This document shows, piece after piece, positions 1 to 64,000 of a stretch of DNA of 64,000 nt (positions are counted from its first letter, which is position 1; each line of letters starts with the position of its first letter). The position numbers and the translations under genes were made by a program. The notes below the pieces were generated by a model. That model was not told where the DNA came from. It did not search any database and saw only the letters and a list, made by a program, of their open reading frames with translations. Location: positions 1,674,001-1,738,000 of the forward strand of contig NC_091968.1 in the NCBI RefSeq assembly GCF_036711975.1. Reading direction: 5' to 3'. Source of the DNA: Onthophagus taurus. Its lineage: Eukaryota > Arthropoda > Insecta > Coleoptera > Scarabaeidae.

Positions 1-1430
1 CTGTTTTGGCAATAATTTAGTAATGTTATGTATTAGGCCTTTATGCCATACTTTATAGAATGCTTGGGCTACATCAACAAATATAGCAGAGCAAATTTTT
101 TTCCTTCGAGATTTTTTTTCGAATTGATACTCAGGAATAAGTTGGTTTTGTTCTATTAATGGTTTAAGTCCTTTGAGGAACAGTTTTTCAAAGAGTTTTG
201 AGATTACTAGAAACAACGAGATTGGTCTGTATGAAGCCACATTCTATAGTAATTTTATTAGCTTAGATATTATAATTACCTCTGCAGTCTTCCACATATT
301 AGGTACGTGTTAGTTTTAAGATTGCTTTTCTAGGAACGTTTTTTACGATTTCTCCTGTAATCAAGTCAAAACCTGGTGTTTTCTTTGCACTTATATTCTT
401 CCTAATTTCTTTAGCAACTTCATTTAGCGTTATATGTTTTATACGTTTATTAGTATTAACACATTTTTTGATCTCTTCACAATCGGAGCTTATATCGTTT
501 GGCTGGAAAGTTTTTTCTAGATGATTTGCAAATAATTCTGCCTTTTGTTTATTAGTTCTTGCCCACGTTCCATTATCAGTTCTGAGAGGTTGATTTTGAG
601 TAATAGGACGTTTGAGCTTTCTTGTTGCTCTCCATAATGAATAATCACTTCAATCAATAATCGCTTTAATTGTTGTGTCAGATTATTGAATTTACTTTTA
701 TCGATACCATGTTCTTCTAGGTTTTCTTTTTCTGCAATTAGTATTCTAATTTGTTGAGGGTAATTGTTGCCAACACTTTTACGTTTCAGTTATTTTGTGT
801 TATTCCTTGCTGCAAGCTGAACATCTCGTACAAAGTTTTCCTCAACCGTATTTTTCCTTCAAGTTCCAATCTAAAGCTTTCCCAATCCGTTGTATCATTC
901 GTCAGGGTTGGTTTTCTTTCCTTTTCAATGATCTTTTCACTTAAAGTCAGTACCACTGCTGTATGGTCCGAAGCTAGGCATAGTTATCGTGCACTTCCAG
1001 AAAAGTGGGTGAAAATTTCTTTGATATAATGAAGTCCAATAAATCAGGTCTCTTATCCGCATTAGTGGGCCAGTAAGTTGGGTTTTCTGATAAATGATAG
1101 TTGGTTCCAGTTCTTTCCCTTTTGTAGTTATGACTTCTGATCCCCATTATGTGTTTTTTGCATTAAAATCGCCACCCAAGAGAAATTTGTTTCCAAGATG
1201 GTGTAAGTAGCTTTTATAATTTCTTGTTGTTGTGCCTCGGCGAAAAATATGCTGCTGCAACTATCATATTTTGATTATTGATTTTGACACCAACTACACA
1301 CATCAATATTTTCTCTTGTAATTATTGCGCTTCCACCTCTTGCTTCATTGCTGGGGTGGATGTCGTGGTATGTTTTGTAAAATCTTATATTAATAGTTTA
1401 TTGTTTTGTTAGATGTGTTTTTGTAATGAT
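1..1430 (-). mobile_element. Jockey-like LINE remnant (endonuclease and RT pieces)
   Basis: The minus strand carries broken pieces of a non-LTR retrotransposon. At about 1-180 it reads KLFEKL..PLIEQNQLIPEYQF and then SAIFVDVAQAFYKVWH, the RT finger and motif A region typical of the Jockey clade. At about 1030-1190 it reads GGDFNAK followed by TQLTGPLMRIRDL, the endonuclease domain. Frameshifts and stops throughout show it is dead. It is cut by the window start and lies in the Prp3 intron upstream of the last exon. The class is clear; the exact family is not. Confidence 0.75.
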
Positions 1431-1482
1431 AAGAAAGCTGCAATTGTTTCTTCTTAACTCACTTTATTAAATTTTTTTTTAG

Positions 1483-2234
1483 TTGATCCATTACGTCCTG
1501 TCTATATGCCAGTATTTTTAACGAAAAAAGAACGTAAAAAACTTCGTAGGCAAAATCGCCGTGAGATGTGGAAAGAAGAACAAGAAAAGATTAGATTAGG
1601 TTTAGAAGCCCCCCCTGAGCCAAAATTGCGAATTTCAAATTTAATGCGAGTTCTTGGAACGGAGGCGGTTCAAGATCCAACAAAAATCGAAGCGCACGTT
1701 CGTGAGCAAATGGCAAAGCGACAAAAAGCTCACGAAGAAGCCAACGCTTCCCGCCGATTAACAGCGGATCAAAAACGCGATAAAAAAATTAAAAAAATCA
1801 AGGAAGATACTTCAACGGGGGTTTACGTTTCTGTTTTTCGTATTCGAGAGTTACATGAATTGGCTTCGAAAAAATTTAAAGTTGAAACGAATGCGAAACA
1901 ATTATTTATGACTGGGTGTGTGCTTATGTATCCGGATTGTTGTGTTGTTGTGGTTGAAGGGGGTCCAAAACAACAAAAAAAGTATAAAAGATTGATGTTG
2001 CATCGGATTAAATGGGAGGAAGATACCGTTAAGGATCCGGATGGGAATGAAGTACCAAATAAATGTACCTTAGTTTGGGAGGGGACGAGTAAGCAAAGAA
2101 ATTTTGGAGAAATTAAATTTAAGGTTGTTCCAACGGAAAGAATGGCGAGGGAACATTTTAAGAAACACAAAGTGGAACATTATTGGGATTTAGCTTATAG
2201 CGGGGCGGTGTTGGAGCCTACCATTGAATCATGA
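1483..2234 (+). CDS. Prp3: Prp3 (U4/U6 snRNP protein PRPF3), terminal exon
   Basis: C-terminal part of the spliceosomal protein PRPF3/Prp3, which binds U4/U6 snRNA in the nuclear tri-snRNP. A T-rich tract and AG at 1481-1482 give the acceptor. The frame then reads [20 protein letters not shown] and runs 250 codons to TGA at 2232-2234. Visible family blocks are [37 protein letters not shown] and, in the C-terminal DUF1115-type domain, [28 protein letters not shown] and [18 protein letters not shown], all very close to the animal family. ATG at 1506 is internal; the true start and earlier exons lie left of the window, because this intron is filled with a LINE. Identity is near certain; the acceptor is a prediction. 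Confidence 0.95.
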
Positions 2235-2730
2235 GGAATTGGAATGTGTAAACCAATTAATTTAGGTTTGCACTAATTTCATTATTAAAAATTAATTTTT
2301 TTTGTGTAAATATTGAATTTAAGATATGAAAACAAAAATTATTAATAAAATTAATAAATAAATAAAAAAGCGATGATATAATTATTAATCAATTTATAAT
2401 TTGTTTTGACAAAAAAAATTGTGTATGGTAGGTTATGTAAGTTAAGATGGAATTAAAAGTTTTGTATAAAACAAAAAATTGTAAGAGGAATAAGATTGTG
2501 TTCTTAATTTGTATTGAAATTAATTAAAAATAGATGATGTTTTAAATGAAAAATTCCTTCTTGGTTTTCTTTTGCAACTCCAAAGACAGAAACTCCATGT
2601 CATTCGGATTTTAGGAAGTAGGTTGTTATCAAATTTAATGGCAATTAACACGTTTAGACTTGCCATAGCGGATGAATTTCAGTTATGAAAATAATGTGAT
2701 GAATTGGCATGATTTAAGAGTAAGTAGAAT
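2235..2730 (+). other. Prp3 3' flank, AT-rich, no gene seen
   Basis: AT-rich DNA after the Prp3 stop, with AATAAA-like strings around 2345-2365 that could serve polyadenylation. No coding frame or repeat family was recognised here. Confidence 0.4.
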
Positions 2731-2734
2731 TTAT

Positions 2735-3056
2735 TATTTCAAGAACTAGAAACTGCAAGTGAAAATTATGGAAAAAGTGACAGGTGGAAGACACAACACG
2801 CTAAGTGATGCAAGAAGCAAATGTCAGAAAGTGAATATCATGGAGTAGGTAGATGGAAAAAAAATGTTAGATAGGAAAAGATTACAAACAGAAGATATTG
2901 CTGACAAAAAACTGGATACTGTTTACAGGCTAAATATTACTCCTACAAGTAAATATTGCTGGTAAAAGATTAAATATTGCTTGCAGAGGACTACTTAGTT
3001 GCTGTCAGCAGAAGATTAGATACTAAAATCAAAAAACAAGATATTTTTTGTTGTGT
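2735..3056. repeat. Degenerate satellite-like repeat (copy 1)
   Basis: Contains GAAGACACAACACGCTA, GTGACAGGTGGAA and TGTCAGAAAGTGAA units, followed by the TACTG...AGAAGA minisatellite. The same order of units recurs in the longer array at 9474-10200, so this is a shorter copy of one dispersed family. Confidence 0.6.
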
Positions 3057-3186
3057 CTTATAAACGCTTCGTGTTTATGCCGCACACTTGCTGCTCTATG
3101 TGTAGACACAGCATAAAGCCTAGGTTACACGTAACGAGTACAGTGGCGAGACAGTGTTCACAGCCGAGCCCTCGATTGGTATAAAT

Positions 3187-3393
3187 ATACAGGATGGTCC
3201 ATTTTACGTGAGACAAGCGATTATCTCGAAAACGATTCATTTTACTTAAAAGATTTGACGTTTCGGATGCCATGTTGCAAACTTCTTCAGAAACAGGTTC
3301 GAAGTGACAGAACAACTTTCATTTGGTTCATTTTTATATAAAATGAACCATTTTCAAGATAATCGCTTGTCTCACGTTAAATTGACCTGTATT
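3187..3393 (-). mobile_element. Short inverted-repeat element carrying a hammerhead-like core
   Basis: The arm at 3193-3243 (GTGAGACAAGCGATTATCTC within it) is mirrored at 3342-3390 (GATAATCGCTTGTCTCAC). The outer ends read ATACAGGATGGTCC and TTGACCTGTAT, a mariner-like MITE style with TA at both sides. Between the arms, on the minus strand, is the hammerhead-like segment 3253-3294 also found after the Penelope element at 6980. Confidence 0.6.
3253..3294 (-). ncRNA. Hammerhead-ribozyme-like motif (degenerate)
   Basis: The minus strand reads CTGAAGA, a hairpin with GCAACATGGC at its tip, then GAAACGTC, flanked by GTTT and AAAT, which can form a short stem I. Stem II is weaker than in the 6980 copy: the lower part has two mismatches. 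Probably a decayed copy of the same Penelope-type terminal sequence. Confidence 0.35.
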
Positions 3394-3504
3394 AGCGAGC
3401 GCTCATCCTAGTACCAGGGCGAGGCAGTCACTCGGACCCTGTTTTATTCAATCTATTTAGTGGACCGAATGTCCACTGTTTCGTGAAATTGACTGATTTT
3501 ATTA

Positions 3505-3813
3505 TTGACAATATGGCTAACTTTATTTAAATGCGACTGTGATACTACAAATAAAATTATTCAAACGTATAAATTACATGCACGTTTGTGGAACTTCGAG
3601 TTTTTAAAGTACAAAAGTAAACAAAAACGAGACGCGGCATATGTTTCAATAGCTGAAGACATGAATATTGCTGGTTTTGGAATACAAGATATTAAGAATA
3701 AAATTAAAAGTTTAAGATCGACGTATAGTCAGGAATTAAAGAAATTGAATGATTCAAAGAAATCTGGTGCTGGTTTCGGCAAAAAAAAAGATAGAAGAAG
3801 TGTTCGTGAATGA
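3505..3813 (+). pseudogene. MADF-domain fragment, probably transposon-derived
   Basis: The frame carries most of a MADF (Adf-1-like Myb/SANT) DNA-binding domain: LHARLWNFEFLKYKSKQKRD, then AYVSIAEDMNI and IKNKIKSLRSTYSQELKKL, ending in KKSGAG. The family's usual continuation (a tryptophan/tyrosine-rich helix) is lost to a stop at 3811. There is no good start and no exon context. MADF proteins are often partners of Harbinger transposases in insects, which suggests a mobile origin; that is inference. Confidence 0.55.
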
Positions 3814-3889
3814 TCAGAAAAGGTCATACAAAAATGTAAGTATTTACTTATTTATTTTTATTAAGGTGTCTTTATAAAGAATTATGAAA

Positions 3890-4370
3890 TCATTCCGTCT
3901 TGCCACGAAACAGCACCTGCTTTACTAAAGAATTTGGCATATTTATCTCGAAACTGCCTTGCTTGTCCTGCTGCATTATTGGTATTATGATTCCTGAATC
4001 AATATCTTCTTCGTCAACACAACCCTTCGGTAAGTAGTGGCTAGAACTTGTGAAACGAATGAGATCATCAACTATTAAGCACCAGAGAAGCGGTGAGAGT
4101 ACCCCACCTTGTGGGCAACCCTTAACCACAGCTCTCTGTACTGTGTGTCCTTTCGCCTTAGTCTGAACAACTCTGCTTGCTAGCATTGTTTTAATCCAGC
4201 CCGCGATGATCGATGGCACTCTTCGAGATTCCAGTGCAAGGTTAATGCTACTAAAGGTGGTTTTGTCAAACGCTCCCTCTATGTCAAGGAAAGTTCCCAG
4301 AATGGACTCTTTCGAATCAAGTGCTTGTTCGATGCGCCCCACTACCATGTGTAGGGCGCTATCCACAGAT
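3890..4370 (-). mobile_element. LINE reverse transcriptase fragment
   Basis: The minus frame reads GTFLDIEGAFDKTTFSSINL (RT motif A region), GWIKTMLASR and VVKGCPQGGVLSPLLWCLIV (motif B), so this is an RVT_1 piece of a non-LTR retrotransposon. The part after LIRF (below about 4060) stops resembling RT, marking a junction. The YxDD box is absent, so the fragment is not functional. R1/LOA-like affinity is only a guess. Confidence 0.75.
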
Positions 4371-4658
4371 TTACCTTTGATATTGCATGTTGGTTTGCCG
4401 CGTTGATATCTGTGGATTATTTTCCATTGATCCTAAAACTACTACTTCTTCTAATTCCCCGTCTTCATTCGGTATATAAGTTTTTGATCTTTTCTTTTCG
4501 AATTGGCCGCTAGTTTGTAGATTATACCATAATCTTCTAAAAATATCATTAAAAGGTTGCCGCCTCTCTGGATATCGTTCATGATATAAATTTCCTGCAG
4601 TCTCCCCAGATTGTATAAAACATTCATTATATGACACTATTTTGAAAGTTGATGACAA
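4371..4658 (-). pseudogene. Mariner-like transposase N-terminus (DUF4817-type HTH)
   Basis: The minus frame reads YNECFIQSGETAGNLYHERY, then PERRQPFNDIFRRLWYNLQT and NNPQISTRQ. This is the N-terminal helix-turn-helix of an insect mariner-like transposase family, the same family as 14385-15290. Only the DNA-binding part remains; it abuts the LINE fragment at 4370. Confidence 0.6.
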
Positions 4659-5025
4659 CTTAGTAATACTCTAACGATAAGCACTAACACTTACAACTTG
4701 AATCAAAATTTGACAGATAGATACTCATAAACAATGCATTTGTTTTATCGAAACGCCGTCAAAGCCCACTAGCCTACTAGTACACAATTGAAAATCTTAA
4801 AAGTTTTCAAGTTGTATATTTCAAAAAAGACTTGAACGAGATATCAAGTGTGTATAGGGTGTTCCATATAAAAAAAATCATTTTTATGTCAATAATCACT
4901 AAAATATTGCTTTGAGGGAAAGCTAACTTATTCCATCGAATTCTACATAAAAAGTTGCTTTGGAAATGTTTTCACAGAAAGGAAGATTTTTCAATAAGAA
5001 AAAAGTGATGACGACTTTTCGAAAT
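4659..5025. other. Unassigned AT-rich spacer
   Basis: No coding frame recognised. A phrase near 4858 (GGGTGTTCCATATAAAAAAA) resembles the ends of other short insect transposons, so a decayed element is likely but not shown. Confidence 0.3.
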
Positions 5026-5105
5026 ATAAGTACGAAGGCTTTCACGGCCGGTGTGAATTAAACTAAGATTATGCGAATGTCCCACTAACGAAAGACGAAA
5101 CCTCT

Positions 5106-6885
5106 GTGCTCGCCAAAGGATTGAACTTCGCAATCGCCCCGAAGAAGGCCCCAAAGGAGGAAATCATCTGCGAAGTGGAAGCAGCTGTTCGAGGGATGCC
5201 TGCACTGAAAGCCGAAGAGATCCGACAAGAAGTTGCGAGAGTATTAAAGTCAGCAAAACCACCAAAATCCAACTTGACGGTTGGTGAAAAGAAGGCACTT
5301 CGATCTATAAAAGAAAAATCAGAAATCGTCGTGTTACCAGCAGACAAGGGGAATACGACGACAAAATGATGAACCTACTGGACCCAGCCACCTACAGGAA
5401 GATCAAGAAGGACCCCACAGACAAAATCGTTAGAAAAATAAAGGAACTGATAAAATCCACAGGAATTCCAGCAGAAAGGTTTGTTTGTGCAGGCGCCGGT
5501 ACCACCAAGAATCTACGGACTACCGAAGATTCACAAACCAGACGTCCCCCTCCGCCCTATCGTCAGCGCCATCAACTCCCCAACATACCAGCTGGCCAAA
5601 CATCTTGCAAAGATTCTGTCTCCCTTTACAGGTAACACGGAATCGTATGTCAGGGATTCTACACATTTTGTGGAATCGGTAAAAGGTGTAAAGCTGGATG
5701 CTGGGGATATGTTGGTAAGTTTCGATGTGGAATCCCTTTTTACTATGGTACCAGTTAAGGATGCTGTAGAGGGTCTTCGCCGAAAACTCATTCCGGAGGG
5801 TTTACCAGGATACGTGCCAAATCTGGTGGAGTATTGCTTATCGTCGACGTATTTCAGTTGGAAAGGAGAATTTTACGAGCAGTTCGAAGGGGCAGCCATG
5901 GGATCTCCACTATCGCCAGTTATAGCTAATTTCTACATGGAATTATTCGAAGAGGACGCTTTGAAGAAGAGCCAGTGGAAACCAAAACTATGGCTCCGAT
6001 ATGTGGATGACACGTTTGTGATATGGCAACATGGTCAAAAACGGCTCCAAGAGTTCTTGGATCACTTGAACTCTCAACATCCTATGATTAAGTTCACCAT
6101 GGAAACAGAAACTGCCAAAAAACTACCTTTCCTAGATGTGTTGGTCACCAGGACGACAAATGGAGATATAGAACTTGGTGTATACCGAAAGAAGACCCAT
6201 ACCAACAGGTATTTACAGGCATGTTCACATCATCATCCCCAACAGAAGAGGTCCGTGATCCGTACATTATTTCAGCGAGCAGCGAGACTATGTGAAGGAG
6301 AGAACTTGAAGAAGGAGCAACACTTTCTACGAGGCGTGCTGCAGAAGAATGGATACATTTCGAGGGACATCAACCAGGCCATCAAGCAGCGAAAGCAGAA
6401 AGAGGACACGGTAAGTACAAAACCACTTGGATTTATCTGTCTTCCCTATGTTTCAGGTGTAACGGAACGAATTGCTAGGCACCTCAAGAAGAACGACATC
6501 GTAGTGTGGTACGGCACGGTCAGCAAAATTCGGAACACACTCCCGATAGCCAAGATATCGTGTAGTTGTGGGAAGGTTTATGTTGGCCAAACTGGACGCA
6601 ACGTCGAGTGCCGCATCAAGGAGCATGAGAGGGATGTAAGGCTGAAGAAGATTCAGCAGTCGGCGGTTGCGGAACATTGCCATGCAGAGGGGCACCGAAT
6701 AGACTTCGAACAAACAAAGGTGCTGGCTAGGGATAACAGATATTACTGACAAGAGAAGCCATAGAGATCCACCGACATAAAAATAACGTCAACAGAGAGG
6801 ATGGCTGGGAGCTTAGCAGAACATGGAAGATGGTGGTGAACACGAAGACCTCTTCCCGCCTCACACCGGACGCGACGCAATTAGT
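5106..6885 (+). pseudogene. PLE reverse transcriptase / GIY-YIG protein, frameshifted
   Basis: Three overlapping frames make up the protein. 5106-5369 holds the N-terminal part, ending at VVLPADKGN. 5366-5490 reads MMNLLDPATYRKIKKDPTDK. 5481-6749 holds the rest: IYGLPKIHKPDVPLRPIVSA, MLVSFDVESLFTMVPV (motif A), AAMGSPLSPVIANFYMELF (motif B) and LRYVDDTFVIWQ (YVDD catalytic box). Near the C-terminus CSCGKVYVGQTGRNVECRIK is the GIY-YIG endonuclease core. After the stop at 6747 another frame continues with REAIEIHRHKNNVNREDGWE. At least three frame breaks (about 5366, 5490 and 6745) mean it is not expressible as one protein, although both catalytic domains look intact. Confidence 0.85.
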
Positions 6886-6979
6886 TATTAATTAGTTTGT
6901 AATTAGCGTTAACTGATTATTAATTAGTTTTTCCGACTTATATATAGTTACCGATTTTTGATCTCGTCACTTCGAACCA

Positions 6980-7021
6980 GTTTCTGAAGAAGGTTGCAAC
7001 ATGGCATCCGAAACGTCAAAC
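6980..7021 (+). ncRNA. Hammerhead-ribozyme-like motif in PLE 3' region
   Basis: The order is GTTT - CTGAAGA - A - GGTTGC/AACATG/GCATCC - GAA - ACGT - C - AAAC. Stem I can form from GTTT/AAAC (4 bp). Stem II is GGTTGC with GCATCC (5 pairs plus a U-U mismatch) and a six-base loop. GAAACGTC matches the GAA plus minimal palindromic stem III plus cleavage-site pattern described for hammerheads of Penelope-like elements, which act as dimers. One extra base (A) between CUGAAGA and stem II is a departure from consensus. Activity is inferred, not shown. Confidence 0.5.
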
Positions 7022-7030
7022 CTTTTATTA

Positions 7031-7949
7031 AAAGACGCACGGCAAAACCCGAAAGTTTCTAGTTTTAGTTCTAATCTTAGTTTAATTTGACTTTTTGAAA
7101 AACACCTGTATCTCTGAAACCGTAAGAGATATCGATATGCGGTTTTCGCCATTAAGTTTCTTATAAAAATCGAACCTCAGATACTGATATCATCTCTTAT
7201 AGAAAGAGGAGTTTCCATTTAAAAGTGTCCAATTTGGTCCAACCTGTACATCAAGTCTCAAAAGCGATTTAAATTTATCAGGATCTTCTGATTGAAATTC
7301 ATTTAAAAGAGTGTTTGAAGCACCAAGATCTGATCTCAATAAAATCCATTGTCTTCTTCGCCCAATGTAACCTAGGCTTAACTATGCTCGACTACAAAGA
7401 GACTTAAAATTTTGGGTTTGAACTGAAAAACAAGCCTCATTTAAATGAAAACAACTTATTGGTTTTATATATATTTTTTATTATTTACGAAACAAAACAA
7501 TATGTTTCCGTTTGCATTATTTCGAATACAATAATAATATTAATCATAGCATAGTCTTCAGGAAACTGAAAAACTGAGTTCTCATCGACTCAATCTCCAC
7601 TTAAAAAGTCTTTTTTTAAAAACACCTCCGTTTCAAAATACAAGAAAATCGTCATCGTTTCCCTTCAAATCTTTAATCTCATTAATTAAATTATTAATTA
7701 ATTATTAATTAATAATAATAGGTAATTTTTATACATTGTATGTACTGGATCACAACCGTCATCACGAGTTTACTTCTTATTAATTCTTTTTTATTTAATT
7801 TTTTTGATGGTAATTATGGTAAAAACACTTTTTGTTTTATTAATCTTCTTTTTTCCTCTCAGAATCATTTTCATCGATTTATTCCAATTTTTTTTATCTC
7901 CTTTTCTTCAGAAACAAAATTATAAATGCTAAATATATGACAGCCTGCG
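7031..7949. other. Spacer and Raf 3' UTR region
   Basis: 7035-7080 is a scrap of the palindromic TAGAACTA family. Around 7100-7260 are phrases typical of short TIR elements. From about 7450 to 7949 the DNA is AT-rich and is the expected position of the Raf 3' UTR on the minus strand. The small plus-strand frame at 7740-7925 has no gene character. Confidence 0.4.
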
Positions 7950-9293
7950 TTAAATCGGACCAACACCGGCCGTTAAAAATAAAAAATTACTTGAAGGGCC
8001 GAAATTAACGGGAGTTTTAGGGCTAGCACAAGCATAAATAAATTCGTCGGATTGTAATTGAGCCCTCGACATGTTCGGTTCTGATGTTGAACGATGAAAT
8101 TTAGGCATGTTCCTTGAAAACCCTTCCAAAGAAGTGTAAATTTGTTTAAATAAAGGTCGTTCATCGCGGTTATATTTAATACAATCCTCAACTAAACGTT
8201 TAAACGCTTTTGGTGTGTCCGATCTGATTTTGTGTAAATCCGGTTTTAAAAAACCTCTCCCAACCATGTATAAAATTTGATCTTTATTATTAATATGACT
8301 ATAAGGAAGTTGCATCGCTAACATTTCATATAAAACAACCCCAAAAGCGTAAACATCCGATTGGAAACTGTACGGATTATCTTCTTGCATTCTTATTATT
8401 TCTGGGGCCATCCACAAAATTGAACCTGTCGGTTGATGAAATTGTCTAGATCCGGCCCAACGAGTTTTCGCAGTTGCCAAACCGAAATCACCAATTTTTA
8501 CGGTTAAATCTTCGTGTAAAAAGATATTATTCGATTTTAAATCGCGATGAATTATGTTTTTAGCGTGTAAATAGTCCATCCCTTGACTCGTTTGTCTCGC
8601 AATTTCAATTAAAGTTGTTAATTCAAATTTCGATTCGAATACATGTAAATGTTTATATAAACTTGAACCTTCACACCACTGGGTTACAATTGCTAAACTC
8701 GGTTGACTAACACATCCCATAAACAATAAAATATTAACGTGACGTGTTTTCCTTAAAACCGCAACTTCATTTTTAAACGCTTGTAATTGTGCGGTCGTCG
8801 GATCTTTTACGTTTAACATTTTAACAGCGACCGGGCCGTGCCAATGAGCTTTATAAACAGTTCCAAAACTACCCGAACCAACACGAGGACCAATAAAAAT
8901 TTCACCCGGCGAAATTTCCCAATCTTCGATACTCTCGCGTGGCGCTAAAAGCGGTTTGCTTTCATCGGCCGATCTCGCACGCTGTCTTCGTGGTTGCAAC
9001 GAACCGGTTGGGGAAGCTTGAGTACTTCTACAATGAGGGGACGATTCACCGTCGTTGTTGGTGTTGTTGCGATTTAATGATAAAGATCGCGGGCAATCGA
9101 CGTCGTGGACTCCGCGGACATTGTTTATACAAACGTTTGGAGCTGAACTTGAACGATCTTGATGGCCTAAGGTACCACTATGACGTTGACGGTCTAAATA
9201 GGCGTGTTCTGCACGGCCAGGGTGAAGAATACCAGCGCTTGAATCGTTTGTACGTGCTAATAATGCACAATAATATGCGTCTGTCATACGGTT
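7950..9293 (-). CDS. Raf: Raf exon: CR2, kinase domain and C-terminus
   Basis: One 448-codon exon with an acceptor AG at 9295-9294. Counting from its first Met: RSSSAPN at about residues 45-51 is the CR2 14-3-3 site, the kinase domain starts near IEDWEI (about 120), [15 protein letters not shown] is the glycine loop and VAVK carries the catalytic lysine. HRDLKSNN is the catalytic loop, [11 protein letters not shown] begins the activation segment, GSILWMAPE ends it, and RSTSEPN near the C-terminus is the second 14-3-3 site. All catalytic residues are present, so this should be an active kinase. Confidence 0.95.
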
Positions 9294-12200
9294 CTAAAAA
9301 AAAAATACTTTAATACAGATGTTTCATATTTAGACTTTTATAGGTTTGGATTATAAATAACGTTAGGAAATATTTTGGAAGATTTATCTCAATGAAATGG
9401 ATTAGGTACTCATAAAAAGCTACTACATAATGAACGTTTTGCTTAACGTCTTTTGCTTCCTTACTCAGAACATGTCAGAAAGTGAAAACGTTATGGAAAA
9501 AGTGACAGGTGGAAAGAAAATGATGTTGGATGGAAGACACAACACGCTACGTGATGGAAGAAGATGTTAGATGCAAAGAACAAGATGTACGAAAGTGAAA
9601 ATATCATAGAAAAGGTGACGAATAGAAGACACAACACGCTAACTGATGGAAGAAGATTTTATATGCAAAAAACAAGATTTAAGAACGTGAAAAATCATGG
9701 CAAAGGTGACAGATGGAAAAAAAACGATATTAGATGCAGGATAGGACACGCTAAGTGGTGGAACAAGATGTCAGAATCTGAAAACATCATGGAATAGGTG
9801 ACAGATGGAAAGAAAAGGATACTATCTGGAAGACACAATATGCTACGTGGTGTAAGAAGATGTTAAATGTAAGAAACAAGATGTCAAAATGTGAAAACGT
9901 TGTGAAAAAAGTGTCAGATGAAGAGAAAACAATGCTAAATGGGGGGACAGAATACCCTACGTGATTAAACAAGATGTTAGATGCAAGAAACAAGATGTCA
10001 AAATGTGAAAACATAATCGCGGTACGTGATGGAAGAAGATGTTAAATGTAAGAAACAAAATGTTAGAATGTGAAAATTACAAACGGAAGCAAAAAGGTGT
10101 AAAATGATGGTCAATGGATATTGCTGACAAAAAACAAGATACTGCTTGCAGAAGGCAAAACATTACTCCCACATGATTATACAAGGGGTATTCCTGTAAG
10201 TCATGGCTTAATTTTAACCACAAATACTAGCGTTAAAATGATGATGATTCGTGTAAAAATCTTTAGTTTAGTAGTAGTAAGAAATTTTTAAACATTTTCT
10301 TAAATATTTTCAATATGGTTTGTCTTAAAAAGATAAAATTTGGTAAACAGTGCAATTTTATCATAAAAAATCGTTTAAGATCAATTTTGAAAATATGCAA
10401 CCACCGGATCAATACTATACAGAATGTTCACAAATGTTATTTCGTTAAAACTTTATTATTTTGTCATAAACCTTTAAATTTTACAACTGATGCTAAAAGC
10501 CTATCTCATTTTAAAATTATTTTCACTCTTAAAAATGTTTGTTTAGATACATCGTTTTCGGGTTATTCGCAAAAAGATACAACCTCGATTATGAAATGTT
10601 TTCATTAATCGTAGGTACCTATGAAAACAAGTTGTAACTGGAGCAGTAAAGCAACTGTCAAATCGTTACTTAACATTCGTCAGTCGGTATTAGTTGTTTA
10701 AAATGACAAATAAGTAGTTTTAGTGAGCAAACTGACACGCATTTAACATTGGGAGAGTGTTTAGGCAATGTTAACGCAGTGGTGAGATGATAAATAACTG
10801 ATGATATTGTTGATATCAACAGTTGGGACATTTCGGAATATCCTAAAGTATGGCTCGGCGTGTGCTACACGAACAGCAATTATATCCATAGCACTTGTCG
10901 ATAGTACAAGAATTAAAAATTGCTGGTCATCCGCTGCGAGTACAGTTTTGCTATATTATGATGGAAACATGTACTATTGATGCTGCGTGTTTAGAAAAAA
11001 TACTTTTTATTATATATATATTTTTTATTTTACGATTTATTTTCATGGGCACCTACGATTCATGACAGTATTTCATGTACGAGGTTATATCTTTTTGTGA
11101 ATAACTCTAAAATGATGCGTCTAATCAAAAAATTCTAAGAGTAAAAATAATTTTAAAATGAAATAAGCTTTTAGAATCAGTTGGAAATTATAAGTGTTTA
11201 CGACATAATAAAAAAGTTGTAAGGAAATAACCTTTGTGAACACCTGTATTGCATTGATCCCATGGTTGCATACTTTCAAAAGTGATCTTCTTTTCTCTTA
11301 TCTTTCTAAGACAAACCATATTGAAAATATTTAAGAAAATGTTTAAAAATTTTTTAACTTTGAATTTTGACACGAATCGTCATCATTTTAATTCTAGTAT
11401 TTGTGATTAAAATTATGCCACAACTTACAGAAATATCCTGTTCACTGTTTGCGAAGGAGTAAATATTGCTTGTAGAAGACTAAACAATGCTTGTAGAGGA
11501 CTAGTTGCTGCTAGTAGAAAATTGGATACTAAAAACAGAAGATAAGATACTTTTGGTAGAAGACTAGATTCTATGTGTTGTTTGTCACAAGGTGCTAACA
11601 CGTGACAAATAAGGTGCTAGAAACGTCATTTAGAAACATTTCACAGTAATTTATAAGGAAAACCGCGAGATTTTTTTGCAAGAAAGTTGCGAGAAATAAA
11701 ACAGCAGTCGAGATCTATGTTTTCCAGAGCATCTATTCCTCGCAAAGCACTGCTCGCCTCTTACAAGGTCGCTCGCCGTATTGCCAAATGCAAAAAACCG
11801 CATACGATTTCTGAAGATCTAATTTATCTGCAACGATTGATATGGTATCAGCATCTAATGAAATAAAAAATATTCCTCTTTCTAACAATACGACTAGTCG
11901 GCGCATACATGACATTGCTGAAGACATTAATGAGTAAATTGTGGAAAAACTTTCTGGTTTATTTGCCATTTAGCTGGATGAAGCGACAGACAGTAATAAT
12001 GAGAGTATATTAATTAAAATAAAATCTTTTCAATTGTAGAGGATTAGTTGCTGCTAGTAGAAGATTGGATACTAAAAACAGAAGATAAGATACTTTTGGT
12101 AGAAGACTAGATACTCTACTATTGTTACTACTACCACAAGACTAGGTATTGCTAATGCAAGATTAGATACTGCTAATTGAAGGCTGATACTGCCAATAGA

Positions 12201-15200
12201 AGGTTACATACTGCTTGCAGAAGGCTTGATACTGTATACAGAAGACTAAATACTACGTGCAGAAAACTAAATGTTGCTAGCAGAAGATTAGATGCTAAAA
12301 ACAGAAGGCAAGATACTTCCGGTAGAGTACTAGACACTCTACTATTGATAGAAGACTAAAATAGAACACTGTTCATTAGTAACTAGTTTTTTAGATATAA
12401 GTTTCTTAGAGGTTCATCGTCTTTATATAAAGGTTGTCTTTAAGCAATAAAAGCCCAGTTTTGGTTAACCGATGGTTTTATTTGTATTTTTTTATTTTAT
12501 AATTGGTGCGACACGTGTTCCGCCATTCAGGCATCACTGGGCACGAGTAAACACAAAAGAAGGAATGTGAGTCAACTTATACATTACATTGAACTTAATC
12601 TAGAAGTATATAGAATATATTCACCGTCAAGGGCCAGAGACACTAACTTCAAGAGTGCCACAGGTAGAAAACGACATATCGAATGATAAACTATTTTTGA
12701 CATATATTCAATTCAAATTAGAGAATTACTAGATTGTTGAAACTGTTAAAAAACTTGTTAACCTCAAAAATAACTATACTTCTAGATTAAGTTCAATGTA
12801 ATGTATAAGTTGACTCACGTTCCTTCTTTTGTGCCTAGTCGTGCCCGTTGATGCCTGAACAGCGAAAACCGTGTCGCAACAATTATACAAATACAAATAA
12901 AAGCATACCTTTAGTTTTTAACTAGTTACTGCTGCCACAAGATTAGATGGAAATCTAGATACTGCTAATAGAAGGTTACCTACTGCTTGCAAAAGATCAG
13001 ATACTGCAGGCAGAAGACTAGATACTACTAATAAAAAACTAGATCCTTCTTATTGAACATCAGACACTACTAGCAAAACATTAAATAAAAAATTGAATCC
13101 TGTACGTCATTCCTAAGCAACCTTTTGACTTCCCTCATTAATACCAGCTTTAGGGAGAAGACTAAACAGTGAAGACTAATATTATATAGACTAGAGAGCT
13201 ATTACTCTGTTTTTTAATTCGGAGGAATAAAATGAAAAGAGGAGAAAATTGAGCTTTTATTGCTCAACGCCTACCTTTAGTTTTTAGCTAGTTACTGCTA
13301 CCACAAGACTAGATGGAAATCTAGATATTGCTAATAGAAGGTTACCTACTGCTTGCAGAAGACCAGATACTGCAGGCAGAAGACTACTTAGATAGTACTA
13401 ATGGAAAACTACTTCCGGTCTACCGGAAGTAGATAACTTCGTTATTTTAAATGGAATCCTATAGTTTTCATTACACCTCTTAATTGTACGTAAAAAAATA
13501 TTTTGACTTTCATAAAAGTTATTGGTATCTAGCGTTTTTCGTTTTGGAATTATTTTGATTTTAAGTTTTTTTTTGGCAAATTTCACCATGCTCTTTGAAA
13601 CGCCATATCCCAGCCAACGTTCATTCAAAAAAGATCTAAATTGGTACAATTACTCTTCAGATGGTGTCAAATAGATTGTATCAGAGATTATTATCGAATT
13701 ATAATAATGAATAATATGGAATTGAGTAGAGTTGAACGCGTTATTTCCGATTAGTTTACATCACCACATCAACAAACAAATCAACACAAGACTTGGAAAC
13801 AGTGGCGCCGACTACGGGGGGCTGCGGGGCTTGAGCCCCCCCGATAGTCGGCGCCACGAGGTTTGAACCCCCCCGGAAAATCGTAAAAGTGTACAATTGT
13901 ATTACTTATTATTAAGAAAAGTTCATATAAAGGTGTGTCCTAAAATGCTTCCTAAGGGAGGTAGAGCGCTTTGAAGAAGACGTTCAATATGTGGTTATTT
14001 CTCATTATTTCAAAAACTACTAGGGTTAGAAACACGAAATTTTGCATATCTAGCTATTTTTACGGGGCGAATACGATAATCGAATAAAAAATTAGAAGGA
14101 ATGTGCAGTTACGGAAATAAGGGATAGGGGGCGCAATTTATTTCCCATATTTCTTTTTGCTTTGATCTTTTCACTATTTTAACCTCAAAATTAGAATCTA
14201 CGGAAAAACATACATAAAAAATGTTCTGCTTATAAAATGGTCTACGACCACTCGTTTTCAAGATAAATAATACTAAGTAAAATCTTAGTAGGCTCCTTTC
14301 ATTTGTTGATCTTTGCTGTCAAGCGGTCGACAAAAAATTATTTTAGTGCAACAACCATTATAATTTACGTTTAATTAAATCAAAATGGTTCAATACTCAA
14401 ACGAAGAGATGGCAAATATTCACTTTACGTACGGTAGAGCTGATGGAAATGCCAGAGAAGCACGAAGATTGTACGCAGAACGATAGCCAAATCTACAACT
14501 TCCCTGTGAACAAACGTTCGCTTCTATTCATAGAAGATTGTGTGAAACTGGGCGCTTTAAGGAAAATCGTTACGACTGTGGAAGATCATGCACTACGAGG
14601 ACTGTAGAAGTGGAAGAAAGGGACTACAGTTCAGTCGTTGGATTATGGAACAATGGCGCCATGACAGAAATTTTCCGGAAAAAGTGTTGTTTACCGATGA
14701 AACTGGATTTACCCGAGATGGCGTCATTAACTTCCATAATATCCATGTTTGGGCCGATGAAAACCCATACAATGTTTTAGCCACGAAACATCAAGAACGA
14801 TTTTCTATTAATGTATGGGTTGGTATTATTGGGGATCATTTAATTGGTCCGCATATACTTGATAACCGCCTCAACGGTACAACTTATCTTAACTTTTTGC
14901 AAAATACCTTGTTTGAACTGATGGAAGAAGTGCCGTATCAAACAGGAAGGGAAATGTGGTTTATGCATAATGGGGCTCCTCCTCATTTCAGCGTTCAAGT
15001 ACGGCAATATTTAAATGAAACCTACCGTGAAAGATGGATAGGTCAAGATAGCATGGCCTGCACGTTCACCGGACTTGAATCCCATAGACTTCTCTTTCTG
15101 GGGCTACCTTAAATATTTAGTGTATGCAACACCAGTTAACAATGTCGAAGAGCTAGAACAACGTGTAAGGGACGGTTGTAACACTATTCGAAACAAACAA

Positions 15201-16635
15201 GGTATTTTTTGGAAAGTAAGACGTTCATTAATTAAACGAGTGAGATGTTGCATTGACATGGATGGTGGAATTTTTGAACAATTCTTATAACTCCTTTTGG
15301 TGTTATTTGTTAAAAATTTAAGTGCTTTTTGTTAATGTTTTAAGTTACACTTTTTATTTTTGTTAAATTGTTAATACGTTTTGTTTAGATTGTTTTTATT
15401 AAGGTTTTGGTAAAATTTTAAGTTATTATGAAAAATTAGTAACAATCATCTTGTGAATCATTTTGATAAAATTAACCATGATTCGCAGAAATTTTTGTAG
15501 ACAATGTACGAAGTAATTTTTTATCACCCATTTGACAGCTGAAATCAAACCAATGAAAGAAGCCTAGATGAGAAATAACCACATATTGGACGTCTTCTTC
15601 AAAGCACTCTACCTCCCTTAGGAAGCATTTTAGGACACACCTTTATATGAACTTTTCTTCATGATTTTTTATGTAGAATCACACCTTTAAATATATGAAC
15701 GCAATTTCCGGGCACCCTGTATACAATACAATTGTATTGCAATAAGGTGTACCATTTGAAAAAGTTCAGCCCCCCTTAAATATTAAAAAGGCGGCGCCAC
15801 TGCTTGGAAATGTCTTATTGTCTTAGTTAAATGAAGTAGCTGTTGTTGTATGATATTAAAAAGGATTTTTTTAAAATATTATATAGGTTAGGAAAAGTGA
15901 AACAATTCTTTTTGGATTATTTTATAGGTTAGGTAATTTTTTTACCTGACATAATGAAGGTACACCATTAGCACACCTTTGATGAAACTTATATCCACAA
16001 GTTCGACAGCAAAACCCTTGAAAAAGTAGTCTCCGACAAGTCTCACAAAAGACGATTGAAAAAAACGTTTTCCGTACAAAGTTATGTGAGATGGTGGTTG
16101 GAATAGGAAACTTATCAATAACTTTGACAGTAATCTCGTCGCAATCCAACGTAGAAATATCAACATCCCAATTAATGGGAAACTCCGAACCTAACGCATA
16201 CACACAACAAACCTCGCAAATTAAATTTCTTAATTTCATTGCTTTAGCTAAAGCCTCTCGTAGCGTTTGACCTTTTCTAACTTGCACACTCGTCCGTTGT
16301 TGATTTGGTAAATGTGCTCTAAGTAATTTATGTTTGGATAATGTATCAATTTCAGGACGTCTTGGGAAATATTGATACGTTGTTGTCGATTCGCACTCAA
16401 CAGAACCATTATTCAATTCTTCTAATAATTTACGTTCTTTTGATTCCAATTCATGTAATTTACAGGTTAAATCGTCGTATTCTTTTAAGTACATAGACGA
16501 GGGTGGCCTAATATCCGCAAACTTTGCATTTAGGGTGTCGATATTAGCTCGAGTCAATGCGATAACATTTTGTATATTTCTGAGTTCGTTAATTTTGGAA
16601 ATATCTGTTTCATCCCCACTGTCTGTTGTCGACAT
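7950..16635 (-). CDS. Raf: Raf serine/threonine kinase (pole hole), gene span of two coding exons
   Basis: Raf is the MAP3K that receives Ras-GTP at the plasma membrane and phosphorylates MEK. The coding sequence seen here is 15946-16635 (N-terminal region, RBD, C1) joined to 7950-9293 (CR2, kinase, C-terminus). The junction is phase 0: SLCQ is followed by [13 protein letters not shown], as expected for insect Raf. I chose ATG at 16633-16635 ([11 protein letters not shown]); the frame stays open up to an AG at 16726-16727, so an upstream coding exon or an earlier start is possible. The 6.65-kb intron between the exons is packed with satellites, a foldback element, hAT pieces and a nested mariner-like insertion. 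Identity is certain; the extreme 5' end is not. Confidence 0.92.
9294..9473. other. Raf intron start
   Basis: The A/T tract at 9295-9315 is the polypyrimidine tract of the Raf acceptor on the minus strand. Nothing else was recognised before the satellite begins. Confidence 0.4.
9474..10185. repeat. Degenerate tandem repeat, about 100-125 bp units
   Basis: At least five imperfect units share the order TGTCAGAAAGTGAAAA, ATCATGG, AAGGTGACAGATGGAA, GAAGACACAACACGCTA, GATGGAAGAAGATGTTAGAT and GCAAGAAACAAGATGTC. Some units are internally deleted. The array ends in the TACTGCTTGCAGAAG minisatellite type at about 10140. The same family occurs at 2735-3056. Confidence 0.7.
10186..11445. mobile_element. 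Foldback element with arms of about 400 bp
   Basis: The left arm (about 10186-10625) is matched in reverse complement by about 11038-11440. Examples: TTTTCAATATGGTTTGTCTT at 10307 against its complement near 11310, and the CCTGTAAGT / ACTTACAG ends. The unpaired centre holds a transposase scrap. The short frames in the arms (10315-10608 and 11188-11373) are copies of each other and not genes. Confidence 0.75.
10840..10995 (+). pseudogene. Mariner-like transposase scrap
   Basis: In the centre of the foldback element the plus strand reads [12 protein letters not shown], then [17 protein letters not shown] across a break. This matches the block before the catalytic domain in the DUF4817-type family, which normally has RVLHE..LYPYHLQRVQ. 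It is too short and broken to be functional. Confidence 0.5.
11455..11575. repeat. About 21-bp minisatellite (block a)
   Basis: Repeated units like TGCTTGTAGAAGACTAAA and TGCTAGTAGAAAATTGGA. The same family forms blocks at 12020-12370, 12925-13080 and 13285-13420, and in opposite orientation at 35865-36640 and 40740-40930. Confidence 0.65.
11700..12015 (+). pseudogene. hAT transposase fragment (ZBED5-like)
   Basis: Across two frames the plus strand reads [26 protein letters not shown], then [36 protein letters not shown] and [18 protein letters not shown]. This is the segment around the first catalytic Asp of Buster/ZBED5-type hAT transposases. Stops and frameshifts interrupt it and the minisatellite flanks it, so it is a dead relic in the Raf intron. 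Confidence 0.7.
12020..12370. repeat. About 21-bp minisatellite (block b)
   Basis: About 16 units of the type AGAAGACTAGATACTGCTA, each a variant of TACTGC-TNNCAGAAGNNTAGA. The small open frame 12177-12359 exists only because the repeat is in frame with itself. Confidence 0.7.
12474..12906. mobile_element. MITE with about 130-bp terminal inverted repeats
   Basis: The left arm 12476-12612 and right arm 12773-12905 are inverted copies: GTGAGTCAACTTATACATTA at 12570 against its complement at about 12802, and the TTTTATTTGTATTT ends. The spacer is about 160 bp. No coding content. Confidence 0.75.
12925..13420. repeat. About 21-bp minisatellite (blocks c and d)
   Basis: Two minisatellite blocks, 12925-13080 and 13285-13420, with nearly identical starts (TTTTTAACTAGTTACTGC at 12916 and TTTTTAGCTAGTTACTGC at 13272). 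One segment was therefore duplicated. Confidence 0.6.
13421..13799. other. Raf intron, unassigned
   Basis: A minus-strand open frame of 83 codons (13398-13649) has no recognisable domain and is probably chance or a transposon scrap. 13792-13799 (CTTGGAAA) is the left target-site duplication of the next element. Confidence 0.35.
13914..15660 (+). mobile_element. Mariner-like element with about 95-bp inverted repeats, nested in hAT
   Basis: 13914-14010 and 15564-15660 are inverted copies with few differences: GGTGTGTCCTAAAATGCTTC at 13932 against GAAGCATTTTAGGACACACC at 15622. They enclose the transposase pseudogene on the plus strand. It lies entirely within the hAT element, so it inserted later. 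Confidence 0.85.
14385..15290 (+). pseudogene. Mariner-like transposase, DUF4817-type, broken
   Basis: The best-preserved copy of this family in the window. It starts [20 protein letters not shown] and includes an HTH ([17 protein letters not shown]). The catalytic blocks are [18 protein letters not shown] (first Asp), [11 protein letters not shown] and [12 protein letters not shown] (third Asp). It ends GGIFEQFL at TAA 15288-15290. Damage: TAG at 14484 where the family has Tyr, frameshifts near 14607 and 15065, and Asn in place of Asp in [10 protein letters not shown], which removes the second catalytic residue. Confidence 0.8.
15946..16635 (-). CDS. Raf: Raf exon: N-terminus, Ras-binding domain and C1 domain
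   Basis: The donor CAG|GTAAAA is at 15946/15945. A coiled region ([20 protein letters not shown], then [20 protein letters not shown]) is followed by the RBD ([35 protein letters not shown]). The C1 zinc finger is next, with H-x12-C spacing starting at [17 protein letters not shown] and ending [18 protein letters not shown]. The RBD carries the basic and TLREAL features used to bind Ras. The Met at 16635 is my choice; the frame is open further 5' as far as 16725. Confidence 0.9.
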
Positions 16636-16725
16636 TTTCCGTAATCTAAAGTTGTTATTAGTACCATGAATGATGGGGGCCCCGTTTCCATTCAACACCA
16701 ACTTCAACAGGATTCTAAAAGGACC

Positions 16726-16975
16726 CTAAACAATTTTATATTATTTTTTTATCGTTATGATAAAGGGGTTAATATTAATTTTTTTTTTGGATTTTGGATT
16801 AAATTAAAAGAATAATAACATACCAAAAACAAACACACTGAATATACCGATGTAAAAAAAAACGTAACCCGTGTTGTCGTCGTTGACGTCTCTCTCTCTT
16901 TTTTTTGACGTTTAATGTACGTGTGTGTGTGTATGTGTGCGGCGCGTTCTCTGTTGCGGTGTTGCCACGCGCAAA
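16726..16975 (-). promoter_or_regulatory. Probable Raf 5' region
   Basis: Upstream of the Raf N-terminal exon on the minus strand. It contains several GACGT/TGACGT motifs, CT-rich and GT-rich microsatellites, and a locally GC-rich patch at 16930-16985. It could be first exon, first intron or promoter; the sequence alone does not decide. Confidence 0.35.
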
Positions 16976-18495
16976 ATCCTACTACTACAATGTTTACGTC
17001 ATTTCTACACTTCTTCCATCCTTTTCAATTATAGATATTAACTCCAAAAATTCTAGTTAAAACACAACTTTATCAATAAGATATCAAATAAATTGTGTAC
17101 TTTTTATATTTCGTTTTATTTGAATTGATCGTCATTTTATTTACTCGGTAAAACCAATTTAATGCATTGATAGCGTTTTTAAATCAAATTATTCCCAGAA
17201 TTTAAAATTAAAAAAAATTGGTGTGATCATTAAGGTTATGTTTGTCAAATTAAATGTCATTTTTGACGTTTTAAATAAATTTTAATTATTTAATTATTTT
17301 TATTTTAATTATTAGAATTAATCAATTTAATGATATTAAGATTAGTATTTTAATTTCCTTGCTCAATTTAATTATTTATATTAATTTATAACTAAATTAA
17401 ATTAAAAACGTCAATTATGACAAATAATTAAAAATGGCGGTAAATTCAAAATTTTCGTATGCAGTGAATTTCGTTTCACTTAAAATACAATATACAAAAA
17501 TATATTTCCATACAAACCAGGACGTACCTCCTAAACCCGAAACATTTTAGTTCTAGGTGTAGTGTTAGTTCTAACTTTAATTGTTATACACCGCTAGACC
17601 AAGAACTAGAATCATTTTAAGTTTAGCAGTCGTAAGAGACGTACGGCTAAACCGAAATATTTCTGGTTCTAGATCTAATGTTAGTTTTAGTGACAGTGCT
17701 AGTGTAAAACTAGAACTAACACTATACCTAGAATTAGAATCATTACGGTTTACCCGTCTTTAGAGACGTGCGGCTAAACCCAAATAATTCTACTTCTAGG
17801 TCCAGTGTTCGTTCAACTTGTATTTTAGTAAAAATAGACAACAATTTAGCGCTGAATAACAATTAAAACTAGAACTAACGCTAGACCTAGAACTAGAAAC
17901 CTTCGGGTTTAACCGTGCGTCTCTTAAGACAGAAACTCAGAGTTATCATAAGGACGAAAACTATTCCTTTACAAAACTACCCAATGCCTGCGCTATTCAG
18001 CTATGCTACTACTACAATGCTACTACAATTTACACTTCTTCCATTCTTTTCAATTATAGATATTACCTCCAAAAATTCTAGTTAAAACACAACTTTATCA
18101 ATAAGATATCTAATAAATTGTGTACTTTTTATATTTCGTTTTATTTGAATTGATCGTCATTTTATTTACTCGGTAAAACCAATTTAATGCAATGATAGCG
18201 TTTTTAAATCAAATTATTCCCAGAATTTAAAATTAATAACATGTGTCATCATTAAGGTTATGTTTGTCAAATTAAATGTCATTTTTGACGTTTTAAATAA
18301 ATTGATAATAAAATAAAATTAAATTTATAAATTAGTTTAGAACTATTTGAATTAATCAATTTAATGATAGTAAAATTAGTGTTTTAATTTCCTTGCTCAA
18401 TTTAATTGTTTATATTAATTTATAACTAAATTAAATTAAAAACGTCAATTATGACAAATAATTAAAAATGGCGGTAAATTCAAAATTTTCGTATA
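16976..18495. repeat. Tandem segmental duplication, about 1.03 kb
   Basis: 16976-17640 and 18005-18670 are direct copies. Both start TACTACTACAATG, both contain TTCAATTATAGATATTA(C/A)C and AAATGGCGGTAAATTC, and both run into the CAGTGAATTTCG end of the palindromic element. The duplicated unit is therefore flank plus element end. Confidence 0.8.
17462..18004. mobile_element. Palindromic-array element, short copy
   Basis: Begins CAGTGAATTTCG (17462), continues with TACAATATACAAAAATATAT, then palindromic units of CTAGAACTA type around AAACCCGAA / AGACGTGCGG, and ends with the module ACTCAGAGTTATCAT...TTTACAAAACTACCC (17937-18000). Confidence 0.7.
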
Positions 18496-18666
18496 CAGTG
18501 AATTTCGTTTCACTTAAAATACAATATACAAAAATATGTTTCCATAGAAACCAGGACGTACCTACTAAACCCGAAACATTTTAGTTGTAGGTCTAGTGTT
18601 AGTTCTAACTTTAATTTATACACCGCTAGACCAAAAACTAGAATCATTCAGGTTTAGCAGTCTTAA

Positions 18667-20600
18667 CCCTACGATGCATAAACCGGGCCTCTCAGGCCTC
18701 ATAATTTTCTTAAAATAATTTCAATCGGCTTGAACATTTAGATATGCTCTAAACACGTCTTTATTGAATACACACTTGATTCAAAAACATTCAAGTGTAT
18801 TTAGCAATCGAAAAAAAAATCGTTTCCATTAGCACTCCGTATTTGCATAAACCGGGCCTCCGAAGCCCGTGTACTACTAGTTACTATAGAACAAGTTTCA
18901 ACTTGTTTATTACAGGTTGAGGGTTATTATAATTTGCCAAACACTGCTGCGCGGAATTGTGCGTGTCTGTGCAAGTTAAAACGTGTATTACTGTTGAATG
19001 TATAAAAGTAGGTGCAGCTGTTTTTCATTCAATTGGATTGAGTGAACTTGTGAGATACATATGATAATGGCGTCAAAAAGGAATGTGAAAAGCGCGAGAT
19101 TTGGCGACCCCGATTATGAAGAAATATTGGTGCAGTGGGCAGCTGAATGTGACGATCTGCCTTCTGAAGAAAGTGATGTGTCAGAAGCAGAAAATGATGA
19201 CACAGAAGATAGAAATTTCGAATTGGTTCCTGACGAGTGTTCTGATCATGGTGACGATAATTCAGAGGATGATGTTGATAATATTGGTAAGCCTTCAACG
19301 AGCGGTTACATTGCTCCAAGTGGTCTGGTATGGAGTTTGAAACCTTCAGCAAAAAATAAAATTCAACCACACAACATTATTCGACGTTCGCCAGGACTAG
19401 CAAGGAAACATATGGCTGCAATACCAAAAGAAGCGTTTCAGTTATTTGTAACTCCAGTTATTATACAAGAAATTGTGAACTGTACTAATTTAGAGAGCAA
19501 ACGTGTTTATGGAGCAAAAGGAAAACCGTGGAAAGATGTAACTGTTGATGAATTTCTGCATTCTGTGGTTTACTTATTCATGCGGGAGTTGACAGAAGCT
19601 GGGATGTTCCTGCGAGAGAATTATTTTGTGATGAATTTGCCAATCCTGTATACCGAGCCACAATGTCCAGATTTGACGACAAGAGAACCCCCTAATGCGC
19701 GTTTGGGAACCAATAAGTTAGCAATGGTATCCTACATTTGGGATTTATTCATTCAGCAATGCAAAACCTGCGTCATACCAGATACTAATGTAACTATTGA
19801 TGAACAACTCGTTGGGTTTAGAGGTAGATTCACATTCGTTCAATATATGCCAAGTAAACCGGCAAAATATGGACTTAAAATATTTTGGATGTGTGAATCT
19901 ACGTCTGGTTATACTTTGGATGGTTTAGTTTATGTTGGTCGCCAGCCCGGAGAACCTCCACGTAAAAACCTGGAGCTTGAAGTAGTACAAACTCTTGTGC
20001 GTGGCATTCATAATTCTGGTCGCAATCTCACCATAGACAATTTCTTCACTAGTATTCCGCTAGCAACTTATCTGTTGGATAAAAATATTACTGTTGTGGG
20101 TACACTACGTCAGAATAAGCGTGACATTCCGAGAGAAATGAAAGCCTCAAAAGATCGTGTAGTTCAAAATAACGTATCCATGGTAAGTAAAAAGAATCTA
20201 TCAATGACGACACTAAGAAGAAGCCTGAAATCATCTCTCATTATAATAAAACAAAGGGCAGTGTTGACATCATGGATCAAATGATGTCGACATACACGTG
20301 CAAGAGGCAAAGTAAACGATGGCCCAATACATTTTTCTTCAACATCATTGATGTTGATGTTGCAGCACTACCCAAACTACAACATAGGAGTGACTCACAA
20401 ACGCAGAATGTTTTTGAAAGATTTAGTGAAGGAACTAGTGATACCACATATGCAGAGAAGATCTACTAACCCTAACCTACGGCGTACTGTCCGGGAGTGT
20501 ATGAGCAGATTTATTGATATATGTGGTCCGCCAGCCGCTCACACAAGTGCAACAATTAAGAGAAAAAGATGCTCAGTATGTCCCGCTGTTAAATTATTGA
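18667..20600 (+). mobile_element. piggyBac element, 3' end lost
   Basis: The left end CCCTACGATGCATAAACCGG directly follows TTAA (18663-18666), the obligate piggyBac target. GCATAAACCGGGCCTC recurs at 18844 as a subterminal repeat. The transposase follows. No matching right end or second TTAA with inverted CCCTACG was found, so the 3' end is deleted. Confidence 0.8.
19061..20595 (+). pseudogene. piggyBac transposase (PGBD-like), frameshifted
   Basis: The long frame 19061-20284 has an acidic N-terminus (about residues 20-90) and then the DDE_Tnp_1_7 domain. DTNVTIDEQLVGFRGR carries the first Asp, NLTIDNFFTS the second and VDIMDQMMSTYTCKR (next frame) the third. PSKPAKYGLKIFWMCES is a typical block. 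Breaks lie near 20190-20280 and 20365. The tail HKRRMFLKDLVKEL in a third frame reaches the first cysteines of the C-terminal zinc finger (KRKRCSVCPA, about 20578) and then stops. Catalytic residues remain but the gene cannot make an intact protein. Confidence 0.88.
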
Positions 20601-20765
20601 ATGCCAATTTGATGTTAATTAATGTCATTTTGATTTTGATAATGCCAATTTGATTATGACAGTTGCCAAATTGGTTTTGTTTAATGCCATTTTGAATTTG
20701 ATTTACATATGTCAATTTGAACGTGAAAAGGTATATGATCATTCAGGTTTAGCCGTCTTTAGAGA

Positions 20766-21440
20766 CGTTTTTAAGATAATAAGTTTTGAACTTAATTAGA
20801 ATTTTGACGTTAAAATTTTAACATCATCTTTAAAAATTTGTGAAAAATCGATTTCTTAAGATATCGTAATGAAATTGTGGTGAGTTATAGAAGAAACTAT
20901 GTAGTTTGTCATGAACAAACATATAAAAATCTCTATCCGTTTTTGAGATAATAAAATTTTAAGTTAACTAGAATTTTGACGTTAACATTTTAACATCATT
21001 TTTAAAAATTTTTGAAAAATCGACTTCTTAAGATATCTTGATAAAATTGTGGTGACTTGTAGAGGAATCTATGTAGTTTTTCATGAATAAATCCGCATAT
21101 AAAAATCTCTATTCGTTTTTGAGATAATAAGTATTGAACTTAACTAGAATTTTAACGTTAAAATTTTAACATCATTTTTAAAAATTTGTGAAAAATCGAC
21201 TTCTTAAGATATCTTAATAAAATTGTGGGAATTTATTGAGGAAACCATGTAGTTTTTCATGAACAAACTCGCATATAAAAATCTCTATTCGATTTTGAGA
21301 TAATAAGTTTTGAACTTAACTAGAATTTTGATGTTAAAATTTTAACATCATTTTCAAAAATTTGTGAAAAATCGATTTCTTAAGATATCTTGATGAAATT
21401 GTGGGGATTTAGAGATTAAACTATGTAGTTTTTAGAGACT
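20766..21440. repeat. 176-bp satellite, about 3.8 copies
   Basis: AGATAATAAG-type unit starts recur at 20774, 20946, 21122 and 21298 (spacing 172, 176, 176). Each unit contains ACTAGAATTTT, AACATCATTTTTAAAAATTT and CTTAAGATATCTT. It lies between the palindromic blocks of the second large copy. Confidence 0.85.
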
Positions 21441-21905
21441 AGAACCCAAATGATTCTAGTTCTAGGTACAGTGTTAGTTCTACATAGTAACAGTGCTAGT
21501 GAAAAACTAAAACTAACACTATACCTAGAACTAGCATCATTCGAGTTTAGCCGTTTTTAAAGACGTGCGGCTCTTAGTTCTAATGACAGTACAACTGCAA
21601 GTGAAAAACTAGAACTAACACTATACCTAGAACTAGAATCATTCGGGTTTAGCCGTCTTTAGAGACGTGCGGGTTAACCCAAATGATTCTAGTTCATATT
21701 TTAGCACTTAATAACAATTAAAACTAGAACTAACACTAGACCTAGAACTAGAATCATTCGGGTTTAGCCGTCTTGAAATACGTGCGGCTAAATCCGAATG
21801 TTTATAATTCTAGGTCTAGTGTTAGTTTTAATTGTTATTCAATTTTAAATTATGATATATTTTTATTGACTGAAAAGTAGAACAAACACTGAACCTAGAA
21901 CAAGA
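21440..21905. repeat. Palindromic TAGAACTA / GGTTTAGCCGTC block
   Basis: Three or more units in which AACTAGAATCATTCGGGTTT and AGCCGTCTTTAGAGACGTGC are followed by their reverse complements, so each unit can fold as a long hairpin. Same family as 53880-55870 and 57370-58850. Confidence 0.75.
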
Positions 21906-22055
21906 AACATTCAACTCAGAGTTATCATAATGACGTCACTTTTTCCGAGTAAAATTTTTCCTTTACAAAACTACCTCATGCCTATACTATTAAGCTACGT
22001 TGCATTTTATCTGAGACAGTGCAAGTGCACAGTAAATTCGTATATTTCGAGTTAT

Positions 22056-22516
22056 ATTATTCTCAAAAAATCATTTTTTTTGACAATTAAAACCTTTTTT
22101 TTTAAATTTCTTAATTCACCTTAATTTATCGTCATAAATGTAATTTCTAAATGAATTTTTGTTTTGGTACGAGTTGATTGTGACGTAATATTACGCGATT
22201 GACGTCACGAATACTACGTGCGCGTCGTTTTACGTCGTGCGTCATGATTCCCAAGAATCGACTTTCAGTTCCTAGAATTCTCCGCGGCCCGAAATCCATA
22301 CTCGACATTAATCGCACGAGTTGGGTTTTTGGAGGGGGCCGGCATAGTTATTTTTGGGAATCATATTCAAACTAGTTAACGTGAAATCGTTTTTAGTCAA
22401 AATTGACTCATTGAATGAATTTGGATTATTTTAAATAGTAATAATTAATTAAAAAACTGGTATTAAACGAAAACGTTTATTTAAAATGACATCAATTGTT
22501 CTAATTTTAAAATACA
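22056..22516. other. EndoG 3' flank with CRE-like cluster
   Basis: 22180-22250 contains TGACGTAA, TGACGTCACG, TACGTGCGCGTCG and TACGTCGTGCGTCA, a dense run of CRE-like ACGT cores. It is followed by a GC-rich stretch bounded by ATGATTCCCAA (22243) and its inverse TTGGGAATCAT (22353). It could be a small element or a regulatory patch; no coding. Confidence 0.35.
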
Positions 22517-23550
22517 TCAATTACTTTTTCCATTAATTTTTCTTAATTTAGCCCTAGATATATTATCAAAAAATAAAAGCCCTGCTGCTTTTTCTACACT
22601 TTCTGGAGGCACCTACAAAGTTAAAATTAATTTAATAAACCTTTTTTGGTTTTTATTCATAATTTATTAATTTTAACCTGAAAATTTGATAATGGGGTGT
22701 TATCATCAATTACAGTATTAGGCATAACATAAGCTTCCATTTCCAAACCACCATCTGCAGCTTCCCCTACAAGGATTTTAAAAAAATGTGTTGGAACAGC
22801 GACGTTATTCGCCCCAATTACTTCATATCTAATATATTTTTTCCCATCCACATCTTTCCTACAACAACAATCTTATTTTTAACTCCACAAATGATATTCT
22901 TTTTCTAACTTTGGTAAATATAAAGGTCCAGTACAACAATATACATTTTGATAAACTTTAGTTAACTTTCTAACATATTTCTCCAATCGATTCCATGAAT
23001 CCCTATTAAATCCAACACCAACTTGCGGGGCCATATTTGATAAAAAGAACGTTTGTTCGATGTGTTTTTGATGATTTTTATGATTTCCAGCAGCAGCTAA
23101 ATGTCCTCGATCATACCCAGAACCTTTATAATCCGTGTTTTCCGACCGAAAATATTTATGAATACTTTCATCAGACATAAAGTTACATAAAGCTCTATCA
23201 ACAGCTTTATTTGGTTTAACAGTTTCACTCGTTAAATGTTCAAACACCCAATGTGCTACTTTCGTCTTTCTGTCATAACTTAAAACATAATCATCAAACG
23301 ATCGGATATTATCGTAACCAGGAAAACCAAACTTCATTATTTGCGAAACTCTACTTCCTGTATTTGTTGGTGCAGTAGAAAAACTTGTAGCTGCTGATAC
23401 CGTACCATACAGTGGTAACCCCGGTAGTTTTTTTATGGTTTGAGGTAAACCATTTAGTTTATCTATATATTTTTCATAATAAGAACCTAAAAGGAAGCTA
23501 CCAAAACTTACACTCGTTATTAAAACCGTTTTATTAATTATTTTTGGCAT
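22517..23550 (-). CDS. EndoG: Endonuclease G, mitochondrial (three exons)
   Basis: Exons on the minus strand are 22889-23550, 22678-22858 and 22517-22612, with 30- and 65-bp introns; total 939 nt, 312 residues, the usual size. The N-terminus has a hydrophobic stretch (about residues 8-22) suited to mitochondrial targeting and intermembrane-space anchoring. The DNA/RNA non-specific nuclease domain runs from about residue 72: MKFGFPGYDNIRSFDDYVLS, HWVFEHLT, GSGYDRGHLAAAGNH (active-site His at about 150) and MAPQVGVGFNRDSWNRLE (metal-binding Asn). The C-terminus reads VIGANNVAVPTHFFKILVGE, then VPPESVEKAAGLLFFDNISR. The first intron (GTGGAG donor, 30 bp) is unusually small, yet phase and alignment demand it. 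All catalytic residues are present. Confidence 0.92.
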
Positions 23551-23951
23551 TGTTTTGTAATAAGTGAGGTTATGTTTCTAAATGTCAAAAATTAAATTTA
23601 TAATTAAAATTAATTTAATTACATTTATAAGTGAATATAAAAGCAGAAAATAACAATATTGCACTATTATTAATTTTATTAAATTAATATTTGAGTTTTA
23701 TGTATAAATATAAATAAATTGACACAATAATGTGAGGTTATGTTTCTAAATGTCAAAAATTAAGTTTATAAATATATTACAAAAATTAATTTAATTATAT
23801 AATATAAGTGAATATAAAAATAGAAAATAATAATATTGTACTATTATAATTTTTATTAAATTAATATTTGAGTTTTATTAATAAATAAATTGACACATCA
23901 ATGTGAGGTTATGTTTACATTTTGAGGTTATCCTATTATTTGATTTTATAA
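23551..23951. promoter_or_regulatory. Bidirectional EndoG/SBP2 promoter region with 168-bp duplication
   Basis: The two genes are head to head about 400 bp apart. GTGAGGTTATGTTTCTAAAT starts at 23564 and again at 23732, with a third GTGAGGTTATGTTTACA at 23903 (spacing 168 and 171). The intergenic DNA is thus two tandem copies of one AT-rich segment plus the start of a third. Confidence 0.6.
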
Positions 23952-25018
23952 ATGGAAAGTAATTGTGTTATTGATAGAGAATTATTAAAACAGCAAAGAA
24001 AAGAGCGAAAAAAATTAAAGAAACAAGCGATTAGAGAAGAAAAATTAACCCAAAAAACCATAAATAATGAAAATCATGATGATTTACACAAAAAAGGTTG
24101 CCCCTTGTTTTCGATTTTAGTTTTAATTTTTAATTTTGCTCTTAATAATTAGGTGTTGGTTGTAACAGACATGTTAAATCAAATATTGCAATTCAAGCAA
24201 CATTGGAATCATTGCAAAAAGCAAATAAGTCACTAAAAAAGGTGGAAAATAAAAAGAATGAAGTTATTAAGAAGACTTATTCAGGCAATCCGTTAGATTC
24301 ATCTCAACCTGAAAGATTTAGAGGGAAATATAAAATGGAGACAGAAAATCATAAAATAAAACATAATAAATTAAAGACTGAAATTTTGAAATGCGAAGAT
24401 TTGAAAGATACTTCCAAAATTTATCATTGTAATAGTATTAATATAATTACTGATGAATTAAATAACGCTGTTGAAATTTACATAAAAAAATTAGTACATT
24501 TACAAGATAAAGCTTACTTTAAAAGTTCAGATAAAATTAAATTTAAAAAAAGATATATTTGTGGTTTTCACGAATTAAAAAAGAAACTTATCGTTGGTAA
24601 AATAAAATTCTTTATTTTTGCAATAAATATTAGAACTTACGGTAATCATTTCATCGTTAATCGAATTTAAAATATTACCATATTTTATTTTAGCTCCAAT
24701 TTACAGTTTAATATGTGATATTTCATCATTCGCGAAAGAAAATTCGATACAATTCGTTTTTGCATTAAAACGATCAAAACTGGGTTCATTATGTCATATT
24801 AATCGACCTGTTAGTTGTTTGGGAGTTTTAAATCACGATGGAGCTGAGGTTAGTGTTTTATAGATGGTATGTAAAATTTGATATTGATATGAATGTTTCA
24901 GGAAGAATTTAAAAATGTTATTGAAAATATATGTCAAAGTTCCAGTGAAGATGTGGAGGAAAAGAAAGAGGATGAGGAGGTTTTAGAGAAATGTAAAAAG
25001 TTGTCAATTAATAATTAG
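23952..25018 (+). CDS. SBP2: SECIS-binding protein 2-like L7Ae protein (four exons)
   Basis: Exons 23952-24096, 24153-24641, 24694-24848 and 24902-25018 add to 906 nt (301 residues) with consistent phases and introns of 45-56 bp. The N-terminal half is lysine-rich and coiled (RELLKQQRKERKKLKKQAIR). The C-terminal third is an L7Ae/L30e RNA-binding fold: RYICGFHELKKKLIVGKIKF, FIFAINI, then SIQFVFALKRSKLGSLCHIN, RPVSCLGVLNHDGAEEEF. This order matches SBP2, which binds SECIS hairpins in selenoprotein mRNAs at the ribosome. The length fits the short dipteran form rather than the long vertebrate form. Other L7Ae proteins lack the FVFALxRxxLG / GVxxxDGA pattern. Function is inferred from the family. 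Confidence 0.8.
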
Positions 25019-25359
25019 ATTTTTTGTATTAAATGTTGTTGGAATAATAAATGTATTTTATTTAAAAAAATATTTGTTATTATTAATTTATATTATAATA
25101 TTAACTCATTAAAGTGTCTATTACATTATACTAGCAACTGGTGCAATCAAGTGATGGTGCCATGTAGCTTGAAACATATAACACACCTGGTACAATATTC
25201 ATTTCTTTGTGAATACTGTGTGGAACGTGTGGAAAAGGTCGTTATGAATAGTGAAAAAGTTTATGCTGCAATTATTATCCTAAAAAAAAAACGAAAAAGG
25301 AGTGAACTAAACTTCTGAGAGTTGGAAATCAATGCCGAAAATGATTTATATGAATGGAT
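25019..25359. other. SBP2 3' flank
   Basis: AATAAATG at about 25047 may be the SBP2 polyadenylation signal. From about 25130 the DNA appears to be the start of the Harbinger relic. Confidence 0.4.
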
Positions 25360-26040
25360 AAACATCATTTTTATCAATTATTAAGAAAAGTTACCCAACT
25401 TTAAGGTTTTTAGCTAGTGGAAATAGTTTGGAAGACTTAAAGATCTTGACGGCTATTGCTCGACAAACAATTAGAAAAATTGTTATTGATTGGTGCTAAT
25501 AATGATAAATAAAAAGTGTATAAAGGCGAGTAAAAGTGAGAAGTATAAAGAATAATTGAGTTCGGTCCTGTGTGTGTGTGGGTAGTGAGACGCCACCAGG
25601 ACGAGTTGAGACAAGTAAAAGGGGACTGGGCAACATCTGGGCAGTATGATTATGAGAGTAGTGAAGGGCGTATCAAAAACAGTTCGACGGGTCGGACGCG
25701 TAGACTTTAAAAGGGATAACGAGTTTGAGTTAGAATGTGTTATATTACTTATACATATTATTATTTATAGTTTAATAAAAGAGTAAAACAGACGAGTGTG
25801 ATTAAATCGGAGAAAGGGATTGAATAGAGACAAATTAATATTCCTTACAGAAGTAATAAAGCAAAACAAAAAAACTGTTATTTTAAACTTTTCTAGCTTC
25901 CAAATAACAGTGATCATTGGAAAGCAGAAGCTGATGCTTTTGACCGAAAACTGGGGGCTGTTAATGCAAACTATCAATTTTTAATGGTTCATGTGGGTAC
26001 GAATGGTAGAACATCAGATGCTGGTCTTTTTTAATGATTT
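25360..26040 (+). pseudogene. PIF/Harbinger transposase relic, interrupted
   Basis: The first piece (25370-25500), across frames, reads KVTPTLRFLASGN, SLEDLKILTAIARQTIRKIV, the N-terminal part of a HARBI1-like transposase. The second piece (25895-26035) reads LPNNSDHWKAEADAFDRKL, AVNANYQFLMVHVGTNGRTS and DAGLF, the DDE region around the second catalytic residue. About 400 bp between them (25540-25860) is unrelated, GC-richer DNA that may be another insertion such as an LTR remnant. Dead. Confidence 0.65.
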
Positions 26041-26798
26041 GACATTTTTGAGAAGTTAAAGAATGATGACTTATACAGAATGAGTTATTAGTATTTTATA
26101 CAAAAGTTGTTTGACTCATCACTTTCTATTACGTAAAATTATTTTCACTTATTCAGGATGTTCCATTTAAGCGTAACGGAGTAAAAACGGTTTAAAACCG
26201 ATGTAAAACCGACATTTTTTCCAATTTTGCTTTGAAACTACGTCAGACAATAGTCAAAGCCAGTAGGTAGATGATAATATTCAAAGATATTAGATACACT
26301 ATACAAACAAGTAGCTCAACAAGTAGGTATTAATTTAATTAATATTTAGAAGATGTTCAAAATGCCGCCCATTTTCTCTTCTACAAGCATTAATGAGCTG
26401 TATAAAAGGTATCTCTTAACATGTACATCTTATTTTCTCTAAAGTCGTAAATTATATGACAGAACAATTGCATATTTTATTACTTACATTTTTTTAAATC
26501 TCATCAAGTACCAATTCGCATTAAAATCTGATATACGGCAGCTAAATTATTTTATATTATAAAATATTAATCAAATAATAAAAGGAAGAACAAAAAAAAC
26601 CGATAAAAATAGACAGAATATAATATTAAGTACAATAATGCATATTTCCTTACACATTATTCTTGAAATTCTACCAAATATCAGGAAAACTATTAAAGTT
26701 AGATACAGGTGCCTATTATGTATGGAATATAGTACTATACAGGTGATTCACATAAGAACAACTTTATTCTTTCATATTCGTGCAAAACATTATAGCAA

Positions 26799-27486
26799 CT
26801 ATACTCTGTTTTTAAAGCAGGAGGAGTATTTTAAATTTGTCACCAGATTGACCTTGCACGTGATTGGTTGAATGCGAGGAAGGTTCACACACAGGCAATT
26901 TTGAATTTTGATTTTGAATTTGAAGGTTAGGTTATTGACAATTCGACCAAGGTCTATAGAACATAAGGTTACCTAATTCCCTATGCCTCTGTAGTATCGA
27001 CTATTACCCCGCAGATTGACGTCACTGGTTCGATACAGTCAGAGTAAAAGATAGTTTATACGTGCCTATACTGTGGTACAGTCTATATAAAATATTTAAA
27101 CCTCGCATCGTGTTGTGTTGTTCATAGAACCAGCTACGTCACTGACCCACCTTGCCCCTCAGAGGAGGAGAATCGGCATTGGGTAACCTTATGTTCTATA
27201 GACCTTGCAATTCGACAGTTTCGTGTCATTACTGTATATTTTGTGTTCTTAAACCCTTTTTTATTATATTTTGAAATAAATACACTCATAACTTCAATGT
27301 TAATTTGTATGTATAGTGTTGACGATAACAAACGAAAACAAATACAATAATAAGTAAATAAATAAATAATAATTATTAATTTAAATATACCGCCAAAATA
27401 TCTAGTGATATTTTCTGGTGATTTTTCCCAGTGTAAATCTGACTTTCGCGTTTACACCTCCTGGTTTAAAAACAGAGTATAGTTCT
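26799..27486. mobile_element. Small TIR element split by later insertion
   Basis: The left half 26799-26845 (TATACTCTGTTTTTAAAGCA, then GGAGGAGTATTTTAAATTTG) and right half 27385-27486 (ACCGCCAAAATATCTAGTGA ... GGTTTAAAAACAGAGTATAG) together correspond to the uninterrupted copy at 28001-28146. About 540 bp lies between the halves, including the 260-bp MITE below. Confidence 0.7.
26948..27207. mobile_element. 260-bp MITE with 9-bp target duplication
   Basis: The ends CAAGGTCTATAGAACATAAG and its exact inverse (27182-27207) form TIRs of about 26 bp. CAATTCGAC occurs immediately on both sides (26939-26947 and 27208-27216). A 9-bp duplication points to the Mutator/MULE superfamily. Confidence 0.8.
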
Positions 27487-27584
27487 AGTGCAAGTGTTAG
27501 TTCTAGTTTTAATTGTTATTCAGCGCTAAGTTGTATATTTTTAAGTTTCGGGTTTAGCCCTGTGTCTTCAGACGCTGAATGTTA

Positions 27585-28005
27585 GGTAAGGTTAGTTTTG
27601 TTTACAAACATTAATTATACCATGAAGTATTCTTTGGCAATTAGTAATGGCAATTATAGCGTGAAGTTTTCTTTTGTAATGTCAATTATAGCGTGAAGGA
27701 ATGTTCGGTAAGGTTAGTTTTGTTTACAAACATTAATTATACCATGAAGTATTTTTTGGCAATTTGTAATGGCAATTATAGCGTGAAGTTTTCTTTTGTA
27801 ATGTCAATTATAGCGTGAAGGAATGTGAGGTAAGGTTAGTTTTGTTTACAAACATTAATTATACCATGAAGTTTTCTTTGGCAATTAGTAATGACAATTA
27901 TAGCGTGAAGTTTTCTTTTGTAATGTCAATTATAGCGTGAAGGAATGTTAGGTAAGGTTAGTTTTGTTTACAAACATTAATTATACCTTGAAGTTTTCTT
28001 TGGCA
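27585..28005. repeat. 122-bp tandem repeat, about 3.4 copies
   Basis: GGTAAGGTTAGTTTTGTTTA starts at 27585, 27707, 27829 and 27951, exactly 122 bp apart. Each unit also has ATTATACCATGAAGT and two TCAATTATAGCGTGAAG-like phrases. Copies are nearly identical, so the array is young. Confidence 0.9.
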
Positions 28006-28146
28006 ATTATACTGTTTTTAAACCAGGAGGAGTATTTTAAATTTGTCACCAATTTACCGCCAAAATATCTAGTGATATTTTCTGGTGATTTTTCCTAGTG
28101 TAAATCTGACTTTCGCGTTTACTCCTCCTGGTTTAAAAACAGAGTA
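28001..28146. mobile_element. Intact small TIR element, about 146 bp
   Basis: Begins TATACTGTTTTTAAACCAGG and ends with the inverse GGTTTAAAAACAGAGTATA. It contains CTAGTGATATTTTCTGGTGA. Uninterrupted copy of the element split at 26799-27486. Confidence 0.75.
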
Positions 28147-29366
28147 TAGGTAGTATTTACTGTCCGGACCCGCCTACTATAATCAAAATTTTGAACATTA
28201 CCGCTTACTATTTTGGAATTGAAAATAAACGCTTATTTTTTGCAAATACATCACACATGCGATACATCAAAAATACGATTTTTTCAGTAACATCATAATA
28301 AAGTATAGTTTGTATTTAAAAAAATACAACTTTGTGTTGTATCTCAAAAATCATCAAGTATGTTTACAATTTTTCAACGGCAGTATATTCTATTTAAAAG
28401 TGTCTTAAGAACGTATCAACCCCATTTCTCTAATTACAAAAATAAACGAAATATGAGCATTTTTTGAAATCACGAAAATTTGACTTTTTGGCTATAACTT
28501 GAAAACAAAAGAAGATAGGTTTGGTGTTTGCGGGATTGGATTGGTCTCGAAAAAAGAGACCGGGGCATGGCACCTATTTTTTTCGTATCTCTTATAGTTT
28601 CTGAGGTAGCCTATAATAACACCCAAATTTGCCCACCTGTACAATGGACATTGTACATTGTAAGTTATTATCAGCTACAAAACATTTAGTGTAAAAGAAC
28701 AAAAAATAAAGACTAAAAATAAAAGATACATCTAAATAAAAGAAAAATCGAATTAAACTTAATTGTTTGATCGTGTTTTTCTTTTAAAACTAATTTAATG
28801 CAACTATTAATTTACACCATTATTAAAAAAGAACCACTGACTAAAGCATAGCAGTGATCACTGCTCGAGAAGTAGCAAATCAAGAGGGACATAGCGTAAT
28901 TTATACTATTAACCTAGCTACTATGCGTCAAAAATTGTAATACATTTTCCGAAGGTACTAAAACGTTAAAAAATAACGACAATATATTTTTTTTTTTTCA
29001 AAAATTATAAGAGATCGTGAAAATTTTTTCGAGTAAAAGTTATGTGAAATTATGCTGTCTACCCAGCTGAAGAAAAAAAAATTATAGATTTAAAAAAATA
29101 GCGAAATTAGTACTCACATCCGGTATAACCGGAAGTACAAAGAAAATGATTTCATGTCGTAATAATCCGTTTTAACAGCCTAATTATGCATTCCAAATGG
29201 TTTTCTTACATCACTAATAATAAAAAAAATATGGGGGTGAGCCATTTCTGAGGGACACCCGATATATTTTGATCGATATATTTTATTCTGTTGTTATCTT
29301 TGAGGCACGGTGTCTTGGCTTTATCCCGTTTCCGTGCTCAACTGTATACATTAAATAAATAAATGA
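28147..29366. other. Unassigned repeat-like DNA
   Basis: No open frames. Around 28450-28640 phrases such as TTGGCTATAACTTGAAAACA and GTTTCTGAGGTAGCC, ending CCCACCTGTA, look like the sensitive ends of TIR transposons. 29235-29270 (CTGAGGGACACCCGATAT) looks like another terminus. Confidence 0.3.
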
Positions 29367-30039
29367 GTCGCATTAAAATCTGGTATATGACAGCAACATT
29401 ATTTTACATCATAAAATATTAATCAAATAATAAAAGGAAGAACAAAAAAAAAACTGATAAAAATAGACAGAATATAATAGTAACTACAATAATGCATATT
29501 GCGTGTAATGCAAGCTAGATATAATGACATACTTATCATTAATTAAAGGTAACTTCATGGGCAATTCAACCAGCACACGATATACAGGGTATTACATTTA
29601 AAAAACTTATGAAAAAAGCCATTTGAAAAACATCAAAAGTAACTAAGCTTTATGAACATTCTGTATAGCGTATCTAATATCTTTGGATACTATCATTTAC
29701 CTACTGGCTTTGACTATTACCTGCCATAGTTTCAAGGCAAAATTAGAAAAAAATGTCGTTTTTACATCGTTTTTAAAAAGATCCTGTAATGGACACATTT
29801 TGGAAAAACAATTGAATATCTCAGGAACTATGAACGCTATGACTTAATAACATATACGGTTGTATGAACAAATGTAATTTTATTCATAATATGATAAAAT
29901 ATACAGGTGTCCCATTTAAAAAAAATCTACATACTCTCCGTTACGCCTAAATGGAACAACCTGTATAAGTGAAAATAATTTTACGTAATAGAAAGTGATG
30001 AGTCAAACAACTTTTGTATAACACATTTTTTTCTTTCTC

Positions 30040-30499
30040 AAACGGTTTAGCAACTATCATCCGCCGGGATACTAATAACTCACCCTGTATATTTCTGACC
30101 CAGACCCATTGTCTGGTTTTAGTCTAAAGATGCCATATGTATTTGTAGGTGATGACGCCTTCCCTTTAATGAAAAATTTAATGCAGCCATATAGGTATAC
30201 AAGTATGAAAAAAGAGCCAGCAAACATATGTTTCTATTCTAATTATTTATTCATTAACAAAGTTGGTAAGAAATTGTACAACTGAAGACTGCGTTGGTTG
30301 TATTGTCTCGGTTGCTAATACTTCCTGGTTAGTAATAACTGGAAAGTTGTTTTGAACTGTAGGTCTAAAAACGTTTGTGCCTGCTTAGGGTGTATGATTG
30401 AGAAGGGGGTGTATATTCATCGAAATATGGGGTTGATTTCCACGATAAATACGGAACATATGTTTGAAACGAAACTCCTTTTAAAATTCTGTGTTTTAG
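30040..30499. other. Unassigned spacer left of Su(fu)
   Basis: AT-rich, with a TIR-type phrase AACTCACCCTGTATAT at 30080. The plus-strand frame from 30352 to 30633 overlaps the minus-strand MADF relic and is not considered real. Confidence 0.3.
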
Positions 30500-30830
30500 T
30501 GCTCATGGTACATCTTCTCTGGAACATTCCTGATCGTCCAAAAATTTTAGTTTTTCTAAATACCAGAACGAAGACTCAAACACGCTGCTTGCTCCTTCAC
30601 CAGATTTTTCACTTTTTTAAATCGCGCTTATAATTAACAACTTTTTCTCTGTTGGCATCTGGATCTAATTGTTTTAATTTTTTTATCATTTTATTGCAAC
30701 ATTTTTTTAATTCACGATTACAATAGTCTGAATTTTTATCTTTCCACAAACATGGCATTGACTCGTATTCGAGGAATTCCCCCAAAATTTTTTTTGCGCA
30801 TTTTATGTGGAACAAAGTAAATAGGTACGT
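30500..30830 (-). pseudogene. MADF-domain relic
   Basis: On the minus strand 30830-30609 reads FLEYESMPCLWKDKNSDYCN, then KVVNYKRDLKK. A second frame continues KSGEGASSVFESSFWYLEKL and KFLDD, the typical second half of a MADF domain. One frameshift joins them at about 30620 and no start or exon context is seen. A second member of the MADF family seen at 3505, in opposite orientation. Confidence 0.6.
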
Positions 30831-30837
30831 CTTGGTT

Positions 30838-31277
30838 TCTATGGAAATATATTTTCGTATATTGCATCTTAAGTGAAATTCACTGTATACTTAAAAATCA
30901 TCTCTTTATTATTGCTGTTATCCTTATACAAAGATAAAAAAGTCCATACTTTTTTGTATAAGTTCTAAATAAGTATGTAGATTTATAATAAATATATATT
31001 TTGTAAAAAAAATCTTACAATAAATAATCATATAATACAGATCAATTTTCAATAAATCGATTTCAAATTCAGATTAAGGCACATTTGAGGATATTTAAGA
31101 AAAAAAAATTGTATGATATCCAACGTATTAGTCACAAAAGTAAATTGAAGTTAGTTCTTTTGTGACTAACTGCATTTTTATTAAAAAACGGACGGAAAAT
31201 GTAAAAAAAAAAGAAATAAAGTTAATTAAGATTCTCTTCTTAAAAAATCATCTCTCTTAAATCAAGGGATAAAATAA
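30838..31277. other. Palindromic-element end (inverted) and Su(fu) 3' region
   Basis: 30838-30892 is the inverted left end of the palindromic-array family (TATTTTCGTATATTGCATCT ... GTGAAATTCACTG|TA). 30900-31277 is AT-rich and is the expected Su(fu) 3' UTR; GTTAGTCACAAAAG-type inverted repeats at 31126-31168 could form a hairpin in it. Confidence 0.4.
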
Positions 31278-31923
31278 TTATACATTATCAGCTACTATTG
31301 TAATGCTTAACTTTTTTTCTGGCCAAGTAAACGTTTTTGGAAGTACTAAAGATTCAGGTTTTGTTAAAACCTGAAACGTAACTGCCATATCTTGCGCTAA
31401 ATCGTCCGGGATTAAAACATGTAACCAAGGTCCTTTAGCAACATACGGATTTTCAGAATCAACCATCGTCCCAGTAACGGATGGCGCAACCAAAGTGATC
31501 GCAATATCATTAATAATCGATTTAAACGTAAAATGTCGCCCGTGCTTAACACGGCCTCGAATAGCAAAGGGAAGTAAATTTCCCGCTTCTAAATTAAAAA
31601 TTAAATGAATCCCATCAAATTTTTTAACAAATTGAAGTTCAGTCGATTCGTTTGGGGGCGGTGTTTTGTTATCGAAATTCGAGCTTCGAATGAGAAAATT
31701 GGCTTTTTGTTGGAGATGATGATCGGTGGCGGGTTCATTATCGGTTTCAAAGAGTTTTTTGGATTTTGTGAAGTCTTGGTCGCTCCAGGAACATCGGGCG
31801 CTTACCCCACTTAAATTTGAACCTTGCGATTCAAAACCTTGCTCGACTTCTTCGTGAGCCGAAGCGTCTAATTCAAAAATACTCTCTCCTCTTCTCATAT
31901 CTGTTATATGCCATTGGCCACCA
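31278..31923 (-). CDS. Su(fu): Su(fu) exon 4, C-terminal domain
   Basis: Begins after AG at 31925-31924 and completes GAT: DGGQWHITDMRRGESIFELD, then GSNLSGVSARCSW, a variable linker, and LQFVKKFDGIHLIFNLEAGN, GRVKHGRHFTFKSIINDIAI, GPWLHVLIPDDL and FTWPEKKLSITIVADNV to TAA at 31278-31280. The family's C-terminal strands are all recognisable. Confidence 0.95.
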
Positions 31924-34900
31924 CTTAAAATTTTTTAATAAAGTTTTTTTTTAATCGTAATTTTAGAGAGAAAATTTAACTTACTCAGTAATTTTCCCAA
32001 TCATGTCTAAAATCCCGGCCCCATTCCATTGTTGAGCTGCTCTCATTTCATCGGCACAAACCCCAACGATTTGCACAAACTCAACATTTCCGAAAGGTGT
32101 CTTTGTGGATCGTAATTGCGGATCAGTGGTCATTAACATATGTTGTATTCTAGATTCGCTGTTATCTAACGCACAATGCCATGAAACGTGATCGCCCGGA
32201 CATAATGTATTACCTAAACGAAAATGTTTATTTAGCATAAATTTTTATTTGTGGAAAAATTCAGGAATCATCATGTGGGTTAAAAATCGACGAATGTTTT
32301 TTAATCAATGTGGAATGACCAAAAAAACATGTTAAAAATAAAAAGATAGTGCGGAAAGGTGTAGATCATAAAAAAAATATTATTACGAAAAATCATATTA
32401 AAGTTTCGATGTGACGTCACAAGCAATGTTAATCATGCATTTTCCTATTAAACCGATCAACACCTAACCTACAAATTTGTTGAAAATCAATCTGATAAAC
32501 TTAAAAGTAAAGTTATTTTCAATAAAGTAAGTGAGATTACAACGTATATGAAACACCCTTGTTTTTCTTAGGGTTTCGATGCATAACGACTGACTAAATG
32601 TCCGTAGATAGACTGTATGTCAATAGATTCTGTGTTAATACTAGAACTAACACTAGACCAAAAATTAGAAACATTCGGATTTAGTCGCACGTCTCTCAAG
32701 ACGGCTAAACCTGAATGATTCTAGTTATAGTGTTAGTTCTAGTGATAGGGCTAGTATAAAACTAGAACTAACATTAGACCTAGAACTAGAAACATTCAGG
32801 TTAAGAGATGCACAGCTAAACCCGAATGTTTCTGGTTCTAGGTCTAGTGTTAGTTCCACATTTTTTTCAATAAAAATATACCACAATCTAAAGCTAAATA
32901 ACATTTAAAACTAGAACTAACACTAGACCTACAACTAGAAACATTCGGGTTCAGCCGCACGTCTCTCAAGACGGCTAAACCCGAATGATTCTAGTTCTAG
33001 CGATAGGACTAGTGTTTTCAGGTAAGTATAGGCCTAAGCCAAAATCAAAAATCAATCATTTGCATCCAAATACATAAAGAGTGACTTGTAATTATTACTA
33101 ACTTGATCGTTTAAAATGGCAACATTTGTATTTGTATTGTGTTTATTAATTTCAAAAAGCTCCAGAAGATCAAGCTTATAACCCTTAGAACATTCATGAC
33201 GTAATGAAATGTTTTCATAATCTATGACCCGTCTCGATATGATGTTTATATAAATTAGATTGAGTTCTTCATTTCTGTTCAATAATTTTGTTTCCTAAAC
33301 GACGTCCTGTTTGTCCAATATAAATCCCGTTACAGTTAGAACATCCAACCGAGTAAACACCATTTTTACGAAGTATATTCCCATTTTTAGGGTGGTAATT
33401 AGATAAAAGTTTAACAATAGAAAAATTGTTAGAAAAAGCTTAACAGGACTGCTACATCCATTGTTGTGACAACCTGCCCGCAAACTACGTCACACCATTT
33501 TCCACGCCCTGCTGTTGTTATGGTCTATGTGTTTGCTGTGTATTTTTAGAGGTTATATCCTAGACGTATTCATATTATTTTTGAAGTTTTATGTTTTTAG
33601 ACGTATTAATGTCTATCGTATAACCTCTAAAAACACAGACAGTTACCAGGCGTGGCAAATAGTGTGACGTAGAGTGCGGGCAACCAACCCGTAGTGGACT
33701 ACAAAAATACAATGGATGTAGCAGTCCTGTTAGATTCTACTGTCCTTGAGAAAAAGCTAATTTAATTTTATATTTATCAAAAATGCTTCTAGAAACCAAA
33801 GATATTATACAGGTGTTTCAGGTTTTTGTAGCAGGACTTTAACAGTCGATAGATCTTTTAAAATTAATGGAACTGGTCGTGGTGGACCAGTTGCATGGCC
33901 CCCACGGTCTGCAGATCTTAATTCTTTAGATTTTTTTTGTATGGGGATATTTGAAAGGAAAAGTGTATGCAACACCTGTTTCCACAAGGGAACAACTTAT
34001 TAATAAGATTAGGAATGCTTGTAATGACATAAGGCCGTTCTTAAATAATATTACTCGGTCAGTCATAATTATGTATCCAGCAAAATGGTTCACATTTTCA
34101 ATTTTTTTAAGTTTTCATTTAAACAATTTCTTTAATTTTTTTCTTGCATTATTCAGATTAAAAAACATTAATAAACTAAAACATTAGTGAACTTACTTAC
34201 TTTGTTTCCATGGCACACATTATTATACCTATCGTTAAGTATCCCCTAATAAAATTGGTCTATATCGAATAATAAAAAGCGGATTATCTTGAAAACGAAC
34301 AACTTTAGCGCATTTTGATAAGAGTACCTTTTTTGTTTAAAAAAGTACACAGAATAAGAATTTTTATTCAAAAAGCCAAAAAGTATACTGCCAGAAAAGT
34401 TATTGTTGTTTTAAAACGTAAAGAATCGGTTGAAATACACGTGTAATATTAAATAAAAAATCAATTTAAAAATTTAATTTGAACACCTGTATTTCCAAAA
34501 CAAAGCATTTGTCGACCTATGTTTATATGAAGTTTTTGTGTTAATTTTAAAAGATCTATCGACTGTTAAAGTCCTGCTACAGAAACCTGAAACACCCTGT
34601 ATATGAAATGGGTTTGTAAATATGATTATCATTCTCTCTAACATACAATGGGTCTTTACTTCGAAGTAATCTGAAATGTAAACCATTGATAATATTTAAA
34701 GGAAAACCGTAATTCAATGCAAGAGTATGAATGTATTTAAATTCATCAATTTTGTGTTTTTCTGATAAAGGATAACTGATGGCACGGTTAATCAAATAAC
34801 GAAAATTCGCCAATTTTTGAGACATTGGGTGAAAAGAATCAAAAGGGATTGTAGTTGGGACTATAGAAGGTTTCCTATAAATATTATAAAATAAAGTATT

Positions 34901-37479
34901 ATTAATTCTGGTAAGTTAAGTGTAGTGATCAAGGAAGTTAAGTGAACACTCTTTGTGACTTTATTAAATAAAAATTTTTAAGCATGTTAAAGATGTTTTT
35001 AACCATTTTCCCCATTTTACAAAATATACTTGTAACATGGATTTTATTTTCGATAAAAGATTAAGTTTGTGGCGATAGCTGTGAGGTGGTTGGATCAGGA
35101 GGATGGAAAGTAGTGTTAGTTGAGTTATAAAAGAGCACGTAGAAGGTGGCCGACATGAAGAGTGTATAATTTTTGCTTCTTCTCCAGACACTGCTTGGAA
35201 AACTTGCGATGCGACCCTCTGCTGATAAAGGGGAGACAAGAGGGAGATAAAGGGGGTAGTCCGTGTTTGCGTTTTCCTCCAATAGGTATCTCCTATCTTC
35301 CGCTCGTTGGCGAATCGATCGACTCATAAGAGTCCTTTTCCATCACCATTGTCTCCAATAGAACTTAGGGGTTGCTCAACGACAGTTCTTTCACCATCGA
35401 TACGTCTGGTATCATTACACAACTAATCCAACACGTGGCACGTGCTGCGCGAAGAACTGTGCCGCACGTGTTCGTGCAGACGCGAGTTGACACGTGCTGT
35501 GCTGTGTCATTTCACACGCGTCTCAATTTGCGCCTAGAACTAACTCAACCTAGAACTAGAAAGTATCGGGTTTAACCCACCCTCTGCTCCATTCCCAACC
35601 CCACATTTGAGAAATTCGCACTGGTTTAAATGTTAATTAACCTAACTCAAAGTGGAATTTCTACACAAAATTCTGAAATAAATCAGTAAATTAGGTGGGT
35701 CCGAATGTAACGTTTAAAGAGGGGGCAACCCCCCCCCTCTAAAAAGATATGTCGCATTTGAGTGACAAAGAATCGAGTGTTGTAGCAGCCATTTTTAAAC
35801 CCGTAATGGAAGGGACACAGAAAGATATCACTCAAGGGAAGAATAGTTTCAGTAAATAATCTTCAGCCAGTAATATTGTAATCTTCAAGTACTTAGTAGT
35901 GTTTTGGCAGCAGTATATAGTGTTCTAAAAGCATTAAATAGCCTTTGCTAACAATATCTAGCTTTCTCCAAGCAATTAGTAGCCTTTCCAACAATATTTA
36001 ACATTCTGAAAGTAGTTAAGTCTTTTAGAAACAGTATCTTGTCTTTCCAATCAGTTTGTAGTTGTTTGTTAGCACTAGTCTTCTCCAAGCAGTTTGAATT
36101 TTTTTATCTAGCATTTTCGAAGCGGTAGGTACCTTTTTTGGAGAGCATATCTCTTCTTTCTAAGTAGTTATTAGTCTTTTCCAGCAGTATTTAGCGTTCT
36201 GGCAGCATTAGGTAGTTTTTTGGGAAGCATATATTTCTTTCCAAGCAGTTATTAGTCTTTTCCAGCAGTATCTAACATTCTGGAAACAGTAGGTAGGTTT
36301 TTGGAAAGCATATCTCTTTTCCAAACCATTCTTAAAGTCTTTGAAAGCAATAAGTACCCTTGGAAGCAGTATTCCGCCTGTTCAAGTAGGTCAAAACCTT
36401 TAGCAGCAGTGTTTAGAGTTCTGGAAGCAATAGGTATTATTTTGAAAACAGTATCTAGTCTTTTCTAAGTGAGTTGTGGTCTTTTTCTGCAGTATCTAGT
36501 ATTTTACAAGTAGCAGGTAACTTTTTGAAATAGTGTTTTATCTTTCCAAGCAGTTTTTAGTCTTTTACTAGCAGTATTTAATCTTGTGATACCAATAATT
36601 AGTCTTTTACCAACAGTATCTAGCATTCAGGAACCAATAAGTTAAATAGGAGGATATAGATTTCAGGTTATCATTAGTTTATAGATGGTAAACAACAACA
36701 TTTTAGTCGTTGTGCGTCGAAAACCTAAGAAACAACCGTATTTGACCCAAAAATATGCGAAAATATATGGTTAGTACCGTTGATGACGTCACATGAGTGA
36801 TTTTTTGATAAGTTTTACACTTTTCTGCAGTTTTTTATTTGTAAAAATTATCGATTTTTAAGATTTTTGACATGATGATTCATGAATTATACCTTATTTT
36901 ATTTTAATTAACCTGATTGAAAGACGTATTTAGCTAAAGATTGCATTAAAGTAGCCGGCCATGTAGGTGGGGCCGTTTCACCAGCTTCTCGTTTCAAACG
37001 AAACGTTAATTCAAACCCAAAACCTGAAATTCCTTCCGGGCATGAAACATCGTGAACTCTTCCATCTCCGTGAAGATCGGACAAACCAAAACTAATGTAA
37101 TGCCAGTGTGGGGGGATGTTTTCGTGTGGAACCCCTGGATTTGCATACATCGAAATATAATCTAAAGGATCTGGACCACCTAACCTATTTTCAAAAGAAA
37201 ATTCTATAAATAACTCCCCCATTTTAAATTTATAACAAAACCAAAAAAGAACAATTCCTTCAACAGGAAGTAACTAAATAGGGTGGTAAAATTTAAAAAT
37301 AGCTCACCCCAAAAATACCAAATTTAAACTCACCAAAATTTTAATAAAGCTGTAACTTGTAAAGGATTAACTTGATCGGGATAAATTTTTCGACATAAAC
37401 TGTATAACGATTCGAGTCCGGCGGGCGTTGGTGGTAAAATCGGGGGGCCCTGAGCAACCGCTGCCACCACCTCGTCCAT
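31278..37479 (-). CDS. Su(fu): Suppressor of fused, Su(fu), four exons
   Basis: Su(fu) is the cytoplasmic/nuclear binder and inhibitor of the Gli/Ci transcription factor in Hedgehog signalling. Minus-strand exons are 37334-37479, 36913-37184, 31985-32213 and 31278-31923: 1293 nt, 430 residues, phases consistent at every junction. The start is MDEVVAAVAQGPPILPPTPA; the first exon ends in the YPDQVNPLQVTALLKFW block. The N-terminal SUFU domain spans about residues 49-215 and the C-terminal domain about 330-430. The length is close to other insect Su(fu) proteins. Intron 2 is 4.7 kb and filled with transposons, while introns 1 and 3 are about 149 and 61 bp. The gene is head to head with Lrrk, 691 bp between start codons. 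Confidence 0.95.
31985..32213 (-). CDS. Su(fu): Su(fu) exon 3
   Basis: Acceptor TTTAG|GTAATACA and donor ACTGA|GTAAGT. Reads GNTLCPGDHVSWHCALDNSE, SRIQHMLMTTDPQLRSTKTP, FGNVEFVQIVGVCADEMRAA and QQWNGAGILDMIGKIT, near-identical in pattern to animal SUFU. Confidence 0.95.
32214..32629. other. Su(fu) intron 2, left part
   Basis: AT-rich intron DNA next to the exon 3 acceptor, with no element recognised before the palindromic block. Confidence 0.3.
32630..33025. repeat. Palindromic TAGAACTA block in Su(fu) intron 2
   Basis: At least two hairpin units around CGCACGTCTCTCAAGACGGC, flanked by AACTAGAAACATTCGG and inverse copies. No element ends seen, so it is a partial copy. Confidence 0.7.
33440..33752. 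mobile_element. MITE nested in Penelope-like element
   Basis: Left TAACAGGACTGCTACATCCA (33441) is mirrored by TGGATGTAGCAGTCCTGTTA at 33716. Inner arms TACGTCACACCATTTTCCACGCC and GGCGTGGCAAATAGTGTGACGTA also pair. AGAAAAAGCT occurs at both outer borders and looks like a 10-bp target duplication, because removing the insert restores the PLE reading frame. The right side has about 16 extra bases after the TIR. Confidence 0.65.
33806..34605 (+). mobile_element. Mariner-like element with about 65-bp TIRs, internally deleted
   Basis: 33808-33872 (ACAGGTGTTTCAGGTTTTTG, then TAGCAGGACTTTAACAGTCG) is mirrored at 34540-34603 (CGACTGTTAAAGTCCTGCTA, CTGAAACACCCTGTAT) with TA at both ends. Inside, the plus strand has GRGGPVAWPPRSADLNSLDF and VYATPVSTREQLINKIRNAC, the C-terminal end of the DUF4817-type transposase. 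The rest of the transposase is deleted. Confidence 0.8.
34916..35530. other. Unassigned Su(fu) intron DNA
   Basis: 35061-35327 holds an open minus frame of 88 codons without recognised domain. 35400-35520 is GC-rich with CACGTG cores (ACACGTGGCACGTGCTGCGC, GACACGTGCTGTGC). 35530-35580 is a scrap of the palindromic family. An old retroelement is possible but not shown. Confidence 0.3.
35865..36640. repeat. About 21-bp minisatellite, long array, inverse orientation
   Basis: More than 30 variants of AGCAGTATNTAGNNTTCT with a period of about 20-23 bp (for example TTTCCAGCAGTATTTAGCGT, CTTTCCAAGCAGTTATTAGTC). This is the reverse complement of the TACTGC...AGAAG family in the Raf intron. Confidence 0.75.
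36641..36912. other. Su(fu) intron 2, right end
   Basis: AT-rich DNA up to the donor (CAG|GTTAAT on the minus strand at 36913/36912). Nothing else seen. Confidence 0.3.
36913..37184 (-). CDS. Su(fu): Su(fu) exon 2
   Basis: The acceptor AATAG|GTTAGG completes the TGG codon begun in exon 1: W-LGGPDPLDYISMYANPG, ENIPPHWHYISFGLSDLHGD, GFGFELTFRLKREAGETAPP and TWPATLMQSLAKYVFQS. These are the most conserved blocks of the SUFU domain. Confidence 0.95.
37334..37479 (-). CDS. Su(fu): Su(fu) exon 1
   Basis: ATG at 37479-37477, reading MDEVVAAVAQGPPILPPTPA, then GLESLYSLCRKIYPDQVNPL and QVTALLKF, ending in TG before donor GTGAGT at 37333. The start is the only Met before the conserved block. Confidence 0.9.
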
Positions 37480-38170
37480 TGTCAACCCGTAATATTCGTA
37501 GATATCTACTTAAAGAAGTACTATTACATAACGAAATGTTTATTTAAGAATCAAACGTACCTTTAAGTTATTCTTAAAACGTAGGAACCATAATAAACGC
37601 GAAGAAAAGTAACAAAAACCCGATCGGGTTTGACTGGAATGTCTGAAATAGAACTTGATGTTGTTTCTTGAGGTTATGTTACCCGCGATACAAAAACAAT
37701 ATAAAAAGTGAGGCCATTTTGAAGAAAATAAAATCACTATTCCCTTTTAATACTTTTTTTTGATACTACAAATTAAAACGACCAAATAATTGTTTAATAA
37801 TTATATAATTATTAATTTAATTAATTAATTGGTCAAATCCTACGAGTTTTGTTATTAAAAATTATGTTTTTCTTCTCGATGTATGTAATTATTTAACGGT
37901 TGGTAGCACTAACTGTAAAAAAAAGATAAACGTCAAGTTGACAGATAAAACGTCAACTTTGTTTAAATAAAATTTTATTAATCAAATTACTCAAACAATA
38001 CAAGATTTTAAACTCAATTAGTTTTAATTAGCTTTTAATGTTGCGTGCTTATTAAATTAACTCTAGAAATGAATTCGTTTTTTAACTTAAATTTATTCGT
38101 GTTCAGTGTAGCGAAAAATTGATTTAACATCACGATAATAATCGGTTTAAAAGAAAATATTTAAGGAGAA
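37480..38170. promoter_or_regulatory. Su(fu)/Lrrk divergent promoter region
   Basis: 691 bp between the two start codons. It is AT-rich, with runs of ATTAATTAATTAATT at 37810-37830 that could be homeodomain sites. The 65-codon minus frame 37540-37737 and other short frames have no support. Confidence 0.45.
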
Positions 38171-38710
38171 ATGTTGGATTCATCGCCGGAAGAGGAAGAT
38201 TTTCCAGGTAGACTCCTTCATCAGGTGATTAATTAAGATTAATTATTCTCACAATGTAAAAGTGATTTTTTTTTAAAGGCTGCTTTATGGGATAACACGG
38301 AACTTTTAGAAGATCTTTTAGCTGGGGGGCAACAATCTTTTATTAATTCGCAGGATAGTTGGGGGAGGACACCTCTTCATGCAGCAGCAATTTGCGAAAA
38401 TTCTCGATGTTTACGAATATTGCTCAATGCAGGGGCGGATCCGAGTGTTCAATGTGGTCCTCAGGGTGAAAATAAGGTTATAATTAAATTAAAAACCTTT
38501 CTAATTTGTAAATTTTGTTAATTTCTTTGAATTTTCTTGGTTAGACTCCAATGCATTTGTGTGCTGAACATGGTTACGCCGGTAATATTAAGGTTTTGTT
38601 GCAACAAGGGGCTAGTATGCTGACGAGAGATATTAATGGAATGACTCCTTCTGATTTAGCGGATAAAGCTGGGCATACCGAGTGTATTGGTATACTCAAA
38701 GAGGCTGCGG
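38171..38710 (+). CDS. Lrrk: Lrrk exons 1-3, first ankyrin repeats
   Basis: Exon 1 (38171-38224) reads [18 protein letters not shown]. Exon 2 (38279-38476) has [20 protein letters not shown] and NAGADPSV. Exon 3 (38545-38710) has [20 protein letters not shown] and [20 protein letters not shown], ending G before donor GTAAGT. These are clear ankyrin repeats; introns are 54 and 68 bp. Confidence 0.9.
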
Positions 38711-41700
38711 GTAAGTAATCAAAATAAATTCAAAAAATATTTAAGGTTATTGATCCCACAAAAAAAAATTAATAATAAAATAAGATTATTTTGATTTATC
38801 AAAATGACCTTCGTTATCTAAAACCAGTCCTTTAATTAACATTCTTATCTAAATAACACCAGTTGTTATTATTTAAACATTAACCCAGTTATAAATCTAA
38901 ATCCAAAACCAATTATCTAAAAATACAAAAAAAAATTATAAACTTTCTAGTCATTCATAAATAATAAATAATTCTTATCTTTGTGGTGATTTTTAAATGG
39001 TAAGAAGTTTTTAATCTCTATCTTTTAAATTGGATCATTATCCTTTCTCGCGAAGGCTGCGCGTTTTTCATCCAACATCAGTAACGTTTGATAACTCGCC
39101 GCGACAACACGATTACTTTCGTTTACGCGCAAGTTTAAACCGGTCGTTTTAAAATAGCCGCGCGAAAATTGAAAAAAAATTCAAAATACCACGATGAATC
39201 TTCAGCACGTAATGATCCGATGTATTTGTACCGGAATTTTACTCTTAATTTTATTGTATCTAATCGCGGTGTTGTTACAAAAGAAATTTGCGCGAGAATT
39301 GACGACACCGATCGTGGAAACCGAAACTTTTAAACCGACCACGATGATGTTTGAACTTCAAACTCGGATTAAAAACGATTCGAAACTGATTTAGATGTGT
39401 TATTTTTATTTTTTTATAAGATTTATGAGTTGTAAAATGAGAATGTTTGATTTATTTTTGTGACCACAACGGATTTAGATCGATATCTATAATACGGTGG
39501 GTTATTCGTTTTTTTAAACCGCGATTATTCTTTTTTAATTTTTTTTTTGGTTTCGTTATATTGGTTAAGGTTGAGTATTGATCCGTATGGAGAAACAGCT
39601 GTAGAATGGCTGTAGTATGGTAGTCGCCAACCGGGGTTTTAGTTGGGGTTTTGAGGAGGGTTGGGTGAGAACGTGCCCTTTTTAGTTGACATTTAAACTG
39701 TTTTGAATAGTAAGGGTCGAAGAGAAATGTTTTGAGAAAAGATTTTTTTTAAATAGATTATTTCCGGTTTTAAAAAGGCGAGAAAGATTAAGTGGATAAA
39801 AAGAAGTTTAAATGATAACAAGTGATATTTTATATTTTTTATAACAAAGTAGTGAAATGGCTAAAATTAAAAAATTAACTTCACCTGATTTGGCTTTTGA
39901 CGCTTGTGATTATTTCACTGATGATGTTGTTGTGGCTGTAGAAACAGGTAAAAAAATATTATTGGTGCCTCCTTATGCTGCCTAGCCTGTTTTTCCATCT
40001 GCCGCGCTCTATGGAGTGACTTACGTTTAGGGATTGCAATCAAGAAAAGTTTTTATAATACCGGGATTTCGGGATCAGAATTCTCTATCACGGGTAATCC
40101 CGGGTTTTATGGGCTACTAGAGGTGGAACGGATATCATCCGTTTGTTCGGATATTAAAAACCTATCACTTAGTACTCCACCATTCACAGGAATTAGTATC
40201 TCTTTTATTTGTTGGACACTGCAGATAATAATCAAGTTCAACCCCAATAGGACTTTTTTCATTGAATACAACCTTATTTATATCAGGTTTGTCATTAGCA
40301 ACCTCATTGTAACAATCCCAATACGATATATAAAATCTCTTGTTACAGTTTTGTCTAGTTTTCTACTCTTCGCTTATAATTCATCATCACATTCATTACT
40401 AACAGAACTGCTGCTGTTATCACTTTCGATTATTAATTAAAGTATCCTCTTTTTAATGCAAAAAGCCGTTTTGAAAAATCACTTTCAGTTCTTGAGAAAT
40501 TAATTTTTGAAATGATCGACAATTTTTTCGAATTTTGCAATTTTCGCCGAATATTATCCGGAAATATGCTTTTTCCCGTTTTATTGAAAATAGGTTGCCT
40601 ACCACCGTTTTTAACGATAGGATGTACGATTTTGATATGTTCGATGCTAGTTTTTTTTGTTACCAAATACAGACAATAAAGCACTTGAGTAAGATGATTA
40701 ATAATTTGAAACTAAAAATTTGGCAAAACTTAACCTTAACAACCTCTTATAACCTTCTAGACTATTTCAAGCAGTATATAGACTTCTGTTTGTTCTCTGC
40801 CAACAGAATTTAATCTTCTGTCAGCAGTTTCTAGACGATTTCAAGCAGTATATAATCTTCTATAGGCAGTATCTGTCTTCTGCCATCAGTGTTTAGATTA
40901 TTTCAAACACTATAATATAGACTTCTATAGACACTATTTGTCTTAAGAAAAATATCAGTTTTGTCATTAGCAACCTCATTGTAACAATCCCAATACGATA
41001 TATAAAATCTCTTGTTGTAGTTTTGTCTAGTTTTCTTCTCTTCGCTTATAATTCATCATCACATTCATTACTAACAGAACTGCTGCTGTTGTCACTTTCG
41101 ATTATTAATTAAATATCCTCTTTTTAATGGAAAATACCGTTTTGAAAAATCACTTTCAGTTCTTGAGAAAAAAATTTTTGAAATTATCGACAATTTTTTC
41201 GAATTTTGCAATAAAATTCATATTGACAATAAACTTAAGCTTTGTTCGTTGGGACTGCACTACTTGCACTCACTTGCACTATGCAGTTTAGTGCAGATGT
41301 TGTGTGTTCGTTGGGGATAGTGCAGTTTAGTGCAGTTGCACTCATAAGCTTTGTTCGTTGGGACTGCACTACTCTGCACGACATGGCACTCGTATGACGT
41401 CATAGTGCAATGAAGTGTAAGTAAGTGCAATGTCATGTCAACTTAGTGCAGGCCAGAAAAGTGTATAAACCGTGGTCGTAACGAACAGATTAGCTTTGTT
41501 CATTGGGACTGCACTACTCTGCACGACATGGCACTCGTCTGACGTCATAGTGCAATGAAGTGTAAGTAAGTGCAATGTCATGTCAACTTAGTGCAGGTCA
41601 GAAAAGTGTATAAACCGTGGTCGCAACAAACAGATTTTTATCAAAAAAAGTGTATAATATGTTGAGGTTATGTTAATGTCAAAAAAATATAACTTAATAA

Positions 41701-44700
41701 TAATAGTTTTATCTTTTTATAATATTTTTATTACAACTTCACCAACAGCTTTACTTTTATCTTCTGCAGAGTTCGAGAAGAATTTGGCGTTAACAATGAC
41801 GGACTGATTTGGAATTCTTCCTTTGCCTAATAATTTATAATAACCCTAAAAAAAGAAACAAATTAATATCTTATTTATAGTCTGTTGTCCATTTCTCTAT
41901 CTACTATCTTGTCCATTTTGTACTGCCTCTACTGGGGTTGAATGTACTGTGTTCTCTAATACAACAAATATGAATTATAATATTAAATATTAAGAAATAA
42001 AATTCTTAATATTTAATATGAATATTAATTATTACAAAACACGCTTTCAAATATTCCGCCATTTTCGTTACACTGCACTTATTGAACTTAATCGAAAGCA
42101 GGTGCAACAAAATCTGCACTAACTTGCACCGGCTGCACGAAGTTGCACTACGCATGGCCCAACGAACAGTATGAGTGCAGCTGCACTAAACTGCACTGTC
42201 CCCAACGAACACACAACATCTGCACTAAACTGCTTAGTGCAAGTAGTGCAGTCCCAACGAACAAAGCTATTTTTATCAAAAAAAGTGTATAATATGTTGA
42301 GGTTATGTTAATGTCGAAAAAATATAACTTTATAATAATAATTTTCTCTTTTTATAATAATTTTATTACAACTTCACCAACAGCTTTAATTTTATCTTCT
42401 GCAGAGTTCGAGAAGAATTTGGCCTTAACAATGACGGGCTGATTTGGAATTCTTCCTTTGCCTAATAATTTATAATAACCCTAAAAAAAGAAACAAATTA
42501 ATATCTTATTTATAGTCTGTTGTCCATTTATCTATCTACTATCTTGTCCATTTTGTACTGCCTCTACTGGGGTTGAATGTACTGTGTTCTCTAATACAAC
42601 AAATATTAATTATTATAAGGTTTTATTTCTTAATATTTAATATGAATATTAATTATTACAAAACACGCTTTCAAATATTCCGCCATTTTCGTTACACTGC
42701 ACTTATTGAACTTAATCGAAAGTAGGTGCAACAAAATCTGCACTAACTTGCACCGGCTGCACGAAGTTGCACTACGCATGGCCCAACGAACAGTATGAGT
42801 GCAGCTGCACTAAACTGCACTATCCCCAACGAACACACAACATCTGCACTAAACTGCTTAGTGCAAGTAGTGCAGTCCCAACGAACAAAGCTATACTGTT
42901 CGTTGGGTCAGGTGCAGTGCAATTTAGTGCAGCCGGTGCAAGTTAGTGCAGATTTTGTTGCACCTGCTTTCGATTAAGTTCAATAAGAGCAGTGTAACTA
43001 AAATGGCGGAATATTTGAAAACGTGTTTTGTAATAATTAATATTAATATTAAATATTAAGAAATACAACCTTATAATAATTAATATTTGTTGTATTAGAG
43101 AACACAGTATATTCAATCCCAGTAGAGGCAGTAGAAAACTACCCCTACTTTTTTGGAATAATTTAAAAACTACCCTGTCGATTTTGGCGGCATTAAATAC
43201 ACTTATAGTACATTTAAAAGTATGTGTTTTTTCTCATTTAAGGGTGGCTGGGGTTAACTACCCTCACCACCACAAATTTTTTTTTGCAAGTACTGCTTAT
43301 CAATTTTGGTGCAATTTAACATGTGATTTCTTTATACGTTAAGTAGTACTTTTGAAAGAACTAATAAGGGTTAGTAGTTTGGTATAGAAAATATATTTCG
43401 CTAAAAAATAATAATAATAATTGATGAATACTAAAAAAACGCTACTAAAAAAACATTCTGCGATAATTTCATTTTCCACGAGTATTTCGCTGACAATCTC
43501 CTGTTCGTCCATTTCAAATATTATACACTTTTTTTATAAAAATTGTTCGTTGGGACCACGGTTTATACACTTTTCTGACCTGCACTAAGTTGACATGACA
43601 TGGCACTGACTTACACTTCATTGCACTATGACGTCATACGAGTGCCATATCGTGCAGAGTAGTGCAGTCCCAACGAACAAAGCTTTAATCGGCGAAAAGG
43701 CCAATCAATATGGCCAATAAATATTGACAAACTGTAATTACTTCAGACTATCAATATTTATTGACAATCTATTTAGTTTTGCGTTGGCTGTCAAAGATGT
43801 CATGTCATGTTTACATGTGTTAATGAACCATCCTGTGAGTTAATAGCATTTTCGTCCATTAAAGTATATCTGTCTGAATTCATTATTACGCGATATAATC
43901 CGTAATATAATCCTATTAACGTAGGATTGTCAATATTTCCCTCAGACTGTCAATATATCAAATATTTTCGGTTTCATCAAACCATCTCATCAATATTTTT
44001 AATATTGACAATATGTCAATCTTTCTACTCACACGTTCAATAATATTGTCAATACTTAGATATTGACAATATACAGGGTGATTCAAAAAACCGCTGACAG
44101 ACTTCTAGAGTAGATAATACATGAAAAATTAAGATGAATAGTCTTAATATACATGGAATCGCAAATGCCTCCTTAACGAGATATAGCGGGTCAAAGTTTC
44201 TTTAAAATTAAACATTATCTACAATAAAAAACCCTCTTTTAAAAATATTGTCTACGCCATTGCTAATTTTGTCAAACGGGCGGTAATTTCGTGTAAAGTG
44301 ATCAAATCTATCAATTGGTCTCTTACAAAACTTTGATTAAAGCAATAGTTTTTAAGAAAAACACGTTTGTAGAAAATGTGTTAATCCAATCAAAAATTGT
44401 TGCTTTAATTAAAATTGTGTAAGAGACCAATTGATAGGTAATTGACCACTTTACACGAAAATACTGCCCGTTTGACAAAATTAGCAGGAACAATGTTTGA
44501 TTTTAAAGAAACTTTAACACCCTTATACCTCGTTAAGGTTGCATTTGCAAGCCTTGTATATTAAGACTTTTCATCTTAATTTTTGATGTATTACCTGCCC
44601 TAGAAGTCTGTCAGCGTTTGTTTGAATCACCCTGTATATTGAACGTGTGAAGGGCGCTTTAAAAATTCGTATAAAATCCATTTCTTGGAATATGAGTATG

Positions 44701-47700
44701 GAAATGTCCCAAAGTGTTAATAAATATGTCCTCTTTCATTGTGTAAGTCAAAAGTTCATTGTGTATCTTGGATCCAAATAAGTTGACATAACTTATCAGC
44801 TTCCTCATTACTTTCATTTTTATTCAAATGTCGCAATAATGTGGCTATAGGGTGTCATTTCAGAAATGCACCAGAAATTATAACCATAATGGCCGGATAG
44901 ATATGCCGGATAGATAACCGGATATCCGGCCGAAGGGGATCCCGAATATTCGCTTTTCGCAAAATCACTATCCGTTCCATCACTATGGGCTACATAATAA
45001 TAAATAAAAGGTGTTCAAGGTGTTTCTAACGTTACAGTTTAATCTAACCATAATACAAAGCATTATAAAAAATATACCATCCATAGAACTATTTTTAAAC
45101 AAATGTCGCAGAACAACTAATTTAACTCCTAAACGTTGTCTAAATTTTGCGTTTAATAAACCTACTGAAGAGAAGAAAATAAACTCGAAATAACGATGAA
45201 TAATTAAATTTATTAATGTAAATTCGGTGCTATTGACAATTTCGAACGCCTGGCGTTCCTCATCAGGCACGACTACGAGAAACAACAAATAAAGATTAAA
45301 TTAAATTTGTACATATGTGGAATTTAAAATTAATTGATCAAAGAATCCTTAGAAATCTTAAAATAGTTACAAGTGAAAAAATAAAAAATATTCGTTCGGG
45401 ATAAGTTTTGACATACTTTATTTTTTAAATTCATTCACATCTTTAATGTTTTAACGATTTTACACAAATAATTTTACAACTTCTTGTACCTACTCATACC
45501 CATCAGTTTATAAATTTATACACGGAAAAGTTTTTGGTGCTTTTCAACAATTTTTCATATTTCATTGGAGACAATCTCATAAATGATTTTACAAAGACTC
45601 AATGTATTCCTGAAAACCCTCAACTTGATGCTCCTCGTTTGACGGTAAATATTTTTTATCATTATTCATCGTTCTTTCGAGTTTATTTTTTTCAATACCT
45701 TACGATGAACCCGGAATCTACAATTTCTAAACTACTGAAGAGAAGCATCGTTCCGATTCCACATTTGTTGGTGGAATAGTTTTCAAATATTCAAAAGCGA
45801 ATTAAAGATTTTTACCCATGCTATTGAATATATACAATTTCTTGGATCAATGTATTGAACAGTGCATTCTTAGTTAGCTGGACAGGTGTTTGATTCGTTT
45901 CTGCCTTTGAGGCTTCGCAATTAGTAAGTCATCTTCATCATTTTCAAACATATTTTGTTCATCTTTTTATGTTAAATGTAACATAAGTTTCTCTACTGTT
46001 TTGCTCTAGTATTCTTTGTTGTCAGCTGTAAACCATGTGCTAAACATAATTGATGGCTTGGTGTAATTAGGCGTCCCGCTTTTCTCATTATAGCAGCTCC
46101 GTCTATAGTAACTGCAACTACATCTTTTAATAAACTTAATCCAAATTCATTTAATCGCGTCTGTATCTTGGAAACACATTCTTTACCAGTAAATGAATGT
46201 TTAATTCTTATGAGACCAATGTTCCAAAATACTGTTCATATTCATAAAACGTTTATTAGAAATGGATGACAAACCATTCAAATCTCATTGGATGGATTCA
46301 TCAAATCTAAGACTAAATTTTATTCCATTTTCCTTTTGTTTATTTATGAATTGAATTAGAATGAATTAATATTTATGAATATACTATTTAATGTAATGAA
46401 TGTAACTTTTTGTAATTACACAGGTCAATTTCCTGAAGATGACGGTCATACAGTACGAAACCGGTAGAAATCTACTTTTTATACAATAAATATCATCGTT
46501 TAAGTGCAATTTTTATTTTCATTTAAAATTAGTGTCTAATGGAGTTACTTCACTAATAATTTCAGGATAACAGCCAACCCAAGAATCCAATAATAATAAT
46601 GATTTGGAACCAGTATTTGGAAAATATACGCTTTCATGGCAATTTTTCTTATGTGCTGATGTTAATTTTCCCGATTTTGACATCAAAACGTAAATATTAT
46701 CGGCTTTAAACATTGTATTTGCTACCCTCAGTCCAAACGTGTCAGAGGTTTCTTTTAACACAATTAAAAGTAGGGAAAGCAGTTTTCCATCAGCAGATAT
46801 TATGAGTTGAATAGTGTAACTATGACTAAACCACACATTCAACGGTTTTAACGCCTAAATCGCTTAATGTTCTTCCCCAGTGGCTCTCTAAGTTAAAACC
46901 GCTCTGATCCGAATTGTAGGTGTTTACAAATCCATATATTTGGAATTGTTGCATTGCGTTTTTAACGAAATCTTTCGCTAGTTAACCCCCACTATCCCCA
47001 AATGTATATACACTAAAAATTTTACTGTGTGACTAATTTACGGTTTTGTTTAAAATATTTTCAAAATACCTGACAGTTTTATCATATCATTCTTACGAAA
47101 AGTAGTTACATATTAACCCTATCGCTGGGGTTGATCTACGACGAATGAGAAAAAACACTTAACTAATATTTTTGAATGCACTACAAGTATATTTAACGCC
47201 ATCAAAATCGATAGGCTGGTTTTCAAATAAACCCGAAAAAATAAGGGTAGTTCGCCCCTTTTCACCCTGTGGTATATGTATGATATATCAAATGAAAGCT
47301 TATTAAAAATGAATATCATCCCAAACTTTCAACCCCTAAAACTCGGCTCAAGGGCTTTTACCGCACGTATAAAAAAATACGTAAACCTTATTTTGGTCCA
47401 TTTTATGGCTGTACCAAATTTCATCAAAGATCAATAAAATAGTGATTGGAAAAGTGAAGAAATCAAGATCTTTAAATAAACAGAAGTTAGAAGCCTTGTT
47501 TGTGATAATTACAATTATCCAAACGCTTAAATGAACCAAAGTATCTTTAGAAGTTATCTTTAGACATGGTTTTGTAAAATTAGCCCAAGGTGACATTTTC
47601 GTTTTCATAGGACACTGATACAAACATCGACGAAATTATTAATTATTACTAATCCCTAAACGATCCCATTTAATATAGATGTTAAAAAAACTTGATTAAA

Positions 47701-50700
47701 ATTTAATTGCATATCTAAGTAATTTTAATTTTAGATGCACGCGAAAAAGCAAGATTAGACATCCACGCAGCTCTTATAGATTCTTGCAACCATGGAGATT
47801 TTGACTCAATGCAACAATTACTCTCTTCATTATCAAAAGATGCCGAACTCATCGTTAATATGGCACCAAGCGGGGCAAATACTTTACTGTTTACGTAAAC
47901 AAATTAATATTAATAATTTTTTTTAATTAATTTTTGGTATTATTTTTTAAGGGCATGTCAAATTGGTAATAAAAACATTGTAAAGATTTTATTGGAATAT
48001 GGAGCCGACGGTCGATACCATCCAGTTACTAAATACTCCCCGTTATACATCGCTTGTTATCACGGACACCGAGAAATCGTCGAAATGTTATTATTAAGAT
48101 TTCCCGAATTAATTAAGCAACACACCGTTGAAAGGTGGCTTCCAATACACGCCTGTTGTATTAACGGGCATATAAAAGTTTTGGAGTTATTGTTTCAATT
48201 TCCGTATCCGAAACATATTTTAAGAAAATTTAGGTAAATCAAAAATGTTAAAATCAAATTAAAAAAAAAATTAAACATGTTTTTTTTTTAGGGATATAAC
48301 TGAACGTTGGGAATATTTAATGCCGTTTGATATAAATGAAAGAGACGCAACCGGGCAAAATATTCTTTACGTAGCTAGTTTATTGGGAAATAAAAAGCTG
48401 TTAGATGTTATTTTAAAATTTCGAGTTCGAGCGACGAAAATTGTACCCGAAGATGACGAAACAACCCCAAATTCCGAAAGTAACCCTCTCGTTAGTCCAA
48501 TCAAACGTCGGCTTTCAAGCGGAATTATTTCAATTATGTCCAAATTAAATCTTTCTAGAGAAAGTTCCACCGAATCTGAAGTAATAAAAAAATTATTTTT
48601 GTATAAAAATAATTTATTTTTGTATAAAAATAATTTATTTTTGTTATAAGGATTAATTATGTTTACTCAAACATGTTTAATCGACGTTTCGGCCTATTAT
48701 AAGCCCATCATCAGGATTTTATTATAAATCAAAAAGACAAGTAAACATAATATTTTACAATTAAACAAAATTTATGTAAACGTTAGAACAAGTAACAAAA
48801 GCATGCGTTAACTTCATAATTGCAAAATAAAAAAATGATACAAAAGTTATCTGTGGCATTTCGCACATTTCAGCGTTTGTGTAAAAAATTGTATAATTTA
48901 TTTTTAACAAGTAGGCTTTAAATTTTATAACAAAAGATACCTCCTGTCAAAATAACAATTAGTTTGTACCTGCAAAAAGTAAGCTTGTATTACAAAATTA
49001 ATAAAAATGAATTACACAAACGCTGAAATGTGCGAAATGCACCTTTATGGAATGGCGTGCGGTAATTCAGCGAAGCACGGCGGTTGTATCAAGAGAAACA
49101 TCCTGATCGTCCAGTACCACACCACAACTTGTTTCTACGCATTCACCAACGACTACTAATACTGCTGATAATGGGCGGCCTAGGGAAGTTGCAAATCCCT
49201 AAGTAGAAGAGGCAGAAAAATTGCTCAGAACTTAAACCTATCTTACTCGACGATTTGGAGAATTTTGAAAGGGCAACTTTTGTATCCCTACCATACCCAA
49301 AGAGTACAAGCCTTATTGCTAAGAGATTTTCCGCTTTTGGCTTTTTGTACATGGATGCAAAACAAAATAGCTCAAAATCCTGAATTTGGAGCGGAAGTTC
49401 TGTTTACCGATTAAGCATATTTCTCAAAGGATGGTATTTTCAATTTTCACAATAACCACATATGGGCAGAAGAAAATCCACATGAAATTACAGAAGGCCA
49501 TCATCAGCAACAATTTTCCGTAAATGATTGCTGTCATCGTCGGTAATCCGGTAGGCTCACATTTTTACCGAACAGATTAAACGGTGCAGATTATCGACAA
49601 TTTCTAGAAGAAGTACTGCCGGAACTGCTGCAAGATGTATCGCTTCAAGTAAGACAAAACATGTACTTTATGCATGATGGAGGTCCGGCCCACTTTAGTT
49701 TGGTTGCTCGCTAATAGTTGGATACTTGCTGTGTTCTATTCTTCAGGTAAGCCTCGACAAGAGCAACAGCGTCATTAGCAAAGTTATACACTTTAGATAG
49801 ATTCCTCAAGAGAATCTGATGTGACACGCAGTCAAATGCCCGCGTCAGATCCAAAAACATTGCAATGCAATAATGACCCCTTTCAAAAGAATCCAAGGAC
49901 ATGTCAACGAACTTGATAACAGCATCCGACCCTTTCGAAATCCGTATTGATTTGGGCAAAGCAAGTTATTTCCCTCTATATAAGAAACCATTTTATCATA
50001 CATTGCACGCTCAAACACCTTGGAAAAAGCCGGCAGTACACTTATTGGCCCATAATTGGAGCAGTCCATAGTATCTCATTTTTTTATGCACGGGCACCAC
50101 GTTAGCTATTTTCAATATATCAGGGAATTGAGAATCAGCAAATACTGAATTTAGAACTTTTGTCAACGGTAGTACGTACATGTCTACATTCCTCTTTATA
50201 AAATAAGTTGGGATGGAAAAAACATCACGTGTAGGACTACTCTTCAATGAACAGAGCAATTCATGTACTTTAACAGGACCAACTTCTGAAAAATGAAATT
50301 GCGCTACTATTTGATCCACACATTCACATATGAGAATGGGATCAAGCATACCACTTGGCAGCCCTTCAACGATATCATTGGGAGTATCAACGAAAAATCT
50401 ATTCAGCACATTCGGATCAAGATTACTATTTAGATTGCTTTTATCGTTGATTCTATTTTCATTTATTATTGATCACACTACACTAGCTTTCTTTTTTGCA
50501 GTATTTATAAAGCTGCTAGTTGCCTCCAGCTTAGATTCAGCTATAGCCGTTCTATACTCACAATGATAATCTTTTTTGGCTTTTAACAAATTGGGGGACC
50601 TGTAACGGCCGTATAACTCACAAACCAAACTATAGCCAGCACGCATTTCTCTGAGATTGTCATTGTACCATCTGACACCACAACACGCTTTCTAGTTGAG

Positions 50701-53700
50701 AAGCATTTCTCTGGAAAACACATATTAAAAGTATTTAAGAATCTCTCGTGAAATATGGCAAATTTATCGTTAGCATTGAAGTGTAGATCATCCAACATCT
50801 CCCACGCAAACTGACTAAACAAATTGAAAAACAACAATTTCCACACCCAGTCAACGGCCGACATATCCTATTCAGATACAACACACCCCCCACATCACCG
50901 GTGTACGAAACAGTAATGTACTGCGCCCGATGATCTGACAGATTGGGTTCCGTGACAGAGGTAGTGTAATTGCCAATGGCAAAATTTATAAATATATTAT
51001 CCAGACAGTTTCCGCCCTTAGTTGCTTCCGTAACAGTAGGGTAAAAACGATAGCTCAAGGACAGGTCACACACCATAACAACGACCCCATCTGAACTACC
51101 AACCTTCAGGTTACAATCACCAACTACAAAAACTTGCCTAAACTGAGTCGGGATTTCCAAGAGACAACTGGCGTTCCGACAAAAAGTTTGAAAATCACCA
51201 GCAGGCGATCGATACAAGCAAACTACAACTCAAAATCGACACAATTGCGCTATCTCGCAATGGATTTCCAACGTTGAATTATTAATGGAATCAGATCTGG
51301 CGTAAGAAGATAGGGTTTTCCATTGCGAGACACGCAGTCCATGAGTAAATCATCTCCCTTCAGCCAATGTTCACTAATACATATAAAATCAAAATTACAA
51401 GTATTCTCAATCAAATACGCCTCAAACTCATCAATTTTATATCTAATACACTGTATATTAATATGAAACAAGGTTATAGATGAATTATCAACTAAATAGT
51501 ATCCGGTATTGTTTGAATTGGACAAAAATTCGAATTTATATTACCACTTTCTATCTCCTTCACCGTATTATTTACAATAGTGATCTGACCGTTACCCTTG
51601 TTACATTTCGATGTACGAGTTATTGTTTGCGCAACATAAGAAAAAACCTTATTCTTTCCCCGTATATTCATAGTGGAGACCATGCTTTGTTTTGTCATGA
51701 AAATTCAAAATACTATTTACATCAACAAAAGAAATGCGGTTATTTTTTAGCGCATTCACAAAGTTAAAAAGTTTACAGTTAAAACGATCCTTTGTTCAGA
51801 TCCTTTTCTTCATACCAATAAGGCACCGATAAGCAGGGGACATTACACCGCATTGACAGTTTTTTTATTTTCTCCAGAGTCCCACTAATCATTGGCTTCC
51901 ATACTAGAACATCGTTAGTACCAGCAATCACTCCCATTGAAATCCCTACAAAGCTGTTCACTATCATCACAGATTACATTTTCGTAGGTAGCATTCGATT
52001 TGCACACTGTAACTGCACTGTAAGCACGTCAAACTTGCTATATATTCTGATTATAAATGTAGAATATTAAAAAAATGTTTAAATGTATTATTTCTAAATG
52101 TTTCGTCGTTGCTTTTTGCTTAAAATTGTAATTGTTCTCTTAGATTTATATTAAAATCCTGATGACGGGCTTATGATAGCCCGAAACGTCGATTAAACAT
52201 GTTTGAGTAAACATAATTAATCCATGAGGAATGTGTTATTTTCCTGCGAAATTATCCTTATAATAAAACAAATCGTCGTAATTAAAATCATATACAATTT
52301 ATTTTTGTTTTTAGGGTGAACACATCTCTTTAATATGTCCTTTAAAAATCGATATGTATTGTAATAATAACATAGAAACTGCCCTACATGCTGCTGTTAA
52401 AGGAAAACATTACGATATAGTTTTATCACTTTTAAACGCTGGTGGAAATCCTAATTTAATTATTAAAGCTTATTTAGATTATAACGAGGTAAAAAAATTT
52501 TTTTTAAATCAATTTATCGTTTAATTATTATTTTTAGAGTATTAGTTGTTACTCATTAGAAGATGACGTCAATTCCGGTCAATCAACAGCTTTAGTTGAA
52601 GCGTGTAAAAATCGCGATGTTCCAATTGTTGATTTATTACTTCGTTTTGGGGCTCGCGATGACGATTGTAAAGCACTTTTTGTTACCGTTCAAAATAAAG
52701 ATGAAACATTAACCGCGAAACTTCTTTCCATAAAAGTAAGTTAACGTTTTTATTAAATTAAATTAATTCTATTTATTTAATTTATTTTTAGTCAAACCCT
52801 GACCCAGAATACAAAATAAATAAAAAAGCGATGACTGAGAACATCAATTCGCCTCAATTCACTCTTTTCTCAGGAATGTCGAACTTAACTTACAGCACAA
52901 TCTTTCCAAACACCCCAGCAATGATAAATTGGCACAACCAAAAATGTCATTTATCTCAAATTCGGACGCAATGGCTCATTGATGCCGCGCTGCATTTAAA
53001 TCCAAAGTTAAAACAAAATCCGAGAAGTTACGATATAGCTTTATACGCGATAACTCGTTTGGATATTTCGAACAATAGCATAACTTCAATTCCTTTGGCC
53101 GCCTTTCAGCTTTACAGTCTTCGTTACTTAAACGTGGCTCAAAATAAAATCGAAAAACTTCCGATTCCGGTCGAATCGCCGAATAAAAAAACTCACCGAC
53201 GAAAATCTTCGAACGTTGTTGAAGAATTAAATTATAATTGCCCCGTTTTAGAGGAGCTGTATCTTCAAGATAATCGTTTGGACCAGATTCCGGATGCTTT
53301 GTTTCGATTACCCAGCTTGGTTACGTTGGTTGTTTCGAATAATAAGTTGCAAAATTTGCCGTATAATATGTGGTTAGCGCCGAAATTGAAAGAGTTGAAC
53401 GCTTCTTTTAATTTATTGAAAGATTTGCCGGTTAATAACGTTATTGATAATACCAAAGAAGACTGTGATAGACTCAGCGTAAGCTCAAGCGATAGTCAAT
53501 TATCGAGTCACACGGATGTTGAAGTTGAAAGTGACGCTTCTTGTTGTTCGGATGTGGAAAGCGATTCGATTGGGTTTGAAGATGGGGTTGTTCCGATTAG
53601 GTATAGAAAGAAAGACAGATCTTTAATGTAAGTTTTTTATTTTTAATTAAAAAATACAGTGAATTTCATTTAAGATGCAATATACCAAAATATATTTCCA

Positions 53701-56700
53701 TAGAAACCTACTTACTTTGTCTCACGTAAAATGCAACATGTCAATATAATTTGATATTACAGTAAAACCTCAATATAACGAATCAATACAGAGAACGCAG
53801 TGTCCGTTATAACTCAATAAAAATATATAGCAATTTAGCGCTGAATAACAAATAAAACTAGACTAGCACTAGAACGAACACTAGAGCTACAACTAGAAAT
53901 TGAAAATGATTCTAGTTTTACGTATAGTGTTAGTTCTACGTAGTAACAGTGCTAGTGTAAAACTAGAACTAACACTATACCTAGAACTAGAAACATTCGG
54001 GTTTAGCCGTCTTTAAAGACGTGCGGCCAAACCCAAATAATTCTAGTTATGGTGTTAGTTCTTAAAGAGTTGTAATAATTAAATAATTTTAACTATTTTT
54101 TAAAAATCAAAACGTAAAGACAGACGTGTTGTCTGGTTGATTGCTTATAATCGAATGAATTTACATCGAAAACTGGGCTGTTGCTCTGCTGTTGTCTGGA
54201 GCGATGTGGTTGTTAATGGTCGGGTTATAGGGTTGGACTCAGGTTGGTTTTTGCTGCAGGTTCAAAAAACTTCGTTCAGGGTCACCAATAAAGAGTAGTA
54301 GCAATTAAATAATTTTAACTCTTTTTAAAAATTAAAACGCAAAGACAGACGTGTTGTCTGGTTGATTGCTTATAATCGAATGAATTTACATCGAAATCAA
54401 CAAAAATGGTAATTGTTAACAAAAATTGTTAACATGGGTAATTTATGATAATAAGGTAATTTGATAAAAGTTATAATTTCTATGTGAAGGTAGGCTGTGT
54501 ACGTTACAGTTCTACATAGTAACAGTGCTAGTATAAAACTAGAACTAACACTATACCTAGAACTAGAATCATTCGGGTTTAGCCACCTTTAAAGACGTGC
54601 GGCCAAACCCAAATGATTCTAGTTATAGTGTTAGTTCTACATAGTAACAGTTCTAGTTTTAATCGTCATGCAGCGCTAAACCAAGAACTAGAAACATTCG
54701 GGGTTAGCCGCTCGTCTCTAAAGACGGCTAAACCCAAATGTTTCTAATTCTAGGTCTTATGTTAGCTCTAGTGACAGTACAAGTATAAAACTAGAACTAA
54801 CACTATACCTAGAACTAGAATCATTCGAGTTTAGCCGTCTTTAGAGACGTGTGGCTAAACCCAAATGATTCTAGTTCTAAGTATAGTGTTGGGTTCTACA
54901 TAGTAGCAGTGCTAGTGTAAAACTAAAACTAACACTAGACATAGAACTAGAAACATACGGGTTTGGTCGTGCATCTTCAGACCGAATGTTTCTAGTTCTA
55001 GGTCTAGTGTTAGTTCTAGTTTTATACTTGTACTGTCACTAGAGCTAACATAAGACCTAGAATTAGAAACATTTGGGTTTAGCCGTCTTTAGAGACGAGC
55101 GGCTAACCCCGAATGATTCTAGTTCTAAGTATAGTGTTGGGTTCTACATAGTAGCAGTGCTAGTGTCAAACTAAAACTAACACTAGACATAGAACTAGAA
55201 ACATCTTGCATCTTCAGACCGAATGTTTCTAGTTCTAGGTCTAGTGTTAGTTCTAGTTTTAATTGTTAAGCAGCGCTAGACCAAGATCTAGAATCATTCA
55301 GGTTTAGCCCCACGTCTCTAAAGACGGCTAAACCCAAATGTTTCTAGATCTAGGTCTTATGTTAGCTCTAGTAGCAGTGCAAGTATAAAACTAGAACTAA
55401 CACTATACCTAGAACTAGAATCATTGGGGTTTAGCCGTCTTTAGAGACGTGTGGCTAAACCCAAATGATTCTAGTTCTAGGTATAGTGTTAGTTCAACAT
55501 AGTAACAGCGCTAGTGTAAAACTAGAACTAACACTAAACCTAGAACTAGAATCATTTGGGTTTAGCCGTCTTTAGAGACGTGTGGCTAAACCCAAATGAT
55601 TCTAGTTCTAGGTATAGTGTTAGCTCAACATAGTAATAGTGCTAGTGTAAAACCAGAACTAACACTAAACCTAGAACTAGAATCATTTGGGTTCAGGCTT
55701 TAGAGACGTGTGGCTAAACCCAAATGATTCTAGATCTAGGTATAGTGTTAGTTATAGTTTTACATTAGCACTGTTACTATGTAGAACTATGTACTATGTA
55801 GAAAGCCAGATCTAGCATTAGTTCTAGTGCTAGTGTTAGTTCTAGTTTTAGTTCTTATTCAACGCCAAGTTATTGTACATTTTTTGAAGTTGCAGTAAAA
55901 CTTGTAAACAAAAAATAATAATTACACGATGTTTTATGGATAAAATTAGATTTTTTGAAGTTCTTGGGTTGATGTTAAATTTCCTGTTAGAAATGAAGAT
56001 TATTGTCAAGTTTAGTAGATTAGAATTGGGGTTGATGAAGAATATCCTGTTAATAAAGAAGGTTTTGATGGAGTTTATTTAGATTGAATTGAAGTTGAAA
56101 TTAGATTTTCGATCAAAAATTAAAGATTCGTTGAAGTTAAACTTGTGGTTAAACATGGAAGTTTATATGATGTTGCATAGATTGGTTTGTGACTATTGAA
56201 GTGGGGTTAATTCTTGTCAATTTCCTGTTAAAAATAAAGATTTTGATGAAGTTTGTGGAAGTTACATGTTAAATTTACGCTCGATGTTTAATGATTGAGG
56301 TTATATTATTTGAAATTCTCTGGTTGATGTTAATTATCCTTATAAAGCCATCAAAACAACAATTTGCACGAGAATCGTAAATAGATGCTTAGATCCTAAG
56401 ATATATCATATTTATGAATATAGGGAAAATAATGTATTCCAAAGTATGCCTAAACTCAAAGAATTGGCAACTGTCAAACGTATTTTCTTTCTTGTTTTGC
56501 TGTTATAGATGATGAAGAATATGATGCACTTCAAACGAAGTTGATCAGTATTTTTGTCCAACTCGAAATTTGTAAATATACCAGAAAACTATTTTCTACA
56601 AAAAAATAGAAACTGATAATAATAATTTTCTTTCTCTATTTGTTGCTATGAATGATGAGGAATACGATGCGCTTTAAACTAAGTCGATCAAAAATCCTGC

Positions 56701-59700
56701 TCAACCCGAACTCGACTAGAATTACAAAAAAACCACACCTCCAGAGAAATAAATATTGGCAGAAATAATTTTCTTTTTGTATTTGTATCTCTTAGTAGAT
56801 GAGAAATACGATGCAATTTAAATTAGTCAGAAATTCTGTTATTTTCGAAATTTGCTAGAATTCAGGGTTTAGTGTTAGTTCTAGTTTTAATTGTTATGCA
56901 GCGCTAGACCAAGAACTAGAATTATTCGGGTTTAGCCGTCTTAAGAGACGTACGGCTATTACGATGCAATTTGAATTATATCAGTTGATTTCGAAATTTC
57001 CTAGATTTTAAGGAAAACTGGTTTTCAATGAAAATACGAAATGGCAAAAGATTCTTTTGTTCATATTTGCTTTTTTAAGATGATGAAGACTACGATGCAA
57101 GCAAAACTAAATTGATCAGAAATTCTGATCAACCCAAAATTTGTAAAAATATAAAAAAAACTTGTTTCTTGAGAAATACAAAACGACAAAAATATTTTTT
57201 TTCTCTGTTTGATGGTATAAGTAATGAGGAATACGGTGCAGTTTTAAGTAAGTTAATTAGAAATTCTGCTCAACCTCAAAATTTGCAAGAATTTACACAA
57301 GAGGCGGTTTTCCAGAAAAATAAAAGATAAAAATCTTTTTTCCTCATTACTTCGTGTCACTAATATTATCACTGGAAGTACAATATACCTAAAACTAGTA
57401 ACATTCGGGTTTAGCCGTCTTAAGAAACGCACTGCTAAACCTGAATGTTTCTAGTTCTAGCTGTAGTATTAGTTCTAATTTTAATTTTTATTCAGCGCTA
57501 GACTGTTGTATATCTTCGTTGAACAAAAGGTAGAACTAACACTAGACCTAGAATTAGAAACTTGCGGTTTTGGTCGTCTTAAGAACTTACAGCTAATCCT
57601 GTATGTTTCTAATTCTAGGTCTAATGACGTTCTACTTTTATTTCAGTAAAATTACACAACAATTTAGCGCTTAATAATATTTAAAACTAGAACTAACACC
57701 TGACCTAGAACTAGAAAATATCTGAAGACGCACGGCTAAACCTGAAACTTGGTCTAGTGTTAGTTCTAGTTTTATTTGTTATTCAGCACCAGATTGTTGT
57801 ATAATATATCTTTATTGAAGTGACACACTAGACTTAGAACTAGAAAGTATCGGGTTTAGCCGTCTTGAAAGACGAGCGAAAAATCATTAGAAAGTTTCTA
57901 GACACTTCTGGAGTCCAGAAACCGAACATCTTTAAAAATCTTCTGGAAATCTTTATAACTGTCTAGAAAGTGTTTAAACACTATTTGATAATTATAGAGA
58001 CCATTAGAAAGCTTCTGGACGCTTTTGGATATCTTTAAAGTCCCCTAGTTTATTACTAGAAGTAGAACCAGTACTAGACCTAGAACTAGAAACATTCGGG
58101 TTTAGCTGTCTTGAGAGACGAACGGCTAAAGCCGAATGATTCTAGTTCTAGGTCGACTGTTAGTTCTAGTGACAGTGTTAAGTAGCGCTATTAAGCAATA
58201 GATAGCGCTAGATTGCATGTTGTTATTGAACTAAAACTAGAACTAACACTAGACCTAGAACTAGAAACATTCGGGTTTAGCCTCACGTCTCTCAAGACGG
58301 CTAAACCCGAATGTTTCTAGTTCTAGGACTAGTGTTAGTTCTAATTTTACACTATCACTAGAACTAACACTAGAACTAGAATAATTCTCTCAAGACGGCT
58401 AAACCCGAATTATTCTAGTTCTAGTGTTAGTTCTAATGATAGTGTAAAATTAGAACTAACACTAGCCCTAGAACTAGAAACATTCGGGTTTAGCCGTCTT
58501 GAGAGACGTGCGGCTAAACCCGAATGATTCTAGTTCTAGTTCTAATGATTGTTCTAATGACAGTGATTAGTAGCGCTAGTTAGCATAAGATATCGCTATG
58601 TTGCATATTTTTATTGCACTAAAACTATTGGGTTTAGTACTAATTTCATTCTATGTTGCGGTTCTAGGTCTAGTGTTAGTTTTAGTTTTACACTAGCATT
58701 ATCACTAGAACTAACACAAGACCTAGATCTAGAATCATTCAGGTTTAGTGGTCTTGAAAGACGTGCTGCTAAATCCTAGTGTTTCTAGATCTAGATGTAG
58801 TGTTAGTTCTAGTTTTAATTGTTATTCAGCGTTAGATTTTGGGTTTAGTGCGTCTCTTAAGACGGAAACTCAGAGTTATCATATGGACGTCACCTTTTTC
58901 TTTGCAAAACTACCCAATGCCTGTATTATTAAGCTGTGTTGCGTTTTATGTGGGACAGTGCAAGAGCACAGTAGATTCATATATTGCGAGTTATATGAAA
59001 TTCCCAGTATGTATTTATTTTATTAATTTTTTTAGCCAATTAGATATTAGTAAACACCACATTTGGTCAAAAAGTGTTGATGTAACCGAACAAATCCTTC
59101 ACAACGATGAATCAACAATGGAAAAATCATCCCAATTATCCGCCTTAAATCTCGCACATAATCTATTTACAAGCATCCCGGTGGTTTTACCCTGCCTAGC
59201 AGTCAATTTAACCCGTTTAAACATGGCGTTTAACTCATTGCGTTCAATGTCCCACATCACCAGTTACCCAAGCACGTTGAAACAATTAGATTTAAGTCAC
59301 AATCAGATTAGCGTTTGGCCGAGTTTACCTCAAGTTGAAGCTCAAGATGTTATGGAGATGGCCAATGTGACTTGTTACGCTACGAATACCGCAATTTCAA
59401 GGGATAAACTTTCGGTTATTGGAGTTAGGAGGCAAAATCCAAGTAGAAATACCGTAAGAAATACGGTTTTACACACGGTTTGTTCGCATCGGAGACATTT
59501 GAGGTTGGACAATTTGAGGACGTTGATTATTGCTGATAATAAATTAACTAGAATACAATTAAGCACGGATGATGATGGGGATTTTACTTCTTTAGAAGAT
59601 GATGACCCGGAAAGGGTAAAAAAAATAATTGTTCTTAATTTTTGATTTAATTAATTTTTAATTTCAGACTTTACCTTCTGGGAAATCACGCTTAATGTTT

Positions 59701-61465
59701 CCGAATTTATCAATGTTGGATATCAGCAACAATTTATTAAAAGAAGTCCCAACGAATATTTACGACCTAAATAACCTCTCAGTGTTGAATATCAGCGGAA
59801 ACTTAGGTAAACAAATTTTGAGATAGATTGCCCAGAAATCCGCGAAACTAAATCTATTTTTAAATTTACCGATTTAAATTTAGACATCAACGAGTTGCCG
59901 CCGCAAATGGGATTGTTGTCGCGTTTGTGGAATCTGAACACCAGAGGTTGCTCGTTGCAGGAACCGCTTAAGTCGATGATCGACAGCAAGAAATATAAAA
60001 CGATGGATATTATTGGTTATTTAAAATCGGTTCTTGAAGACGCCAGACCGTACGCTAGAATAAAATTAATGATTGTGGGCGTTCAAGGGATTGGAAAAAC
60101 TAGTTTGTTGGAACAACTAAGACAAGAAGGAGTTAGTAGAAAAAAACCTGAGGTACCAAAGATTATTTAAATTTTTTTTAGGTTATAATAATTTATTTTG
60201 TCCACAACTACCTTATAATATATACCTTATAAATGAGTTTTCTAAATCAAAAGGGTAGTCATTTTTCACGGAGTGAATAATAATTAATTATTAATTAATT
60301 ATTTACGGGTAATCAACTTGACATAATAATAATTATTTGAAATGTCAAAATTTCAAAAAACGTCAATTTAATTTAATTTTTTAGTACTTTCTAAAGGTTT
60401 CACATTAAAAAAACGTAAACAAATTCCTTTTTTTCTATGATTTAAGCATAAATTAATTAATTTTCTTAAAAAAACATGACGTTTCGTAAAATTGACATTT
60501 AATTTTGACAAATTGTTGTGAAGTTGGTTACAGTTGGTAACATTGAATTTGTGTCACATTGACGTTTAAACTTTATTCAAAAATGTATTTAAAAAAAATA
60601 ATTTATGGAATCAATTTCAACAGTAGTCCTGGACAAAGTATAGTATTTTATTCACATAGCCCTCATTATATGCTCGTCTAATAATATACTATTTTTTTTA
60701 AGCATTGGGCAAAACGTATGGGAAATAAAAACATAAACGTAAAAACTTGTCGCGGTACAAATATATCAACGGTTGGTGTCGATATAGGAGATTGGATTTA
60801 CGAGAAAAAAATTCGAAATCAATCAACACACGGCCCCGTAATTTTCCGAACATGGGATTTTGGAGGACAAAAAGAATACTACGCAACGCATCAATATTTC
60901 TTATCAAAGCGTAGCCTTTATTTAGTTGTATGGAAAATCGCTGATGGTTACAAAGGAATAAACGAAATCCTCCAATGGTTAGTCAACATCCAAGCTCGGG
61001 CCCCGAATTCGCCCGTTTTAATCATCGGAACCCACTACGACATCGTCCAAGAACGAAATCCAACCGTTTCCGAAGAATACCAACAAGTAATAAGAGATCG
61101 TTTCATCAATATAGTCGATGCGGAAAAATGCGGACTCCCTCGGGTTTTAGACACGATTGAAATTAGTTGTAAAACGAGGCATAACATAAAATTATTGTGC
61201 AATTTAATTTATGACACGGTGTTTAGTTTGAGACCGCCTGGAAGTAAAGAGTTACTTTTAGAACAAAAGGTGCCCGCTTCTTATTTGGCTTTGGAAGATG
61301 TTGTTAATCATATTTCGGCAGAGAGGCGAATTAATAATTTAGATCCGGTTTTAAATGCGGAACAATATCGGACGATTGTTACGACGGAAATGCAACAAAG
61401 ATATGGAAGGAGTTTCAGGGATGCTGGTGAATTACATCAAGCTACTTTATTTTTACACGATAATG
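38171..61465 (+). CDS. Lrrk: Lrrk, leucine-rich-repeat Roc-COR kinase (N-terminal 1369 codons)
   Basis: Homologue of Drosophila Lrrk and human LRRK1/2, a Roc-COR GTPase plus kinase acting on endolysosomal and Golgi membranes. Thirteen exons: 38171-38224, 38279-38476, 38545-38710, 47735-47894, 47952-48233, 48292-48580, 52315-52488, 52538-52735, 52792-53627, 59036-59615, 59668-59806, 59884-60152, 60703-61465. The sum is 4108 nt with correct phase at every junction. Domain order: ankyrin repeats (about residues 19-505), LRRs (about 560-1040), Roc GTPase (about 1080-1270), start of COR. The gene continues past the window with the rest of COR and presumably the kinase and WD40. Three introns have been expanded by transposons (9.0, 3.7 and 5.4 kb), while most others are 49-87 bp. 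Confidence 0.93.
38711..39193. promoter_or_regulatory. Lrrk intron 3 start; CpG-containing patch before a small ORF
   Basis: 38711-39000 is plain AT-rich intron. 39040-39180 is markedly richer in CpG (TCGCGAAGGCTGCGCG, CTCGCCGCGACAACACG) and holds AAACCGGTCGTTTT, close to a Grainyhead site. This is the kind of patch expected of an internal promoter ahead of the ORF at 39194. Confidence 0.35.
39194..39394 (+). CDS. Candidate 66-residue single-pass membrane micropeptide, nested in Lrrk intron
   Basis: Not recognised. ATG in context CCACGATGA, TAG at 39392. The protein has a strongly hydrophobic segment (about residues 10-28, [20 protein letters not shown] region), then KKFARE and a polar tail [20 protein letters not shown]. 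That layout suits a signal-anchored or type III small membrane protein. The codons use the CG-ending type (GCG, CCG, ACG, TCG) also seen in the neighbouring host genes, unlike the transposon debris. It lies on the Lrrk strand, but no splice signals tie it to Lrrk. It could also be chance. Confidence 0.45.
   Translation: MNLQHVMIRCICTGILLLILLYLIAVLLQKKFARELTTPIVETETFKPTTMMFELQTRIKNDSKLI
39395..40117. other. Lrrk intron 3; possible coding scrap at 39857-39985
   Basis: A 42-codon frame at 39857-39985 ([20 protein letters not shown], then [11 protein letters not shown] followed by a GTAAAAA donor-like site) has gene-like composition but no known match. At 39990-40110 hAT-like terminal DNA begins (TAGGGATTGCAATC, ACGGGTAATCCCGGG). 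Confidence 0.25.
41717..41845 (-). pseudogene. Captured RpL27A-like last exon, copy 1
   Basis: On the minus strand a T-rich tract and AG are followed by 43 codons ending [39 protein letters not shown], then VVIKIL. This aligns with the C-terminus of ribosomal protein L27a (uL15), [28 protein letters not shown]. Only the last exon and part of its intron are present, inside a repeat unit, so it is a captured gene fragment rather than a working gene. Confidence 0.65.
42352..42480 (-). pseudogene. Captured RpL27A-like last exon, copy 2
   Basis: Same structure as copy 1 but closer to the family: [26 protein letters not shown], then VVIKLL and TAA. It keeps the ancestral Pro, Lys and Ile that copy 1 has changed. 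The frame is open over 43 codons and the acceptor AG is retained at 42482-42481. Confidence 0.7.
44071..44637. mobile_element. Foldback MITE, about 565 bp, TA duplication
   Basis: The ends TACAGGGTGATTCAAA and TTTGAATCACCCTGTA, and nearly the whole length, pair as two arms: AATTGGTCTCTTACAAAACT at 44315 against TGTGTAAGAGACCAATTGAT at 44416. TA flanks both ends, as in mariner-derived MITEs. Confidence 0.85.
44994..46014. other. Lrrk intron 3, unassigned
   Basis: Low-complexity AT-rich DNA with short frames on both strands that do not match anything known to me. A CTGATGAGG..GAACGCC/GGCGTTC hairpin at 45245-45275 (minus) resembles transposon terminal structures. Confidence 0.3.
46015..46205 (-). 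pseudogene. hAT transposase fragment
   Basis: The minus frame reads [40 protein letters not shown] and [19 protein letters not shown]. This is the TDGA..M...G / HQLCxAHG block of hAT transposases, including the region of the second catalytic Asp. Only this piece survives. Confidence 0.65.
46428..46471 (+). ncRNA. Weak hammerhead-like motif (Penelope-type terminus)
   Basis: ATTTC - CTGAAGA - 17 bases - GAA - ACCGGT - A - GAAAT. Stem I (ATTTC/GAAAT) is perfect and ACCGGT could act as a self-complementary stem III in a dimer, but the stem II segment does not pair well. It resembles a degenerate Penelope-like terminal motif. Low confidence. Confidence 0.25.
46500..47000 (-). pseudogene. pogo/Tigger-like DDE transposase fragment
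   Basis: The minus strand reads [98 protein letters not shown] and [10 protein letters not shown]. This is the DDE_1 catalytic region with two acidic positions (DQSGF, LLLDSW). Frame breaks and truncation at both sides. Confidence 0.7.
47001..47734. other. Lrrk intron 3, right part
   Basis: 47100-47320 (ATCGCTGGGGTTGATC ... AATAAGGGTAGTTCGCCCC) is an inverted relative of 43130-43330, so both derive from one repeat family. 47640-47734 is ordinary intron ending TTTTAG. Confidence 0.35.
47735..48580 (+). CDS. Lrrk: Lrrk exons 4-6, middle ankyrin repeats
   Basis: Exon 4 (47735-47894) reads [20 protein letters not shown] and GANTLLFT. Exon 5 (47952-48233) reads [40 protein letters not shown] and [20 protein letters not shown]. 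Exon 6 (48292-48580) reads [20 protein letters not shown] and a Ser-rich linker ending [10 protein letters not shown]. Introns 57 and 58 bp. Confidence 0.92.
48679..48718 (-). ncRNA. Hammerhead-ribozyme-like motif, left end of insertion
   Basis: Minus strand: AATC - CTGATGA - T - GGGCT/TATAAT/AGGCC - GAA - ACGT - C - GATT. Stem I AATC/GATT pairs perfectly. Stem II has one mismatch. Core CTGATGA and GAAACGTC are intact. Confidence 0.4.
49005..49715 (+). pseudogene. Mariner-like transposase relic, DUF4817 family
   Basis: [20 protein letters not shown] (49007) is the HTH start. Later [65 protein letters not shown] and [18 protein letters not shown] show the catalytic part. Many stops and shifts; it ends where the LINE fragment begins. 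Confidence 0.7.
49711..52030 (-). mobile_element. LINE (CR1/Jockey-type) with ORF1 esterase, endonuclease and RT pieces
   Basis: Minus strand, 5' to 3'. At 51970-51779 the SGNH-type esterase of ORF1 ([35 protein letters not shown]). At 51525-51250 the endonuclease start ([34 protein letters not shown]). At 51217-50735 [31 protein letters not shown] and [10 protein letters not shown]. At 50069-49711 the RT ([49 protein letters not shown]). It is cut before the YADD box and has several shifts. Confidence 0.8.
52155..52194 (+). ncRNA. Hammerhead-ribozyme-like motif, right end of insertion
   Basis: AATC - CTGATGA - C - GGGCT/TATGAT/AGCCC - GAA - ACGT - C - GATT. Stem II is 5 perfect pairs with a six-base loop, stem I is AATC/GATT, and the core is intact. 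As in the 6980 motif, one base sits between CUGAUGA and stem II. This is the best folded of the hammerhead-like motifs. Confidence 0.5.
52315..52735 (+). CDS. Lrrk: Lrrk exons 7-8, last ankyrin repeats
   Basis: Exon 7 (52315-52488) reads [40 protein letters not shown] and NAGGNPNLI. Exon 8 (52538-52735) reads [40 protein letters not shown] and [12 protein letters not shown]. Intron 49 bp. Phase 0 junctions on both sides of exon 7. Confidence 0.92.
52792..53627 (+). CDS. Lrrk: Lrrk exon 9, leucine-rich repeats
   Basis: Reads [20 protein letters not shown], then LRRs: [75 protein letters not shown] and [17 protein letters not shown] Ser/Asp-rich acidic insert ([20 protein letters not shown]) follows, then RYRKKDRSL and AT before donor GTAAGT at 53628. 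The acidic insert is typical of the variable part within LRRK repeats. Confidence 0.94.
53880..55870. repeat. Palindromic TAGAACTA / GGTTTAGCCGTC array 1
   Basis: About ten units. Each has arms made of CTAGAACTAACACTA-like 9-10-bp subrepeats around AATCATTCGGGTTTAGCC, a GTCTTTAGAGAC centre and the inverse arms. Two sub-blocks (54300-54400 against 54070-54150) also share AGACAGACGTGTTGTCTGGT. Confidence 0.8.
55871..56509. other. Unique AT-rich part of the large element
   Basis: Recurring phrases such as GAAGTT, GTTGATGTTAA and TTTCCTGTTA suggest an old degenerate repeat, but no period could be fixed. No coding. Confidence 0.3.
56510..57340. repeat. About 142-bp degenerate satellite
   Basis: GATGA(A/G)GAATACGATGCA-like starts at 56511, 56654, 56798, 57082 and 57223 (spacing 143, 144, 2x142, 141). 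A palindromic unit is inserted at about 56870-56955. Several monomers translate to a similar phrase ([33 protein letters not shown]), but T-rich stretches and stops between them argue against coding. Confidence 0.65.
57370..58850. repeat. Palindromic TAGAACTA / GGTTTAGCCGTC array 2
   Basis: Further units of the same family. 57880-58040 contains a stretch of TCTAGA..TTTCTAGA type (GAAAGTTTCTAGACACTTCT, GAAAGCTTCTGGACGCTTTT), possibly a heat-shock-element-like GAA/TTC run, unique within the array. Confidence 0.7.
59036..60152 (+). CDS. Lrrk: Lrrk exons 10-12, last LRRs and Roc P-loop
   Basis: Exon 10 (59036-59615) follows TTTTTTAG only 29 bp after the large element and reads [49 protein letters not shown] and [15 protein letters not shown]. 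Exon 11 (59668-59806) reads [20 protein letters not shown] and [10 protein letters not shown]. Exon 12 (59884-60152) reads [20 protein letters not shown] and [20 protein letters not shown], with GVQGIGKTS the GTP-binding P-loop. Introns 52 and 77 bp. Confidence 0.93.
60153..60702. other. Lrrk intron 12
   Basis: 550 bp of AT-rich DNA, including ATTAATTATTAATTAATTAT runs and several TGACGTTT/ACGTCAATTT phrases. No element or gene seen. Confidence 0.4.
60703..61465 (+). CDS. Lrrk: Lrrk exon 13, Roc GTPase core and start of COR
   Basis: Reads [20 protein letters not shown], then [34 protein letters not shown] (switch II), [34 protein letters not shown] and YDIVQ (THYD is the guanine-specificity motif). 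The Arg in QARAP corresponds to the human LRRK2 R1441 position by alignment from memory. COR begins after [10 protein letters not shown]. It ends in G before donor GTAAGA at 61466; the next exon is not in the window. Confidence 0.94.
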
Positions 61466-61504
61466 GTAAGAACAAAAATGCCCATTATGTATGGTATATA
61501 GTAT

Positions 61505-63159
61505 ACAGGTGTATCTAAATTGATGCGAAAGATTTTAAGGGGTGATTTTTCAGCGAAAATTAAAAAACCACTTCTCCTCCAAGTTACAGCCCTCTAAAAC
61601 TGGGAAAAAAAATTGTTCTTTAATAAATTCACTATGGAGGAATTTGGAAGGATGAAATTTGGTAGATAACTATTACTAATAAGGTGATAGTTTTTGACGA
61701 TTTTTATAACCCCAATATGTTTTTATAAGGGGGTGAAAAAATCCACCCCTATGATACTTCGCATCAGAACTTTTTAATGCATCTACATTTTTCTATTTAA
61801 AAAATTAATCAAAATAGAGGGATTCAATATGCAACTTTTTTGTCTCTTAACATTTTCTCCTAAAGTTGTTAGTTTGTCCATAAAAAAATAAAATAGTACC
61901 TATTTGACACAAATTCATAGTATGGTTATTATTTATGTAAAAATATCAAGTAGGCTGATGTCATAATGACAAATTTTTCAATATTATAACAATAACAATT
62001 AACAAAACTACAAAAACAAATAATAACGTTAACAAAATATTAATAATCATAATAAATATTGAAAATGCCGCCCCTCAGCAGCGACGCACGATTCTACCCT
62101 TCGCCTCATTGAATTTCGTATTCTTTCAAATATTCCTGGTGTATTCCTAACAGTTTCACATGATGCGATGATACGATTCCGTAAATCTTTAATATTTTCA
62201 ACAGGAGTTGAGTAAACCAGGGTTTTAAGAAAACTCCAAATACAGAAATCTAATGGATTTAATTCCGGAGATCTGGCTGGCCAATTCTGAGGACCACCGC
62301 TGCCTATCCAACGTTTTGTATAAACTTCGTCTACGTAGCGACGAGCGTTAATACTAAAATGCGCATGTACCATAATTCTCGCTTGATTTCTATCGAAACG
62401 TCATCAAGAAGCAGGGGCAACTCCTCTTCGAGGAAATTACAGTATGCGTCTCCATTTAATCTCATTGGAAAAAAATATGGTCCAATTAAATAATTGTCAA
62501 TGACACCAAGCCATACATTTAATGAAAATTGGTGTTGAAAATTGGATTCAACAATTTTATGTGGATTTTCTTCAGCCCATATGTGATTATTATGAAAATT
62601 TCTGATGGATTCTTTTGAAAAGTTACAAAATCAGTAAATAAAATACGACATAAAATCTGCGGGGTTTGTGTAACTATTTGAAGAATCCATTGGCAAAAAA
62701 TGCATTGGCGCTTGAACACGTTGCAGATGACAAGGATACAAAAGTTCTTCCTCTAGTACTACATTATGTACTTCTCGTGAACGTCCGCAATCGACAATTC
62801 TTCTTGAAAAAAATGTTGCATATTGAATCTCTCTATTTAAATTAATTTTTTAAATAGAAAAATGTAGACGCATTAAAAAGTTCTGATGTGAAGTGATGTG
62901 ATAATTACAATTACATAATTACAACATCAAGTTATTATTTATATTAATAATATTACTTCTTTTATGAAGCTTTTTCATTGAGAAAAATTAACAACATTAA
63001 TTTGTATGTTTAGACTGGTTTTGACTTGATAATAATATATGTTTATTTATTTATCGTTTTTTATGGTAACCGGAAAATCCGTTTTGACCAAAAAGTTATA
63101 TGAAAGACCCCCCTTAATTTTCATTGAAAAATCACCCCTTCAAATTTAGATAACCTGTA
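61505..63159. mobile_element. Mariner-like element in Lrrk intron 13
   Basis: The left end ACAGGTGTATCTAAATTGAT with AGGGGTGATTTTTCAGCGAA is mirrored at 63107-63159 (TTCATTGAAAAATCACCCCT, AAATTTAGATAACCTGTA), with TA at both sides. An inner inverted pair (61769-61815 and 62837-62885, TTTAATGCATCTACATTTTT type) and the minus-strand transposase relic lie inside. Confidence 0.75.
62047..62830 (-). pseudogene. Mariner-like transposase relic, DUF4817 family, C-terminal half
   Basis: Minus frames give [120 protein letters not shown] and CVAAEGRHFQYLL. The third catalytic Asp (NPLDF) is present. The block that should read MHDGAPAHFS is damaged (MVHAHFS), and frameshifts separate the pieces. Confidence 0.75.
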
Positions 63160-64000
63160 TATCTTGGTATGTATCAACTTTGGTTGGTACCTCGAAGTAT
63201 CTCGAATTATTGGAGGGTACATTGCCATTTAAGGAACTTTAAGTGTTATTCGTTGCTCATTTGTTTTCTGAAATAAAAACAATTGAATACTGCCTTATTA
63301 TGGCAAATAAAATATTAAACAACTTTTGTATAAAATGTTTATACAAGATATATACTATGTTCCATACATAATGGGCACCTATATATACTATATTCCATAC
63401 ATAATGGGCCATAGAAACCAGGGCGTACCTACCTACATACCTAGTTTGTCCCACATAAAATGCAACATGTCAATATAATTTAACATTACAGTAAAACCTC
63501 AACATATTATAGCTTAACAAAAATATACAACAATCTAGCGCTGAATAACAAATAAAACTAGACTAACACTAGCACTAGAACTAGAAACATTCCATTTAGC
63601 TGTGCGTCTCTTAACCACTTAAGCGTTTCATTTTTGTAAGAAAAGGTGTTTAAAATCTGTCAGTTTGTTTTATTTTATTTTCTCTTTAAGTCTTAAAAAT
63701 TAGTAAGGAATCTGAAATTAAGTAAAAAACAAGAAATGAAATGATTTAATTTTAAAATAGTTAAATTTATTCAATAAGAAATTTGGGTATGACATATTTT
63801 AAAACATTCAATGCACAATCCTACTTTATAAACGTATTGGAGAGAGTTTTTCTTCAACTTTTCCATATTTTTCCATAAATTTTTTGAATTTCCAAACATG
63901 ATTTTAGAGCTTTCTGTTTTGTATATACCAAAAGAATTCCAAATTGTCTGATGAAGAAGGTGTTGAAACATTTTATAATTATATTTCTTTCCGCGCATTT
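63160..64000. other. Lrrk intron 13, right edge
   Basis: 63340-63420 has two copies of TTCCATACATAATGGGC. 63420-63610 is an internal scrap of the palindromic-array family (ACATAAAATGCAACATGTCA, AACTAGACTAACACTAG). 63620-64000 is AT-rich; the minus frame 63771-63998 has no recognised domain. Confidence 0.35.

Follow-up and report, generated by a model that had tools for sequence, protein, structure and literature searches.

That TIR transposons capture gene pieces is well known from plants, whereas the record for animals is thin. For animals, the main text of Tan et al. 2021 (PMC8277862), which deals with 100 animals and in which the word Harbinger is absent, gives four multicopy Pack-TIRs and no Pack-TIR in insect reference genomes. 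The Ssk-FB4 Pack-TIR of Drosophila melanogaster was judged there to be MULE-like; a nearly whole gene lies between TIRs of ~700 bp, with a 9-10 bp TSD, at 3 loci, of which one is duplicated in tandem. The western clawed frog hAT-N8_XT Pack-TIR, found at three loci, carries a 291-bp piece with the CAPSL 5' UTR, and a C. elegans Pack-TIR contains the last coding exon of F43E2.6 with a part of its 3' UTR (both in the main text of PMC8277862). In maize, passages of Gisby and Catoni 2022 (PMC8903248) describe Pack-PIF elements.

The window analysed here is a stretch of 64,000 nucleotides of the Onthophagus taurus genome (NC_091968.1, positions 1,674,001 to 1,738,000). The C-terminus of ribosomal protein uL15/L27a is encoded twice on its minus strand, at 41720-41845 and 42355-42480. 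With copy 1, phmmer matched 54 distinct sequences among the PDB chains at E ≤0.01; the best matches (E ~7e-11) were named L27, L27a or uL15, and in one example residues 107-145 of a 148-residue L27a were covered. The Pfam Ribosomal_L27A profile matched copies 1 and 2 with E values of 1.3e-6 and 3e-10, respectively. Both searches agree with the first-pass annotation, which had placed two minus-strand L27a segments here, each directly preceded by a T-rich tract and AG; the tract and the AG are present in both copies. The copies lie in two copies of a transposable element, called E here, of which the inner one is inserted in the outer one; the exon-less relatives of E are called N. The features of the exon copies are as follows.

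41717 to 41845, minus strand: exon copy 1, 42 codons and stop; 35 residues, then EVVIKIL from the 3' flank (phmmer, Pfam, alignment)
42352 to 42480, minus strand: exon copy 2, 42 codons and stop; closer to the parental protein (Pfam, alignment)
41846 to 41847, minus strand: splice acceptor AG of copy 1, with the T-rich tract before it (read and alignment)
42481 to 42482, minus strand: splice acceptor AG of copy 2 (read and alignment)
41727 to 41732, minus strand: AATAAA poly(A) signal of copy 1, present in the parental gene too (alignment)
41662 to 41882, minus strand: captured RpL27A segment in the inner E, comprising intron end, last exon and 3' flank; limits ± a few bases (alignment with the gene L050 and the exon-less copy L029)
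42297 to 42517, minus strand: captured RpL27A segment in the outer E; limits ± a few bases (alignment with L050 and L029)

The match to L27a, previously given as 43 codons, holds for ~35 codons, whereas the last 7 (EVVIKIL/EVVIKLL) are read-through into the 3' flank. Similarly, the upstream stretch described as intron-like contains ~35 bp of the RpL27A intron, but farther out it is element sequence that is also present in L029. Copy 2 had been considered more ancestral than copy 1, and the residues concerned, which are changed in copy 1, are indeed those of the parental gene.

The parental gene was searched for in the whole genome (290.8 Mb, 33 contigs). That this is an insect genome agrees with Pfam 7tm_6, the family of insect odorant receptors, which had at least 134 matches in it (127 of 345 candidates scored) but none in 14 prokaryote controls. 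The Ribosomal_L27A profile gave 23 matches, with all 24 candidates scored: the loci L048 and L050 and 21 element copies. L050 (C11:25766015) is the ordinary RpL27A gene, with upstream coding exons, an intron of ~180 bp and a last exon of 42 codons with stop. In L048 (C6:1746553) the profile matched over the full domain, within a 213-residue open frame; this is probably the mitochondrial L15 gene. The host locus with the same terminal exon, for which a search had been suggested, was found at C11:25.766 Mb. An ordinary uL15 gene lacking the repeat, with the segment in no other repeat copies, had been named in advance as evidence against capture; such a gene exists, but the exon is also carried by 22 element copies.

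The DNA search with the captured segment gave 23 places (23 of 23 candidates scored), corresponding to the gene and 22 element copies on 7 contigs; one of these, L017, was missed by the protein search. According to the alignment of the 22 copies to the parent, the captured piece starts ~35 bp before the last exon, in the intron, so that the acceptor is included, and contains this exon in full; it ends ~55 bp after the stop, beyond AATAAA. In L050 coordinates this is about 1486-1707, ~220 bp. The exon was identical to the parent at 119-124 of 129 positions in the 7 whole-exon copies, at 104 of 110 in L017, and at 99-106 of 104-112 in the 14 deletion-type copies. The intron end matched at 31 of 34 positions in 9 of the 22 copies and at 27-30 of 30-34 in another 10; little or nothing of it is left in L023, L054 and L056. 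Of the 22 copies, 14 have lost the native stop through a shared in-frame deletion of 21 bp (17 bp in the alignment of L012), so that their frame runs on into the former 3' flank as EVVIKLL or variants. The native end is kept in 8 copies; both window copies are of the deletion type. The pairwise divergence among 16 full copies was 1.2 to 9.4%.

The retained intron end, which aligns with the parental intron, and the parental sequence continuing for ~43 bp beyond AATAAA indicate that the capture took place at the DNA level, as had been proposed together with amplification inside a repeat; the latter is borne out by the 22 copies. The segment extends to the 3' end with AATAAA, as it would if an RpL27A mRNA had been retroposed as a processed pseudogene fragment that later fell into the repeat. 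However, no poly(A) tail was seen, and the T-tract and AG of the intron end are present in 19 of the 22 copies. Retroposition is refuted by the intron end common to the copies and the parental gene, and its probability is negligible. Two other readings of the segment borders were rejected. The junction of L054 at the splice acceptor could have pointed to a spliced and retroposed chimeric RNA, but its flanks belong to the arms of a different inverted repeat. The far arm has CCTGAC and the junction CCTGAG, in agreement with a simple deletion with one base in common. A piece of ~34 bp between the captured intron and the element could have been filler DNA, but it is element sequence in the exon-less L029. 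By eye, about 5 bases, for which chance might also account, are common to element and parent at each breakpoint, and both breakpoints are blurred by mutation.

The carrier E is ~770 bp long, with TIRs of ~27 bp and 3-bp TSDs. The TIRs of the outer E agree over 27 bases, AGCTTTGTTCGTTGGGACTGCACTACT, of which the first 16 were used in TIR scanning. The exon-less relatives N have ~170-195 bp at the start and ~340 bp at the end in common with E. At least 25 genomic matches covered only the element part (40 of 180 candidates scored), so that copies both with (22) and without the exon, the count of which had been proposed, are now on record. The left part of N leads up to a start codon, with which a reading frame (MDEQEIV...) opens that presumably belongs to the transposase; E breaks off a few bases before this start codon. 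A longer relative, L086, contains a DDE_Tnp_4 fragment (PF13359, E 3.3e-20) and, on the other strand, a Myb/SANT-like gene (PF13837, Myb_DNA-bind_4, E 1.2e-8); L077 also matched PF13837 (E 2.7e-8). The right end and the TIR of L086 are the same as those of E. The transposase of L086 is in pieces, and L086 is consequently a relative and not an intact or proven autonomous copy.

Two TIRs were recognised in 16 E copies, 9 of which had identical 3-bp flanks, compared to an average of 3.7 on shuffled pairing (P 0.0006); one of the nine, L009, is not independent since it has the window's inner joint. In the other 7 copies the flanks were not identical, and 6 of the 22 E copies were left out of the count, their two TIRs not being recognised. 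Counted over all kinds of TIR pairs, with false and repeated ones not excluded, a 3-bp TSD was found in 28 of 57. The TSDs of E were ATT, AAT and ATA, and that of the N copy L027 was AAG. TSDs of the PIF/Harbinger superfamily are expected to have the form TWA. This form was not found in the TSD-bearing E copies, and TTA/TAA occurred only with the N in the window and the N copy L041. Given the TSD length and both proteins, we take TWA to be a preference and not a bar to PIF/Harbinger. Due to the 3-bp TSDs and the relative with DDE_Tnp_4 and Myb/SANT-like genes, E is classified as a non-autonomous PIF/Harbinger element.

Host sequence lies between the ends of a TIR transposon, the unit is multicopy with distinct TSDs (22 copies; ATT, ATA and AAT in 9 of 16 testable), and the parental copy, L050, lies elsewhere in the genome; by these features E is assigned to the Pack-TIRs, as a Pack-PIF/Harbinger and not a Pack-MULE. 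The first-pass annotation had spoken of Pack-MULE-type transduplication. The process, in which a gene piece is placed between TIRs and multiplied, is of the same sort in a Mutator-like carrier, but the TSDs are 3 bp and not 9-10 bp as given for the fly Pack-MULE in the main text of PMC8277862, and the relative encodes DDE_Tnp_4 and a Myb/SANT-like protein. The family named is consequently not supported, and a Mutator-like carrier is regarded as very improbable.

Further observations concern other members of the family. In a look for further gene captures by the family, 13 exon-less copies bearing a pair of TIRs were set against N, E and L086, and stretches of ~90-190 bp were unmatched in L085, L087, L029 and L040. 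In L029, ~110 bp of the interior (positions 566-677 in element coordinates) matched neither N nor L086. The final part of this stretch is common to E; the rest is either ancestral element sequence or another capture. In L039 (519-1750) the left-end TIR is present three times at 172-bp spacing, a local multiplication of the element end. At ~1520-1690 of L020, an old E copy, another repeat-like sequence (TGGCGCCGACTACGGGAGGC...) was seen by eye as an insertion in the right end. The genome gave very many DDE_Tnp_4 matches with long open frames and several identical-score groups among the best 150 of 890 candidates. Harbinger elements may thus be young and active in the host insect.

The arrangement in the window, 41235-43687, is a nest of three layers. 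The strand given below is the element's own orientation, the left end being the one where N begins its reading frame.

41492 to 42268, plus strand: inner E, 777 bp, TIRs at both ends, exon copy 1 in antisense (TIR pair and TSD)
41489 to 41491, no strand: TSD ATT of the inner E, left
42269 to 42271, no strand: TSD ATT of the inner E, right
41347 to 41491, plus strand: outer E, first 145 bp, split by the inner E
42272 to 42892, plus strand: outer E, remainder, with exon copy 2
41344 to 41346, no strand: TSD ATA of the outer E, left
42893 to 42895, no strand: TSD ATA of the outer E, right
41238 to 41346, minus strand: N (exon-less, opposite orientation), right end, split by the outer E
42896 to 43684, minus strand: N, remainder up to the left TIR
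41235 to 41237, no strand: TSD TTA of N
43685 to 43687, no strand: TSD TTA of N

The 3-bp TSDs are perfect at all three levels, and the removal of each layer with one TSD resulted in an uninterrupted site. The joined outer E (766 bp) was 96.5% identical to L011 and the joined N (898 bp) 97.6% identical to L027, both unbroken across the former joint. As the removal of each layer with one TSD restores continuous elements, the two units are an inner E in an outer E in N. The nearest relative of the inner E is L009 on another contig (1.2% divergence, among 16 full copies), whereas the inner and the outer E are 96.7% identical. The units had been described as tandem; a tandem duplication is rejected on the basis of the TSDs, the uninterrupted sites and the closer relation of the inner E to L009. 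Helitrons carry gene pieces, and two copies stand side by side in the window, which would suit an origin of the copies by Helitron or by segmental or tandem duplication. Against this, TIRs are present at both ends with matching TSDs and an uninterrupted site under each layer, and the 22 copies are spread over 7 contigs with flanks that are unlike where aligned. Such an origin is very improbable, and transposition of E into its own relatives is preferred.

At 658-1562 of L009, the joint between the outer left part and the inner E of the window is present on another contig. The outer element's first 144 bp in front of it in L009 had 1 difference from the outer copy of the window and 7 from the inner one. 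The nested joint has itself been copied or moved, perhaps by the use of mixed ends. A composite transposition of L009 from the outer-left to the inner-right TIR was considered and rejected; the outer flanks, AAT and ATT, are not identical, and a deletion of the outer remainder is therefore equally likely.

The nest appears to be located within an intron of a Lrrk-like gene. Ankyrin exons were found on the plus strand at 38258-38521 and 47932-48237, LRR at 52795-53631, and Roc, with matches to LRRK2 and LRRK1 structures, at 60688-61518; the piece between LRR and Roc, 59814-60170, matched no Pfam family. We infer that the ankyrin, LRR and Roc exons form one plus-strand gene, to which the captured exons are antisense. 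Beside this gene a SUFU domain exon was detected at 36911-37273, minus strand (Pfam E 3.6e-20). By eye, pieces resembling a non-LTR retrotransposon were noted within the gene at 49711-51540 (minus strand) and pieces resembling a mariner-type transposase at 62047-62630 (minus strand).

The reading that a PIF/Harbinger element captured ~220 bp of genomic RpL27A DNA, spread in trans and nested in itself is given a probability of about 0.93. The parental gene, the capture limits, the shared structure of the copies, the TIRs and TSDs and the uninterrupted sites under the layers were observed directly. According to this reading, a non-autonomous Harbinger element took up the last exon with ~35 bp of the intron before it and ~55 bp after the stop, AATAAA included, and this piece replaced the element interior just before a start codon that is presumably the transposase's. 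At the two breakpoints, the few bases in common suggest template switching or gap repair, and the capture probably happened once. The ends, TSDs and relatives are consistent with multiplication of E by a Harbinger transposase in trans. Jumps of E into its own relatives produced the three-layer nest in the apparent Lrrk-like intron.

The acceptor was kept in 19 of the 22 copies, AATAAA in 21 and both in 18; formally, most copies would be able to act as terminal exons. Open frames of at least 35 codons were present in 19 of the 22. These numbers could indicate that selection keeps the copies as functional protein-coding or terminal exons, and two further values point in the same direction. Among 45 distinct exon changes 18 were synonymous, where 22-27% would be expected (P 0.005-0.04 according to the weight given to transitions), although common descent is disregarded in this count and some of the changes counted are ancestral states. 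The divergence of the exon in 12 young copies was 2.4%, lower than that of the two flanks of the element (3.9% and 4.8%), but the non-coding intron end diverged still less, 1.3%. Besides, the copies are young and their frames would survive by default. Frames are damaged in L022 (premature stop), L017 (frame-changing deletion) and L056 (stop at codon 40), L023, L054 and L056 have an altered acceptor or none, and the window copies, being antisense to the Lrrk-like gene, cannot be spliced into it. Selection on the copies is accordingly considered unlikely. Constraint on the captured frame is not claimed; the evidence, which points both ways and is confounded, gives a weak hint of it.

The retained acceptor and poly(A) signal could serve as a portable terminal exon. 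E might then be a gene-trap cassette, a mobile acceptor with a terminal coding exon and a poly(A) signal, of which sense copies in introns would end host transcripts and add an L27a tail. This is a tentative proposal, which we consider possible but rather doubtful. If it is true, the E family makes new 3' ends of genes, and its copies would be purged or kept by orientation.

The present locus is a clear insect case, with 22 copies, the parent, exon-less relatives and self-nesting. Since parent, relatives and nesting are all present, the capture limits, the order of events and the use of the splice site are directly testable. In the literature searched, outside the scope of which most subscription journals lie, no capture of a ribosomal-protein exon by an insect PIF/Harbinger element was recognised by title or the start of the abstract. 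Compared with the accounts in the main text of PMC8277862, E is like Ssk-FB4 in that a host gene piece is amplified between the ends of a TIR element with an own TSD per locus and a few bases are shared at a breakpoint. In contrast to Ssk-FB4, E belongs, as classified above, to PIF/Harbinger, has TIRs of ~27 bp and a 3-bp TSD, and carries the last exon only, in 22 copies. The frog hAT-N8_XT similarly shows a captured piece multiplied by transposition with distinct TSDs, but its carrier is a hAT element and its UTR piece has no terminal exon. The F43E2.6 Pack-TIR of C. elegans corresponds to E in the type of capture; unlike E, it is located close to its parent and forms an alternative 5' UTR of rpb-4, and its amplification is not described in that main text. 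The maize Pack-PIF elements, in the passages of PMC8903248 concerned, share with E the PIF/Harbinger carrier and the exon pieces, one of which gives an exon to a maize gene; the hosts are plants and the donor genes are other ones. E has more copies than the animal examples for which copy numbers are given in the main text of PMC8277862.
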